Shown here piece after piece: positions 1 through 64,000 of a DNA stretch of 64,000 nucleotides. Every line of letters begins with the position of its first letter. Positions within the stretch are counted from its first letter, which is position 1. Source of the stretch: Planctomycetota bacterium (GTDB taxonomy: Bacteria > Planctomycetota > Phycisphaerae > Sedimentisphaerales > Anaerobacaceae); contig JACNGQ010000198.1 of the NCBI GenBank assembly GCA_014384025.1, forward strand, positions 1 to 64,000. Direction: 5' to 3'. A program made the translations under genes and the position numbers. The notes beneath the pieces are model-generated. The model made no database searches, was not told the DNA's origin, and was given only the letters and a program-made list of their open reading frames with translations.

Positions 1-85
1 CCTTTCGATTTAATATTTTCTATTGAATATTGATGAGTGAAGCTGGGTCCCCGCTCAAGGCATGCGAGGATGACAATATTATTGG

Positions 86-292
86 GATTGGAAAAAGAAA
101 ATTAAAAGTCAAAGTGTAAAAAGTAAAATTATGGAGGCCCTTCGGGCGGCTACTTGAATAGATCCCTCCACTGCGGTCGGGATGACGTTTTAGTATTTCG
201 TATTGCGTATTAGGGCAACCACGCGGAGAAAGCCCCTACATTGAACAGCACAACGATATTTATACGTATTTAGGGCGGTTCACGAACCTCCC
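86..292. repeat. Intergenic repeat copy A: 127-bp near-identical block (86..212) followed by two REP-like hairpin segments
   Basis: 86..212 matches 1668..1794 with only a few mismatches (gattggaaaaagaaaat...tattgcgtatta); both are followed by gggc...gcccctac and gggcggtt...cccctac hairpin units. Confidence 0.85.
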
Positions 293-539
293 CTACGATG
301 AACAATACAATGGGGGAAATTTCGTAAAGCTTTATTGGTGCGATTCATCGCAATCTACCTGTTAAAGTGTCTAAAGTGAGCTAAAGTTGGAAGTGAGCTA
401 AAGTTGGATGCAAGAGAAAGACCATCGACTTTACTCACTAAAGTTCACTCAGTGGCTGCCACCCGTAGGCCATAATTAACGAGGCTGCAGGTGTTGCAAT
501 CGCCATCAATCTGTGTGCAATATTCTGGTTTAGCTGTAG

Positions 540-665
540 TCACTCCTTTGTAGTCGCGCTCCATTTATTGTTAGCATTCTTTCTAACAAGCAACTCGCAA
601 TCTTTGTTGTCATAAAACAATATTATATCTGTTCCACGATCACCAACTACAAGGCTGGACTCCTT
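540..665 (-). pseudogene. Possible 3' gene remnant (41-codon open stretch ending in TGA, no plausible start)
   Basis: Translates to KESSLVVGDRGTDIILFYDNKDCELLVRKNANNKWSATTKE*; preceded in frame by a stop. Confidence 0.3.
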
Positions 666-909
666 TTAGGATTTCTCATCAAAATCCTCCGACCCTACCT
701 CAGATACCCTTCGGCTTGAGTTTGGTCATTGCAGGTAGAACGATAAAGCACCTCTCAGACACAGTAAAGAAATAAGAAAAGATTGCTTTACAAGGCCAAA
801 TATGGTATAAATGATAAACTACATAAAGATTAGAAATCTTTAGGCCCCATACGAAGACAACTAACCTTTACGGCTTTTCAGCTTGTTGATTTATCTAACA
901 GGAATAACG

Positions 910-1074
910 ATGGAAAAAAAGCTAAAGACATCGGCTGACGGCAGGAAATGCAAGTTTCCACACTGCAAGCATCTCTTGAGCATCTATAACCATGAATCTT
1001 ACTGTCATGTACATCGCGAACAGATGGCTCAGATGCGAACGCTTATTACGATTCCATATCACCATCATGCATAA
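910..1074 (+). CDS. Small putative zinc-binding protein (CxxxxC...LSIYN...CHVH)
   Basis: ORF track 883..1074; ATG at 910 follows aggaa; KCKFPHCKHLLSIYNHESYCHVHRE has a Cys/His cluster. Confidence 0.6.
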   Translation: MEKKLKTSADGRKCKFPHCKHLLSIYNHESYCHVHREQMAQMRTLITIPYHHHA

Positions 1075-1306
1075 ATCGATGCTATGGAGTACCTTTTCAC
1101 TGCCGGAGAGGGACTTTTCTTTTTTGTGGCTCGGCTTATTTTGCGTTAACACCTGAAGGTAACGTATGGGATAAAACCACTGAATACTTGTAGTACTCAA
1201 ACGAATAAAAAGCTACATGATATTCTAAATCAGTTTGACCTCAATCCTGAAGAAATCCGGGGTTAGCAGCTCCTAAAAGGCCACTATTTCATAATGTATT
1301 TACACA

Positions 1307-1441
1307 TTATGTATGGACTTGAATCATTTCCCTGGCTGCGGCTTTGCGTGCACGCTCTCTTGACTTACGATGGGCATTGGCCTTACGCGTTTTAATTTGT
1401 TTCTCTCGTCTTTTATCGAGTCTATCTCTACGTTTTCCCAT
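1307..1441 (-). CDS. 44-aa highly basic small protein
   Basis: Reverse strand MGKRRDRLDKRREKQIKTRKANAHRKSRERARKAAAREMIQVHT*; AAAGGA upstream; shorter than ORF-track cutoff. Confidence 0.55.
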   Translation of the reverse strand: MGKRRDRLDKRREKQIKTRKANAHRKSRERARKAAAREMIQVHT

Positions 1442-1626
1442 GAAAAATTCCTTTCAGTACTTTTACTAAATCTGTCACGCTGTGCCAGGTTTCATGGCAA
1501 ATAAAACATTTTCAGTATTATGACAGCAACAATACTCCAAGTATAATACCAAATCGTTCAGGCCGTCAATATTAACTTTTCAAATAACCGTAACGAGTTT
1601 TTATTTTTTGCACACCCGGAGGAAAA

Positions 1627-1666
1627 CCCTTTCGATTGACTAATTTCTATTTAATATTGACTATTG
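1627..1666. repeat. Heptad-periodic 40-bp element, nearly identical to 2157..2196
   Basis: ccctttcgattgactaatttctatttaatattgactattg; one mismatch in 40 to 2157..2196; reverse strand reads AATAGTC AATATTA AATAGAA ATTAGTC. Confidence 0.8.
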
Positions 1667-1667
1667 T

Positions 1668-1880
1668 GATTGGAAAAAGAAAATCAAAAGTCAACGTGTA
1701 AAAAGTAAAATTATGGAGGCCCTTCGGGCGGCTACTTGAATAGATCCCTCCACTGCGGTCGGGATGACGTTTTAGTATTTCGTATTGCGTATTACGAATT
1801 AGGGCAATCGCGCGGGGTTGCCCCTACGATGAATAATGCATTGGGGATATATGCGTTTTAGGGCGGTTCGCGAACCGCCC
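1668..1880. repeat. Intergenic repeat copy B, ending in a perfect 20-bp palindrome gggcggttcgcgaaccgccc (1861..1880)
   Basis: Direct comparison with copy A; the palindrome equals its own reverse complement. Confidence 0.85.
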
Positions 1881-2156
1881 CTACAAGGGAATGACAACTA
1901 TTGAAGATTGCCGCAGCCGCCTACGGCTCCTTTGCAATGACAAGCTATTTTAAATAGAATCGTAGGCTTCCCTTTTTTTTAAAAGTGTACCTACATCATT
2001 TCGTTTGCCAGATTCCTCCACTCGGCTACGCCTCGGTCGGAATGACACGGGGAGAGATAATGCTTTGTAGCATTGGCACAGCCAATCGGCCCATGAACAT
2101 CCTCCATGGCCCAACGAAGAAAGCTCGAATGTCACCCATTATATGGAAAAGGCAGG

Positions 2157-2196
2157 CCCTTTCGATTGACTATTTTCTATTTAATATTGACTATTG
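2157..2196. repeat. Heptad-periodic 40-bp element (copy of 1627..1666)
   Basis: Reverse strand reads AATAGTC AATATTA AATAGAA AATAGTC AATCG. Confidence 0.8.
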
Positions 2197-2358
2197 GGGT
2201 TGAGATTCTTCAGCCTTCGCTTGAAGAATGATAATTATTTTGTCGGCACTGGATTTATGGAGAATATCATCGATTGACGCCGTTTAACACATCAGGTACA
2301 ATTATGGAGAATTACACCTTCAATCTCAATTATTCCTTCAAAAAAAAAGGTAATTATT

Positions 2359-3786
2359 ATGAATATAAATGATCACCAGAAAGACATCTCCTGGTGGCAA
2401 CCTGTATTGTTTGCAGCGATGGCCGGAGGAATGGCCTGGGGGATCCGTGGGCAATACGGACACGAAACCGGGGCGATGATTGCCGGTCTGCTTGTCAGCC
2501 TTACATTAGTATTCTTACTGTGTCCGAATGCGTCATTGTTAAATGTTGCACGTGCCGTGGCATTAGGCACTGTAGCAATGGGTTTCGGTGGATCAATGAC
2601 CTATGGTCAAACGGTCGGCTTAACACATGATGCACAATTAGTCGGTAACTGGGCAGCATTACGGTGGGGTATGATCGGTCTTTCAATTAAAGGGGCTGCC
2701 TGGATTGGTTTTGCAGGCGTTTTTTTGGGAATGGGATTGTCTGGGATTCGCTATCGATGCCGTGAAATGCTACTGATTATGCTTTCCCTGGTTGGCTTGT
2801 ATTTTTTGGGAGTTTACTTAATCAATTCACCATATAATCCTTCTGCGAAATTACTACCTGCGCTCTATTTCTCCGATCACTGGCATTGGGAACCGGAAAC
2901 ATATGGAAGACCACGATTTGAGTGTTGGGGCGGACTTCACCTTGCGCTTATCTCGTTAATCGCATATGTCGGTTTGTATCGTAAAGACCGTCTTGCACCT
3001 CGACTTGCTTTTTGGGGAATATTAGGAGGTGCAATTGGTTTTCCACTCGGTCAATCTCTCCAGGCATATCATGCATGGAATCTTGAATCTTTTCGCGAAG
3101 GTATGTGGGCCCAGCTCGATCCATACATGAATTGGTGGAATATGATGGAAACAACATTCGGCGCTGTTATGGGAGGTATGCTGGGATTAGGGCTATGGCT
3201 TAATAGAAAAAGAATCCTGCTGCGAGATGAACCAGACACAATCAGCATGCCCTTTGCTGTTGAATGGATTTTGATTGCGGCACATTTATCATTACTTTTT
3301 GCTGTTGAATTCAGGTCGATCAGAGCCGTTGATGCGCTTTACGATCTTGGCCTTATTATGGGAATTATACCCATGGTGGCTATCGTTGGAGGACGCTGGT
3401 GGCCTTTCATGATGGTATTTCCAGTTACATTATTTCCAATTGCAGGCAAAACCATCATACAGCTTGTTTACAAAGAACCATCGATCAATCCAATAATGGG
3501 CTGGATTATTTATGGAATTATCCCATTGATTATCGTAACAGCTATGGCTTTCTGGTTTGCACGACAGGCAACCACAAAACATACAGGATATCATTTCACA
3601 CGAATTGGATTATTATTAAGTACATGGATGTATTTCTTGTTGAATTACGCATTCTTCCATTTTCCCTGGCCATGGGCCGAATGGACAGGCCGAACACCAA
3701 ACGGAATTATCTTTACAGTTTGTGCTGTTGGACTTACTTTAGCGGCTCTAATCGGAGGACGTCGAAAGACTATACTGAATCAATAA
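2359..3786 (+). CDS. Multi-pass integral membrane protein of unknown function
   Basis: 475-aa ORF with many hydrophobic segments and Gly-rich helices; upstream aaaaaaggtaattatt. Confidence 0.85.
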   Translation: MNINDHQKDISWWQPVLFAAMAGGMAWGIRGQYGHETGAMIAGLLVSLTLVFLLCPNASLLNVARAVALGTVAMGFGGSMTYGQTVGLTHDAQLVGNWAALRWGMIGLSIKGAAWIGFAGVFLGMGLSGIRYRCREMLLIMLSLVGLYFLGVYLINSPYNPSAKLLPALYFSDHWHWEPETYGRPRFECWGGLHLALISLIAYVGLYRKDRLAPRLAFWGILGGAIGFPLGQSLQAYHAWNLESFREGMWAQLDPYMNWWNMMETTFGAVMGGMLGLGLWLNRKRILLRDEPDTISMPFAVEWILIAAHLSLLFAVEFRSIRAVDALYDLGLIMGIIPMVAIVGGRWWPFMMVFPVTLFPIAGKTIIQLVYKEPSINPIMGWIIYGIIPLIIVTAMAFWFARQATTKHTGYHFTRIGLLLSTWMYFLLNYAFFHFPWPWAEWTGRTPNGIIFTVCAVGLTLAALIGGRRKTILNQ

Positions 3787-3800
3787 GTTATATTCTTCAT

Positions 3801-3828
3801 CCACTGAGCACTAAAGCTCACTCAGTGG
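3801..3828. other. Hairpin CCACTGAG-N12-CTCAGTGG downstream of 2359..3786 CDS
   Basis: Perfect 8-bp inverted repeat; similar sequence at ~438-470. Confidence 0.5.
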
Positions 3829-3987
3829 TGCCATCCGTCGATCTCAAGCCCATGCGGATTATTTCGCTTTTTTATCTTGCTCCAATGTGTGAGGGCTTTT
3901 TTATTTGTTTTATTACAATGGAATATCTTATACTAATGCTAAGAAAACAAGAGCGTTTCCGTAAAGTGCATATAGCAAATAAACGTC

Positions 3988-4815
3988 ATGGGTAAACGAA
4001 CCGGCTTTACATTAATAGAACTTCTGGTTGTCATAGCCATTATCGCGCTATTGCTATCGATTTTGATGCCTGCTCTTCAGCGGGTCCGGAGCCAGGCGCG
4101 GGGTGTGGCATGCAAATCCAATCTACATCAGTGGGGCCTGGTATTTGCTTTGTACACACAGGACAACGACGGCTATTTCTACAGCGGCCATTTACGTGGC
4201 TCATCGTCGGGCATGGGCGGGGGCGAATGGTGGCGAGAATGTATGTGGCCGTTGTCAAGGGAAAAGAAGATGTGGCTGTGCCCGACAGCGACAAAGTACC
4301 GTTCTATCTCTCCGGACGGCTCGGGCCGGCGTCCGGCGGCGACTCCTTTCGATGCATGGCGGGCCGATGAATCTACGGGCGGGGATGAGGGCAGCTACGC
4401 TCCAAACGGCTGGATGTGCAATATCCCAGCAGGATTAGCAAACCTTTGGGGGCGAGGGCCTGCCGAGTACTACTGGCGAACCCATCAGGTTCGGGGAACC
4501 TTCAACATTCCTGTTTTTACCGAGAGCTGGTGGGTGGATGGATGGCCTCGACATACTGATGAACCCTTTGAATTGGGTGATCGCACGCCCCTGCTGGGGC
4601 CCAATGTGCAAGAAATGCAACGACTGTGCGTCAACCGGCACGGCGGGGCGCAGCACTGTCTCTTTGCCGACTGGTCCGCGCGCAAGGTTTCCATCAAGCA
4701 GTTATGGACGCTGAAGTGGCACCGTCAGTTCGAGACGAATGGGCCCTGGACAATGGCCGGAGGTGTACAGCCAAACGACTGGCCGATGTGGTTGAGAAAA
4801 TACAGGGAATACTGA
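3988..4815 (+). CDS. Prepilin-type N-terminal cleavage/methylation domain protein (type II secretion pseudopilin-like)
   Basis: [30 protein letters not shown] leader; C-terminus shared with the paralogs at 61-63.5 kb. Confidence 0.9.
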
Positions 4816-5080
4816 TAACGGATTAATGTTTTAGCGTTTCGCCTCCGGGGGGATTACCGCGTTTTTTCCTCTATAAACGGCAGAGGGATTCTTTATTTGA
4901 TAAGCTTATACCACCATACCATGGTGTAGATATTATCCTTTTAGTAAATCAGAAGCAGGGATTTCGAAGCCTAAATTCAGGATTATCCTACTTTCTTTTT
5001 TTTGTGTAAAAGTGTTTATATACATGTTCTTTGAGGAAGGCTGAATACATATAAGTTTACAGTCTTATACAACTTTGATT

Positions 5081-5131
5081 AAGCTCCTGCTCTCAACTAA
5101 AGTAACTATATAGCAGGGGCTTTTTTATTTG
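5081..5131 (+). terminator. Rho-independent terminator-like hairpin with T tract
   Basis: aagctcctgct ... agcaggggctttttt, arms 10/11 complementary, followed by T6. Confidence 0.55.
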
Positions 5132-5200
5132 AATGAAAAAATCGTATCTTGAGCGGGCTGAGTTACCACACATATTCCTCCTCTCAGCCTGCTCTTTCCT

Positions 5201-5236
5201 TTTTATTTCTCTTTTGTTACGAGGTCTTTGCAACAT
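5201..5236 (-). pseudogene. Remnant of a paralog of the 3' part of the 8374..8739 membrane-protein gene
   Basis: 36 nt with 4 mismatches to 8425..8460; reverse strand encodes MLQRPRNKREIK versus MLQRPHNKREIN. Confidence 0.55.
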
Positions 5237-5334
5237 CGATCCATTCAAAAAAGTGTGGCACTAACAAAGTAATTCCCAATGTATTTATCGTCAGATTTTA
5301 TGGAAGATCGAACAAATTGGTCAGGCCGAAGCGT

Positions 5335-6708
5335 TTAAGGGATCGTCATTCTATTTGCAAGAGAAACGGCAAGATTAATGATGACACAACCGCCAAACTG
5401 GCCTTCACTGTCGTTACCTACAATACGTATCCCGAGGACCTTAAAATCAATCTCAATGTTACTAAGATCATATCCCAGGACCATTAAACCCGGAGCGTTT
5501 CCACCGCGATAGTGTGTGACAGAGATTTTTTGCAATCGCTGGTCGCCGTCGGTGAGGTAAACGCTGGGCGGGATGCCCGATTTCAGTATAAAGAGACCGA
5601 TTTCAGGGCCGGGCCGATCGAGAAGCGGTAATTGGAAGCGATATTCTATCCAGTGGTCCTGTTCGAGAATCAGCATTGCGTTTTGTGGCTTATCTCTGGG
5701 ATCAGAAATGAACTGAATGCCTTGCTCGCCCGGCAAGTTTACAAAACACCGCCAATCATCCTGGTCCGGATTGTGGCTTGCGGCGATTTCTCTAAGGAAG
5801 AAGTTACCCATGAATATCATGTTATTGTCGAGAGTGGGCTGCCCCGGGCCATCCCAGGTTACAGCGACTGGCCCGGTACGGCCCGGTCGATTCCCGGAGG
5901 AGGTGATGATCGCAGTTGTGCCGGTCAGGGCCAGAATGATTCCTATGGCGATAAGGAACGCCTTGGACAGCACAGTAGCCAATACCGCCCCAGTTACCGC
6001 GACCTTGGCTGATGCGGCCTTGACGGCGGGCATAGCAGAGGCGGACTTGGTCGATGTGGACGTCATCGCCGCAAACACCGTGAGCGCACCGAGGAAATGG
6101 GAGCGTTTTAGGCCTTTTCGGGCGAGTTGGCTTCTCAGGGCCGTCCTGGCGCGATAGAATAACATTTTTGTCCGCATTTGAGAACCGCCCAGAACTGTGG
6201 CAATCTGGGCGTAAGACTGATCCTCCAGGCAACGTAATGTCAGTACAGTTCTGTATTCCAGACTCAATGCGTCCATGGCAGCCAGGATGAACTCGACCAT
6301 TTCCTTGTGCCATAATGTTGCAGCCGGTCCGCTGTAGGTCTTTCCTGACATCGTTTCCAGAATCTCTGAATTGACCATGGTGCGCTGATCCATACGCCTG
6401 GCACCTTGTGCACGGAAGTGATGCTGGACCTTTCCGAGTGCTGTTCTGTAAAGCCATGACCAAAAGCCGTTCTCATTAGTCAGATGAAGACGCGGCAGGG
6501 CCCTGACCAATTCCAGGAGTGTTTCCTGGGTCAGATCTTCTGATAGATCATGATCCAGGGTCATGCGATTAATAAAGGTATATACCTTCGGCTTGGCCTG
6601 CTGAGCGAGCAAAGAACGACTTTCCTTACACCCTCTTTGGGCCTTACGTAAGCAATCTAAGTTAATCTGATCCACACTCGAACGCATACGACTTTCAGGG
6701 GCTCTCAC
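5335..6708 (-). CDS. ECF-type RNA polymerase sigma factor with C-terminal transmembrane segment and extracytoplasmic extension
   Basis: N-terminal sigma-70 region 2/4 features (DLSEDLTQETLLELVRALPRL, LSLEYRTVLTLRCLEDQSYAQIATVLG), then hydrophobic segment AFLIAIGIILALTGTTAII and ~190-aa C-terminal domain. Confidence 0.8.
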   Translation of the reverse strand: MRAPESRMRSSVDQINLDCLRKAQRGCKESRSLLAQQAKPKVYTFINRMTLDHDLSEDLTQETLLELVRALPRLHLTNENGFWSWLYRTALGKVQHHFRAQGARRMDQRTMVNSEILETMSGKTYSGPAATLWHKEMVEFILAAMDALSLEYRTVLTLRCLEDQSYAQIATVLGGSQMRTKMLFYRARTALRSQLARKGLKRSHFLGALTVFAAMTSTSTKSASAMPAVKAASAKVAVTGAVLATVLSKAFLIAIGIILALTGTTAIITSSGNRPGRTGPVAVTWDGPGQPTLDNNMIFMGNFFLREIAASHNPDQDDWRCFVNLPGEQGIQFISDPRDKPQNAMLILEQDHWIEYRFQLPLLDRPGPEIGLFILKSGIPPSVYLTDGDQRLQKISVTHYRGGNAPGLMVLGYDLSNIEIDFKVLGIRIVGNDSEGQFGGCVIINLAVSLANRMTIP

Positions 6709-6923
6709 AAATCTCTGTTGGCTTCGGCCTTCCCTGGCCTTCGGGCCGAGACGAAGGTTTTGAAAGAATATCTTTTATAAATCCATTGTAAATCATGGAT
6801 TAAGACTTTTCTATTCGCTTTTCAAAAAAAAAATAAAAAAAACAAACCCTCCGGCCAGAAATCGGGATGTATGTATTTAGTGAATAAGAAAACACAATAG
6901 AAACTTTAACAAAAGGAGACGAC

Positions 6924-8018
6924 ATGAAAAATCTATGTTATTCATTGTTGCTTTGTGGGATTGCCTTATTATGGGTACCTGCTGCCTACGGTCAAGACAT
7001 CACCATTCGACGTGTAACAGATCGCGTTATTACATTGAGTATGTCAAATCTCAGTATGCATACCAATGTAACTGTTATCGAGACACAGAAAGGGCTGGTG
7101 TGTATCGAGACGGAATTCGTACCGTCGGTCATGAAAACGATCAAAGAAGCCGCTGAAAAAGAGTTGGGGCGCAACGATTGGGCCTATGTGATCAATACTC
7201 ATAGCCATCTTCATCACGCGAAAGGAAATGCCGCATTCCCCGAGACCCCGATCATCGGACCCAACAAGACGATGATGGATTGGTTCAAAAGCACACTGTC
7301 AAGCAAGGAAGGACGCAGGGCATACTGCGATTACTCCGGGGTAACCTATGGTATCAAGGCATTGCGACAGAACCTGGCTCAGGCAAGGTTGACTGCGGTA
7401 CAGAAAGAAGAACTGCGCCGGAGACTTCGCTTCTGCTATGCGATTCAAAAGGAAATCATGGACGGCTTTGAGGTTCGAAATCCCACCATCGCCTATCGCG
7501 AAGGCCAGGAACTGGATTTGGGTGACACGCATCTGCAATTGTTCTACTGGGGTGACGGTATAAACCACAGTTCCATTTTTGTATATGTTCTGGAAGACAA
7601 AATGTTGGTGGGGATGGGCATGGGCCAGCAGGGATGGATAGAGAGCCCCGCTGAGGAAGTGAATTTAGAGGGGTTTCGCCATGCCATTTCCATGTTTGAG
7701 AAACTCAGTGACAAGAAATTCCCCATCGACTTTATGATCGAAGTTCATAGTCCTGAGATTCATAGGTCGAGACAGCGCTTTCAATATTCACACACATATT
7801 ATCAAAAACTGCTGGACAACCTGACCCAGGCACAGGAAGATGGGCTCTCCCTGCAACAAGCCAAGGCCAAGTTCCCTTATAGCAAGGAACCTGCCGCTAT
7901 GCGAAGATATTTCTATCGACCTGAGAATGTCAGCGAAAGACATCTAAAAACCATAGATAGAATCTGGGAATTATTGCAGAATAGAGGATCGTCTCACTCA
8001 GTAGCACACAATCATTGA
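6924..8018 (+). CDS. Secreted MBL-fold (metallo-beta-lactamase superfamily) hydrolase-like protein
   Basis: Signal peptide MKNLCYSLLLCGIALLWVPAAYG; NTHSHLHHAKGN metal-binding-like motif; aaaggag RBS. Confidence 0.75.
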   Translation: MKNLCYSLLLCGIALLWVPAAYGQDITIRRVTDRVITLSMSNLSMHTNVTVIETQKGLVCIETEFVPSVMKTIKEAAEKELGRNDWAYVINTHSHLHHAKGNAAFPETPIIGPNKTMMDWFKSTLSSKEGRRAYCDYSGVTYGIKALRQNLAQARLTAVQKEELRRRLRFCYAIQKEIMDGFEVRNPTIAYREGQELDLGDTHLQLFYWGDGINHSSIFVYVLEDKMLVGMGMGQQGWIESPAEEVNLEGFRHAISMFEKLSDKKFPIDFMIEVHSPEIHRSRQRFQYSHTYYQKLLDNLTQAQEDGLSLQQAKAKFPYSKEPAAMRRYFYRPENVSERHLKTIDRIWELLQNRGSSHSVAHNH

Positions 8019-8026
8019 TTGGGTCC

Positions 8027-8150
8027 GGCCCCTGCCGTGCTCATCTGGTTCTTGAATAACAGGAGACGAGATCATGACAACGAATGACAAAAGAATTATT
8101 TTGGCAATAGTCTCTCTGTTTCTGACGAGTGCGGCAGGGGGCTTTTTTAT
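8027..8150 (+). terminator. Large-loop terminator-like structure (gcccctgccg ... cggcaggggc TTTTTT)
   Basis: Complementary arms 8027-8042 and 8127-8142 with T tract immediately after. Confidence 0.4.
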
Positions 8151-8154
8151 TTGA
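8074..8154 (+). CDS. Candidate 26-aa single-TM microprotein
   Basis: MTTNDKRIILAIVSLFLTSAAGGFFI* preceded by aggaga; below ORF-track cutoff. Confidence 0.35.
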   Translation: MTTNDKRIILAIVSLFLTSAAGGFFI

Positions 8155-8373
8155 ATTAAATAGAAATCGCATTTAGAGCGGGCTGAGTTACCACACCTCT
8201 GTTCCTCCACTCCGCCCGCCCTTTCCTTTCATTTTGCGTTGAAATCTCCTGGCCTTACATCAGATACACCTCGGTCTTAGTTTGGCCATTGAAGAACGAT
8301 GAAACGCCTCATCAGAGCAAACCTCTGAAATAATGAAACTCTATATCTAACGAACTCAATAAGCAGGGCATTG

Positions 8374-8739
8374 TTATTTATCTTTGATTGTCTCAATCAA
8401 TTCAGCGATACGAAGCTGTAGTTTGTTTATTTCTCGTTTGTTATGAGGTCTTTGCAGCATTACCCAAGCGAAAACGCTTATGAAGCCAAGCCAATGGCTG
8501 CAACAGACTACTATGGCAGCATGCATGATCTGGTATCTGGTCTGGCCGGTAATGAAAAACTCTTTAACACAACAAACGATGAGGATTGAAAGAATTATAT
8601 ATTGAGCATAAACACATTTTATAACCCAACGCATTTTTTTGCTGTAAGCATCCTTAAACCATGAACGCATTGTGTCTTCTTTTGATTCATCGTACTGCGG
8701 CGGATTGTCCATTATCTTTTTTATCTGTTCTTTATCCAT
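8374..8739 (-). CDS. Small membrane protein, probable partner of the adjacent sigma factor
   Basis: 121 aa with two hydrophobic segments; starts 16 nt downstream of the sigma-factor stop. Confidence 0.65.
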   Translation of the reverse strand: MDKEQIKKIMDNPPQYDESKEDTMRSWFKDAYSKKMRWVIKCVYAQYIILSILIVCCVKEFFITGQTRYQIMHAAIVVCCSHWLGFISVFAWVMLQRPHNKREINKLQLRIAELIETIKDK

Positions 8740-8754
8740 TTTTCACCTCGAAAA

Positions 8755-9288
8755 TTAATTATCAAAATATTTTTTCCATAGCTGTTTCAATTCTTCTCTT
8801 GCAGTAAACAGGCGAGATTTTACGGTGCCTGTTGGAATATTCAGGGCAATACTTATTTCAGGAATACTTAGCTGCTCAAAATAATACAGACTCAGGATCA
8901 CTCTACTATCACTTTTTAATCTTTGAACCAGTTCTTTTACCTGTGAATCATTATCTTTTCGATTAGAATCAACTTCAATTGACTCAAGGTTTATATGCTG
9001 ATTTTTCTTTTTGTTTTTCAACCAGTCAATCGTTCTGTTTGTGGCGATTCTATAAGCCCAGGCCTTAAAATTTGCAGGGTCATGTAATTTTGTTAATCCT
9101 TTTATTATTTCAAGCCAACATTGCTGAGTGATATCCCATGAAGCATGGACGTCAGTAGTCAATCTAAAGACATACTGCCATAACTTTTTCTGCCATAGAG
9201 AAACCAGCTTATCCAACGCGGCCTCATTGCCATCCTGAGCAGCCATAACCAAAAAATGGTTTTGAATGTTTGAAAGATTATCTTTCAT
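8755..9288 (-). CDS. ECF-family RNA polymerase sigma factor
   Basis: YVFRLTTDVHASWDITQQCWLEIIKGL, FKAWAYRIATNRTIDWLK, LSIPEISIALNIPTGTVKSRLFTARE. Confidence 0.93.
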   Translation of the reverse strand: MKDNLSNIQNHFLVMAAQDGNEAALDKLVSLWQKKLWQYVFRLTTDVHASWDITQQCWLEIIKGLTKLHDPANFKAWAYRIATNRTIDWLKNKKKNQHINLESIEVDSNRKDNDSQVKELVQRLKSDSRVILSLYYFEQLSIPEISIALNIPTGTVKSRLFTAREELKQLWKKYFDN

Positions 9289-9347
9289 TTACCTTCTTAG
9301 GCTTGTGAGCAGCTTAATTGGTTCATTTAATTTAACATTTTATTGCA

Positions 9348-9372
9348 TTTTCCCAATAATAGTTTGGGAAAA
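9348..9372. promoter_or_regulatory. Perfect 9-bp inverted repeat (ttttcccaa-N7-ttgggaaaa) upstream of the sigma-factor gene
   Basis: Arms 9348..9356 and 9364..9372; 60-84 nt upstream of the start codon at 9288. Confidence 0.45.
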
Positions 9373-9433
9373 GTAACAAGAGGGATGATTGTAATTCTAT
9401 TCATTATTGGTGCGATTCATCGCACCCGAACTA

Positions 9434-9502
9434 TGTGGATCTGACTATTTTTATGACATCGTCGAATTCGTTTAAGATAGCATGGTCTTTTTGGGCTGAC
9501 GC
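9434..9502 (-). pseudogene. Remnant of the 3' end of an SSS-family symporter gene
   Basis: Reverse strand encodes AQKDHAILNEFDDVIKIVRST* versus SQKDQTILNEFDYVLTKIKNT* of 10170..11642; nucleotide similarity tcgaattcgtttaagat...tggtctttttg. Confidence 0.65.
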
Positions 9503-9558
9503 CTTGTCACTTCGACTTTTCGCTCGGTCTAATAACGGTGCGGTTATTAGAATAAATT

Positions 9559-9957
9559 CTAAGTCTTAACTGCCAGAAGATTAGCGACTTCTGCAAGGAG
9601 AACGTCGGGTTCTATCGGTTTTTCCAGATAAGCATCGACCGGACACCATTGCGGGTCACCAACTGTAGCTTTAAAATCCATACCTATTTCGGTCTTAATA
9701 CCTGTCAGAATCAGGATTGGCATATCTTTGAACTGCGGGTCATTCTTAAGTTCCCGGGACATTTGTAAACCATCAACCCAAGTTGACATCATAATGTCCA
9801 GTATGGCCAAATCAGGTTTTTCAGCCTTAATTTTTTCCATACCATCCGCTTTATTGACGGCCGTAATAACAGTGTAGTGCTGGCTTTCCAAAACAGCCTG
9901 CAATGAATCTCTGAAGTCCGGGTCGTCTTCAGCAATTAAAATCTTTGCTTTTGTCAT
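9559..9957 (-). CDS. Single-domain response regulator (receiver domain)
   Basis: MTKAKILIAEDDPDFRDSL, LAILDIMM, PILILTG, YLEKPIEPDVLLAEV. Confidence 0.92.
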   Translation of the reverse strand: MTKAKILIAEDDPDFRDSLQAVLESQHYTVITAVNKADGMEKIKAEKPDLAILDIMMSTWVDGLQMSRELKNDPQFKDMPILILTGIKTEIGMDFKATVGDPQWCPVDAYLEKPIEPDVLLAEVANLLAVKT

Positions 9958-10169
9958 AATTCACCTCACAAGGTATCGTTTTTTGGGCCACACGAAACCA
10001 CTTTTCGAATAATCACACAAAGACTAATGTATTCCCTTTTTATAAGCTCACGGAGAACTCTCAATATTTTTTATAGCATTAATAATGAAAATTGCCGCGT
10101 CATTCAGATTATATCGGCATTCCACGAAATGACACAAAAGTTTTTTATAGTAAAGATTGCCACGTCGGG

Positions 10170-11642
10170 CTATGTGTTTTTGATTTTTGTCAGGACGTAG
10201 TCGAATTCGTTTAAGATGGTTTGGTCTTTTTGACTCAGAAAGAGGTTGATCAGGGAAATTGTAAGGCAATTTGCGATGAATCCGGGGACGATTTCGTACA
10301 TTTTGTCGCTTAAGCCGACCTGTTTCCATAGAACAAGTACCACTGTTCCGGTTACCATTCCAGCTAAAGCCGATTGCCATGTTGTCTTTTTGCTGTACAG
10401 TGCGAAAAGGACCAAGGGACCAAAGGCAGCACCGAAGCCGCCCCATGCGTAGGAGACTATTTCCAGAATCGTGTTGTTGCGGTCCAGTGCCATAACTAAC
10501 GCAATAATCGAAATGATAACTACACAGCCTCGTCCAACTAAAATAATTTCCCTTTCGGAGGCTTCCTTCCTTATCGCCTTAGAGTAAAAGTCTTCCGATA
10601 ACGCCGACGACGAGACAAGTAACTGCGAATCTATGGTTGACATAATGGCCGAGAAAATCGCCGCCAAGAGTATCCCGCCAAACCATGGATTGAAGAGGTC
10701 GCTTATCATAAAAATAAAGACTTTTTCCTGGTCTCCGCCGGTGAGGTCATCGTACATTGCAATACCAATCAAGCCGATGATTACTGCTCCGCATAACGAT
10801 AGAAAAACCCAGATGATGGCGATGGCCATAGATTTTCCGAGTTTATCAACCGATTTGATGGACATGAATCGTACCAATATATGCGGCTGGCCGAAGTAAC
10901 CCAAGCCCCAGGCCATGCTGGATATAATCATACAGATGCAAACAGCCAATGTACCGCCTTGCGGCATCAGGCTTGTCGATATGTCCTTTAACTCCATAGC
11001 TTCTCTTATTGCTGTAACTCCACCTGCGGTATTATAAGTCAACGCCGGAACTATAATTATCGCAAAGACCATTAACGCGCCCTGCAGAAGGTCCGTCCAG
11101 CATACCGCTAAAAAACCGCCCATGAAGGTGTAAGCTATTATGACAAGGCCGCCGATGATTACGGCGAGGTGGTACTGGACATTAAAGGTCGATTCGAACA
11201 GCTTTCCTGTTGCTACGAGTCCGGAAGAGGCGTATATGGCGAAAAAGATAAGTATTATTATAGCTGAAACGATTCTAAGCAGGCCGGTCGGGTCTCTGAA
11301 ACGCGCTTCGAAAAAGCAGGGCAGTGTTATCGCATTGGTTATTTCCGTATATACCCGGAGCCGGGCTGAGACCAGCTTCCAGTTCAGGACTGTCCCTATG
11401 AAAAGCCCTGTAGCAATCCAGGTCTTTCCCATTCCGCCAAGGTAAATTGCCCCGGGCAGGCCCATCAGGAGCCAGCCGCTCATGTCGGAGGCCTGTGCCG
11501 ATAGGGCGGTGACCCATGAGCCCATGCCGCGTCCGCCCAGAAGATAGTCTTCTATATTAGACGACTTTCGATAAAAGAAAAAACCGATACCAAGTAAGGC
11601 TATGAAATAAGCTATAAATGTAATTAATGTTGCTGCCGGCAT
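10170..11642 (-). CDS. Sodium:solute symporter family protein (PutP-like, SSS)
   Basis: DYLLGGRGMGSWVTALSAQASDMSGWLLMGLPGAIY and overall 12-13 TM pattern typical of sodium/proline symporters. Confidence 0.92.
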   Translation of the reverse strand: MPAATLITFIAYFIALLGIGFFFYRKSSNIEDYLLGGRGMGSWVTALSAQASDMSGWLLMGLPGAIYLGGMGKTWIATGLFIGTVLNWKLVSARLRVYTEITNAITLPCFFEARFRDPTGLLRIVSAIIILIFFAIYASSGLVATGKLFESTFNVQYHLAVIIGGLVIIAYTFMGGFLAVCWTDLLQGALMVFAIIIVPALTYNTAGGVTAIREAMELKDISTSLMPQGGTLAVCICMIISSMAWGLGYFGQPHILVRFMSIKSVDKLGKSMAIAIIWVFLSLCGAVIIGLIGIAMYDDLTGGDQEKVFIFMISDLFNPWFGGILLAAIFSAIMSTIDSQLLVSSSALSEDFYSKAIRKEASEREIILVGRGCVVIISIIALVMALDRNNTILEIVSYAWGGFGAAFGPLVLFALYSKKTTWQSALAGMVTGTVVLVLWKQVGLSDKMYEIVPGFIANCLTISLINLFLSQKDQTILNEFDYVLTKIKNT

Positions 11643-11715
11643 TTTTTGTGAAAAAAATAGAGACTTTTTTATAGACTATTTCGGCAGGGTGGAACTTGCC
11701 CCATTATTAATTTCA

Positions 11716-14421
11716 TTAGCTCTGGTTTGTCAGTTTGAAATTATCGAGATAGAAGACGGTTCTTTTTGTTGCGTTGCTGGTGAAGCCGACCCACGTCAGC
11801 TTCTCGAATTTTCCATTTCCGTTCTTTAGCCCTTTGAACTGATGTCTCTTTTGCCCTTCTATAGCTACGCTCAAGTCCCACTTGCCTGCGTTTATCTCGC
11901 CGAGCGGGGCGGTAATCTTTAAATGTATCCATTGCCCGACAGGCAGTTCCAGCAGGGTCTTGTCAGCGACTTTGAGCTTTTTTCCATCGAGCTGGAAATT
12001 AGGGCCGACTCCATAGGGTGACAATCGCCAGTCGCGCCACTCATAGTTTATCAGTACGCCTTCTTCAATTCGTATGTCAAACTCACTGCTTGTTGTACCT
12101 GCACTATGATTGGGTGCGTAAACATAATGAGGATTATAAGCGTGCTGAAGTCCCTGGGCATCGACGATTTTCAAGCTGTGCTTTCCGCCGGCCGCTGTTT
12201 CATCTGTTACAATAATGGAGTCACCCTTCTTCTCGACGTGAACTTCTGCGCTCGCGGGTTGAGAACCGACCGGCACGGCCTCGAAATTGTCATTAATCGA
12301 AACCGGCGGCGGATCAGGCGCGACTTCCAATGGGGGATATGTTACGTTTTTCGCCTTATCAATCCAGGCGGGGGGGCCATAGACTCCGGCCTTGCTGTAA
12401 TCGAACGGTTTGAATCCAATTTTTAAGGCAGGGGAGTTCGGCTTCAAGCTGAAATCATAATTTTCCGCATCGACGAACAGCGGGTCGGCGATAATAGAAT
12501 CCGTATCTTGACCTCTGTCCTGCCACTGCTCCATTGTCAGACCGGCAGGCTTGATCTCTTTGCCTGATGTGTTCCAGTAGCAGTTGTCCCGCATTTTCAC
12601 TTTAACCTCTGTCCATCGGCCGGACATCAGGGGACCAGTATTCCAATAGACGATATTATTTTCAAATGTGAAAGAAAGATGCTCCTCCACCCGTGTGGCC
12701 TGGAGCTGATGAAGTTTGCTGAAAGCCAGGATATTGTTTCGGACGATATTTTCCTTGCCGTAGTGCTGATGGAAGCCACCTGTCCTTGTATTATAGACAA
12801 GATTGTTTTCCATAACGATGCCGGTGGTGCCTTCGTCTGTATAAAGTCCCCAGCCGCCGTAAGAGTACGAATATATATCGTGAAAAACATTATTGCTTAC
12901 GACTGTGCCTTCCGAAGGCCCGAGCGTATAAATACCGCCCATATCGCTGAGCACACCCCAGCCGATATGGTGCACGTGATTGTAACTGAGGTTATTTCGT
13001 TTGGAAAGGCTGTCACTATATCCCCATCGCCAGCCGACCGAAAGACCGGTATAGAAAAAGTCTCCGATGTCGTTATGCGTAACGGCATTGTCGCCGCTTT
13101 GCCCAATCCAGACACCGACGGCGGAAGTATATATCCGGCCGCCTGAGCGAATGATATTGTTATCGACGGTAATATGGCTCGTTCGAGATGGCTGGTCGGG
13201 GCTAATCGCGCCTTCGCCGATTCGTACGCCTCCAGCGCCTAAGTCATAGAGGTAGGAGCGCTCGAGCCTGCTATTACTACAGCCCTTCCGAAACCAAACG
13301 CCGTAGGTCGCGACGTGGCTTACTTCGCAATCCTCTACCGATATATTATGCGCACCATCGGCCATGATGGCCGCCTCGGTAACATAGGCGGCCTGATAAG
13401 GTGCGTATCCTCCGGCCGGCAACAGCGATTGGTTGTGCTGGAAAGCAAGACCTTTCAATTTGATATTTTCAACGAATTCCTCGGCCTCTGGTTTTCCTTC
13501 GAAGATAACGAGCTTCTCAATCACCGGTGCTACTACATGCGATTGAGTCATATCTTCATCGGGCAGTGGTTTATAGTACAATGTGCCGTTTCGCGACAAG
13601 AACCATTCGCCGGGTGCATCCAGGGCGGCTTTGAAATTCTCTAAATGAAAACGAGTGTTCTTCGGCCAGCCGGAATAACTCTTTAGTTTTTCACCCACAG
13701 TAATAATCTTCTTGGCTGCCGTATCTATCTCCTTTAAGAAACGACGGCTTATACACCACTTATGATAGGCAACCAACGTAACATCGTGAAGCTCGTTGCT
13801 GTCAATATTTCGCAAAGGCCCAAGGGCATCACCCTGCACAGTTGTGGTACGTCGGTATTTGTCTTTACTGCCCTCTACCAAAACTTCAGAGGTATCGCCC
13901 ATATAGTGGTAGAATTTATCTGGAGTACGGGCACGCACGGCTCGACGGCCGTTTACGAACAACTGCTCGAAATACCATTCGCCATTTGCAACTTCCGGTA
14001 TATGAGCTTGCCAGATACCGTTTTGTCCTCGCTTGAAACCTTTAATTACCCGCCCTCCGGAGAATACCGGGATGGCATCCGCAGCCGCTTCGTAGATGAT
14101 TGGGTATTCTTTTGTTCCGCTGTCCCGGGGCGTCAATATGAAAGGTTCGCTCAGGGTGTAAGATCCATCGGTAACGATGATCCGAACAGGTTCTGTTATA
14201 GACCCTCTCGATTTCAATTGCCTAATCTTGTCCCGAGCACCAGCTAAAGAAGCCACCGGCCCGTTCGTGCGATTTCTGTTCGGTTTTTCACGGCGCCCCG
14301 ACCACTTGTCATTACCCTGGGTGGAAACGTATATCGTAAGAGCCCGGGCGCATTGGGTTAAAAATAATGAAACTAAAACGCAGCATAACAAAGACCTTAA
14401 CCTTAAACCATGCGTTCTCAT
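11716..14421 (-). CDS. Secreted right-handed parallel beta-helix repeat protein
   Basis: Signal peptide, [16 protein letters not shown] start typical of planctomycete beta-helix proteins, repeated short beta-helix coils ([24 protein letters not shown]). Confidence 0.85.
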
Positions 14422-14467
14422 GTTTTTTATCTCCTCTTAATCGCCACTTCACAAGTAGAGAATATCA

Positions 14468-16048
14468 TCAAGCGGTGAGATTCTCCCATTCAATTCCAAC
14501 TTTTTTGAGAGCGTAACCCAGCTCACGCATGTAGTCACCGTAGCACGTCATCCAGTGGAATCCGGGCATCCGCTCGGCTAATTTTTGACTGTCACAGGAA
14601 AAGCGGATATCAATCTGTGCCCGGCAGATATCCATAAACGGCGAGTCGATAATTTCACCGGTCAGACCAACCCATCGCTTGATGAGAAAATCGGGTGCAA
14701 TATTGGTTACTACCTGGCCATTATGCATTTCAACCTTTGGCGCTGCACCATAGTCCGACTCGAAGTGCGTCATTATCCTTGCGGGTTCGAGTTTTTTTCC
14801 GTCCATCCTTCGCGGGGCTGTGCAATGTGCAAGTGTAATTAGCCCATCATGCGGATAAGTCGGGTCGTTGAGAAATACAGGTTTGCCCGAAATGCCCGCC
14901 ATCAGGACACCTGAGGGTATCACGACAAAATCCGACTCGCAGTATATTTGATATCCTGCATCATTCATTAAGCTCAGGGTCAGGCATGCCGATGTCTCTG
15001 CGAGCGGCATAATCGTACCCATACATCCGTTAATTGTGAGAGCATGGCAATCAGCTTTTTTCATTATTCCTCTAAATACCTGCTCAAGCAGGAATGCGTT
15101 GTCAACGAACTTGCGATCGGTCTCAAGTGTCGTACCTGATGATTTGAGATACCTCCCGGCTCGATTTTTAGCACGCTGTACGGCATTATTATCCGCCCTT
15201 GCTTCTTTAATCAGTTTGCCAAGCTCGTCATAAGAAAAGGTTTGAATGTCGAACTTCCACTTTTCATTAATATCCTTAAACATCTGTTTACGGAACTCGG
15301 TCGATTGTGCCCATGCTCCGGGGCCACCGATGGCTATGATTCGAGTTCCCTGTGTGTTACGCAGGCCGCACAGAGCACGCAGTCTCCACATAATCTCATC
15401 CTGGCTGTCAATAACAACGTCGCCGTCGTCAATCCCTTTAACGGCAAGCGTATCGGTATGCTGGCGAAGGTAGCGAGGGCTGATTATTTCGTACCACAAA
15501 TAGACGGGCCCCGATTTGTGACGGCAGAAAAAGATGATGTCCTTGCCAGTCTTTGCCAGCTCATCGAATGTGTCCATTCCGCCGCCTGCGGCATATATCA
15601 TAATGACATCGGTTTTGTCCAAATCGTTCAGAGATGCCACTTCACTTTTACCTCGTATTCGGCTAACGGGCAGGAACTCGACCGGATAATCGGCTTTTGT
15701 TCGAAGCTCACTAAGCTCGCTTTGGATTTTTTTTACTTCGTTCCCGGCATCCTGTTCGGTTTGGATACCGCCCCAACTTCGCCAACTGGTTTGGTGTCGC
15801 GGCTTTGGAGTGCTATAGACAAGTATCGGCTTGACCTTCAACGCACGGCGTTTCGGAGCAGTATCATCCTTCTCGGCGGCCGATACTGCCGACCAGCTAA
15901 GGCCCGTAATAGCTGCACTTGCTAAAGCAACTGAGCCCACACCCTGTAGAAAATCTCTTCGAGTGACGCCATTCGCCGAATCCTGTCCACTGCAGGGACA
16001 GCATGTATGCCGGGGTAACTCTCTTTCATTATTGGATTGCACAGTCAT
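14468..16048 (-). CDS. Tat-signal protein, distantly fucose/arabinose-isomerase-like
   Basis: TRRDFLQGVGSVALASAAITG Tat motif; GGAGG RBS before ATG at 16048; isomerase-like assignment from general sequence character only. Confidence 0.65.
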   Translation of the reverse strand: MTVQSNNERELPRHTCCPCSGQDSANGVTRRDFLQGVGSVALASAAITGLSWSAVSAAEKDDTAPKRRALKVKPILVYSTPKPRHQTSWRSWGGIQTEQDAGNEVKKIQSELSELRTKADYPVEFLPVSRIRGKSEVASLNDLDKTDVIMIYAAGGGMDTFDELAKTGKDIIFFCRHKSGPVYLWYEIISPRYLRQHTDTLAVKGIDDGDVVIDSQDEIMWRLRALCGLRNTQGTRIIAIGGPGAWAQSTEFRKQMFKDINEKWKFDIQTFSYDELGKLIKEARADNNAVQRAKNRAGRYLKSSGTTLETDRKFVDNAFLLEQVFRGIMKKADCHALTINGCMGTIMPLAETSACLTLSLMNDAGYQIYCESDFVVIPSGVLMAGISGKPVFLNDPTYPHDGLITLAHCTAPRRMDGKKLEPARIMTHFESDYGAAPKVEMHNGQVVTNIAPDFLIKRWVGLTGEIIDSPFMDICRAQIDIRFSCDSQKLAERMPGFHWMTCYGDYMRELGYALKKVGIEWENLTA

Positions 16049-16301
16049 TCTGTATCCTCCTTTCGATGGATATTGGTTTTTGTTTACTCCGAAAGTATAA
16101 ACCAAATTCAGAGGATAAAAAAGAAAAATTTAGATACGTACCTGAAATTCCAGGGGTAGTACACTCACCATCAAAATCTTTTTTATTGCCAAAGACAGTC
16201 AGATTTTGTAAAACCCCGCAGTATCTTTAGGTTTCAATATATTTTTGTAAACTTATCATTCTTTTGACAGTGAAGGAGTTGTTCAGTCCTGAAGGTCTCT
16301 T

Positions 16302-17018
16302 ATGTTTGAGAATGAAGCAGAATTAAGAAAGACGGCAGAAAGAATCGTGGCGGACATGATTTCCGTCAATCTGGCCCAAAAGAAAGTCTATACGGACAAT
16401 CGCACAGGCAAAGAGTACTTCAATCTGATTACTCCGAATGCCTTTGAAAAACAAATTATCGTGATTGTCGTTCTCGGCTATCCCGAACAGGCAGGTGTAT
16501 GGTCATACACATTACTGAGCCAATCACGAAACGCCGAATCCAGTATGGAGCCATATTTTAAAGAATTTGGACAAAACGACTTTGGCTTAATCGCCGTCAA
16601 TCCTAATTGTCTGTCTCCGGACATTGAAGGAGACTCATTCATTTATCAGCTTGAGCAGGTCGTGGAAGATATCGCCCCTGAGAAGAAAATCGGCTTCATC
16701 GGCTTTTCGATGGGAGGCAAAGTCCTGGTCGATTTTTTAGAGCAGCGCCCCGAACTCCTCGACCGTACAGCCGGCCTGGTTTTGATTGACCCAACGTTGT
16801 CCAACAGGCTGGAGGCTGGAAATATTAGATCCTTACTCGATACACGTAGTTTACTCATCGCATCAAAGGGGGAAACCTACAGCCCGGGCGATATCGCCTC
16901 GGCCCTGCTGCAAATACCCAAAATTTCTTTCCCCGGCATCCACGGCGAAATGCCAAATAAAGCCCTGCCTCAAATCATCGACTTTTACCGTCAATTCCTT
17001 TTATCATCGAAATCTTGA
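16302..17018 (+). CDS. Alpha/beta-hydrolase family protein
   Basis: IGFIGFSMGGKVLVDFLE nucleophile elbow GxSxGG; late HGEMPN. Confidence 0.8.
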   Translation: MFENEAELRKTAERIVADMISVNLAQKKVYTDNRTGKEYFNLITPNAFEKQIIVIVVLGYPEQAGVWSYTLLSQSRNAESSMEPYFKEFGQNDFGLIAVNPNCLSPDIEGDSFIYQLEQVVEDIAPEKKIGFIGFSMGGKVLVDFLEQRPELLDRTAGLVLIDPTLSNRLEAGNIRSLLDTRSLLIASKGETYSPGDIASALLQIPKISFPGIHGEMPNKALPQIIDFYRQFLLSSKS

Positions 17019-17055
17019 CGGACAGCCATTTAATCACTAAAATTGGTTACTCCTG

Positions 17056-17097
17056 TATCAAGTAACGACAAACGAGAATCAAGTATCAAGGAACGAG
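17056..17097 (+). repeat. Six-unit heptad tract directly upstream of dapL start codon
   Basis: TATCAAG TAACGAC AAACGAG AATCAAG TATCAAG GAACGAG then TATG. Confidence 0.8.
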
Positions 17098-17098
17098 T

Positions 17099-18331
17099 AT
17101 GACTAAGATTAATGAGAATTTTTTGAAACTTCAGGCCGGTTATCTTTTTCCGGAAATCGGCCGAAGAAAAAGAGCCTTTCAAGAGGCTAATCCGGATGCT
17201 GATATCATCAGTATGGGTATCGGCGATGTTACCCAGCCACTTGTTCCGGCCATCATAGAAGCTATGAAAAAAGCCGTTGAAGAAATGGGCAATAGCAAGA
17301 CCTTTAAAGGCTATGATGACGGCGGGATAGGCTATGAATTTCTAAGAAAAGCAATAAAGGAAAATGACTTCAACTCCCGCGGCGTCGATATCGACATCGA
17401 CGAAATCGTCATCAGCGATGGCGCAAAGTGCGATACCGGGAATATGCAGGAAATATTCAGCCTTGACAACGTAATAGCCGTATCAGACCCTGTGTATCCC
17501 GTATATGTGGATACCAACGTTATGTCGGGCAGAACAGGCGGCCCGGCGGGGCAGGGCAGGTACGAGGGAATTGTCTATATGCCCTGCACAGAGCAAAATA
17601 ATTTTGTACCTGATTTACCTAAGGAAAAGGTCGATTTGATTTACCTGTGCTTTCCGAATAATCCTACCGGCGGGGTGGCAACAAAAGAGCAGTTGAAAAA
17701 ATGGGTTGATTTTGCACGCGAACATAAAGCGATAATTCTTTTTGACGCCGCATACGAAGCCTTTATTTCCGAGACGGAGATACCACACTCCATATACGAG
17801 ATTGAAGGAGCAAAAGAAGTAGCCATCGAGTTTCGCAGCTTCTCAAAGACCGCAGGCTTTACCGGTCTGCGATGCGCATTCACCGTTATCCCCAGGCAGT
17901 TAAAGGCGTACACTAATGACGGCAGGGCGATTGAAGTCGCCCCGATATGGAAAAGACGCCACTGCACAAAGTTCAACGGCGTATCATACGTCACCCAAGC
18001 CGGAGCGGCCGCTGTTTACAGCCCCGAAGGCAAAGAGCAAAACCAGAAAATTATCGATATCTATATGGCCAACGCAAAGCTTATCTGCGAGAGCCTCAGA
18101 AAACTCGGGTTTACTGTTTACGGCGGCCTCAACGCGCCATACATCTGGCTAAAGACCCCCAACGGCGTCGGTTCCTGGGAATTCTTCGATACATTACTTA
18201 ACAAGGCACACGTTGTAGGCACTCCCGGGGCCGGCTTCGGCTCGGCAGGAGAAGGATTCTTCCGCCTCACAGCTTTCGGAACTCCAGACAATGTAAAAGA
18301 AGCCCTGCGGCGTTTCGCCAGCATCGTATAA
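17099..18331 (+). CDS. dapL: LL-diaminopimelate aminotransferase
   Basis: [53 protein letters not shown], overall DapL-type sequence. Confidence 0.95.
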
Positions 18332-18361
18332 TATGTATTTTGTGTATTGGATTTGTGCAAA

Positions 18362-19480
18362 ATGATTACAGCATATATCGGCCTGGGCAGCAATTTAGGC
18401 AATAGAGAAGACAACTTTAAAAGTGCCCTCAGAATGCTCACCGAAGTTGCAGATATCGAAGTCGTTCGTGTAAGTGAGCTAATCGAAACCAATCCGCTTA
18501 AACAGGCCGAGCAGCCAATGTACTTAAACGCGGTTGCCGAATTCCGAACAACCCTAAGCCCTGATGATTTGCTCAAAACATTAAACAATATAGAAACGGT
18601 TCTTGGCAGGATGCGCCAAGAAAAATGGGCATCGAGGACAATCGATCTGGACATTTTACTATATGGCTCCGAGGTCATAGACAGCCCCCATTTGACCGTA
18701 CCGCATCCGCAAATGCACCTGCGTTCATTTGTTCTCGAAGGTCTTGCCACACTCAATGGCGATTTTGAGCATCCGGTAATAAAAGAATCGTTAAATAGAT
18801 TAGCTAACAGATTAAACGGCTGCGACTTTATCACCAATCCCGAGTTGCCACAGCTTGTCAGTATAGCCGGCATTATCGGCGTTGGCAAAACCACTCTGGC
18901 CAAAAAACTATCCACCCGGCTCGGCTGTCAAATGCTGCCGGAACCTTATGATACCAATCCATTCATGCCCGATGTTTACGCCGGTAAACAAGAGCTTGCG
19001 TTGGATTCACAGTTATATTTTCTGACCGCAAGAGTTGAGCAGTTAAATAATAGCGTTTTAGAGAAGGGGCAAACATATATAAGCGACTATGTCTTTGACA
19101 AAGAGCCAATTTACAGCAGACAAACACTAACCCCGGAACAATTAACCTTGTACGATAAGATTTATCAATCCTGCAACACCAAGGTTGTTCTTCCGGTGCT
19201 TGTTATATATCTGCTCGATTCGCCTCAGAATTGCCTCGAACGTATTCATAAGAGAAACCTCCCTTATGAGCAGAAAATCGAACTGCAATACCTGGAAAAT
19301 CTTGATGCTGAATACAACCAGCTTTTTAATGACTGGACAACCTGCCCCGTTATCCGCATAAAGACCTCAGAGCTTGACTACACCAACGACGACATTATTG
19401 ACCATTTGGCGGAGCAAATAAGATATTATATTGCTGAGGATTCTGTTATTACAAGCGTGGCAAAGCAAACTAAAAAATAA
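18362..19480 (+). CDS. folK: Fusion of HPPK (FolK) and deoxynucleoside kinase domains
   Basis: N-terminus MITAYIGLGSNLGNREDN...KWASRTIDLDILLYG...VPHPQMHLRSFVL (HPPK); C-terminus IAGIIGVGKTTLAKKLS...PEPYDTNPFMPDVYAG...SDYVFDKEPIYS (dNK). Confidence 0.93.
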   Translation: MITAYIGLGSNLGNREDNFKSALRMLTEVADIEVVRVSELIETNPLKQAEQPMYLNAVAEFRTTLSPDDLLKTLNNIETVLGRMRQEKWASRTIDLDILLYGSEVIDSPHLTVPHPQMHLRSFVLEGLATLNGDFEHPVIKESLNRLANRLNGCDFITNPELPQLVSIAGIIGVGKTTLAKKLSTRLGCQMLPEPYDTNPFMPDVYAGKQELALDSQLYFLTARVEQLNNSVLEKGQTYISDYVFDKEPIYSRQTLTPEQLTLYDKIYQSCNTKVVLPVLVIYLLDSPQNCLERIHKRNLPYEQKIELQYLENLDAEYNQLFNDWTTCPVIRIKTSELDYTNDDIIDHLAEQIRYYIAEDSVITSVAKQTKK

Positions 19481-19482
19481 CA

Positions 19483-20334
19483 ATGGAAGCAGCAGAAACA
19501 ATACAATCGATTAGAAGTCTGATAAAAGCCGCACGTGACAGCGGCAAAAATATCGGCCTTGTCCCGACAATGGGCGCGCTCCATGTCGGCCATATTTCAT
19601 TAATAGAAGCAGCCCGAAAGAAATGCGACTACGTCGTAGTCAGCATCTTCGTCAATCCCACCCAGTTTGTTCCCGGCGAAGATTTTGAAAAATACCCCCG
19701 GCCTTTAGAAGACGACCTGGATATTTGTCAAAAGGCGGGAGTCGATGCTGTTTTCGCTCCGGCGCAAGGGGAAATGTATCCGGTTGAAAATGTTACCTGG
19801 GTAAACGTTGAAAAACTAACCGAATCGCTTTGCGGCCAATTCCGCCCCGGCCACTTTCAGGGAGTAACCACCGTCTGCAGTAAGTTATTTAATATCGTTG
19901 CTCCTGATATTGCGTTCTTCGGACAAAAAGATGCCCAGCAGGCAATAGTTATCAGGCGTATGGCTGCCGATTTAAATATGTCTTTGTCAATTGTCGTGTG
20001 CCCGACAATTCGCGAATCCAACGGCCTGGCAGTTAGCAGCAGAAATATGTACCTGAGCGAAGAGCAGAAAAAAGACGCCGCGAATATTTACAAATCCCTC
20101 CAGAAGTGTCATCGAATGATTGACACCGGCGTAAAGGACGCCTCGGAAATTATCGACGAGATGCGCAACATATTACTGAAAGTCCCCTCGATAGAGATAG
20201 AATACATAAGTATTGTTGATGCCGATACTCTACAAAGTATCGACCATATTACAGGGAAAGTCCTCATTGCCGTTGCAGTTAGAATAGGCCGCGCAAGACT
20301 AATTGACAACATTCTGTTGGACTCAACCAAATAA
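19483..20334 (+). CDS. panC: Pantoate--beta-alanine ligase
   Basis: LVPTMGALHVGHISLIEAARKKCDYVVVSIFVNPTQFVPGEDFEKYPR; FGQKDAQQAIVIRRM; SSRNMYLS. Confidence 0.98.
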   Translation: MEAAETIQSIRSLIKAARDSGKNIGLVPTMGALHVGHISLIEAARKKCDYVVVSIFVNPTQFVPGEDFEKYPRPLEDDLDICQKAGVDAVFAPAQGEMYPVENVTWVNVEKLTESLCGQFRPGHFQGVTTVCSKLFNIVAPDIAFFGQKDAQQAIVIRRMAADLNMSLSIVVCPTIRESNGLAVSSRNMYLSEEQKKDAANIYKSLQKCHRMIDTGVKDASEIIDEMRNILLKVPSIEIEYISIVDADTLQSIDHITGKVLIAVAVRIGRARLIDNILLDSTK

Positions 20335-20391
20335 GATTGTATAATGACCGTTTAATTATTTTTAAGTGGAAGAGTAAACGAAATATAAATT

Positions 20392-20748
20392 ATGTTTGTA
20401 AAGTTATTAAAAAGCAAGCTGCACCGTGCAACTGTTACTGATACGAAGCTGCACTACCCCGGCAGTATCGCAATAGATCCTGTCCTTATGGAAGCAGCCG
20501 GAATTCTGCCTTATGAATCTGTTTTGGTTGCCAACCTAAACAACGGCAGCCGGCTGGAAACCTATGTCGTACCCGCAGAACCAAACTCCAGGCAGGTTGT
20601 AATAATGGGAGCAGCAGCGCAGTTGATTAAGCCAAAAGACATCGTAATCATTATGAGTTTCGGCTTTTTTACTCCTGACGAAGCCAAAGAATTTAAACCA
20701 AAAGTAGTGGTTCTTGGTGAGAATAATAAAATCAAGGATAATGGATAA
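20392..20748 (+). CDS. panD: Aspartate 1-decarboxylase
   Basis: LKSKLHRATVTDTKLHYPGSIAID with GS self-cleavage site; VIIMGAAAQLIKPKDIVIIMSFG. Confidence 0.97.
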   Translation: MFVKLLKSKLHRATVTDTKLHYPGSIAIDPVLMEAAGILPYESVLVANLNNGSRLETYVVPAEPNSRQVVIMGAAAQLIKPKDIVIIMSFGFFTPDEAKEFKPKVVVLGENNKIKDNG

Positions 20749-20774
20749 TATCCGCCCTTCATCGCTCGGAAGGG

Positions 20775-20795
20775 ATGCAAGCAACGAGCAACGAG
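20775..20795 (+). repeat. Short heptad tract upstream of lgt start codon
   Basis: ATGCAAG CAACGAG CAACGAG, 10 nt before ATG at 20806. Confidence 0.6.
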
Positions 20796-20805
20796 AAAAA
20801 AATAA

Positions 20806-21765
20806 ATGCGTCCAGAGCTTTTCGAGATACCTTTAATACATCTGACTGTAAAAAGCTATGGCCTTATGATGGTTATTGGTTTTCTTGCGGCCGTTTACAT
20901 CATTCGGCGCCTCAGCCGCGATATTACTCCCGACCCACAGCTCATTACCAACGCCGCCCTTTACTCGTTAATCGGCGGAGTGTTCGGAGCACGTGTATTT
21001 TACGTGCTTCACCATCTGAGTGATTTCACACAGGAACCCGTGTCTGTCTTTAAGATATGGAACGGCGGCCTTGAGCTGTTAGGCGGTGTGATTTTAGCCG
21101 TTACTATCATCATCTTCTATCTCATCTATCACAAGCTCCCCATTCGCCGCTATCTTGATATCCTTGCAATCGGTCTGATGCTGGCACTTGTCTTTGGCAG
21201 AATAGGCTGTTTTTTGAACGGCTGCTGCTTTGGTAAACCAACTGATCTGCGCTGTGCAGCTCGTTTTCCGTATAACTCGTTTGCTTACCTAAGCCAGATA
21301 AACCCGAATTTAGAAAGGAATCGACCTGAGGCTCAATTGATATTGCCTCAGGATGAATACATAAGCTTTATTGATAAAGACGGACATTGGCACCCCAAGC
21401 AATACGAATACCTGACAGATCAGCAAAAAATCGAAGTTACAACAGGTAAATATCGATGCCTTCCCGTCCACCCGACACAATTATATTCATCCGCCGCAGG
21501 CGCTGTCTTGTGCCTTATTCTTTTTCTTTTTTGGCGAAGGTCAAAAAAAACCGACAAAATTCTTGCAAAACCCGGCTGTACATTCAGCTTGATGTTCATT
21601 CTTTATGGTATTACACGGTTTTTTATGGAATTATTGCGTGATGACAATCCGTTTGAATTTGACGGCCTGACAATTTCGCAGAATATCAGCATCGCCATGA
21701 TTATACTCGGGGCTGTATTGTTAGTCGTATTCCAGAAATATAAATCCAAAGCCTCGAAATCCTGA
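20806..21765 (+). CDS. lgt: Prolipoprotein diacylglyceryl transferase
   Basis: GARVFYVLHH, IWNGGLELLGGVI, FGRIGCFLNGCCFGKPTD, PVHPTQLYSS. Confidence 0.96.
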   Translation: MRPELFEIPLIHLTVKSYGLMMVIGFLAAVYIIRRLSRDITPDPQLITNAALYSLIGGVFGARVFYVLHHLSDFTQEPVSVFKIWNGGLELLGGVILAVTIIIFYLIYHKLPIRRYLDILAIGLMLALVFGRIGCFLNGCCFGKPTDLRCAARFPYNSFAYLSQINPNLERNRPEAQLILPQDEYISFIDKDGHWHPKQYEYLTDQQKIEVTTGKYRCLPVHPTQLYSSAAGAVLCLILFLFWRRSKKTDKILAKPGCTFSLMFILYGITRFFMELLRDDNPFEFDGLTISQNISIAMIILGAVLLVVFQKYKSKASKS

Positions 21766-21897
21766 CTCTATAAGTCTTTTTTCGGGGGACGTTTTTATCT
21801 TGAACATTTCGCATAATTCGCCATACTATATGGTAAATAATACCAAACAATAACAGAGCCGCGACTGTGAAGGAGCGGTAATACAAAGAGCAATAAC

Positions 21898-22755
21898 ATG
21901 GGCCTTTACGACAGAGATTACACTCAGGAAAATTTCCAGTCGGGACAACACCATGCACCGCATATGAGGATACAATTTCCGCGCATCACATCGGCTGTCA
22001 AGTGGCTCCTGATAATCAATATAGCGGCATTTATTTCCGGATATCTAATACCACGATTCGGTGTTTTTCAGCTTGAATGGTTCTCCGTGTGGCCGGAAAC
22101 TTTTGGAACAACGATGCAGGTTTGGAGATTTATTACATACCAGTTCCTGCATGGCGGCCTGGGACACATTTTCATGAATATGTTTATCTTGTACTTTTTC
22201 GGAACAATGATTGAAAATTTCTGGGGAAGCAGGAAATTTCTAACGTTCTATCTCGTATGCGGGACAACAGGAGGAATATTTTACCCGATTTTGGCCCATA
22301 TAGGCTGGCTCCCTACTGGTCCGTTAATTGGTGCTTCGGGCTCTATTTTAGGAATGCTTGCCGCAGCCGCTATTTTGTTCCCGAGAATGGTTGTTTATGT
22401 ATTTGGGGTGTTTCCTCTCAAGATGTACGTCCTGGCAATAATTCTGTTGGCCTGGAGCTTATTATCAATACTGAGGCCTGATGTCAACGCTAATGCAGGC
22501 GGTGAAGCTGCGCACCTGGGAGGAATGTGTGCAGGAGCTATCTATGTGCTTTCAGAGAGATGGCGGCAAAGACTAAAAATGAAAGTCCACAAAAATATCT
22601 GGGAAAGCAGGATGACAGACCACCGCATCCTGGATATGGAGGTTGACCGCATTCTGAAAAAAGTTCACGATAAGGGAATGCACAGCCTTACATATAAAGA
22701 AAAGAAAGTTCTCAAACAAGCCACAAAAGCCGAGCAAATGCGAAATAAATTCTAA
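21898..22755 (+). CDS. Rhomboid-family intramembrane serine protease
   Basis: TYQFLHGGLGHIFMNMFILYFFG, GPLIGASGSILGMLAA (GxSG), AAHLGGM. Confidence 0.95.
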   Translation: MGLYDRDYTQENFQSGQHHAPHMRIQFPRITSAVKWLLIINIAAFISGYLIPRFGVFQLEWFSVWPETFGTTMQVWRFITYQFLHGGLGHIFMNMFILYFFGTMIENFWGSRKFLTFYLVCGTTGGIFYPILAHIGWLPTGPLIGASGSILGMLAAAAILFPRMVVYVFGVFPLKMYVLAIILLAWSLLSILRPDVNANAGGEAAHLGGMCAGAIYVLSERWRQRLKMKVHKNIWESRMTDHRILDMEVDRILKKVHDKGMHSLTYKEKKVLKQATKAEQMRNKF

Positions 22756-23002
22756 AGAACCAAATAATATTCATGTAATTGTCATTTCTTAAAAGTCGGT
22801 TCCATACCAAATAAGATCTTTGCTGAAATTTTGATTTATTGGTAAATTAGCCTCTGCAGGACATTTCAGACTATATATTTCCTCTATTTCCCCCCTCAAA
22901 TAGAGGAATTCACTAATCACCTCTACTTTTATTAAGACCGAAAAATATATTAACAAATGACTTTTGTCCTTCACATTGTGTGCACTTTCGTGTTCACTTG
23001 TA

Positions 23003-23040
23003 GGGTAGGCAGATAGATAATATTTGCCTACCCTTTATTT
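23003..23040. terminator. Intrinsic terminator-like hairpin
   Basis: gggtaggca-N13-tgcctaccc followed by tttattt. Confidence 0.65.
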
Positions 23041-23074
23041 CTCACACAGGTATCCGCGTAAATGATTGTCTTAT

Positions 23075-23118
23075 ACCGGTATTTCTGTGTAGTTAAGCCA
23101 TTTACACAGAATATCGGT
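23075..23118. other. Long imperfect inverted repeat (accggtatttctgtgta ... tacacagaatatcggt)
   Basis: About 15-16 bp stem with ~11-nt loop in the rhomboid/CPBP-pseudogene intergenic region. Confidence 0.55.
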
Positions 23119-23119
23119 C

Positions 23120-23415
23120 CTACGAAAAGATTTTATATGTCATATAAAGCATAGGGATTGTGTTAAGTAAGCAGTGCGGAATCATTCCCAGTATATGTTC
23201 TTCCATTGTATGATATAGGCCCCCGGCAGCAGGGCGAGAATTCTCTCCAGATTTCTCCATGGTGAGAAGAAGTGATAGGCTGAGAACAAAACAACATTTA
23301 ACAGAGGCTCCCAACCCTTTAAACGGGATATTCCTGGCACGAGATAATCACCGAAAGTATAAGTATTAATTTCAAAGTTTTTACAGAGCCGTGTAAAGTA
23401 AGTACAACGTGCCAA
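23120..23415 (-). pseudogene. Frameshifted and 5'-truncated CPBP (CAAX/Abi) family intramembrane protease
   Basis: GDYLVPGISRLKGWEPLLNVVLFSAYHFFSPWRNLERILALLPGAYIIQWKNIYW then frameshift to ILGMIPHCLLNTIPMLYM, characteristic CPBP motif order split over two frames. Confidence 0.75.
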
Positions 23416-23427
23416 TCGCCCGGATTA

Positions 23428-23667
23428 TTATTTACTTAAATTTTGTTTGAATTGAATATTAACGACGCCATAGCCGAGATCGCCATCCTCTTTTTTCGTT
23501 CTATATACCGGATATGTTTTATCGAACACCTTAACAATTCCATAGCCCATATCACCGTATAAAGGGCTTGTTCTACGTACAGGATACTTTTGGCCGTGTA
23601 CCACAATAACACCATAGCCGAGGTCACCTTCTTCTTTCTTTACTCTAAAAACGGCATGAAGCGCCAT
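23428..23667 (-). CDS. Microprotein with three tandem ~24-aa repeats (GDLGYGVxxVxxxxYPVxRT)
   Basis: KKEEGDLGYGVIVVHGQKYPVRRT / SPLYGDMGYGIVKVFDKTYPVYRT / KKEDGDLGYGVVNIQFKQN; start at internal Met after agggaagaaaat. Confidence 0.65.
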   Translation of the reverse strand: MALHAVFRVKKEEGDLGYGVIVVHGQKYPVRRTSPLYGDMGYGIVKVFDKTYPVYRTKKEDGDLGYGVVNIQFKQNLSK

Positions 23668-23984
23668 ATTTTCTTCCCTGTCTCGCACTTACAAAAAACA
23701 TATCCCATCGTCTCACTGTTCCTAACATTGCTTATAAAGGCTTCGAAGGCATAAGTCAAAAGGAAAAGTATGAACATTTCTATTTTTTTATTACAAGCCG
23801 GCCAGTTAACAAATTAAGACTTGCTTTTTCATAACAGATTTAACATATTTATCTAAATACAAACATTTGCTTAACAGAGCAGGGATAAATAACAAATCCT
23901 GGTGAAATAATAAGTGAAAGGGCTGACGCTATGAAAGCTGTGTTGTGGTGAAAATAAATTGTTACGAAAAGAAAGTATTAAGAA

Positions 23985-24779
23985 TTATTCAGCGCCGCAC
24001 CAAAACCGGGCGGTATTGTCTTCCTTATCGAGCCAGTCTGCCCGGCCGTCGAAGAAAAGATTGTTACAGCCCTTGCCGCGGTGTCGATTAGCCGCGATCC
24101 GTCGGGTCAGATTACTACCCTTGGTGGTTTCTTCCGAGGCTGGTAAATGTGTTCTTGACCAAACATCCAAATAGTTGAACCGGGACAAAATATCAAGCTG
24201 ATCTCTGTTTCGCACAACAGGGCGCCATTCTCCTGCTGAGTTATCCGCCATATAAATCCGCTGCGCCGGGTGCTTAACGCTGCCGAGCTTGGTTGGTTCA
24301 TCCTTTTGGTTCCCCTGGTCGCTGCCTGAGAAGGGATTATCCATGTCCCATGCATTCACTACATAATCCACTGTCTGTTCGCTGTTGAGCTGACCATATT
24401 GGCCTATTCCGTTACGTGGAAAGGAAGGGCACTGATAAACATCAACCTCACGATAATCAGCGATTTTTCTATATTCCTGGCCTAAATACGGAATGAATTC
24501 CAGTATCCATTTCACTTCATGGTCCAATGCACGGGGAATATAATCTTCGTTATCCAATGCGTAGGAGTGCATGGCAAGGCCCAGTTGTCTGAGACTGTTC
24601 AGGCAATAAACCGTCCGTGCCTGTTTCCTCACTCGCTGAAGTGCAGGCATCAATATCCCCATTAGCAGAGCAATAATTGCAATTACTACTAAAAGCTCTA
24701 TCAGGGTAAAGGCTTGCCTCCTGTGCATATTTGTGTTCATACCACCTTCCCTTAAAAAGTGTCGTATAAATTCCACCAT
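23985..24779 (-). CDS. Prepilin-type N-terminal cleavage/methylation domain protein
   Basis: [36 protein letters not shown]-terminal [19 protein letters not shown]. Confidence 0.9.
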
Positions 24780-24855
24780 TTTAATTATACAAACTCTTAG
24801 CTTAAAATCAATGAAAAAACATGCTATAAGGGACAGAAGAAGACAAAGTATGATT

Positions 24856-25074
24856 TTATCTTTCCTTTTTTCTTTTTTTTAACAGGTTCCTCAACCTGCC
24901 ACGGTATTTCCTCGGTGTCCAAGACAAGAGTTTTCGTTGAAACAGCAGTCTCAATCCTAAAATTTCCAATCCGATAAGTGCCAGCCACGATCCGGGAGAA
25001 AATGGTGTTAGAGCCGCCACTACGCCGAGGATAATTAACACTATGCCGAGAGTGATTCGAAGGATTCTTCGCAT
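24856..25074 (-). CDS. PGPGW-like small transmembrane protein
   Basis: [38 protein letters not shown] pattern. Confidence 0.65.
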
Positions 25075-25121
25075 GTGACCTCTTAAAAGCCCATATCAAT
25101 CAGTCCACGTCTGTCAGCGTT

Positions 25122-26708
25122 CTAAAAGAGAATTGAATCAGCGAAAACATCCTGGAATTCCGGCTCATGAGCGATTTCAATGTATTCAATCTTTTTGGCT
25201 AATTCACGTGCCTTGTCTCTGTATTGCTGGCTGACAAGGGCCATCCTCGCGCCAGAAGAGGCAGCGTTGCCAACAAAAACAATCCGTTCAAGCGGAACAT
25301 CAGGCAGCAGACCTATTCGCAATGCACTTTCCTTCCGGATATAATTGCCAAACGCGCCGGCCAAAAGAATGCGTTCTATATCGGCATCTTCAAGGCCGAT
25401 TTTTTTTTGCAGAAGTTTGATGCCTGCTCTTATGGCGGCCTTTGCTAATTGTGTTTCGCGGATGTCCTTTTGTCTCAGGAATATCTTATCGGCAGCGCCG
25501 CTATCCGATAAAATAAAAGCCGGCTCACCTTGCTGCTCACATATACGAGATAAAATAGCAGGTGAGACCTTATCCTTGAGGTTTGCCGGTTCGACAAAAC
25601 GTCCTGTTAAATCGATAATGCCGAGTTCCAGCATTACCGCCACTGCATCAATAAGGCCTGAGCCGCATATCGAGCGGGCAGGGCAGTTTCCTATCACTTC
25701 TAAATCTATATCACCTTCATTTACAACAACAGCTTCTATAGCGCCTTCAGTCGCTCTGCTTCCGCATGTTATACGTGCCCCCTCAAGGGCCGGCCCGGCC
25801 GCACAACTGGCAGCATAAAGTTTGTCCTTTGTGCCGAGAACAAGCTCTCCGTTTGTGCCGATATCAACGGCAAGTGTCATTTTTTCTGCCGAATCAATAT
25901 CGACCGCAAGTGCCACAGCCGTAGTATCCGAACCGACAAAGCCGGCTATATTCTCAACAGTATGGATTTTGCCGGCTGGATTCATTGCTATATGCAGCTT
26001 CCAGGCAGGTAAATCGTGCGCATCGAGCGAGAATGCCTTATAAGGTGCCTGTCCGAGCTGACTTATGGGTAATTCGAGGAAGATGTGATTCATAGTCGTA
26101 TTGCCGACCACACACATTTCATATATGAAATGTGCATTAACGCCCGTTTTGTGGCAGAGTTTTATCACGAGGTCATTAATACAGCCTGTTATGTCTCTAT
26201 TTAATTCAGATAACTTATCTTCGTTGTGGGCGTAAGCAATCCTGCTGATGACATCATCACCGTATTTGCTTTGTGGATTGAGAGCTGCTTCTGTAGCGAG
26301 ACATTCTCCGTCAATCATTTTAATTAGCTTGGCAACAACGGAGGTTGTGCCGATATCAACGGCAATTCCGAATATCTTATCCAGTGAAGAAATTTCCAGA
26401 TACTTCTCATATATATCCGCAACCCCATCAATATCTGTTTCGATACCATGGGCTAAATATTTATGCTCGAAGAATCTGGAATCGCGGGGAATTGTTACTG
26501 TAAGGTCGCTTTTAATACGGTACTGACAGGCGAGAACAGCTTGTCCCGATGGCTCAAGTTTTATCAGGCACTTTTTACAAGTACCTATACCACCGCAGAA
26601 AGTATTCAGAATTATACCCGCTTTGCCCGCAGCTTCCATAAGGGTTTCACCTGAATGAATGGAAATTTGCCTGCCGTCGGGTTTGAAAGATATTGTGAAG
26701 TGCTTCAT
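25122..26708 (-). CDS. 2Fe-2S ferredoxin-ASKHA domain protein (RACo-like / DUF4445, corrinoid activation type)
   Basis: FCGGIGTCKKC 2Fe-2S ligands; FGIAVDIGTTSVVAKLI; LAVDIGTNGELVLG; LLAGAFGNYI. Confidence 0.9.
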   Translation of the reverse strand: MKHFTISFKPDGRQISIHSGETLMEAAGKAGIILNTFCGGIGTCKKCLIKLEPSGQAVLACQYRIKSDLTVTIPRDSRFFEHKYLAHGIETDIDGVADIYEKYLEISSLDKIFGIAVDIGTTSVVAKLIKMIDGECLATEAALNPQSKYGDDVISRIAYAHNEDKLSELNRDITGCINDLVIKLCHKTGVNAHFIYEMCVVGNTTMNHIFLELPISQLGQAPYKAFSLDAHDLPAWKLHIAMNPAGKIHTVENIAGFVGSDTTAVALAVDIDSAEKMTLAVDIGTNGELVLGTKDKLYAASCAAGPALEGARITCGSRATEGAIEAVVVNEGDIDLEVIGNCPARSICGSGLIDAVAVMLELGIIDLTGRFVEPANLKDKVSPAILSRICEQQGEPAFILSDSGAADKIFLRQKDIRETQLAKAAIRAGIKLLQKKIGLEDADIERILLAGAFGNYIRKESALRIGLLPDVPLERIVFVGNAASSGARMALVSQQYRDKARELAKKIEYIEIAHEPEFQDVFADSILF

Positions 26709-26709
26709 C

Positions 26710-26723
26710 CTCGCATCTCGTAC
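26710..26723 (-). repeat. Heptad pair abutting the start codon of the ASKHA gene
   Basis: Reverse strand GTACGAG ATGCGAG G-ATG; further TATCTCG/TCGCAAG/TATCTCG at 26772..26792. Confidence 0.5.
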
Positions 26724-26809
26724 CCGTCTGCCGAAAGGGGATGTTTAATCCTCATATCTGACACCTGCTTGCGAGATACTTGCGACGAGATACATTTTAT
26801 TGCTATTGC

Positions 26810-26890
26810 TTAGCTGATTTTATGCCTGATTTTCCACTTGGCACGTCTCTTTTTACTGCCAATTTTACGCCTTCGTCTTGGTTTTGCCAT
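26810..26890 (-). CDS. 26-aa very basic microprotein, possibly ribosome-associated
   Basis: MAKPRRRRKIGSKKRRAKWKIRHKIS* with GGAG 6 nt upstream; below ORF-track cutoff. Confidence 0.5.
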   Translation of the reverse strand: MAKPRRRRKIGSKKRRAKWKIRHKIS

Positions 26891-27084
26891 TTATTTCTCC
26901 ACAAACATATAAAATTTGTTTATTACAAAAACTTTTAACCTATTGCAATATATGATATTATAAATAAGCATGGAAGTAAAAAAATAAAAAATAAAAAAAC
27001 GCAATCAACAATTTTGATATTCAACCAACAAAAAAAGGGTCGAGCCCCGGCGGGTTTTTCGGCAAATTTAAGCGGAGAAAAAAA

Positions 27085-27375
27085 ATGATACAATGCAAAG
27101 ATTGTGAATTATACCAGAGTAATCCTGACAGTAAAGGGACATTCATGTGCAATCCATTTACCAATATCAAAGAGCCGGAATGTATAGCGAAATGGCAGCT
27201 TATACGCCTTGATATGCTGTTAGCCAGCTATCAGGGTATGCTAAAGTGGTATGGAAAAATGGCGCCGCTTCAGGATAAAATCATCCAATTCATGCAGCGG
27301 GAGATTAACGAGCTTGACGAATCTGATAACTGGAAACTCGACGATGAAGAGCCGGAGGAGGAAGAGGGCATATAA
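27085..27375 (+). CDS. Conserved-looking small acidic-tailed hypothetical protein with N-terminal Cys pairs
   Basis: MIQCKDCELY...FMCNPF...PECIAKWQ; gcggag upstream. Confidence 0.65.
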   Translation: MIQCKDCELYQSNPDSKGTFMCNPFTNIKEPECIAKWQLIRLDMLLASYQGMLKWYGKMAPLQDKIIQFMQREINELDESDNWKLDDEEPEEEEGI

Positions 27376-27572
27376 TAAGTCCTACAGAAGCCAGGAAATT
27401 GATGCATTTGTCCTTATTATCAGCATCACCGGTACAGGTGTTTTATTCATTAAAATTGATTAAATATGCCCATTATAAGACCGGAAATTAGTGTCCGGAT
27501 GTCGATTTTTGTGGAATATTGCAATAAATTGGCCGCCCAGGCCGTCTTTAATTATATAAAAAACGCTTAAAT

Positions 27573-28103
27573 ATGGTAAACAGCGATGATTTAGCCCAGT
27601 TAATAATCGGCTGCAAAAGCAGTGATTCTAAGTGTTTTTCGCAGATAGTCGATATGTATGCAAGCCGATTATACGGTTATTTTTACCGTTTAACGGGCAA
27701 TAAAGACCTCAGCGACGAGCTGTTAAGCGAGCTATTTGTCAAGTTAGTTGAGAAAATTGCTTCTTATAAAGGCGGCTCCTTTGAAGGATGGCTGTTTAGA
27801 ATAGCGTCTAATATTTTCCACGATTATTTAAGGAGCAAGCAGAGACGAAAAAAGTTGCTCGATGTCCACAAAGAACAAATTGAATCAGAAATAACAGAGC
27901 AAAACAAATCGGGCAATGAGCAAATTGACCTGTTAGAAATACAGCTCAAAAGGATGGATGCCGATACGAGAGAATTGATAATGTTGCGTTTTTATTCACA
28001 ATTAAGCTTTAAGGAAATAGCGAAGATGCGGTCTGAGCCGATTGGAACGACCTTGGCAAAGCTGCATCGGGGGCTGAAAAAACTTCGAGAGTTAATGCAG
28101 TAA
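27573..28103 (+). CDS. ECF-family RNA polymerase sigma factor
   Basis: LYGYFYRLTGNKDLSDELLSELFVKLVEKI, FEGWLFRIASNIFHDYLRSKQRR, LSFKEIAKMRSEPIGTTLAKLHRGLKKLRE. Confidence 0.93.
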   Translation: MVNSDDLAQLIIGCKSSDSKCFSQIVDMYASRLYGYFYRLTGNKDLSDELLSELFVKLVEKIASYKGGSFEGWLFRIASNIFHDYLRSKQRRKKLLDVHKEQIESEITEQNKSGNEQIDLLEIQLKRMDADTRELIMLRFYSQLSFKEIAKMRSEPIGTTLAKLHRGLKKLRELMQ

Positions 28104-28130
28104 TGATGTTATAAATGGAGTAACAATACT

Positions 28131-28652
28131 ATGAACAGTCAAAACGATGAAAATTTGAAAGAACTGTTCGAGAGATTCCTAAGTGCCGAGCAGGCCGAAA
28201 GCGGTGTTGAGGATATCCAAAAAGCTGAGCAAATCCTCCGCCAGCACCCTGCGCCCGAGCCTGATAGTATGCTAATAGCCAATATAAAAGCCGAAATCGC
28301 TATGCGTCTGCCGGCCAAAAGAACAAGTACTTTTACAAAGATAGCTTACAGGGTGGCTTATGCTGCTGCGGCAATTATGATTATAACGGCGGTAAGCCTG
28401 AGAACATTCGATATGGATGCTCCTGAGCCTGGCCGGGTACAATATGCCTCGATCATGCCCACAGCAATTTGGGAAAGCGACGATATTGTCACCGATGATG
28501 TGGACCTGGCAATTTTCACTATTGAAATTGAGCAAATTGAAGACGAACTGCGGTCCTTGCAGTCTGGCGAATACATCAGTGACAGCGACAGCAGTTTATC
28601 TGAATTGGAGATGGAGCTTGTAGCAATTAATAATGATTTCTGGAAGGAGTAA
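28131..28652 (+). CDS. Single-TM protein, putative anti-sigma factor
   Basis: Soluble N-terminus, AYRVAYAAAAIMIITAVSL TM, acidic C-terminus; between sigma gene and secreted protein gene. Confidence 0.55.
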   Translation: MNSQNDENLKELFERFLSAEQAESGVEDIQKAEQILRQHPAPEPDSMLIANIKAEIAMRLPAKRTSTFTKIAYRVAYAAAAIMIITAVSLRTFDMDAPEPGRVQYASIMPTAIWESDDIVTDDVDLAIFTIEIEQIEDELRSLQSGEYISDSDSSLSELEMELVAINNDFWKE

Positions 28653-28656
28653 AGAA

Positions 28657-29520
28657 ATGGAGTTACGTCGTGGAATTATTTTAATTCTGGTAATGGCGGC
28701 AATGACAACAGTAACCGTTCTGCCTTGCTATTCTCAAGAGAAGAAGGCCGAAGAAGATATCTGGACAGAGGATGAACCAAGAGGCCCCGGCGGGGGACCT
28801 GGACGGGGAGGGCCTGTCGGTGGACCGGGACGAGGAGGACGAGGCCCAGGAAGATACAGAACGTCAGAAGAGGAAATTGACCATTTTTTGAATGATTTGA
28901 AAGAAAGCGACCCGGCAAAAGCAAAAGAGTTGCAAAACCTACGCGAAAAAGAACCTGAGAAGTTCAGAGATGAGCTTAGAAAATCCGCCCGTGAGCAGTG
29001 GACTAAACGCATAGAATCCTGGAGAAGCAGGTGGCGTACAGAGTTTCTCGAATGGCTTCAAAAAGCTGTTCCTAAGGTAGCACGGGATTTGGCCAAGTTA
29101 AAAGACACAGATCCGGACCTTTATGCGAAGAAGTATGAGATCATCAGGGAAAAATATAGGCGTATTTTCGAAGAAGGAAAAAGAAATCCCGATTTGGAAG
29201 AAGTTCTTATGGCAGAACTGGAACTGGATGAAAAACAGGAAGTTCTGATCAATAAAATCAAGGCCACAAAAAGTGAAAAAGAAAAGAAGAAATTAATGTC
29301 TCAGCTGGAAGAAGTAGTCGGCAACAAGTATGACCTGATTATAAGAAAGAAGTTTATTGCTTACGAATTCCTGCTAAAAAGGGTCGAGGAGCTTCAAAAA
29401 GAACTCAGCAAAAATAGAGAGGAGATTGCTAAGTGGAAAGACGAAAAAATTAGGTCTCAGAATGTGAAGGAGCGAGTAGATGAGCTGACCGAACCATCTC
29501 GAAAATTCAGGTGGCGATAA
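28657..29520 (+). CDS. Secreted Gly/Arg/Pro-rich plus charged coiled-coil protein
   Basis: ATG 28657 follows ggaaggagtaaagaa; signal peptide; RGPGGGPGRGGPVGGPGRGGRGPGR; long K/E/R-rich helix. Confidence 0.7.
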   Translation: MELRRGIILILVMAAMTTVTVLPCYSQEKKAEEDIWTEDEPRGPGGGPGRGGPVGGPGRGGRGPGRYRTSEEEIDHFLNDLKESDPAKAKELQNLREKEPEKFRDELRKSAREQWTKRIESWRSRWRTEFLEWLQKAVPKVARDLAKLKDTDPDLYAKKYEIIREKYRRIFEEGKRNPDLEEVLMAELELDEKQEVLINKIKATKSEKEKKKLMSQLEEVVGNKYDLIIRKKFIAYEFLLKRVEELQKELSKNREEIAKWKDEKIRSQNVKERVDELTEPSRKFRWR

Positions 29521-29579
29521 GTAAGCTTAAGTCCTTAACGTTATATTTTGATTCTCTGTATTCTGGCTTACATCTTTTT

Positions 29580-30599
29580 CTATCCGCTATACCCGAACAA
29601 ATACACCAGGTATCCAACATATCCACAGAGCAGCAGTGTTCCGCTTATTCGTCCGATTATGTGCTTGCCGAGAAAGACAGCTAAGGCAAAGGCGGCGCTG
29701 ACGATAATCATAATCCAGTAATCGGTCCCTCCAGCGAACCGTTGCTCAATATCAAACGGCAGGACTATGCCTGCTCCGCCAACAACAAGGAGTGTATTGA
29801 AGATATTGGAGCCAACGAGATTGCCGACAGAAATATCATGATGGCCTCTGACCGCCGCCGCCACACAGGTTACAAGCTCTGGGAGAGAAGTTCCGAATGC
29901 GATGATAGTCAGACCTATAACGCTCTCGCTCAGTCCGATTTCCGTGCCGATAAACACGGCCCCCTCCACAGCCATCTCAGCTCCAACAGCCAGCCCAATT
30001 AATCCAATCATAATAAAGAGTACATTTTTTGTTCCATCTCCGCTTGCCCGGGTGATTATCTCCGAATCGCCGGCATTTTCTGCTGCTAATCTGTTCAGTT
30101 CGGCTTGTTTATTCCTGTTTTGCACGCTTTCTTTCCGCGCCAGAAGTATCGTTATCAGAATCAACACCGCAAAGACTGCTAACAGCGCAAATGCTTCCAG
30201 CCGGGCAAGATGCGAATCGCACAGAAATGGCCACAATAACAGCCCCATAAGAATCATTACTGGTATCTCACGGCAAAGCGTTTGTCTTTTGACCATGAGG
30301 GGCCGAATAAGGGCCACCAGACCGCCCACAAGAGCCAGGTTCACAATGTTTGAGCCGAAAACATTACCGATGGCAATATTTCCCCCTTCGCCGGTCTTAT
30401 CCAGTACTCCGGCGATGCTCACTGCTAATTCAGGCGCTGACGTCCCCATAGCAACAACCGTCAGGCCGATAACAAGTGAGCTGACACCTAAAAGCCGTGC
30501 CAGGCCAACAGCACCTGCCACTAACAGCTCGGCGCACGTCCATAATATCGCCAGCCCGCCGACTAAAAGTATAACAGCTAATATTATATTCATCTGCAT
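29580..30599 (-). CDS. Calcium/sodium antiporter (CaCA family, YrbG-like)
   Basis: Duplicated motifs VVAMGTSAPELAVSI...GNVFGSNIVNLALV and IIAFGTSLPELVTCV...GNLVGSNIFNTLLVVG. Confidence 0.95.
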   Translation of the reverse strand: MQMNIILAVILLVGGLAILWTCAELLVAGAVGLARLLGVSSLVIGLTVVAMGTSAPELAVSIAGVLDKTGEGGNIAIGNVFGSNIVNLALVGGLVALIRPLMVKRQTLCREIPVMILMGLLLWPFLCDSHLARLEAFALLAVFAVLILITILLARKESVQNRNKQAELNRLAAENAGDSEIITRASGDGTKNVLFIMIGLIGLAVGAEMAVEGAVFIGTEIGLSESVIGLTIIAFGTSLPELVTCVAAAVRGHHDISVGNLVGSNIFNTLLVVGGAGIVLPFDIEQRFAGGTDYWIMIIVSAAFALAVFLGKHIIGRISGTLLLCGYVGYLVYLFGYSG

Positions 30600-30888
30600 G
30601 CCAAATCCTAAATTTTGCTCTCGGTTTTGCCCGGCTGATAGTTTTGTAAAACAATAATTTAAGATGCTTCCTATTGCAAGTTATTTAGTTTTTGTCATAT
30701 GAGAGTATTTGCTTATGAAAAAGCGTTTTTTTAGCAATTAGCTATAAGCCGACCTTTTTTATGAAGAATACGAAAAAAAAGCCTCCATCTGATAAAGTTG
30801 CTCTTTCAATATGACGAAAATATCATTGCGGAGCCCATTGAATGTCAATGGGGGATATATCATTTCATAACTTGTGAGGAGGCTTAAA

Positions 30889-33498
30889 ATGTCAAAAAGA
30901 CAAAAAAGGCTGGTTGCTCGGCAATTGGTAAACGCATATTTGATTCTAATGTTGCTCATCTCAGGATGTGCTGACAGCAAATATGGCCAGATACTGAAGC
31001 CCGCAAAAGAGCGTTTCGAAATTACGAGTGCTCATTCGGAATTTTCCGATCTGGCCAACAGTTCAGACCTGCCTGTCATGTACATAAGTGAAGGTAAAAT
31101 CGGAGTTTCCAAAGTCGAAGCAGCCCTGGAAACTGCCGATACCGGTGATTTACAGGCTCGTGCTGAATTCAGTAAACAGTCAGCTGATTATAGTGCCCGC
31201 CGAACGGAATTAGAGGCACAAATCAACAAAAACCTTGCCGAAGCAGATGCTCTTCGCAAACAGTACAGCAAAGAATACAGCAAGGCTATGGCACAAATCA
31301 CGGCAAGAGTAGCTGAACTCGATGCTCTCGAAGGACTTAAAGACGCAAACGTAGCATCTTTAATCAAAGAAGGAGACAGTAAACGTTACGATCTTATCGC
31401 TGATACACGTGAAAAGTTCGAAAGCGAAAAGGCTCGGATTGAACAATTAAAGGTGATTCACGACGCGATTGAAGCCGAAAGCAATGCCAAGATTCTTGAA
31501 ATGACAGAGGCCGCGAAAGCGACACGTGAACGTGCCAATGCCACTGTAGAAGATCTTGAAGCGGAGTCTGTCTCGGTTCAACTGGAAACTCAGGCTCGCG
31601 TGGATGAACTCGAGGAGCAAATTAGATCTGTTACTGTTCAAACGAAATCGGAGGCCAACAGACTCAATGCTACCAGAGAAGCAATCCTTAAGGATGCAGA
31701 GGCTCGGGTAAAAGAGCTTCGTACAAAAGCTGCTACTATTCAGGATAATCTTGCGAACGAAGAGTATCAGTTAAAGCTAACGGAAGCCGAATCTGCAAAA
31801 GCCGAATCGCAGGCGAAAACCTTAGAGAAATCCGCCAATGCACCTACACGCCTTGAGAAGACTCTGGCTGAAATTGACCGTCTCCGTGCGGAGATTAGCT
31901 ATCATCAGGAAAGCTCTATAGCCAATTACGAATCGCTGCTTGCTGAAGCTGAGTCCAAAATTGACGATGATCTTAACGAAGTCAATAAGCTACGAATCAG
32001 CTCAGACAGGGCGGAGCAAGTCGCCCGTTCTGAATTTGTTAAGGCCGAAGCCTCTGCTCGTGCCGAGGCCGTACGTCAGACAGCGATCCATGCCGAAGCT
32101 TTAGCCGAAGCACAAAAACTTCAGATTATCGCCGAAGCGGAAGCCGAAGCGGCAAAAATCAAACAGGAAGTTCTGGATGAGATAGCTTCTAAAAAAGCAG
32201 ACAATAAAGTCGAAATGGATAATAACACCACTTTTGTATCAGAACAGACAGAAGAACTTCACGCGGTACCGGAAGTCCCGCAGGTACAGCCTGTCGCTCC
32301 AAGGATAGAGCCAAATCACATCACAGCATATCGTACAAGCTTTGCCGAGGTCATGAGAACAAGGGCACAGGCGGATGCGTATGAATTGGTCGCCGAAGCA
32401 TCATTCGCGGAAACAGAAACAAATCTTCTGGCCATAAAAAGACAGGAAGATGCTATTGCAGCAGAACAATTGGGTATAGCGGATGCTCTTGAAGCACAGG
32501 CCCGCACGCGTTTCAGTGAAATTGAGATCAAGCTCGAAAAAGAAATGGATGTCGTAGAGTCAAAATACCGACAGCAAGTTGTACAGGCCGAATCCTTCCG
32601 GAAGGACACGGAAGCAGAGGTTATTGATTTACAAAGTCAGGCGAACGCCCTGGAGCAAATAACCAACGCCCGTGCAGATCAGCTTTTTGCAGAAGCTCAG
32701 GCGGTTACTAACAGCGGCGAAAATGATGTTAAAGAATTAAAAGTTCAGCTTTGGGCGGCACAACAACGCGGCGAAGCTCAATATTCGAAACTTGTAACCG
32801 AAGCGCAAAGTATTTCTGATTCGCAGGAAGCTCTTGCAATCCAGATTGATGCACAGGTAAATTCTGCTCAAAGATATCTTCAAGCACAACTGGCAAAAAT
32901 TGATAATTCCATCCAGTCAGGCGAAAGAATCGCACAAGCCGATTATCAGCAGGCAATGACGAAGGTAAACGTTATGAGGCAAAATACAGAAGCGAAAATC
33001 AGCCGCATTAACGCACAATTTACCATGGAACATGCGATATTGAGGGCACAGATAGAACGTGACAAAGAGCTGGCATTAAGCCAGAGCCTCCGTGGCGAAG
33101 CTGTCTGTGACCGTATGGTTGCGAATGCCAATACAGCCAAAACGTGTGAATATGCCGACATTGACGCCAAACATGCCACCGCGCAGGCCGATATGAATAT
33201 TATTCTGTCTGCCAACTCTGCAAAGCGTGATACTGCACAGGTCTATCTTGATGCGGTAAAGGCAAGGTTCAACGCGAGAATACAGCAGGTTAAGTCAGAA
33301 CGTATAGTTTCAAGCGCCGGCGAGCATAATGCTATGGCCTTAAAGCGAACCGATTTAGCTGCCGCAATGGCACAAGCAATGGCTGCCCGCGAAGAATCCA
33401 AACGTAAGCTGACGGATCTGCAGAAAAGACAGGCAGAGCTTCAGACTGCTTCCATGATAAACTGGTCGAGCAAACTTGCAATGATCAGATCCAGGTAG
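30889..33498 (+). CDS. Very long Ala/Glu-rich coiled-coil lipoprotein
   Basis: Lipobox LLISGC; ATG at 30889 after gtgaggaggctta; ~820 aa almost entirely helical A/E/K/Q-rich. Confidence 0.85.
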   Translation: MSKRQKRLVARQLVNAYLILMLLISGCADSKYGQILKPAKERFEITSAHSEFSDLANSSDLPVMYISEGKIGVSKVEAALETADTGDLQARAEFSKQSADYSARRTELEAQINKNLAEADALRKQYSKEYSKAMAQITARVAELDALEGLKDANVASLIKEGDSKRYDLIADTREKFESEKARIEQLKVIHDAIEAESNAKILEMTEAAKATRERANATVEDLEAESVSVQLETQARVDELEEQIRSVTVQTKSEANRLNATREAILKDAEARVKELRTKAATIQDNLANEEYQLKLTEAESAKAESQAKTLEKSANAPTRLEKTLAEIDRLRAEISYHQESSIANYESLLAEAESKIDDDLNEVNKLRISSDRAEQVARSEFVKAEASARAEAVRQTAIHAEALAEAQKLQIIAEAEAEAAKIKQEVLDEIASKKADNKVEMDNNTTFVSEQTEELHAVPEVPQVQPVAPRIEPNHITAYRTSFAEVMRTRAQADAYELVAEASFAETETNLLAIKRQEDAIAAEQLGIADALEAQARTRFSEIEIKLEKEMDVVESKYRQQVVQAESFRKDTEAEVIDLQSQANALEQITNARADQLFAEAQAVTNSGENDVKELKVQLWAAQQRGEAQYSKLVTEAQSISDSQEALAIQIDAQVNSAQRYLQAQLAKIDNSIQSGERIAQADYQQAMTKVNVMRQNTEAKISRINAQFTMEHAILRAQIERDKELALSQSLRGEAVCDRMVANANTAKTCEYADIDAKHATAQADMNIILSANSAKRDTAQVYLDAVKARFNARIQQVKSERIVSSAGEHNAMALKRTDLAAAMAQAMAAREESKRKLTDLQKRQAELQTASMINWSSKLAMIRSR

Positions 33499-33597
33499 CT
33501 CATTGACATATCTGTCCTTGAAACGGCTCCTGTGACCCGTAAAGTACATGGGTTCCTGATGAGGCCGGCTAACTTCGGGATGGATAATAAAACCGAT

Positions 33598-33633
33598 GCA
33601 GGACGGTTGAACATGAACCGTCCTGCTTTTTTT
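33598..33633 (+). terminator. Strong intrinsic terminator
   Basis: gcaggacggtt-gaacatg-aaccgtcctgc followed by TTTTTTT; perfect 11-bp stem. Confidence 0.9.
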
Positions 33634-33692
33634 GTACCTTTATGATGATGAATAAATCGCTTTAGGAGTGGTAGCTGGTTACATATAACTTT

Positions 33693-34307
33693 TCAATTCA
33701 GCTCGGTCAGATAGATATTGCGAAACCGGTATTGTCCGCCCCCGGGTACCTCGGCCTGAAGAGAGATAAAGCCCTTTGAGGGATCACCGAGACCATCCGC
33801 TTTCCAGGCGGGACTGCCGTTCATCTCCAGCGAGACTTTCGTGTCCTGCACAGTGAGCTTGAATTGATTCCATTGCCCTGCCTTTATTAATCCCGCGCTT
33901 CGGGCTTCCTCCAAGGCGCCGACGTTGCCTTCCATGCCTTGTCGCAGGTTGACCTGGTAGCGGTCTGGCCAGGGTCGGTTCTCCGGTACTAAAGTGTAGC
34001 GGAAATAGACTCCGCTATCCCACTTGTCGTCTCGTAGAGCCTTACATTCGAACTCTAAAATGAAATTACCGTATTGCTGCTGGGTTTGTACCAATCCATT
34101 CCCGCCCTTTAGCAGAATATCTCCGTTATCGACGATTGCTTCGCAATTAATGACCGTCCAACCGTCCATGGTTTTTCCGTCAAATAACGCCACGCGTTTA
34201 CTTTCGGCTGATTCAGAGGATTGATCGCTCTCGAAATCTAAGCATGATGTTAAGGCCGCTGCCGCAAATAAAAGCACTATCATATAAATTTTGTTTGTTG
34301 TCTTCAT
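33693..34307 (-). CDS. DUF1080 (3-keto-disaccharide hydrolase family) lipoprotein
   Basis: ALTSC lipobox; LFDGKTMDGWTVINCEAIVDNGDILLKGGNGLVQTQQQYGNFILEFE; start after ctggagaact. Confidence 0.85.
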   Translation of the reverse strand: MKTTNKIYMIVLLFAAAALTSCLDFESDQSSESAESKRVALFDGKTMDGWTVINCEAIVDNGDILLKGGNGLVQTQQQYGNFILEFECKALRDDKWDSGVYFRYTLVPENRPWPDRYQVNLRQGMEGNVGALEEARSAGLIKAGQWNQFKLTVQDTKVSLEMNGSPAWKADGLGDPSKGFISLQAEVPGGGQYRFRNIYLTELN

Positions 34308-34353
34308 AAGTTCTCCAGTAGAGTGACCTTGTTCAAGTATGAGTTGACATGCT

Positions 34354-35598
34354 CTATATCTTGCCGACAACCAGGCAGGAATTGTGGCCGCCAAAGCCGA
34401 AGGAGTTGCTCATCGCAAGATTGACCTCTGTTTGACGAGCTTCCAGAGGCACAAAATCCATCCTGGGATCACATTGCTCATCGATATTTCGAAGATTAAT
34501 GGTGGGGGGGATAGTTGATTCATTAATTGCTTTTACACATATAATCAACTCAACGGCTCCACTGGCACCGAGTAAATGCCCGAGGCAGCTCTTGGTCGAA
34601 CTTACAGGGATTTTATATGCCTGCTCACCAAAAACAAATCTGATAGCCGAACTTTCAGCGATGTCATTCAGCGAGGTTGACGTCCCGTGCGCATTGATAT
34701 AACTTACTTTATCTGTATCGACACCTGCGTCTATCAATGCTAATTCCATTGCTTTTGCAGCACCGTCACCGTCAGGCCGCGGTGCGGTAATATGATAACC
34801 ATCATCGTTGGCACTATAGCCGAGAAGCTCGGCATATATATTTGCACCTCGCTTTTTGGCGTGGCTTTCTTCTTCCAGAACCAAAACTCCGGCCCCCTCG
34901 GAAAGAACAAAACCGTCTCTGTCCCTGTCAAATGGTTTTGATGCACCCTGAGGGTCATCATTCTGTAAGCTCAGCGAACGAGCGGCGCAAAATGAAGCCA
35001 ATCCTACAGGCGTTAGAGCCGCTTCAGCTCCGCCTGTTATCATAATATCGCTTCGTCCGGCCACTATGTTGGAAAAAGCTTCTCCGATGGCATTGTTGCC
35101 GGAAGCACAGGCGCTCGATACACAAAAATTAGGTCCGCGAAGGCCGTAAGTAATGGCGATAGTGCCACTGGCGGCATTAGCCATAAGCCGGGGGACACAG
35201 AAAGGAGAAACCTTCTTTGGGCCTTTTTCTAAAAGCCTTATGTGCTGATCTTCAATTTCTTTAAGACCGCCTATACCAGTACCTACAATAACTCCGGTAC
35301 GAAAAACGTCTTCTTTGGAGAAATCAAGGCCGCTGTCTTCAACTGCCTGTTTAGCCGCAGCCATTGCAAACTGAGTAAAGCGGTCCATTCGCTTGCTCTC
35401 GCGCTGATCAACGTATTTCGTAACATCGAAATCTCTTATTTCGCCCCCGAACTTGACCGGATATGCACTGGTATCGAACGATTCGATGATAGAAATACCG
35501 CTTTGACCCTCGCACAATGCAGCGAAAAGCCCATCAGCAGACTCGGCTAAGGCGGTTACACAACCTAAGCCTGTGATAACAACACGCCGTTTACTCAT
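34354..35598 (-). CDS. fabF: Beta-ketoacyl-ACP synthase II
   Basis: RRVVITGLGCVTAL, CVSSACASGNNAIGEA, NAHGTSTSLND, STKSCLGHLLGASG. Confidence 0.96.
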   Translation of the reverse strand: MSKRRVVITGLGCVTALAESADGLFAALCEGQSGISIIESFDTSAYPVKFGGEIRDFDVTKYVDQRESKRMDRFTQFAMAAAKQAVEDSGLDFSKEDVFRTGVIVGTGIGGLKEIEDQHIRLLEKGPKKVSPFCVPRLMANAASGTIAITYGLRGPNFCVSSACASGNNAIGEAFSNIVAGRSDIMITGGAEAALTPVGLASFCAARSLSLQNDDPQGASKPFDRDRDGFVLSEGAGVLVLEEESHAKKRGANIYAELLGYSANDDGYHITAPRPDGDGAAKAMELALIDAGVDTDKVSYINAHGTSTSLNDIAESSAIRFVFGEQAYKIPVSSTKSCLGHLLGASGAVELIICVKAINESTIPPTINLRNIDEQCDPRMDFVPLEARQTEVNLAMSNSFGFGGHNSCLVVGKI

Positions 35599-35612
35599 GT
35601 TAAACTGGTTCG

Positions 35613-35885
35613 CTACTCTTGGCTTTTTGATTGTGCAACATTGACGATATAGTCGATTGCAGCGCCGACCGTCTGGATTTTCTCAGCTTCCTCGTCTGGA
35701 ATGCTCATGTCAAACTCGTCCTCAAATTCCATTACGAGCTCAACCGTATCCAGTGAGTCGGCATTCAAGTCATTGATAAATGAGGTCTCACGCACTATTT
35801 CCGCTTTATCTGCGCCCATCTGCTCACTTATTATATCGATCACTTTATTTTCTATTGCCTTAACATCTACTTCATCGGGACTCAC
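35613..35885 (-). CDS. acpP: Acyl carrier protein
   Basis: [45 protein letters not shown]. Confidence 0.97.
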
Positions 35886-36041
35886 TTGTTTTCCTCCCTA
35901 ATTAAATAGGAATTTATTCCATAAACATCCAATTGTACTACATTAATAATAGCTGCAACCAACAGCTAATTGTATTTATTATATGTTGGCGGGTATAGTA
36001 CATATAAAAATACCCGTCTACAAATCTTTTTTTATTTTTTT

Positions 36042-36779
36042 TTACATTGCCATACCGCCATCTACACATAGTACCTGACCGGTGATATAGCCGGATTCGT
36101 CGCTGGCAAGGAATGCGACCGCTTTGGCGACATCTTCGACCTGGCCGAATCGTCGGACTGGAATAATCTGTTTAGCGGCGGTTTTAACCGCATCCGGGAG
36201 AACTTCCGTCATTTCGGTCATAATAAATCCAGGAGCGATGCAATTTGCTGTAATATTCTTTTTGCCGACTTCCCGAGCAACCGATTTTGTCATTCCGATA
36301 AGGCCCGCCTTGCTTGCCGCATAATTGCTTGAGCCGGCCTGTCCCATTACACCGGCTACGGAGCTTAAATTTATGATCCTCCCAAATTTATTACGAACCA
36401 TTGATCTGACTGCAAAGGTGGTGGCGATAAAAGCCGCTCGCAGATTGACGTTAATGACCCTGTCAAAATCCTCTTCCTTCATTTGCATCATCAGCTTATC
36501 ACGTGTTATGCCGGCGTTGTTGACCAAAATTCCTATCCCGCCGTATTCGTTGGCAAGAGACTCAAGAACTTCGGTAAATTCATCCGTCTTGGTTATATCC
36601 ACGCATTTTGTAATGACTGTAAAACCAGCTTCTTTTACAACACCTTCAAGCTCAATTAGCTGTTCGTTATTTATATCCAGCCCGGCAACAATTCGGCCTT
36701 GCTTAAGCAATTCGAGAACAATCGCCCGGCCGATTCCTCTGGCGGCACCTGTTACAACAGCCAGTCTTTTTTCCGACAT
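36042..36779 (-). CDS. fabG: 3-oxoacyl-ACP reductase
   Basis: VVTGAARGIGRAI, LVNNAGITRDKLMMQMKEEDFD, YAASKAGLIGMTKS; start at MSEKRL. Confidence 0.95.
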   Translation of the reverse strand: MSEKRLAVVTGAARGIGRAIVLELLKQGRIVAGLDINNEQLIELEGVVKEAGFTVITKCVDITKTDEFTEVLESLANEYGGIGILVNNAGITRDKLMMQMKEEDFDRVINVNLRAAFIATTFAVRSMVRNKFGRIINLSSVAGVMGQAGSSNYAASKAGLIGMTKSVAREVGKKNITANCIAPGFIMTEMTEVLPDAVKTAAKQIIPVRRFGQVEDVAKAVAFLASDESGYITGQVLCVDGGMAM

Positions 36780-36841
36780 CCTTAAAATCTCCAAATTAAA
36801 ATCATTCAAATATTTATTCCAGCGCCTCGTGCGGAGGATTG

Positions 36842-37783
36842 TTATAACAATTCCTTTATTGCCTGTAAATCGCTGATATTCACAACCTTTATTTTCCTGT
36901 TGATTCTTCTCATCAGCCCTGTCAGAACCCTGCCCGGCCCAATTTCATAAAACTTTTCGATACCATCATCTATAAGTCGTTTCATACATTTTTGCCAGAG
37001 AATAGGACAAGTCAACTGATTTATAAGGCCATCTGAGATTTTTTGGCTCGTCTGATAATACTCAGCATGAATATTGGCAATAGTCTTGATATCAGATGGT
37101 TCTGAAATCTCACAATTAGACAATGCTTCTCCAAGTCTTTGGGCCGCACTGGACATCATTTCTGTATGAAAAGCACCTGCGACCTCTAAACGGACAGCTT
37201 TTATAGCGCCATACTTTTGGGCTAATTGTTCGGCCCGTTCACAGGCTTTTACGCTGCCGCTTACCACAATCTGTCCGGGGCAGTTGAAATTAACGGGCAC
37301 AATCAAATCGCCTTCAGAGGCCTCATCGCAAAGCTGACGAACTTTTTCTTCGTCAAGGCCAATTATCCCCACCATTGCTCCTTCTGTGGCGTCAGCGGCC
37401 GCCTGCATCGCCTGGCCACGCTTGTGAACAAGCACGAGCCCATCCTCAAAGCTTATCAAGCCCGCTGCGTAAAGGGCTGTATATTCACCAAGACTGAGCC
37501 CTGCCGTAACATCCGCACTGATACTGCTTGTGGCGGGATTAGTCCTGAGAACCTCCAATATGGCCGCAGACGTTACAAAAATAGCAGGCTGTGAAATCGT
37601 CGTACTGTTCAGCTGTTCGGCAGGACCCTCAAAGCAAAGTCCACTAAGGTCAAATCCAACGATGTCATTTGCCTTTTCGTAAATCTCCGCTGCCACAGGG
37701 AATGATTGTGCTATTTCGGCGCCCATCCCAACAACCTGAGCACCTTGCCCTGGAAATAAAAAAGCTGTTTTCAATTGTCTCAC
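36842..37783 (-). CDS. fabD: Malonyl CoA-acyl carrier protein transacylase
   Basis: FLFPGQGAQVVGMG, AGLSLGEYTALYAAG, VAGAFHTEMM. Confidence 0.95.
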   Translation of the reverse strand: MRQLKTAFLFPGQGAQVVGMGAEIAQSFPVAAEIYEKANDIVGFDLSGLCFEGPAEQLNSTTISQPAIFVTSAAILEVLRTNPATSSISADVTAGLSLGEYTALYAAGLISFEDGLVLVHKRGQAMQAAADATEGAMVGIIGLDEEKVRQLCDEASEGDLIVPVNFNCPGQIVVSGSVKACERAEQLAQKYGAIKAVRLEVAGAFHTEMMSSAAQRLGEALSNCEISEPSDIKTIANIHAEYYQTSQKISDGLINQLTCPILWQKCMKRLIDDGIEKFYEIGPGRVLTGLMRRINRKIKVVNISDLQAIKELL

Positions 37784-37865
37784 GTGACAAATTCCCTCTA
37801 TAGAGATTCATTTCGAGTTCCAATTTTACGGCCTTAAAGATTTACCTGACCGTTTATATCGGCAA

Positions 37866-38987
37866 TTAAGATTTTGTTGAATGCTGCATTGTTGCGATCA
37901 TATATTCTTCAACTAACGTCTCTATAAGCTCTTGAACGGAAATGATTTTATCTACTCTATAGGCATTTGCTCCCGCGAAAGAAAATCCTTCTTCAAGATT
38001 TCCTTTTTTGGCGTTGGTTAGTGCAAGAGCAATGCAATATGGCACATTTTTAAAATCACAACTTCTCAGGCACTTCCAGAGACATTTGAATTTTTCTTTA
38101 GCGCCTGACGAGACCCGATCAAGAAAATTATTCCGTATGGCTCGTCCGGGCATTCCCACGGGGCTGTCAATTATGATAATATCCTCTTTTTTGCAGTTCT
38201 GATACGCTTCTTTGAATTCCATCGAGGCATCACACTCATAAGTTGCAACAAACCTGGTCCCCATCTGGACTCCCTGGGCTCCTAACTCCATGAATCTATA
38301 AATATCAGCACCTGTATATATTCCGCCGGCGGCGATGACCGGAATGTTTTTGTTAAATTGCTCTTCATAAGACTTTACGACAGTGATCACTTCCGGCAGT
38401 AGTTTTTCCAGCGCAAAGTCAGGATTATCTATCTGTTCTCTACTGAAGCCGAGATGGCCCCCTGCTAATGGACCCTCTACAACCACGGCATCGGGCACAT
38501 GGTTGTATCGTTTCTTCCAAGCCCTAAATACTATCTTAGCCGCTCTGGCGGAAGAAACTATAGGGGCAAACTTCGTTTTGAGTTCACCCAGCCTATCGAG
38601 CGGTAGTGTCTCAGGAAGCCCTAGTGGAAGTCCTGCTCCGAGAAAGAGCACATTAACGCCTTCATCCACACCACATTGCACAAGGTCGTCAAAATTTGAA
38701 AGGGCCACCATTACATTTACGCCGATAATCCCGCCAGCCTTGGTCTTGGCCTTTGCCTTTCTTATTACGTTCTGCAAGGCCCTTGTGTTTGCTTCTCTGG
38801 GATTTGTGTGATAATCGGATTCAAACTGACCGATTCCAGGTGTGGCAATAACTCCAATACCGCCAGCGTTTGCTACGGCTGAGGTTAAATTTGATAAGGA
38901 AATGCCGACGCCCATGCCTCCCTGGACAATTGGTATTTCAACTTCCATGTCACCTATACACAGCGTAGGCATCTTGTTAAAATTCAT
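37866..38987 (-). CDS. Nitronate monooxygenase / FabK-like FMN flavoprotein
   Basis: IPIVQGGMGVGISLSNLTSAVANAGGIGVI, VVEGPLAGGHLG, PVIAAGGIYTGADIYRFMELGAQGVQMGTRF. Confidence 0.88.
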   Translation of the reverse strand: MNFNKMPTLCIGDMEVEIPIVQGGMGVGISLSNLTSAVANAGGIGVIATPGIGQFESDYHTNPREANTRALQNVIRKAKAKTKAGGIIGVNVMVALSNFDDLVQCGVDEGVNVLFLGAGLPLGLPETLPLDRLGELKTKFAPIVSSARAAKIVFRAWKKRYNHVPDAVVVEGPLAGGHLGFSREQIDNPDFALEKLLPEVITVVKSYEEQFNKNIPVIAAGGIYTGADIYRFMELGAQGVQMGTRFVATYECDASMEFKEAYQNCKKEDIIIIDSPVGMPGRAIRNNFLDRVSSGAKEKFKCLWKCLRSCDFKNVPYCIALALTNAKKGNLEEGFSFAGANAYRVDKIISVQELIETLVEEYMIATMQHSTKS

Positions 38988-39101
38988 ATATTGTAAAATA
39001 CCTCATTAACATATGTTATTATCTTAGCTTTCTGTGTATTACAAAGAGCTGAAAACCCGGAATTGCTCACAGTATAAGACAAAATGTTCAATTCGAGAAG
39101 C

Positions 39102-40112
39102 TTAAAACTCAATTATATTTGCTCCCCAAGTCAAGCCTGCACCGAAAGCTACTAAAATGATAATATCACCTCGTTTGATTTTTCCATTCCTTACACACTC
39201 ATCAAAGGCTATGGGTACGGAGGCCGCTGAAGTATTGCCATAGTCGCCGATATTCACAAAAACCTTTTCACTGGGCATATTTAACCGTTTAGAGGCAGAC
39301 TCAATAATCCTTGCATTCATCTGGTGAGATATCATCATCGAGATATCATCTATAGTCAGGTTACAGTGCTCCAGACAGTTGGTAACAGTTTCAACAATTC
39401 GCCGAATAGCCTGCTGATAGACTTGCCTGCCGTTTATTTGCATATAGGTTTTCTTTGGGTCGTCCAGTGGTTTATTTGCCGGGTGCCGAGAACCATACGC
39501 CTGGCAATTCAATGCTTCCCAGCAGTCTCCATCCGAATGCATAGTGCTGTAAATGACACCTGATCCTTTGTTGTCCCCTCGCTCAAGCACTATTGCCCCG
39601 GCACCGTCACCAAAAAGAATACAGCTTTTCCGGTCGGCCCAGTCGGTAATTTTGCTTAAAGTCTCTGCACCAATTAAAAGAGCATTTTTATGTCGGCCGC
39701 TTTCTATAAACTGCTGCACTACAGACAGGCCGAATATAAAACCGCTGCACGCGGCCTCTAAATCGAATACCCATGCATGCTTCGCTCCCAAAGATCTCTG
39801 CACGAAGGAGGCTGTCGATGGAAAAACCATCTCAGGGGTAATAGTAGCCACAATAATAAGCTCGACATCCGCCGCGTTAAGATTTGCCTGAGCTAAAGCA
39901 ATTTTGGCTGCTTCTGTAGCTAAAAACGCAGTGCTTTCATCTTCGGCTGCAATATGGCGAACTTTAATACCGGTACGAGTCGTAATCCATTCGTCTGAAG
40001 TATCTACTATCTTCGCAAGTTCTTCATTCGTCAGTGTTTTTTCCGGCGCAAAAGAACCGTAACCGGTGATAACTGCACGGTAGGGAGGCTTCTCGCTAAT
40101 CGGCTTACTCAT
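39102..40112 (-). CDS. fabH: Beta-ketoacyl-ACP synthase III
   Basis: TSDEWITTRTGIKVRHIA, DLEAACSGFIFGLSV, SHQMNARII, GDYGNTSAASVPIA. Confidence 0.96.
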   Translation of the reverse strand: MSKPISEKPPYRAVITGYGSFAPEKTLTNEELAKIVDTSDEWITTRTGIKVRHIAAEDESTAFLATEAAKIALAQANLNAADVELIIVATITPEMVFPSTASFVQRSLGAKHAWVFDLEAACSGFIFGLSVVQQFIESGRHKNALLIGAETLSKITDWADRKSCILFGDGAGAIVLERGDNKGSGVIYSTMHSDGDCWEALNCQAYGSRHPANKPLDDPKKTYMQINGRQVYQQAIRRIVETVTNCLEHCNLTIDDISMMISHQMNARIIESASKRLNMPSEKVFVNIGDYGNTSAASVPIAFDECVRNGKIKRGDIIILVAFGAGLTWGANIIEF

Positions 40113-41118
40113 CAGGAGTCCTTACGCAAGTTTCCGAAAGGCTTTCAACTATCTTGTCGTTTATTTTTTCTGTGTATAATTTTTTGGAAGCTAAAATAGC
40201 ATTTTTTATGGTTCTGCTTTTACTTGAGCCGTGGCAGATAAGCGCTGTGCCGTTTACTCCCAACAATGGCGCTCCGCCATACGTGTTATAGTCATATTTC
40301 GTATAGATTCTTTTCATCACAGGCTTAAACTTCATGACAAGTCGAAGTTTCTCCTCCATAAGCTCTTGCTTTATGGCCTTAAACAGGCCGTCAACAAGAC
40401 CTTCTGTAAGTTTTAGAATCACATTCCCAACAAAACCTTCACAGATTACAACGTCACTGGTACCCTCAAAAATATCTCTTCCTTCGATATTGCCTACGAA
40501 ATTCATATTTGGATCGGCTTTCATCATCTCCCGGGCCTTTTTAACGATTTCATTGCCCTTTGCATCTTCCGAACCTATACTCATAATACCAATTCGCGGA
40601 TTTTCAATCCCAAGCATACGTTTTGTGTACACGCTTGACATCAAGGCATATTGATAAAGATTCATCGGTTTACAGGCAATGTTAGCGCCAACATCACATA
40701 TTACTACCGGGCCTTCCGGTGTGGGAAATACAACCGCTATCCCGGGACGATTTACACCCGGCAGGTTCCTCATCCTCATTTGAAAGGCCGCAACACAGGC
40801 CCCGGTATTGCCGGCCGATATGACTGCGTCTGCCTGCCCGAGTTTTCCTAATTTGGCCAGGACGGCGATTGAGCTTTTGGGCTTCTTTCGCAGAGTCTCT
40901 ATCGGCACATCGGCCATACCGATAATGTCCGGAGCATGGACAACAGTAACCACACCTTTGGGGCATTTACGAGACTTTAACTGCGCTTCGATTATGTCCT
41001 CGGGCCCGACAAGAATCAGCTCATCGTCCTTATCAAGCTCCTCACCCGACTCAAGCACACCAGCGATAATCTCATCCGGAGCGTTGTCGCCTCCCACTGC
41101 ATCAATCGCTATCCGCAT
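40105..41118 (-). CDS. plsX: Phosphate acyltransferase
   Basis: MRIAIDAVGGDNAPDEIIAGVLE, VISAGNTGACVA, GFVGNVILKLTEG. Confidence 0.96.
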   Translation of the reverse strand: MRIAIDAVGGDNAPDEIIAGVLESGEELDKDDELILVGPEDIIEAQLKSRKCPKGVVTVVHAPDIIGMADVPIETLRKKPKSSIAVLAKLGKLGQADAVISAGNTGACVAAFQMRMRNLPGVNRPGIAVVFPTPEGPVVICDVGANIACKPMNLYQYALMSSVYTKRMLGIENPRIGIMSIGSEDAKGNEIVKKAREMMKADPNMNFVGNIEGRDIFEGTSDVVICEGFVGNVILKLTEGLVDGLFKAIKQELMEEKLRLVMKFKPVMKRIYTKYDYNTYGGAPLLGVNGTALICHGSSKSRTIKNAILASKKLYTEKINDKIVESLSETCVRTPDE

Positions 41119-41120
41119 CC

Positions 41121-41306
41121 TTAGCTTTCTTCTTTCCCGAGCTTCAAAGTTATTTTCGGATTAACATAACCGCAATTCTCACACGCCGCATGAGGCAGCT
41201 TGGCTTGATCACATTTCTTGCAGACAGAATAGTTCACGGCCTTCAAACGATGATGGCTGCGACGGGTACGTGTTCTGCACTTACTCATTTTCTTCACTGG
41301 TAACAT
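41121..41306 (-). CDS. rpmF: 50S ribosomal protein bL32, Zn-binding (four-Cys) form
   Basis: RTRRSHHRLK...CKKCDQAKLPHAACENCGYV immediately upstream of plsX. Confidence 0.92.
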   Translation of the reverse strand: MLPVKKMSKCRTRTRRSHHRLKAVNYSVCKKCDQAKLPHAACENCGYVNPKITLKLGKEES

Positions 41307-41625
41307 ACTTAATTACTCCAAAAATCTTCAAAAATTTCAACACAAATAATAAAGAAACAGCTTAAATAGTTAAACATCGCAGATTTGTCAAGTGAAAATT
41401 AACTATTGCCAATATTTAGCCCCCGGATATTTCATGTGATTTATCGATTTTTCACTTGAAAAAAGGTGAAAATATGTTACGTTAGAGCGTTCGTATCTTA
41501 TGAGCTTTTTGGAGGAGAAACCCGAAATAGCACTCAATAATCTTTATTTTCGTAAAGAGTTATTATGCGATATATTCTTGCATATTTTCCGACATGACTA
41601 ACAACACTTTTGAAAGGGAAACAAG

Positions 41626-43032
41626 ATGAAAAAGACAATTTCACTCGTATTGATGTTGGCATTGGGTTTGACTGCGGAAGTTACGAACGCAGATTATATT
41701 TTCGGCGAACCCATGAATCTTGGACCGACTGTAAACACTTCCTCTGACGAGGGTGGGTGGAGTGGTATGGGCATTTTGGCCGACGGCCTGTCGATCTTCT
41801 TTGACTCCAGCCGGCCTGGTGGGCGTGGTTCTGCCGACCTATGGATTACGACGCGGGAATCAACAGATGATGACTGGAGAAAGCCGGTGAATCTTGGTCC
41901 AGTGATAAACAGTTCGAATCGAGAAGAAGGCCCAAGCATTTCATCAGACGGACTGTCGCTCTACTTCAGCTCCAATCGCCCGGGTGGATCGGGAGGTCGA
42001 GACATATGGGTTGCAACGCGGGCAACAACAAACAACGATTGGAAAACCCCGGTGAATCTCGGTCCAATAGTCAACGCTTCAGATGGAGATTGGATGGCAA
42101 GCATTTCAGCCGATAGCCTGTCGCTATACTTTAGCTCCGACCGGCCAGGTGGTTTAGGTAATCGTGACCTATGGATAACAACAAGGGCAACGACAAACGA
42201 CGATTGGAGTGAACCAGTCAATCTTGGGCCGACCGTAAACAGTTCGTCTAACGAGCGTAGGCTGTGTATTTCATCGGATGGCTTGACGTTATTCTTCCAG
42301 TCAGACCGACCCGGCGGATATGGGAATGTGGATATATGGACCACTACCCGGGCAACGATAAATGAAGACTGGAGTGCGCCAGTCAATCTCGGTCCGGCTG
42401 TCAACAGCTCGACTTCAGACATTAGCCCGAGCATCACAGCCGACGGCCGCACACTTTACTTTAGCGCCTTCATCAAACCTGGCGGATTTGGTGATTGGGA
42501 TATGTGGCAGGTGTCAATCGAACCAGTTGTTGACCTCAATGGGGATGGCATGGTTAATGGAGTAGACTTGAGTATCATAGCTGACCACTGGGGAACGGAT
42601 GATTCATTATGTGACATTGGTCCGATGCCCTGGGGTGACGGCATTGTAGATGTTCAGGATTTAATTGTAATTGCTGAGTATTTATCGCCGGCTGGATCGG
42701 AAGAAATTCATGTCAATGAGGAAAATGACGGTGGGCAGATAGAGCTTGAACAGGGCCAGATTCTTGTCGTTACGCTTGAATCAAATCCTACTACCGGGTA
42801 TCGCTGGGAACAGGTTGAAAACCAGGAGCCTTATTTGGAGCAAATGGGCGAGGTGGAGTTCAAGTCATCTGAGACAGGTGATCCTCCGCTTGCAGGCGCC
42901 GGCGGCTGGGAAATCTTTCGCTTCAAGGCAATAAGTACCGGTAAGATGACTCTACAGCTTGTCTATCGCAGACCATGGGAAGAAGGTGTAGAGCCTGTAA
43001 ACATCTTTTCCCTTAATGTGCTGATACACTAA
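41626..43032 (+). CDS. Secreted PD40 propeller - dockerin-like - chagasin (I42 inhibitor)-like fusion
   Basis: Five RPGGxGxxDIW PD40 repeats; DLNGDGMVNGVDLSIIADHWG...GDGIVDVQDLIVIAEYL; C-terminus NPTTGYRWE, GAGGWE, RRPWE chagasin loops. Confidence 0.85.
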   Translation: MKKTISLVLMLALGLTAEVTNADYIFGEPMNLGPTVNTSSDEGGWSGMGILADGLSIFFDSSRPGGRGSADLWITTRESTDDDWRKPVNLGPVINSSNREEGPSISSDGLSLYFSSNRPGGSGGRDIWVATRATTNNDWKTPVNLGPIVNASDGDWMASISADSLSLYFSSDRPGGLGNRDLWITTRATTNDDWSEPVNLGPTVNSSSNERRLCISSDGLTLFFQSDRPGGYGNVDIWTTTRATINEDWSAPVNLGPAVNSSTSDISPSITADGRTLYFSAFIKPGGFGDWDMWQVSIEPVVDLNGDGMVNGVDLSIIADHWGTDDSLCDIGPMPWGDGIVDVQDLIVIAEYLSPAGSEEIHVNEENDGGQIELEQGQILVVTLESNPTTGYRWEQVENQEPYLEQMGEVEFKSSETGDPPLAGAGGWEIFRFKAISTGKMTLQLVYRRPWEEGVEPVNIFSLNVLIH

Positions 43033-43091
43033 TAGGAATTATTAAGAAGTTAAAACTCATTGATTGGAAACGGCATTAGTTTTGTATAACT

Positions 43092-44720
43092 CTACTGCAA
43101 TTTTCTTTTGATGGCATTGAGCTGGTCTTTGGAAATCTCAACTCCCAGCTCCTCGGCTATTTTAATATGTTTCCAGGCCAAATCGTACTTCTTCAAATTA
43201 TAAAACCCGAATGCAAGTCCGTAATGTGCATCACCAATCTCAGGGTCAATCTCGACCGCCGTTAAATACGCAGCTACTCCCTGCTCGTGATTTTCACTAT
43301 TGGAATAAGCCGCACCGAGATTATAATGAATCATGGCCTCGCCGGGCTGTATCAGAACTGCTTTTGTATATTGCTCAATAGCCAGACTGTATTTCTTCTG
43401 TCCGAAATAAGCATTTCCAAGATTTACAAGAGCTGCCAACATATCAGGCTGAACAGCCAGGGCCCTCTTGTATCCCCAGATTTCCTCATCAACGGATTTC
43501 AGCTTGTTATAACAAACTCCCATACCGTAATATGCCTCGGCCATCTTCGGATTAATCTTTATGGCTTTGCTGTATTCGGATATCGCCTGATTATAATTGC
43601 CCGTCTGCTGGAAAACATTCCCTAACTGGCTGTAACATTCAGCATCTTTCGGCTTCAAAGCAATCGCCTGTCTCAATTGCATTATCGCCTGCTGGAACCT
43701 TTCCTGTTTGCAGTAAACTATTGCAAGATTTTTATATGCATCCGTGAAATCGGGGTCCAGCCTGAGCGACTGGTTATACTCGTTAACAGCATAGTTAAAC
43801 CAATCTCGTTGAACGTATGCGTTTCCCATGTTATTGTGTGTCTTGGCGTCGTTAGGATTGATTCTCAGTGCCTCCCGGTATTGGTCGATTGCATCGTTCA
43901 CCTGCCCCTTTGCAAGATAGATATTACCTAAGTTCGCCCGGGATTCTGACAAAGTTGGATTTGTCTCGACTGCTCTTTCGAGCGCCAGCAGGGCCGAATC
44001 CATATTGCCGATTGCGCTGTAGCTGTTCCCAAGATTATTAAAGAAACAACCCAGCGTCTGAATCTTATTCAGATTTTTCATATAGATGCCGTTGCTGCCT
44101 CGCGGCACCTTGAACTTATTTATATAATGTTCATCGGGAGCACTGCCGCCTTTGCTTGTCGTTTCAATATTAAATCGCATTTGATTGTCGTCGTACCTGA
44201 CGAAAAAGTGTCCCGGCACAACCACACCGTAAAGAGGAAGTCCAAGCCGCTCGCCTAACGATAAATAAAGAATGGACAAACTCAGGCAATACCCGGCTTT
44301 TTTATCCAGAACAGTATGTAAAAACAAATCATGGGGGTCACTTGCCTCTGAAATCGATTTGAATCCCAGCTCACTGAACAAATACTCATTTATCACAGGA
44401 ATTGCTCGATAGTCCGCCTTCAGCCTTCGGCGTCTGAGTCTGTCACGAATCTCCAGAGCAATATCATCAAGCGTTTCAAGGTATCTTCTGCCATATACCA
44501 TATCGCTCCAGTTCTCAGAAACAATTAAAGCGGCGGTCGCTAAATCTACCTCATTTTCTCTTAGCCGAAGGACTTGTTCGATCGACCTTGCATATAAACC
44601 CGGCTTTCTATCATTAGCCAGAGGTTCGCCACGGCGTGCAAAGACCATCGGCGAAAAAATTAAAATACAAATTATTACTGAATAAACCTTCTTCATCTGT
44701 TGTTTCCCTGGCTGTAGCAA
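43092..44720 (-). CDS. Transglutaminase-like plus TPR-repeat protein
   Basis: AGYCLSLSILYLSLGERLGLPLYGVVVPGHFFVRY followed by >=8 TPR units (AxxNLGNxYxxxGxxxxAIxxYxxALxxNP). Confidence 0.9.
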   Translation of the reverse strand: MLQPGKQQMKKVYSVIICILIFSPMVFARRGEPLANDRKPGLYARSIEQVLRLRENEVDLATAALIVSENWSDMVYGRRYLETLDDIALEIRDRLRRRRLKADYRAIPVINEYLFSELGFKSISEASDPHDLFLHTVLDKKAGYCLSLSILYLSLGERLGLPLYGVVVPGHFFVRYDDNQMRFNIETTSKGGSAPDEHYINKFKVPRGSNGIYMKNLNKIQTLGCFFNNLGNSYSAIGNMDSALLALERAVETNPTLSESRANLGNIYLAKGQVNDAIDQYREALRINPNDAKTHNNMGNAYVQRDWFNYAVNEYNQSLRLDPDFTDAYKNLAIVYCKQERFQQAIMQLRQAIALKPKDAECYSQLGNVFQQTGNYNQAISEYSKAIKINPKMAEAYYGMGVCYNKLKSVDEEIWGYKRALAVQPDMLAALVNLGNAYFGQKKYSLAIEQYTKAVLIQPGEAMIHYNLGAAYSNSENHEQGVAAYLTAVEIDPEIGDAHYGLAFGFYNLKKYDLAWKHIKIAEELGVEISKDQLNAIKRKLQ

Positions 44721-44932
44721 TGTTTAATGTTGTGCAAACCCACCTTACTTCCGAACGTATCCCTAATGTTAAGTATTTACCTCAAAACATCTTATCGTCA
44801 TATAAAACCGTGTTGTTTCATGTTTTCCATAATTATTATACTGAAAAACTGGTTACTTTGTGCAAATATCTGTTGTATAATCCGTTTTTCAGTAATTTTA
44901 CCCAACACATATTTTCATAAAGGAGAAATATT

Positions 44933-45760
44933 ATGGATAACAAACATCCTATCATCAAAAATAACTTATTTCATCGTATATATGTTATAAGACCCATCTC
45001 GTTGCCAAGCCTGTTATGTACGATATTTCTGCTTCTTGCCGTTACTTTAGGGGCATCTTGCCGCAAAACCCCATCAAGCTCAGCCCCACCCAACGAACCA
45101 GATGCCTCTCAGCAGCAGACTCAGACTGATACCGTTACCTCGACAGAAGCCGAAGTCTCTCAGGAAATGCCAAAGACCGAACCGAATGCCTCGGGAGAGA
45201 TAATAACAGCGGAAATGAGTCTTTTCGATGGAAAGTCACTCGGGCAGTGGGAAATTACCGATTTCGGCGGTCAGGGCAAAGTTTATGTCAAAGACGGCGC
45301 AATTTATATGGAAATGGGCAACGATATGACCGGCATTAACTGGAAAGGCCCGCTGATTCGAATGAACTACGAAATAACGCTCGAAGCTATGCGCATCAGC
45401 GGAAGCGACTTTTTTTGTGGGCTTACATTTCCCGTAGCCGAAAATCCCTGCTCATTAATCCTTGGCGGCTGGGGAGGGGGTCTCTGCGGCCTGTCTAATA
45501 TCGATTACTATGACGCCGCCAATAACGAGACCACAACTTTTACTTCCTTTGAGGACAACAAATGGTATCGCGTCCGCTTGCGCGTCACCCCCGGCAGAAT
45601 TGAAGCCTGGCTCGACGATGAAGAGATTGTAAACATCGAAACAACCGGCCGAAAAATCGATATCCGGGCCGAAGTGGACCTCTCTCAACCACTCGGTATT
45701 GCAACCTGGCAAACAGGCGGAGCTGCTCGAAACATCCGCATACGACCACTCGAAGACTGA
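44933..45760 (+). CDS. Lipoprotein with DUF1080/LamG-like fold
   Basis: GASCRKTPSS lipobox; LFDGKSLGQWEITDFGGQGKVYVKDGAIYMEMG. Confidence 0.75.
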   Translation: MDNKHPIIKNNLFHRIYVIRPISLPSLLCTIFLLLAVTLGASCRKTPSSSAPPNEPDASQQQTQTDTVTSTEAEVSQEMPKTEPNASGEIITAEMSLFDGKSLGQWEITDFGGQGKVYVKDGAIYMEMGNDMTGINWKGPLIRMNYEITLEAMRISGSDFFCGLTFPVAENPCSLILGGWGGGLCGLSNIDYYDAANNETTTFTSFEDNKWYRVRLRVTPGRIEAWLDDEEIVNIETTGRKIDIRAEVDLSQPLGIATWQTGGAARNIRIRPLED

Positions 45761-45938
45761 CCAGGCTAATCCCTTCCGGCTTACAAATGCACTTGCTTTT
45801 CGGGTTTCCATTCTGCAATGTGTCAAAATAAATAACAAAAAAAGTACAAAATCGTAACAAAAGGGTAATACTTGGTTGTCATAATTGTTCCTGTTAAATT
45901 AACCGTTTTTTATTAAATTATTTGAAAGGAGCACAATT

Positions 45939-47375
45939 ATGAACAGGTTGAAGAACATCACAATCATCTTTTTATTGGCAGTCCTGATATCTTCGGATTT
46001 GGCATTTTCAGTACAACCAAATACTTCTATCGTGGGTAGCTGGATGAGTAAACCAGGCCAATTCAATATTGTATTTAGAGTCTCAAAAAATGAAGATGGA
46101 TCATTCGATGCCTACACGGATTTTCCTGGCGAGGAAGCATGGGATATACCGGTAGATTTGATTTTACCCGGCAGTATGGATGTTAGATTTGATATATACA
46201 ATATAAGGTGCGCTTACGAAGGGAAAATCTCTCTGAACGGGCGGTCCATCGATGGTAAATTTAAAGGGCCTGATGGCGGTGGTATGCCGCTCGTACTCGA
46301 AAAAGTTGACAATCCTCCTGTTCGAACTTCAAAACGTCCGCAAGAGCCTAAAAAACCGTATCCTTATAAAGAAGAACTCGTTTCTTTCGAAAATAGACTC
46401 GATAAAGTTACACTTGCAGGTACGTTAACACTGCCTGAATCGCCTGGCCCATATCCGGCGGTGTTGCTCCTGTCAGGTTCCGGTGGCAGTGACCGTGACC
46501 AGCTAATTTGGGGGCATCGTTCATTTCTTGTATTGGCGGATTACCTGACCCGGCAGGGAATTGCCGTTCTTCGATATGATGACCGTGGTGTAGGGCGATC
46601 AACGGGCAATTACGACGCCTCAACTTTTGAGGACTTTAAAAGAGATGCTCTCGCCGGTGTTGAATATCTCAAAACATTACCTCAAATCAATACTGAAAAG
46701 ATTGGCCTTGCCGGTCATAGTGAAGGAGCTGCAATAGCTCCCCTGGTGGCGGCTGAATCAACTGATGTGGCTTTTATGGTTCTTATGGCTGCGCCGGGAT
46801 TGAGCGATGATTTCGAAGGATTACTAAAGCAGTTTACAGATGGCTATCGGTCCAAAGGGGCAAGCCGGAAAGCCATTACTTTTAAGGCATCTGTCTTAAG
46901 AAATATTTTCTACACTATCAGACAGGAAGACGATTTAGAGGTTGCACGTTCGAAAATTAAAAATCTCCTTCAGAAGGCAAAACCGGAATTAGCAAAATTC
47001 AGTGCCAATGAAAGGCAGAAGATAGAGCTTGAATCCATGGACACATACAAATTCGATTGGATGCTCTCGCCCGGCTTTAGTTCAATTTTGCGTTATAATC
47101 CGGAAAAAACTTTAATGAAGGTTAAATGCCCTGTGCTGGCCCTGCATGGTGATAGAGACATGCAGATACCAAAGGAGAACCTCAAAGGCATTGAGGCTAC
47201 CCTTAAAACCGGAGGGAATCATCAATATCTTGTTAAAGAGTTTTCTGGGCTGAATCATCTGTTCCAAACTGCAAAGACCGGTTCGCCGTCTGAGTATGCC
47301 AAAATTGAAGAAACTATATCGCCCATTGTATTAAATATGATGTCCGATTGGATACTAAAACAGGCCTCCAATTAA
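45939..47375 (+). CDS. Secreted alpha/beta hydrolase (serine aminopeptidase-like) with N-terminal lipocalin-like domain
   Basis: LLLSGSGGSDRDQ, LRYDDRGVGRSTG, IGLAGHSEGAAIAPLVA, LALHGDRDMQIP, LNHLFQ. Confidence 0.88.
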   Translation: MNRLKNITIIFLLAVLISSDLAFSVQPNTSIVGSWMSKPGQFNIVFRVSKNEDGSFDAYTDFPGEEAWDIPVDLILPGSMDVRFDIYNIRCAYEGKISLNGRSIDGKFKGPDGGGMPLVLEKVDNPPVRTSKRPQEPKKPYPYKEELVSFENRLDKVTLAGTLTLPESPGPYPAVLLLSGSGGSDRDQLIWGHRSFLVLADYLTRQGIAVLRYDDRGVGRSTGNYDASTFEDFKRDALAGVEYLKTLPQINTEKIGLAGHSEGAAIAPLVAAESTDVAFMVLMAAPGLSDDFEGLLKQFTDGYRSKGASRKAITFKASVLRNIFYTIRQEDDLEVARSKIKNLLQKAKPELAKFSANERQKIELESMDTYKFDWMLSPGFSSILRYNPEKTLMKVKCPVLALHGDRDMQIPKENLKGIEATLKTGGNHQYLVKEFSGLNHLFQTAKTGSPSEYAKIEETISPIVLNMMSDWILKQASN

Positions 47376-47413
47376 TATAAATTAATGACTATAAAGAAAT
47401 GATACTTGCTGAA

Positions 47414-48862
47414 CTATTCAACCGCTGCGCCATTTTGAATCGGCACGCTGGGCCCGCGGCGCTTGAATAAATCTATATTCATCCACTTTTTGCTCTTAAA
47501 TCTCCAGCGGGTGGCCAATCCCACCGCAATAATGCTGACTGTAGCGGCCGACCACGGCCCCAATGCACCAAGCGATGGAAAAAACCTCGCGATAATCCAG
47601 CCGCCAAGCCCTAATATCAATACCGCCCCAACCGCCGAGATCATTGCCAGCCAAACAGTATCACCCGCGCCTCGCAGTGAGCCGCTGTAAATAGTACGTG
47701 CTGCATGAAAGGCCTGGTATATGGCGGCACAAATAAGAATTTCTACGCCAGCCTCAATCACTTTATTGTCGGACGACCAAAAAGCCATCAGGGAATTCCT
47801 GAATACGAAAAAGCAAATCCCCACAAGCCCCATATAAATCATCGCAACCTTCAAACATACTCTGGTTTGTTTGATCGCTATGTCTTTTCTGCCCTGGCCT
47901 ATTGCTTTGCCAACCGCCGCCGTCAGTGCGGTACCCATCCCGACAACGGGCATAATCGAAAGAGAAGTATATGAAAGCACAGCGCTTGTCGCGGCCAGCG
48001 CTTCGGTACCGAATTTTCCGACCAGACCGAACAATATCACGCCCCAGAATGCGACATTAACCATCAGCCCGAAGCCGGCCGGAAGCCCAACCTTCAGCAA
48101 ATCGTACATTTTCCCAAAATCTATATATAAAGTTCTTCTGGACTTATAGGTTGCGTTTATATTGCCGCCTAAAAATACGATAATATTTATAAAAGCCCCG
48201 ATACCGATGCCGATAAATGTACCCCAGCCCGCACCCGCAATACCCATCCTGGGAAAACCGAACTTGCCAAAAATCAAAACGTAATTGGCCGCCACATTGA
48301 CTAACTGTCCGCATAACGAAGCAAACATCGTAATAATAGGCCGATGAATACCCATAAAGAACTGAGCGCTTGACCAGTTAATCACGGCCATAATATGAGC
48401 ATAAAGCATAATGCGAAGATATATCACTTCCATTCCGACCACCGCTGGCGGATGTCCCATCATTTTGAATATCCACGGCGCAGTCGGCCACATAATCGCC
48501 ACAACAGCCATAAAAAAAATCAGCCCCATATATACGGCTTGCCAGAAATAATTCGAGCAGTCTTTTTTGTTGCCTCTGCCGAGACTTTGACTTACGAACG
48601 TATTAAGGCTTGTTATCGCACCTATGGCAAAACCACCCGGAAGAAAGCTTACGAAACCGGCCGGTAAAATCGCCGCCAGAGCATCCGTGCCGAGACGCGA
48701 AACCATAAACCGGTCAACGAACTGCATAAGAGTAAATGATATGGTCGCTATTACCATCGGCCCCGATAGCTTCAGCATATATCTTAGCGTTGTTGGGTCT
48801 TCACTGTCACTGGATGAAAGTAGAGTTGTTTCGTCCGTCATTTTAAGGCTTAGCTTTAACAA
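47414..48862 (-). CDS. MATE-family efflux transporter
   Basis: LKLSGPMVIATISFTLMQFVDRFMVSRLGTDALAAI; 12-TM pattern; alternative start at 48841. Confidence 0.92.
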   Translation of the reverse strand: MLKLSLKMTDETTLLSSSDSEDPTTLRYMLKLSGPMVIATISFTLMQFVDRFMVSRLGTDALAAILPAGFVSFLPGGFAIGAITSLNTFVSQSLGRGNKKDCSNYFWQAVYMGLIFFMAVVAIMWPTAPWIFKMMGHPPAVVGMEVIYLRIMLYAHIMAVINWSSAQFFMGIHRPIITMFASLCGQLVNVAANYVLIFGKFGFPRMGIAGAGWGTFIGIGIGAFINIIVFLGGNINATYKSRRTLYIDFGKMYDLLKVGLPAGFGLMVNVAFWGVILFGLVGKFGTEALAATSAVLSYTSLSIMPVVGMGTALTAAVGKAIGQGRKDIAIKQTRVCLKVAMIYMGLVGICFFVFRNSLMAFWSSDNKVIEAGVEILICAAIYQAFHAARTIYSGSLRGAGDTVWLAMISAVGAVLILGLGGWIIARFFPSLGALGPWSAATVSIIAVGLATRWRFKSKKWMNIDLFKRRGPSVPIQNGAAVE

Positions 48863-49170
48863 GAATCCTGTTTATTCAATCCCAATTTTTCCATCAGAGT
48901 ATCGGCAGAAATGTCCAAAACCTGCACTTGTTTGACCGGGCTTGTTTGACCGGAGATTATACTGACCGCATTCTTTTTCACATCAAGTTGTTTGGCCAGG
49001 AACTTTAAAAGGCATTTATTGGCTTTTCCTTTTTCCGGCGCTGCGGAAACCTTGACCTTTACCATTCCGTCAAGCAGCCCGCAAAACCGAGTCGGCCCGC
49101 TGCTGCCGGGCACAATCTTGGCTGTAAAGACAACACCACCATCAACTTCTTGAATCGCAGGATTAGCCAT
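48856..49170 (-). CDS. DUF167/YggU family protein
   Basis: VKVSAAPEKGKANKCLLKFLAKQLDVKKNAVSIISGQTSPVKQVQV. Confidence 0.9.
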   Translation of the reverse strand: MANPAIQEVDGGVVFTAKIVPGSSGPTRFCGLLDGMVKVKVSAAPEKGKANKCLLKFLAKQLDVKKNAVSIISGQTSPVKQVQVLDISADTLMEKLGLNKQDSC

Positions 49171-49213
49171 TTCAATAATCAGACCTGAGTTTTACACGGA
49201 GTTAATTTCCGAA

Positions 49214-49516
49214 TCACTCAATGTTTTCCCGAAGGTTTGCGCCAATCGCCTGTTGCACATACTTTTCAACCTGTTCGGCAAGCTCATTCAGTGATGCAAG
49301 TTGAAAATCTTCGTAATGACCCCCGAGAAGTTCACCGTCCAGCGCCCTCTTGTAGATTCTGACACGTATAACAGGAGGATCAGCGCTCGATTTGCTGAAA
49401 TCACTGTCTTTATGCTCGGTAAGCTCGACGCGCCATTCCTCGCTAATGAAAACAAGGCACTTGCCGGTAAAAACCGCCGTCGGAAAATAATCACACAATA
49501 GCTTAAGTGTTTCCAT
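49214..49516 (-). CDS. Hypothetical protein
   Basis: 100-aa ORF just upstream of the DUF167 gene, same strand. Confidence 0.5.
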   Translation of the reverse strand: METLKLLCDYFPTAVFTGKCLVFISEEWRVELTEHKDSDFSKSSADPPVIRVRIYKRALDGELLGGHYEDFQLASLNELAEQVEKYVQQAIGANLRENIE

Positions 49517-49752
49517 ATGAAATTTATTGATCTCTTCTAAAAAATATAATCCTGATTATACGCATATTTAATTAACGTATATTACCAAAGATAATACCAA
49601 ATGCACTATTTTATTTATTGAATACTTTAAACTTCAAACATCATGAGCAGGGCGATACTGACAATATTCTATTCATACAGATTCAATTGTAAGAATCAAG
49701 TCCTTTTATCCACTTTGGTACGTCTCAGTGTACACCAGCCTGACAAAAACAT

Positions 49753-50997
49753 CTATTCAAGTTTAAGGCAGACGACAGATCCCTCTGCACTGCGAGCGTA
49801 GAGCAGATTCCCAAGCAAAATGGGCTTAGACCAGCAAAGACCATCAAGAATCTTCTGTCGGTGGGTTTCCTCGAAAGCCATTTCACCCAGCTCACCCCAG
49901 ATTAACTCACCTTTCTCACTGAGCATAATCATCTTGTTACCAACTCGGAGCAAGTTCCCGAAATCGTATTTATCATTAAACCACTTACGTTTACCCGTTT
50001 CGGCATTAACACAGCTTAGACCGCTTCCTTTGTTTGTCAGGAAGTAAATGTAGTTTTTATAGATCACGTGGGTATTGAAGGCAAACCACTCGTTTGGGTA
50101 TTTGGCGTCCTCCGACAGCCAATCCTGCGTGAATGTATCGCCGTCAAGTGACAGGCGGCTCATGCCGTGTGCACTGTGATTGAGGTAGATGTGGCCTTTG
50201 TAAATGTAAGGCGTGATCGCATTGCAGTTAGATTTTTCCTTCCATGTCTTTGTATAAGTCGCCAGGGATTGACCTGTCGCCGGATCGAGCACCAGGAAAT
50301 CCTCATTTGTGAATAAAGCCACGGCAGGGCGATTGAACATGTCCGAAGGTAATGGTTTTGCTGTGGAGTAGCCGACAACGTTATTATCGCTCTTCCAGAC
50401 AATTTCACCCGTGTCCTTATTCAGGGCCAGTCCCCTGTCACCAACGTTATAAATGACGACATCACCGATGATGGTGGGTGAAGCCGCAAAACCCCACCAG
50501 GGTTTATTCGGTTTATAATGCACCGCCGAGGCCTCCCAAATCTTCTTTCCCGTCCTGGCATTGAGACAGAAGATATGCCCAAGCTTACTGAGTGTATATA
50601 CCTTGCCCTCGTGAATAGTCGGCGTTGAGCTGGGACCGCCCGGATGCAGGCGAGGTTCGAGAAGGCAGGAATAATCGAAGGTCCATTTTTCATCGCCGCT
50701 CTTTGCATCAAGGCAGTAAACGAAGTCCTTCGCTTTGGTTTTATCTTCATCTTTAGGTGTTCCATTGTTACCCATCGTATAGACAAGACCGTTGGCAATA
50801 GTAAGCGAACCCATGCCCGTCTTGACTGTTGTCTCCCATACTACGGTCCCGGAATTCGCGTTAAATTCCTTTGCGAGAGGTTTGAGGTCAAAGTTGGGAC
50901 CCAGGTAATGAGGCCAATCAGCCGCCAAGCTTGAGCCGGCAAATAATCCGGAAATAATAATTACAAAACAACACCATTTTAGAATCTTCATTTTCAT
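49753..50997 (-). CDS. Secreted PQQ-binding-like beta-propeller protein
   Basis: Signal peptide MKMKILKWCCFVIIISGLFAGSSLAADWPHYLGPNFD; repeats VYCLDAKSGDEKWTF, FCLNARTGKKIWEA, LALNKDTGEIVWK. Confidence 0.88.
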   Translation of the reverse strand: MKMKILKWCCFVIIISGLFAGSSLAADWPHYLGPNFDLKPLAKEFNANSGTVVWETTVKTGMGSLTIANGLVYTMGNNGTPKDEDKTKAKDFVYCLDAKSGDEKWTFDYSCLLEPRLHPGGPSSTPTIHEGKVYTLSKLGHIFCLNARTGKKIWEASAVHYKPNKPWWGFAASPTIIGDVVIYNVGDRGLALNKDTGEIVWKSDNNVVGYSTAKPLPSDMFNRPAVALFTNEDFLVLDPATGQSLATYTKTWKEKSNCNAITPYIYKGHIYLNHSAHGMSRLSLDGDTFTQDWLSEDAKYPNEWFAFNTHVIYKNYIYFLTNKGSGLSCVNAETGKRKWFNDKYDFGNLLRVGNKMIMLSEKGELIWGELGEMAFEETHRQKILDGLCWSKPILLGNLLYARSAEGSVVCLKLE

Positions 50998-51014
50998 TCC
51001 CTTTTCTATGTGAG

Positions 51015-52541
51015 CTATCTTCTCGGTTTGTTTAGTTTGCGCCATGCATCCATCGTACGCCTAAGGTTGTCATAAGCATCACCGCCAATACCGTAACCCT
51101 GAAATCCTATCGGCCCGGTGTAGCCGGACCTCTTTAGCGTCCTCAGGAACCGACCGATATCAAATGTACCTCGGTCCAGTGTCTGAATCAGTTGTTTCCA
51201 GTCCTTTCCTCCACTGTCCGCACCATTGATACTGACCACAAACAAATGGGGCATAGCCGAGGTTATGAGCGATCTCATATTCTTTTCATCTTCCGTCCTC
51301 AGCCAGTGGCACAGGTTGAATGTTATTCCCGCGTTCTTACGGTCAACTTTTTTTGCCACTCGTATCGCGTCCTCTACCTTCTCAAGCCAGAAGCCCGCAT
51401 GTGGGTACAGTGCGATGCGCAATCCGGCCTCAGTCGCCATATCGGAAATTTCACGGATAACTTCTACAGCACGGCCATCACCTTCCGGCTGGGACGGTTT
51501 GAACTTCTTGCTCTGTACGAAAAGCCACAATATCGAATTGCTTCCCTTAAGTACCTCGATAGCCTCCTTCAATTCAGGGCCGTAACTCGGCTGGTCGGCG
51601 TCGATATTCGCACCGAGATAAACCGCAAACATCCTCAAACCGTTTTTGTCAAGCTCTTCGAGCATTTCCCCCAATTCTTTGTCTGCCCTGCCTCCTATTC
51701 CCGCATATCCTAACTCCTTTACCATTTCCACCTGCTCTTTTGCGGTTTTGTGTTTATCGTCTTTCGTCGCAGTATCCATCGCAAAGAACGGATTCGGACC
51801 CGCCGGTTCTATCCGGATATTACGATACGCCACAGGCCCATGGTCACCCTGCAGCATTAACGGCCCTGAAGGTTTTGCGTCGTTAAACGCACTGGCCCGT
51901 GTCGGCCCGCTTACCTCAATGTCCGCATGAACAACAGTCCCGTTATGAACAACCTTTTCGAATCTGGCATTAGCTACTTTTTCTCCCCTCCTGTTAAAAC
52001 GCGGCGCGCGGAAAATGATATCAAACGTCTGCCACTGACCTGGTTCCCGAGAAACATTTACTCGCGGAGAATGACCTTCATAACCTTTAGGCTCTCTATT
52101 ATCATCCCACCTCTCGTAAATCCCCCCGCACTCAATTCCCGGATACTGCGGCTTCTTCTGCCAGCTATCGAAGACTTGTATTTCATACCTACCCATAAAA
52201 TATACACCGGAATTGGAGTCCTTAGAGACCATAAACTCGATATGGGCCTTGACATCACCAAATTCCTCCTTGCTGAAAAGATTTGACGTCCTACCGGTTA
52301 CCCCGTTTACAATTACTCCATTACCCGGCTTACTTCCCAGAAGTTTGTTATTGTCCGGTTTCGTAAACACATCGCCGACAATCTGCCATTGCCCCGTATT
52401 GTCACGCCATTGAGAAAAATCACCACCTGTGAGTACAACACTTGCACCACTCTCTTTTGCTCCAACATTCACACACAGTGATAAACACAGGCTTGATACG
52501 ATTAATAAAAATACTTTAATTTTACTGCTTCGGACTTTCAT
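51015..52541 (-). CDS. Secreted DUF1080 domain fused to xylose-isomerase-like TIM barrel
   Basis: N-terminus GGDFSQWRDNTGQWQIVGDVF...SGVYFMGRYEIQVFDS...GPVAYRNIRIEP; C-terminus MVKELGYAGIGGRADKELGEMLEELDKNGLRMFAVYLG...ALYPHAGFW...GITFNLCHWL. Confidence 0.88.
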   Translation of the reverse strand: MKVRSSKIKVFLLIVSSLCLSLCVNVGAKESGASVVLTGGDFSQWRDNTGQWQIVGDVFTKPDNNKLLGSKPGNGVIVNGVTGRTSNLFSKEEFGDVKAHIEFMVSKDSNSGVYFMGRYEIQVFDSWQKKPQYPGIECGGIYERWDDNREPKGYEGHSPRVNVSREPGQWQTFDIIFRAPRFNRRGEKVANARFEKVVHNGTVVHADIEVSGPTRASAFNDAKPSGPLMLQGDHGPVAYRNIRIEPAGPNPFFAMDTATKDDKHKTAKEQVEMVKELGYAGIGGRADKELGEMLEELDKNGLRMFAVYLGANIDADQPSYGPELKEAIEVLKGSNSILWLFVQSKKFKPSQPEGDGRAVEVIREISDMATEAGLRIALYPHAGFWLEKVEDAIRVAKKVDRKNAGITFNLCHWLRTEDEKNMRSLITSAMPHLFVVSINGADSGGKDWKQLIQTLDRGTFDIGRFLRTLKRSGYTGPIGFQGYGIGGDAYDNLRRTMDAWRKLNKPRR

Positions 52542-52556
52542 AATTCCTCCACTTCG

Positions 52557-52598
52557 AATAATAAATAGTCAATAGACAATAGAAAATAGTCAATTCTA
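52557..52598. repeat. Six-unit AATAGTC-like heptad tract overlapping the stop codon of 52596..53888
   Basis: AATAATA AATAGTC AATAGAC AATAGAA AATAGTC AATTCTA. Confidence 0.8.
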
Positions 52599-53888
52599 CA
52601 ACCGCCATGGGCTTCGCATCGCCCTTGATAGCATTCGATTGGCCTGTTCATCGTTGATAAAGCGTTCCTTGTCAGGGTCCCATTTTAGTTTTCGCCCCAA
52701 CAGCATTGAAATATTGCCGATGTGTGCGATTGTAAAGCAACGATGGCCTATCTCCGGCGGAAAATAACAGTCCTTACGAGATTTAACACAATCAAGGAAG
52801 TTCCGCTGCTCACCTGCCTTACACGTATAAAGATGAATCTCATTCGGCTCAATCACAGAATCCAGAATGGATTCAGGTTCGGCCTGCAGTTTCGCCCTCC
52901 AGCCGCGATTACCTATCCACCCCTCCGACCCTTCGAACCGCAGACTTGGAGTACCCGAAGTCACTATCAGCCTGACTCCGCTGGCATATTTATATTCGAT
53001 TTTAAATTCTTTTGCGCTGTTATAAAGTCCGTCCCGCCAGAATTCACCTTTTCCTTCAACCTCCACCGGCCCGGTATGTTCAGTATCGTTTCCCCACTGA
53101 GCACCGTCCAGAAGATGCGCTCCCCAGTCCGTTAACATCCCTCCCGAATAATCATGTATCCATCGAAAGTTCCAGTGAATGCGGTCTTTGTTATATGGTG
53201 CGTATGGTGCCGGGCCAAGCCACATATCATAATCAAAACCATCCGGCACGGGCATAGGTGTAGGGTCTCCGGGCGTATCCGGCCCGCTCGGCAGCTCTAC
53301 CCGGATAGTGTGCACCTTGCCGATTCTGCCATTACGAACCAGTTCGCACATTCTAAGATAAACGTCAACTGACCTGTCTTCCGTTGACCACTGAAAAACT
53401 CGGTTATAACGCTTCATCGTCTCACAAAGTATCCTGCCTTCCTCAACGGTCAGTGTCGGTTTCTCGCATTCGACATCCTTGCCCGCCTTGGCCGCCATTA
53501 TTGAAATTGGTACGTGCCAGTGATCGGGTGTCGAAATCATCACCGCGTCGATATCATCTCGCTCAATAATTTCTCGAAAATCCTTGTAAGTCGCACAATC
53601 TTTATTGCCGTATTTCTTGTTCACCATATCGCGGGCTATGTTCATGTGACTGGTTTCAACATCGCAAACCGCGACAGCCTGGGCATCTGCGTTTCCCAGA
53701 AAGTTCGTTAGATTAACCGCTCTGCCGTGATCGCCCACCCCGATAAAACCAATTGTAATCCGCTCACTGGCCGCAACAGTCCCCGTCTTACCAAGCGCCG
53801 AAGACCGAACCAAATAAGGAAAACCAACCGCCCCCGCAGATACACCAGCTACCTTTCTTAAAAACTGCCGCCTATTAATATTTTTCAT
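52596..53888 (-). CDS. Gfo/Idh/MocA family oxidoreductase with Tat signal
   Basis: NRRQFLRKVAGVSAGAVGFPYLV; ITIGFIGVGDHGRAV; CEKPTLTVEEGR; WTEDR/ HWNFRWIHDYSGGMLTDWGAH. Confidence 0.93.
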   Translation of the reverse strand: MKNINRRQFLRKVAGVSAGAVGFPYLVRSSALGKTGTVAASERITIGFIGVGDHGRAVNLTNFLGNADAQAVAVCDVETSHMNIARDMVNKKYGNKDCATYKDFREIIERDDIDAVMISTPDHWHVPISIMAAKAGKDVECEKPTLTVEEGRILCETMKRYNRVFQWSTEDRSVDVYLRMCELVRNGRIGKVHTIRVELPSGPDTPGDPTPMPVPDGFDYDMWLGPAPYAPYNKDRIHWNFRWIHDYSGGMLTDWGAHLLDGAQWGNDTEHTGPVEVEGKGEFWRDGLYNSAKEFKIEYKYASGVRLIVTSGTPSLRFEGSEGWIGNRGWRAKLQAEPESILDSVIEPNEIHLYTCKAGEQRNFLDCVKSRKDCYFPPEIGHRCFTIAHIGNISMLLGRKLKWDPDKERFINDEQANRMLSRAMRSPWRL

Positions 53889-53935
53889 AATAAAAACACT
53901 CCTCTATCGTAACTAATAAGCAACGATTGTTTTCC

Positions 53936-53970
53936 AATAGTCAATAGTAAATAATAAATAGTAAATATCA
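53936..53970. repeat. Five-unit AATAGTC-like heptad tract overlapping the stop codon of 53968..55329
   Basis: AATAGTC AATAGTA AATAATA AATAGTA AATATCA. Confidence 0.8.
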
Positions 53971-55329
53971 AATGTGCCACGGGCTTCGCATCGACCTTGT
54001 CATCATCCTTTCGGCCTGTTCGTCGTTGACAAATTGCTCCCTGTCAGGGTCCCATTTCAAGTCCCGCCCCAACCGCATTGCTATATTACCGAGATGTGAA
54101 ATCGTTATGGAACGGTGAGCCGTTTCAATCGGAGCGACAGTCTCCTTTCGCGAAATCACACAATCGATAAAATTCCGCGAATGATCATCGCTTTTATACA
54201 GATGTATTTCGTTCGGCCCGATGACGGATTCGAGCAGTGACTTCGGTTGAGCATCGTGACGTCCACGGTCCGCCCATATCCGGCCTTCCGTGCCCTCGAA
54301 CGTTACTCCGCCGCGCTCCTTGTTCGAGATAATTAATTTTACGCCGTTCTTATATATACACTCGAAATAGAATTCCTTTGCCGTATTATAAAAACCGTCT
54401 TTGGCAAACACGCCTTTGGCATTTACTATTTCCACCGGCCCTGTATCTTCCGTCCCCATACCCCATTGTGCGATATCAGGGTGGTGCCCTCCCCAGTCCG
54501 TAACCTGCCCACCGGAGTAATCCAGCAGCCACCTAAAATTAACATGGCAGCGGGCGGGGCAGTAGGGGGCATAAGGAGCCGGGCCGAGCCACATGTCATA
54601 GTTAAAACCTTCCGGCACAGGCTTGGGCTTTGTACGATTACCTTGTTTTGAAATATCAGGTGTCCCGCCCGGCAGGCCGCACTTTACAGTATGCAGTTTC
54701 CCAATCCTTCCGTTTCGAACTAATTCGCAAGCACGCCTGAAATTATGGTCCGAACGCTGCTGGCTTCCGGTTTGGAAAACTCGGCCGCATCGTTTAACCG
54801 CATCGCTCATCGCACGTCCCTCCGGAATGGTCAGTGATAAAGGCTTTTCGCCATAGATGTCCTTGCCGGCCATTGCCGCTTCGATAACAACAATGGAATG
54901 CCAGTGGTCAGGAAGCGCAACCAAAACCACGTCGATATCATCACGTTCTATCACCCTGCGAAAATCTTCATACGAAGTGCATCCTCTGTAAGTGCCCGAT
55001 TCCGCCCTAAGGCCATAGTGTTCTACGACTATCCTCTTTGCAGGCTCACGGCCGCCGACACGGTTGTCCCAGTATCCGTTGCTCTCACGATTTACGTCAC
55101 AAACAGCAACAATCTGTACCCGTTCGTCCCTCAAAAAACTATTCAAATCATTGATACCCTGGTTCCCCGTGCCGATACAACCCATGGTAATCCTGTTGCT
55201 TGGCGCAGCATTGCCTGCTTTACCCAGCGATGATGAAGGGACAATATAAGGAAATGCTATTGCCGCCCCGGCAAAACCTGTTGACTTTTTCAAAAAACCG
55301 CGACGTGAGATATAATGTCCCGGATTCAT
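53968..55329 (-). CDS. Gfo/Idh/MocA family oxidoreductase with Tat signal
   Basis: SRRGFLKKSTGFAGAAIAFPYIVPSS; ITMGCIGTGNQG; GEKPLSLTIPEGRAM; NFRWLLDYSGGQVTDWGGHH; start after attggaggttgtagt. Confidence 0.93.
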   Translation of the reverse strand: MNPGHYISRRGFLKKSTGFAGAAIAFPYIVPSSSLGKAGNAAPSNRITMGCIGTGNQGINDLNSFLRDERVQIVAVCDVNRESNGYWDNRVGGREPAKRIVVEHYGLRAESGTYRGCTSYEDFRRVIERDDIDVVLVALPDHWHSIVVIEAAMAGKDIYGEKPLSLTIPEGRAMSDAVKRCGRVFQTGSQQRSDHNFRRACELVRNGRIGKLHTVKCGLPGGTPDISKQGNRTKPKPVPEGFNYDMWLGPAPYAPYCPARCHVNFRWLLDYSGGQVTDWGGHHPDIAQWGMGTEDTGPVEIVNAKGVFAKDGFYNTAKEFYFECIYKNGVKLIISNKERGGVTFEGTEGRIWADRGRHDAQPKSLLESVIGPNEIHLYKSDDHSRNFIDCVISRKETVAPIETAHRSITISHLGNIAMRLGRDLKWDPDREQFVNDEQAERMMTRSMRSPWHI

Positions 55330-55360
55330 ACTACAACCTCCAATCATTATTCAAATGTAT

Positions 55361-56809
55361 TTAGAATGACAGAAGACACTGCCAGATATACGTGTATCCG
55401 AGGGCGTCGATGTCCTCCCAGATTTGCTGGACCATTGCCTTGTCACCCGTGATTTCGGGCAAATCCCTGACTCGCTGCTCCCATGGAAAACATACTCCGG
55501 GTTTCACCGCTGGCGTCGCCCGGCCGGCCATACCCTTAACTTTCTCTCGTGATTCCACCGACGCGGGCAAATCGCAAGGCGGCGTATCGGTCGGCGCCTC
55601 AAAGCTGCCCGATGCATAAACACCATGCTCACGGCACACCTGATTCATCACCTTCATATTTTCTATATTGGTGTCATCCTGCATAATGGCTCCGGCGTCC
55701 ATTATATAACCGCCATCCTTGGCAACTTCTTTGATGACACGCATGCAGAACTCCCGCACTTCCTCAGGCGTACCCCAGCTCAACAGCATGTTCGGGATGC
55801 CGCCGCTGATAGCAAACTTATCATGCAGGCTGCGATGCACTTCGAAGATATCGTCTTGGTCGCAGTGGAAAACGATGCTTCTATCAGGCAGTTCGCGGAA
55901 AGTCTCGAAGTGATGTTTCCACCTGCCCTCGGCGTAAAACAGCGTCTGATGGCCGTTTTTCCAGAACTCCTCGATACATGGTTTGAGCGTTGGCCAGTAG
56001 TGGGACTCGAATTGTTTCGGGTTGAAGAAAGGCACGCAACCGCGATGCATCCAATAACCAATAGGCACCTGATTGCTCGGATCGGCAGTAGTCAGCCCCA
56101 CGTTGATTAAGTGCGGCATAAGCGCCTCGCAGGCCTTGAGCACTTTCTTGGGCTGCGTATGCATGTCATCCACCAGCCCCAGGTAGCCCCGCATTTTGTC
56201 TGCTATGATGTCGAACGGCGCTTTGAAGATACCTGCGATAGCCGACCCAGTACCGCATTCGGAACGAAGTCTCGCGATTTGCGGGCCAAAGGCGTAGAAA
56301 TATTGAAGCATGGCCATACCGCTCTTAACTAATGCCAGGTTGTTTCGCTTTGTCGAAGCCTCGCCAATCCTGCTGACTTCTGTGGAAACACGCGGCAGCC
56401 AGGTCTCGTAGAGAAAGCCGGTCGGATCGTCAATTAACGCATCGTATTCATCTGCCTTCATGAACGCCTCTCCTTCCGGCGGCTCGATATAGTTAAACCC
56501 GACCGTGTGAGGGATACCTATGCCGGGGATACCGTAGTAACGCAAACCTGCGGCCTGCGCCAGACCCGTCCATACATAAACCATATTTGGGACAACCGCG
56601 TCCCAGTCGAAATCCTTCGCGCACTTCACTGCGGCCTCGAAGGCCTTGTTGTAATCATGCGCAACATCTTGGCAAGTAAAACCTGCATATTTAGCCGTAA
56701 ACTCGGCAACAAACGGGCGAATTGGTATCATGTCCGGCTTTTCGTTTCGCATCGCCGTAATGTATCGATTCATTCGCTCGGAGTATAATTGTTCCATATC
56801 TTTAGCCAT
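55361..56809 (-). CDS. Uroporphyrinogen decarboxylase-family protein (MtaA/CmuA-type)
   Basis: FAISGGIPNMLLSWGTPEEVREFCMRVIKEVAKDGGYIMDAGAIMQDDTNIENMKVM. Confidence 0.85.
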   Translation of the reverse strand: MAKDMEQLYSERMNRYITAMRNEKPDMIPIRPFVAEFTAKYAGFTCQDVAHDYNKAFEAAVKCAKDFDWDAVVPNMVYVWTGLAQAAGLRYYGIPGIGIPHTVGFNYIEPPEGEAFMKADEYDALIDDPTGFLYETWLPRVSTEVSRIGEASTKRNNLALVKSGMAMLQYFYAFGPQIARLRSECGTGSAIAGIFKAPFDIIADKMRGYLGLVDDMHTQPKKVLKACEALMPHLINVGLTTADPSNQVPIGYWMHRGCVPFFNPKQFESHYWPTLKPCIEEFWKNGHQTLFYAEGRWKHHFETFRELPDRSIVFHCDQDDIFEVHRSLHDKFAISGGIPNMLLSWGTPEEVREFCMRVIKEVAKDGGYIMDAGAIMQDDTNIENMKVMNQVCREHGVYASGSFEAPTDTPPCDLPASVESREKVKGMAGRATPAVKPGVCFPWEQRVRDLPEITGDKAMVQQIWEDIDALGYTYIWQCLLSF

Positions 56810-56927
56810 ATCATTCTGCTCCTTTTTTGGAATTGGCTCAGCTTCTCTCGAAATTCAAAAAAACGTTTTAATCTACACTTAACATACCTGAATCATGCCA
56901 AAACGTCAAGCAGGCCTCCCCAGAATA

Positions 56928-59354
56928 TCACTCATCAAGCACCACTATTTGAAACTGTTCGTCAGTTTTTTCCAATCGGCACTTGATTGTCCCTGTGCTT
57001 TCAAGGCCGTCTGCTTTCATAGTGATTTGTTCGGAAGTCGGAAGAAGCGCTGACAGCTCGCCGTCGGATATTTTTGCCTTCAACAAATAACCTCCCTCAA
57101 TCCGTTCCAGACTTGCTTCATCAGGCACCTTGTCCGTGTGACGATGGGGACGATAAAGTGTCACGAATTCCACCTGTCTTTTTTTATTTTCTGTCTTCGC
57201 CGTTAAATGCCATTCACGCAGCTTAATTCTCGGGCGGGGATTGGGATCGTATTGGTCCGTCTGACTGAATGTCAAAGCAGATGGCGTAAGAAAATCAATG
57301 TCACAAACTACATCATCATTTCGAACACGGACATTATGCTGACCATCGACATCAATCTTATTGATAGCGTGCAGCCAGTATTCATAAGTCGCCGGCTCTC
57401 TCGCCTCCAGACGGTCATAGACGACCACTAATTCCGGCTTGACAAAAATAATACTCCGTGTAAAACGCTCCAGCGGTGGCTCATAAGCCTTTCCCGCCTC
57501 TCCGACAACTATATCAATTGAAGGCGTGGTCTTGAATGAAACGATTTTACCCTGGGCTTTGGACGTACGCCTGCCTTGGCCCTTCCCGTTGACAGTGATA
57601 TTGTTGACCGAGCGTGTGCTCCACATCCAGTTCTTGTGATGATCGCTGCCGTAACTGTCCCTGTAACCCGAGCGAATAAGCAGACGCTTACCATAACCCC
57701 ACAAAAGAAAGGAATTATTTGCCTCATAACCGTGAGATTGCGTACCGAAAGGACTGGATTTGAAAACCACCTGAACACTATTGCCCGCATCTGTCAGACT
57801 GGTATTCAGGTAGGCCTGTCCCGTACCTTTGAATAATCGTGATTTCTCAAGCTCATCAAACGGTATCGCCTGTACCTCAGGAAGTTCGCCGCGAATAAAA
57901 CCAATATAGCCGTCTGCGTTCGCAGGACCTCCGAGCTGCTCGACATACCACCGCCAATGTCCGTTTTGTGCCTGCGCCGAAAATGTGCTCATTATCGGCA
58001 TATAACTTTCTGCCCTCTTATTGGCAGTCAGGTCACCGAAGCCGCCGCCCCTCTTGCCCGGCGGTATAAGGTAAATAGGATAATATCCGACCTTCGAAAA
58101 GTAAGGTTTATCATAAGCGTTGATACCCATAGCCTCACGCATCACATCCGCCCACCAGGTAAAACGGTTCTGATAGCTCGACCAGTAGGAAGTACCCTCG
58201 TGCCAGCCGCCGTCGTCATCGCTCCATACAGGATACACGTTGAAGAAAACATTCGTGGCAAACCACACCCAGTCATCGGCCCCCTCGACCTCGCCAAGAA
58301 AAGCGATGCCAACCTCACCCAGGAAATGCCACGCCCGGTTTGCATGGCTGCCGTATGGCTGCCACAGATGCCGCGGACAAAGATGCTCATACATCTCATC
58401 CCCGCGAACCTTCATCACCGCTCGGCATATTTTCTTCTCCTGCTCGCTCAGCAGGTCATTAACAAAAGTATATGTTCGCGAAAAGTAATAATTATAAGGC
58501 ATTCCTGCCTCGTCATTGTATCGATAGCCCGTACTGCCCTTCGGGTCCCATTTGGCGCATTCCATCAGGATACGCCTGGCCTCAGTGCCGTACTTTTCCT
58601 GCCCGCCAATCAATCGCGTAAATGCCAGCGTTGCAGCGCTGTTAAGCGCACTGATTGTATATGTCCGGTTTCCCCACCAAATTTCCCGCCATGCGTCGCT
58701 GTTTCGCACTATATCTTTCGGATACTTCGGGGGTTCTTCAGTAGAAGGCGGCTTTGCCATAATCCTTTCACAGTCCCTGACAAGCTCATCATACTCCTTT
58801 TTCATCTTGCCTTTTGCCAGTTTCCGCAAACGCCCGACATTCTCAGGACGCATAAAAAGTCGCGGATGACTTTTAGGTATTCGCCCAATCAAATCCTTTC
58901 GTGCTGGCAGCGGCATCTTTGCCGCATCATCGGCGATAGTGAACATCCGCGGTTGGCTCCAGTTCGTATATCGGCCATTTTTGTCCTTACCCCGATATTT
59001 CCAGGTGTATGATCCGGATGGAAAAGTCTCCGACGGACAATAAACGTTGAATTCTATATCTTTCCATTGAAAACTAATATTTGCATTCCGCTCGGTACCT
59101 GAGCATGAAACCTCCCACGTCAATCCCTGTTGCGGCCGCCAGCTAAAACTCGGAGGATTCACACCAGACACTGAACCGGCGGCGGGGCGGTAACCCCATT
59201 CGCCCGGCTCGGCGGGGCGTTCATCTAATTTAAGCTCCTGTCCTCTCACAGTACTTGACACAACCAGTAACAACACAAAGCAAAGACTCATCAGAAACCC
59301 GTTTGTTATAGCTTTACCGGAATAGCACCTATGGTTTTTTCTTTTCGATTTCAT
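56928..59354 (-). CDS. Secreted heparinase II/III-like protein
   Basis: HPRLFMRPENVGRLRKLAKG, W...NRTYTISALNSAATLAF, SHGYEANNSFLLWGYGKRLLIRSGY, PELVVVYDRLEA. Confidence 0.85.
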   Translation of the reverse strand: MKSKRKNHRCYSGKAITNGFLMSLCFVLLLVVSSTVRGQELKLDERPAEPGEWGYRPAAGSVSGVNPPSFSWRPQQGLTWEVSCSGTERNANISFQWKDIEFNVYCPSETFPSGSYTWKYRGKDKNGRYTNWSQPRMFTIADDAAKMPLPARKDLIGRIPKSHPRLFMRPENVGRLRKLAKGKMKKEYDELVRDCERIMAKPPSTEEPPKYPKDIVRNSDAWREIWWGNRTYTISALNSAATLAFTRLIGGQEKYGTEARRILMECAKWDPKGSTGYRYNDEAGMPYNYYFSRTYTFVNDLLSEQEKKICRAVMKVRGDEMYEHLCPRHLWQPYGSHANRAWHFLGEVGIAFLGEVEGADDWVWFATNVFFNVYPVWSDDDGGWHEGTSYWSSYQNRFTWWADVMREAMGINAYDKPYFSKVGYYPIYLIPPGKRGGGFGDLTANKRAESYMPIMSTFSAQAQNGHWRWYVEQLGGPANADGYIGFIRGELPEVQAIPFDELEKSRLFKGTGQAYLNTSLTDAGNSVQVVFKSSPFGTQSHGYEANNSFLLWGYGKRLLIRSGYRDSYGSDHHKNWMWSTRSVNNITVNGKGQGRRTSKAQGKIVSFKTTPSIDIVVGEAGKAYEPPLERFTRSIIFVKPELVVVYDRLEAREPATYEYWLHAINKIDVDGQHNVRVRNDDVVCDIDFLTPSALTFSQTDQYDPNPRPRIKLREWHLTAKTENKKRQVEFVTLYRPHRHTDKVPDEASLERIEGGYLLKAKISDGELSALLPTSEQITMKADGLESTGTIKCRLEKTDEQFQIVVLDE

Positions 59355-59469
59355 ACCGCAGCATCTCCTCATAAAGTAAAAGTTGTATATCAAGAAGCTG
59401 TTCAAAATTTACCTGACAGCCGTCCTTAAGCCCATCAGGTTCGACGCCTCTCTCCTGTTATTGTTACTC

Positions 59470-60402
59470 CTATGAAAGCGTGCCGATTAATTCATTGATT
59501 GCTGCAATATTATTGCGGGTGCAATATTTCTTTATTCCTTCGACAATTTTCTCAGCGCATCCCGGCTCAATAAAACTTGCCGTTCCCACAGCCACCGATG
59601 ATGCCCCCGCGATAATAAATTCGATAGCATCCGAAGCCGTCCTGATACCCCCCATACCAAGAATCGGTATCCCGCTTCCTTTAGTAACTTCATTATAGAC
59701 TTTATTGATAAGATATACCGCTATTGGCTTTATCGCCGGGCCCGATAGTCCGCCGGTCCGATTTGCAAGAACAGGCTTGCGGCTTTCGATATCAATCACC
59801 ATCGCCGTAAACGTATTGATGAGGCTAAGCGCATCGGCTCCCCCCTCAACCGCCGCATGTGCAATCACGCTTATGTCCGTAACGGCAGGTGACAGCTTCA
59901 CCATCAGAACCTTCTCACCGGCAGCTTCTTTCACCGCTGAAGTAATTTCTTTCACCTGCCCGGGCTCTGTTCCGAAACTTATCCCGCCTTTCTTGACATT
60001 GGGACAACTGATATTCAATTCGAATCCCGCTATCGCTTTTTCACCGCTCAGCCGCTGCACAACAGCTACATATTCATCGATGGTCTGACCGGCCACATTT
60101 ACAAAAACAGCAGGACTCATTTTTTCGAGAACAGGCAGCTTCTCCTCGATAAATCTATCTAATCCGATATTTGCCAGTCCAATCGCATTGAGCATGCCCG
60201 AATCTGTCTCGACAATCCTCGGTGTTGCGTTGCCTTTTCTTGGCTTGTCTGTAATGCTTTTTGTAGTAAATCCCCCGAGACAGTTAACATCCATAAAATC
60301 AGCCAGCTCATCGGCATACCCGCACGTCCCCGAAGCCGTCCACACCGGATTCGCCAACCGAATCCCCGCAAAATCAACCGTCATATCAACGCTCTGATTC
60401 AT
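59470..60402 (-). CDS. pyrD: Dihydroorotate dehydrogenase, class 1B type
   Basis: LANPVWTASGTCGY, FELNISCPNVKKGG, VMVKLSPAVTDI, NTFTAMVIDIESRKPVLANRTGGLSGPAIKPIAV. Confidence 0.95.
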   Translation of the reverse strand: MNQSVDMTVDFAGIRLANPVWTASGTCGYADELADFMDVNCLGGFTTKSITDKPRKGNATPRIVETDSGMLNAIGLANIGLDRFIEEKLPVLEKMSPAVFVNVAGQTIDEYVAVVQRLSGEKAIAGFELNISCPNVKKGGISFGTEPGQVKEITSAVKEAAGEKVLMVKLSPAVTDISVIAHAAVEGGADALSLINTFTAMVIDIESRKPVLANRTGGLSGPAIKPIAVYLINKVYNEVTKGSGIPILGMGGIRTASDAIEFIIAGASSVAVGTASFIEPGCAEKIVEGIKKYCTRNNIAAINELIGTLS

Positions 60403-60847
60403 TTTTTAGTTTTCCAACAGCAAACCTTATCACCTCGTCATGGTCGAACGCCAGATCTTCCGGCAGTTCTTCAATATCGAACCACTTTGCCTCGGCCGCA
60501 TCATCCCCGGCCTTTACCTTCGTTTGTTCCTCTTTCGCAATACCCATAAATACAATTGTAATCTGCCTGCCTCTCGGGTCACGTCCTACAGTACCGAAGG
60601 CACGCATCTGCTCCAGGTGCACTCCTGTTAATCCCGTCTCTTCTTCCAATTCTCTTACGATAGCATCCTCTAATTCCTCGTCCATATTAACGAATCCGCC
60701 CGGCACCGCCCACTTGCCTTTGAACGGTTCTCTCCCGCGTTTGATAAGCAGAACCCTAATTTTGCCGCCGGAATGGGTAAAGACAGTCGCATCGACAGTA
60801 ACCATCGGCCTGGGCCACTCATAAATATATTTACCTTTTGTGTTCAT
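60386..60847 (-). CDS. NUDIX hydrolase
   Basis: GGFVNMDEELEDAIVRELEEETGL Nudix box. Confidence 0.95.
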   Translation of the reverse strand: MNTKGKYIYEWPRPMVTVDATVFTHSGGKIRVLLIKRGREPFKGKWAVPGGFVNMDEELEDAIVRELEEETGLTGVHLEQMRAFGTVGRDPRGRQITIVFMGIAKEEQTKVKAGDDAAEAKWFDIEELPEDLAFDHDEVIRFAVGKLKNESER

Positions 60848-60979
60848 AAGATGCGAACGTTGTCCGGGGTACCATGTAATTTGGAATTATCTTATGATTT
60901 GAAAGGGGATATGTCTATCGAAAAAACAGGTGAAGGAATTTTATAATGCAGAGCCCCGACCGTATGGGAGAGGCCTTTT

Positions 60980-61849
60980 TCAATAATCCCGAAAGTTTCT
61001 CATCCACTCCGGCCAATCGGAAGGTTGAACACCGCCTGCTATAGTCCATGTTCCGTTTATATCAAAGCTCCTATGCCACTTAAATGTCCACAACTGCTTA
61101 AGTCCAATCTTTCGGACTGAGAAATCAAGAAAGACTCCGTTTGAATACTCGCCGTGCCGGTTCATACAGAAACGTTTCATTTGTAAAGCGCTCACTAAAT
61201 ACGTTGATATATCACCATCATATTCAGGCGGCGTATCGAAATCATACGGTTTACTTTCAACAAACGCACAGTCCAAAAACATTGGTATATTAGCCGCACC
61301 ATCGACATAAGCATTTCGCCAATTATCTTTTGTAGCTTCCCGCCCATGGATAAACTCCACCTCCGGCGAAGGATTACAAAGCCAGTTATTCATACCATAG
61401 CTGCCGGCCAGGTCGCCGGTCTGCTCAACAGGCCCCCACGCCGCAAATGGATCGTATGCACCTTCTTCTCGTAGTTTTACAGCCGTCGGGCAAAAACGCA
61501 TCTTTTCTTCATTACTGTAATACGGTCGCAGTGGCCCCAACCAGGCATAATTCTCCCATCCGCCCCGGTTAAAATCACCACTCCAGAAATAACCATCATG
61601 TTCACCGGTATACATCTCGAAAGCAACGGCCCACTGATGAAGATTGGATTGACAGGCAACCGCCTTGGCCTGTTTCTTGACCCGCTGCAGGGCTGGCATC
61701 AATATCGCTAACAATAAAGCAATAATGGCAATAACCACCAGCAGCTCAATTAAAGTGAAGCCTTTTTTTCTGCAAATTAGCTTTCGCTTTTTATATTGAT
61801 AAATGTGTAACCGGTAAGCAATCAAGAGTCTTTGAATTTTCTCATCCAC
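60980..61849 (-). CDS. Prepilin-type N-terminal cleavage/methylation domain protein
   Basis: [30 protein letters not shown]-terminus RFCMNRHGEYSNGVFLDFSVRKIGLKQLWTFKWHRSF; exact start uncertain. Confidence 0.88.
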   Translation of the reverse strand: MDEKIQRLLIAYRLHIYQYKKRKLICRKKGFTLIELLVVIAIIALLLAILMPALQRVKKQAKAVACQSNLHQWAVAFEMYTGEHDGYFWSGDFNRGGWENYAWLGPLRPYYSNEEKMRFCPTAVKLREEGAYDPFAAWGPVEQTGDLAGSYGMNNWLCNPSPEVEFIHGREATKDNWRNAYVDGAANIPMFLDCAFVESKPYDFDTPPEYDGDISTYLVSALQMKRFCMNRHGEYSNGVFLDFSVRKIGLKQLWTFKWHRSFDINGTWTIAGGVQPSDWPEWMRNFRDY

Positions 61850-62685
61850 TCCGGCCAGACCGCCGGTGAAGCATTTGTATTATAGTTTGGATGCCATTTC
61901 AACCGCCACAATTCCTTGAGTCCGACCTTCCTGGCGGAACCGTCCAGAAAAACAGCATTTACAAATCCATCATGCCGATTGATGCAGAAACGACGTATCG
62001 AATCTTTACATCCGCAGGGAAACTCCGTTTTCTGGCAGTCATATTCCGGCGGACTGTCGATATCTTTCACCCATCCGCACCACCACCAGCTATCCAGATA
62101 TACGGGTATATTACCTGCCCCGTTGACATTGGCGGTTTTCCAGAAGCAGTTTTGATGGCTCTCTTCGAAACGACCTACTCCGACGATAAAGTTACCTTCA
62201 TCCTGCGGCATAGACAGCCAGCTATTTATACCATAACTTCCATAATAGGCCGGCGTCTGACTGCCCCCGATCTTAAACGTAAGCTTTCCCCACGCCAGGA
62301 ATGTTCCGCCTGTTGTCACACTGCCTCCGGCTATCGGCCGAAATCCCATATTATTTGTGCTGTCCTGGGCGACAGGGCTGGCGATCTTCGTCGCCATAGG
62401 GCAACAGTATATATCTCCGGGGCTGCCGCTGTAACCTTGAAACAGATACATCCAAGGCTCTGGAGTTGCAAGACTATGAAATTTCTGTCTGGGGCAAAGA
62501 CCTTCGTTGCTGGTCGTGTACATCATAAAGACAGTCCCCCATTGCTTGAGATTGGATTGACAAATGACTGCCTTCGCCTGTCTGCGAACTCGCTGCACTG
62601 CAGGCAGCAATATCGCCACCAACAAAACGACAACGGAAATCACCACCAAAAGCTCTATCAAAGTGAAACCTTTTTGCCTGCGCAT
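61822..62685 (-). CDS. Prepilin-type N-terminal cleavage/methylation domain protein
   Basis: [31 protein letters not shown]-terminus RFCINRHDGFVNAVFLDGSARKVGLKELWRLKWH. Confidence 0.9.
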   Translation of the reverse strand: MRRQKGFTLIELLVVISVVVLLVAILLPAVQRVRRQAKAVICQSNLKQWGTVFMMYTTSNEGLCPRQKFHSLATPEPWMYLFQGYSGSPGDIYCCPMATKIASPVAQDSTNNMGFRPIAGGSVTTGGTFLAWGKLTFKIGGSQTPAYYGSYGINSWLSMPQDEGNFIVGVGRFEESHQNCFWKTANVNGAGNIPVYLDSWWWCGWVKDIDSPPEYDCQKTEFPCGCKDSIRRFCINRHDGFVNAVFLDGSARKVGLKELWRLKWHPNYNTNASPAVWPEWMRKFKDS

Positions 62686-62749
62686 TATCCTGCGCCTTTC
62701 ATATTAAGAAATGTTTCAATAACACATTATCAACATCCCGTGATCAATG

Positions 62750-63562
62750 TCAATAATCTTTATAGTTTCTCATCCACTCCGGCCAGTCTTGCGACTGAAC
62801 GAAGCCGGCTTTTGTCCAGGGTCCCTTTGTGTCGAACTTGCGATGCCATTTCAAGGTCCACAACTCTTTTAATCCGACCCTTTTGACCGACCAGTCCAGA
62901 AAAAGCCCGTTCAGAAAACCACTGTGTCGATTCATGCAGAAACGCCTGATTTCATCGACACTCCCTCCTGCCCCCCACACATTTGCACAGTCACCATCGT
63001 ATTCAGGTGGCCTGTCCGTATCTAAAGGGGTAGCACCTGTTATAGCACAATCCCCGAAAAACATTACCTCACTTGCACCTCTTATATTAATGTTCTTCCA
63101 GAGCTGTTCGAGCACCCGTCCGCCCACAACATCTGAAGAGTTCAGCACCCATTGGTTGATACCATAACTGCTCGCAAAAGGATGGCCGCTCGCATCAGTA
63201 ACCGCCTGGTCCCATGTCTGCTCCCAAGCACCCAATGGCGGCCGGGCGCCGTTAGAGTACAGCTTCGTCGCGGACGGGCAAAGAGTTATCTCCTTTTCCC
63301 TGTGGTAGTCCTCTACGAAGTCACGCCATGTCAGAACTGAAGACGGAAAATATCCCCCGGTGTCCTCCGTGTACATCGCCCAGATAAGAGACCATTGATG
63401 CAGGTTAGATTGACATGCAACCGTCCTGGCCTGCCTCCTCACTCGCTGAAGGGCAGGCATCAATATCGCCATCAGTAGCGCAATAATAGCAATAACCACT
63501 AACAGCTCTATTAGTGTAAAGCCGGTTCTTTTCTGCATCACTGTTATCCTACTCTTTTTCAA
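62750..63562 (-). CDS. Prepilin-type N-terminal cleavage/methylation domain protein
   Basis: [29 protein letters not shown]-terminus [37 protein letters not shown]. Confidence 0.9.
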
Positions 63563-63806
63563 GAGAATATTGGCATTGTCGGCTTATCTTAAATAATTAT
63601 ATCATAATCCGTTACGTTAATACAAGAGGAGGCATAAACATATACCGATGAACATTTTGCTAATTATCAGCGTATGCTTAAAAAATTGAATTTTTGTCAA
63701 AAACTTGATAATATATCAAAAAATGATGCTCGGTGACGTAACTGGGTAAGGAATATACAAGAGTATAGGAAAACCGCGTAAATTTTTGTCTTTTGGAGGA
63801 TTTAAT

Positions 63807-64000
63807 ATGTCCACAAGCAGCAGAAGAATCTCACCATTGATTATTGTCTATGTAACAGTTGTTTTGCTTATAAACAGCGCTGTTGTCCACGGGGCTGACT
63901 GGCCGATTTATAGAGGCCCTCAGCATAATGGCATTACCGGCGAAACCAATTGGATCGCTGATTTTCCGGCCACTGGCCCCAAACAGCTATGGAAAAAGTC
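63807..64000 (+). CDS. N-terminal part of a secreted PQQ-binding-like beta-propeller protein (truncated by window end)
   Basis: GGAGGA RBS; MSTSSRRISPLIIVYVTVVLLINSAVVHGADWPIYRGPQHNGITGETNWIADFPATGPKQLWKK; absent from ORF track because no stop in window. Confidence 0.8.
   Translation, partial: MSTSSRRISPLIIVYVTVVLLINSAVVHGADWPIYRGPQHNGITGETNWIADFPATGPKQLWKK

Follow-up and report, generated by a model that had tools for sequence, protein, structure and literature searches.

Long simple sequence repeats (LSSRs) of bacteria and the STRRs of cyanobacteria usually consist of a single word in near-perfect copies. Among repeats with units of 5–11 nt, heptanucleotides rank first in abundance in most of the bacteria studied, and a link of heptamers to the length of DNA held by the polymerase has been suggested (both Mrazek 2007, as cited in PMC4679880 and PMC4692102). 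Direct repeats of TAACTGA are found in Beggiatoaceae, Cyanobacteria and Bacteroidetes (MacGregor 2015, PMC4679880); some sets are interrupted by related 7-bp sequences, and indels between close Cyanothece strains fall mostly in 7-nt increments (PMC4679880). Heptads of the forms GGGAATC and GGGGA(C/T)T occur in Xanthomonas and Nostoc (PMC4692102). In Nostoc, the tRNA-Leu intron carries degenerate repeats with a 7-nt unit in its P6b stem (Costa 2002, described in PMC3488679), and heptanucleotide elements with the consensus sequences MTYCTGA and GGGACCG have been described in Geobacter metallireducens (PMC2700814). Satellite families derived from heptamers are also known (PMC6749651).

The tracts discussed here lie in a window of 64,000 bp (bases 1-64000 of contig C173; assembly of 6.69 Mb in 448 contigs) of a genome, G000, with a G+C content of 46% in its sampled part. 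DUF1559 (PF07596) has 17 hits in this genome and 0 in 14 controls, which suggests membership in the Planctomycetota. The heptad sequences quoted in a preliminary description of this DNA are all found at the positions it gave, and its central claim, a 7-bp period shared by different sequences, is supported. The features are as follows, with lag-7 identity and p from 20,000 mononucleotide shuffles of the same tract in brackets.

17056..17097, plus strand: six heptads of the form NNNC[AG]A(G/C), ending 1 bp 5' of the dapL ATG, recognised from sequence, shuffles and congener tracts (24/35, p<=5e-5).
17099..18331, plus strand: dapL, LL-diaminopimelate aminotransferase, 3' of the main tract (NCBIfam TIGR03542, E 1e-180).
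20775..20795, plus strand: ATGCAAG CAACGAG CAACGAG, three heptads 10 bp 5' of lgt (10/14, p<=1.3e-3).
26710..26723, minus strand: GTACGAG ATGCGAG, two heptads directly 5' of the start of an AcsV-like corrinoid activation protein gene (just 5/7, p ~0.01; two units, weak alone).
25122-26708, minus strand: the AcsV-like corrinoid activation protein gene (NCBIfam NF040756, E 6e-111, under its curated cut-off).
52557..52598, minus strand: ATTGACT-class tract (AATAGTC on the plus strand), beginning just behind the stop of Gfo/Idh-family gene 52596-53888 (26/35, p<=5e-5).
53936..53970, minus strand: ATTGACT/ATTTACT-class tract, just behind the stop of Gfo/Idh-family gene 53968-55347 (23/28, p<=5e-5).
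1..33, plus strand: dispersed-repeat copy with ATTGACT-class heptads (16/26, p<=1e-3).
1627..1666, plus strand: second copy of the dispersed repeat at 1..33, CCTTTCGATTGACT... (19/33, p<=8e-4).
2157..2196, plus strand: third copy of the dispersed repeat at 1..33 (21/33, p<=1e-4).
189..211, plus strand: TTTAGTA TTTCGTA TTGCGTA tract within a 133-bp direct repeat (copy 80-212).
1771..1801, plus strand: TTTAGTA TTTCGTA TTGCGTA TTACGAA tract at the end of the second 133-bp repeat copy (1662-1794).

Since these tracts were chosen by eye, a test at the level of the genome carries more weight, and about 1 Mb of the assembly was sampled for this purpose. Gapless self-matches at a fixed offset with a score of at least 14 were counted in intergenic DNA and compared with dinucleotide shuffles. 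The sample holds 15 such tracts at lag 7 against 0.0 in the shuffles, and only 0–1 at each of lags 4, 5, 6, 8, 12, 13, 15 and 16, which bears out the view that heptad tracts are scattered between genes. The preliminary description had held that a genome-wide autocorrelation without a lag-7 excess would speak against its reading, and that analysis did come out negative: the mean autocorrelation of intergenic DNA in the same 1 Mb or so has no excess at lag 7 (z -0.7), because the tracts occupy too little intergenic DNA to shift the mean. The period-7 signal is thus sparse but strong. Tracts of this score at lag 7 reach 28 per Mb in this genome and 200 in the congener G002, and 225 and 94 per Mb in G024 and G058, which belong to other genera, against 0–50 per Mb at other lags (multiples of 7 excluded); in all four genomes lag 7 exceeds shuffles and most other lags. 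The regions of G002 and G024 were picked regardless of tracts; NNNCRAG matches guided the choice of six sampled contigs here and of most of the G058 regions, which biases densities and word counts upward for this genome and for G058. G022 has runs of N, which inflate all lags equally.

Offsets 9, 10 and 11 are also in excess, mainly through other repeats. Arrays of AAGCCAATTC/AAACCCAATT/AAACAAACCC, in which spacings of 10 and 11 bp are mixed and which frequently lie close to contig ends, form a separate repeat family here, and TAAAGTGAC/CACTTTAGG-like arrays with units of 9–10 bp often lie near the AAGCCAATTC arrays; the two may be part of one element.

AAGCCAATTC/AAACCCAATT/AAACAAACCC arrays: L028:167-302, L038:158-252, L045:293-376, L049:549-645, L064:1-95, L068:19111-19195 and L079:659-748.
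TAAAGTGAC/CACTTTAGG-like arrays: window 363-408, L024:4584-4620, L028:19-55, L065:14115-14145 and L071:17754-17816.

Comparison with congeners reveals how the tracts change. The region upstream of dapL was compared in five of them, and in four the register is kept and the tract ends 1 bp 5' of the ATG, with lengths of 35, 35, 42 and 56 bp beside the 42 bp found here, that is, 5, 5, 6 and 8 heptads beside 6. The tract of the fifth congener, G004 (L096), is broken by an insertion, and in more distant genera two heptads or none are found at this place. The G004 insertion, which splits the heptad tract, includes GGTAGGGTGGGGCTTGCCCCACC, a palindromic repeat. The stop-to-start spacer after the Gfo/Idh gene 52596-53888 measures 57, 36, 43, 29 and 36 bp in five of six species, always 1 modulo 7; the sixth, G002, holds other DNA there. 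After the Gfo/Idh gene 53968-55347, the tract is different in length and sequence in each congener. (The protein of this gene has 113 matches in the whole of the present genome, a large paralog expansion.) The orthologs of lgt and of the AcsV-like gene were compared with G002 only, where the spot upstream of lgt carries another word, ATACGCA ATACGAT ATACGCG ATACGAT. The copy-number steps of 7 between congeners, seen at two loci with five species each, support the earlier idea of replication slippage.

The tracts extend well beyond this genus. The preliminary description had further taken absence from other loci and from relatives as evidence against it, and tracts are present in most genera of the family. 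Arrays of four NNNCRAG units occur in most of these genera and are rare in other families of the order, and their number within one genus ranges from 0 in G001 to 83 in G004. Arrays of three ATTGACT/ATTTACT units were found in 22 of 100 relatives from 17 genera, with mirror-pattern controls near zero, and arrays of four CGAG units in 71 of 296 genomes drawn from the wider phylum, often with different variable letters. The ATTGACT/ATTTACT matches across the family with their controls, the register conserved in congeners and the tail test against dinucleotide shuffles are each counted as refuting an origin of the tracts by chance or as a compositional artefact of AT-rich spacers, for which the flat mean autocorrelation could be cited and to which we assign practically no probability. 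Loss of mismatch repair was considered as a cause of heptad abundance and rejected, because genomes rich in heptads and genomes poor in them both carry mutS.

The words themselves fall into several classes, which in the sampled genomes include NNACGAG and NATCGAG, GACAGAA/GTCAGAA, ATTGACT/ATTTACT, ATAGCG, AAGACTC and AAACTCA. When the seven columns of each tract were permuted as a null, the pairs of words shared between tracts exceeded it in each genome: 159 against at most 79 in G002, 90 against at most 50 in G024, and 183 against at most 120 in this genome. Within arrays of at least eight units, neighbouring heptads mismatch at about 27% of positions (identity 0.725), and identity drops with separation, reaching 0.30 ten units apart and 0.19 twelve units apart; the value for neighbours is in part an effect of tract selection, and the switch to inverted arms adds to the decay. 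The period is therefore retained while the sequence changes, and such a decay is expected if neighbouring units descend from each other. Of 142 merged tracts, 15.5% have inverted arms with a score of at least 12, compared with 3.8% among 710 control windows (p 1.5e-6), and many of these arms consist of a heptad array followed by its own reverse complement (e.g., L150:2232-2297 and L169:6953-7049).

One class has been dispersed. The AATAGTC-like tracts at 1-33, 1627-1666 and 2157-2196 have flanks in common with one another and with a fourth copy in the same genome (L055:276-318), and the same succession of unit variants (GACT, TTCT, x, GACT) is seen among them; weaker matches extend to both Gfo/Idh tracts. 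The AATAGTC-like tracts of the preliminary description are present, then, but these three are not independent, being copies of one dispersed repeat, and its suggestion of spreading is supported for this class, whose dispersal comes on top of local change in length. The tracts might be parts or remnants of transposing elements, MITE-like or REP-like, that carry period-7 sequence. The common flanks of this class, the 133-bp direct repeat that includes a heptad tract in the window (copies 80-212 and 1662-1794) and the words common to several loci would all be in keeping with such an origin, but copy changes at orthologous sites are single heptads, inverted repeats of at least 25 bp are absent from window 1-2360, and common flanks are known, outside any systematic survey, for one class only. 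A mobile element family is on this evidence improbable.

The position of the tracts relative to genes was assessed for 94 intergenic tracts in a five-genome sample, each re-placed at random in its own spacer and scored as adjacent at a distance of no more than 10 bp from the codon. Twenty tracts lie next to a stop codon where 7.3 are expected, and no enrichment was found at start codons (10 of 94 against 7.9 expected). Of the impression that tracts often touch start or stop codons, the part on stops thus stands and that on starts, where the excess is not significant, does not; gene starts were taken from a simple codon-usage caller written for this analysis, which makes the result for starts less certain than that for stops. 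No significant orientation bias was found for NNNCRAG, ATTGACT or CAGA tracts next to starts or stops, including the NNNCRAG tracts near starts, five of seven of which share one orientation. A bias in orientation among 'coding' tracts may stem from gene calling on stop-free arrays.

Arrays also lie inside genes. An AddA-like helicase of the UvrD family (64–71% identity to the protein of the present genome) has heptad arrays in two linkers, and the linker before its nuclease domain holds three different arrays in three species, read as RDTRYEIRDT, SSHERRATSDE and GTLHASRFTSDE. Further arrays occur within a glycogen debranching enzyme, C-terminally in a Clp ATPase, and where an RNase H domain is joined to a formyltransferase domain. 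In the last case (G024 L181:14157-15518), a single frame comprises both domains with the heptad array as linker; in G002 (L166:4261-5343), an RNase H-like gene start lies just behind heptads, and the length of the gene allows a similar fusion. Annotators should be aware that stop-free heptad arrays lengthen called genes at both ends and join domains.

These positions bear on the proposal, made for the TAACTGA repeats of Beggiatoaceae, that a regulator of translation or termination, binding RNA or DNA, recognises the repeated heptads. At dapL, the AAGGA at the junction of the last two heptads in this genome resembles a Shine-Dalgarno site, and, as read in the sequences of five species, the tract provides either AAGGA or GAGGA, always the same number of bases from the ATG, and ends 1 bp 5' of that codon; single tracts such as this one may have been turned into part of a ribosome-binding site. 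The enrichment next to stops, together with the hairpins, would also suit a role at 3' ends. As a general account, however, regulatory sites are unlikely, as starts are not enriched, the orientation of NNNCRAG tracts near them is not significantly biased, the orthologous spot upstream of lgt carries different words, arrays also occur within the helicase, glycogen debranching and Clp genes, and no Rfam match was found in the window.

The best explanation, with a probability of roughly 0.75, is that the tracts are degenerate heptanucleotide simple-sequence repeats, produced by 7-nt slippage at tolerated sites and partly spread in longer dispersed repeats. Through slippage of a strand or through local unequal exchange, a 7-nt unit would be gained or lost, mostly as whole units each time, and point mutations would meanwhile alter the words, so that the period would remain exactly 7 though the sequence drifts within arrays and between species. 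Such local change would cover both the copy steps of 7 and the different words at one tolerant site. Arrays would survive where harm is small, namely right after stops, elsewhere between genes, and in the linkers or terminal parts of proteins. The words that recur, within the genome and across the family, form a limited set, and some tracts have been copied inside longer dispersed repeats. The inverted copies in some arrays could fold into hairpins and probably originated by fold-back template switching. From these patterns we infer that units change by slippage, that the arms come from template switching and that the arrays are nearly neutral; the register kept at dapL in five species could alternatively mean selection. 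Pure local slippage would not bring identical words to many loci and 17 genera, and dispersal, horizontal transfer or word-dependent slippage is needed as well. It is very doubtful that the family has a dedicated process, for example a polymerase or reverse transcriptase that moves or reads its template 7 nt at a time, by which DNA is written or spread in such steps from a few lineage-specific words, so that heptad arrays are made and replaced at tolerant sites genome-wide.

For degenerate simple-sequence repeats that probably arise by slippage, this family is a useful subject. Heptanucleotide repeats recur in unrelated bacteria without an accepted cause, and here dozens of related genomes carry very different loads, even within one genus (0 to 83). 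Orthologous sites allow copy number and words to be read side by side, and in coding linkers the reading frame limits change; the questions of why 7, why these words, and whether they are neutral or selected become testable by comparison.

The likeness to cyanobacterial heptanucleotide repeats that had been suggested is supported. The preference for 7-nt units in intergenic DNA is shared with LSSRs (Mrazek 2007, as cited in PMC4679880) and cyanobacterial STRRs, and as in the broad sense of these classes, 7-nt units are over-represented and relatives differ by whole units. The tracts here differ in being degenerate, drifting and multi-word, and the near-identical units of one word that mark the strict sense were not found in the long arrays, given the mismatch between neighbours. 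Membership among LSSRs or STRRs holds only in the broad, degenerate sense. TAACTGA is one fixed word (PMC4679880), whereas many degenerate words per genome occur here, and its typical placement, mostly forward and just upstream of starts, is seen at dapL and not in the five-genome sample. AGTCAAT, frequent here, is TAACTGA spelled backward and not its complement, and so a different word. Membership in the TAACTGA family was rejected, as TAACTGA pairs are absent from this genome and only 2 of 37 genomes of the family have one direct repeat of the word. Direct repeats of TAACTGA do occur in G030, G077, G031, G035 and G037, which belong to other families of this order.

The (GGGANTN)n heptads of Xanthomonas and Nostoc are, like the tracts here, heterogeneous, inverted in some cases and variable in length and sequence between close species (PMC4692102), but they are G-rich and form quadruplexes (PMC4692102), whereas the words here mostly have no G runs, and runs of at least three G in each heptad were not found in the word lists. 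The Nostoc P6b repeats resemble these tracts in their degenerate heptads, copy-number variation and complementary hairpin arms, the last present here in a subset of tracts only, and differ in being limited, as described in PMC3488679, to one intron loop, whereas the present tracts are genome-wide; a match to a group I intron, or to any known RNA family in Rfam, is absent in the window. The Geobacter consensus MTYCTGA, TCAGRAK on the other strand, fits the TCAGAAG class of G002 and G024, although the Geobacter elements are presented as putative regulator sites in a few families (PMC2700814), unlike those here. No published description of such arrays in this lineage was found in a literature search that is incomplete, and, given their degenerate, multi-word character, the tracts appear to be a new form of a known repeat type. 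They are not a new kind of gene or element, but the degenerate, multi-word form of a known and unexplained type of repeat, unusually varied, growing and shrinking by whole words between species, and sometimes lying inside genes.
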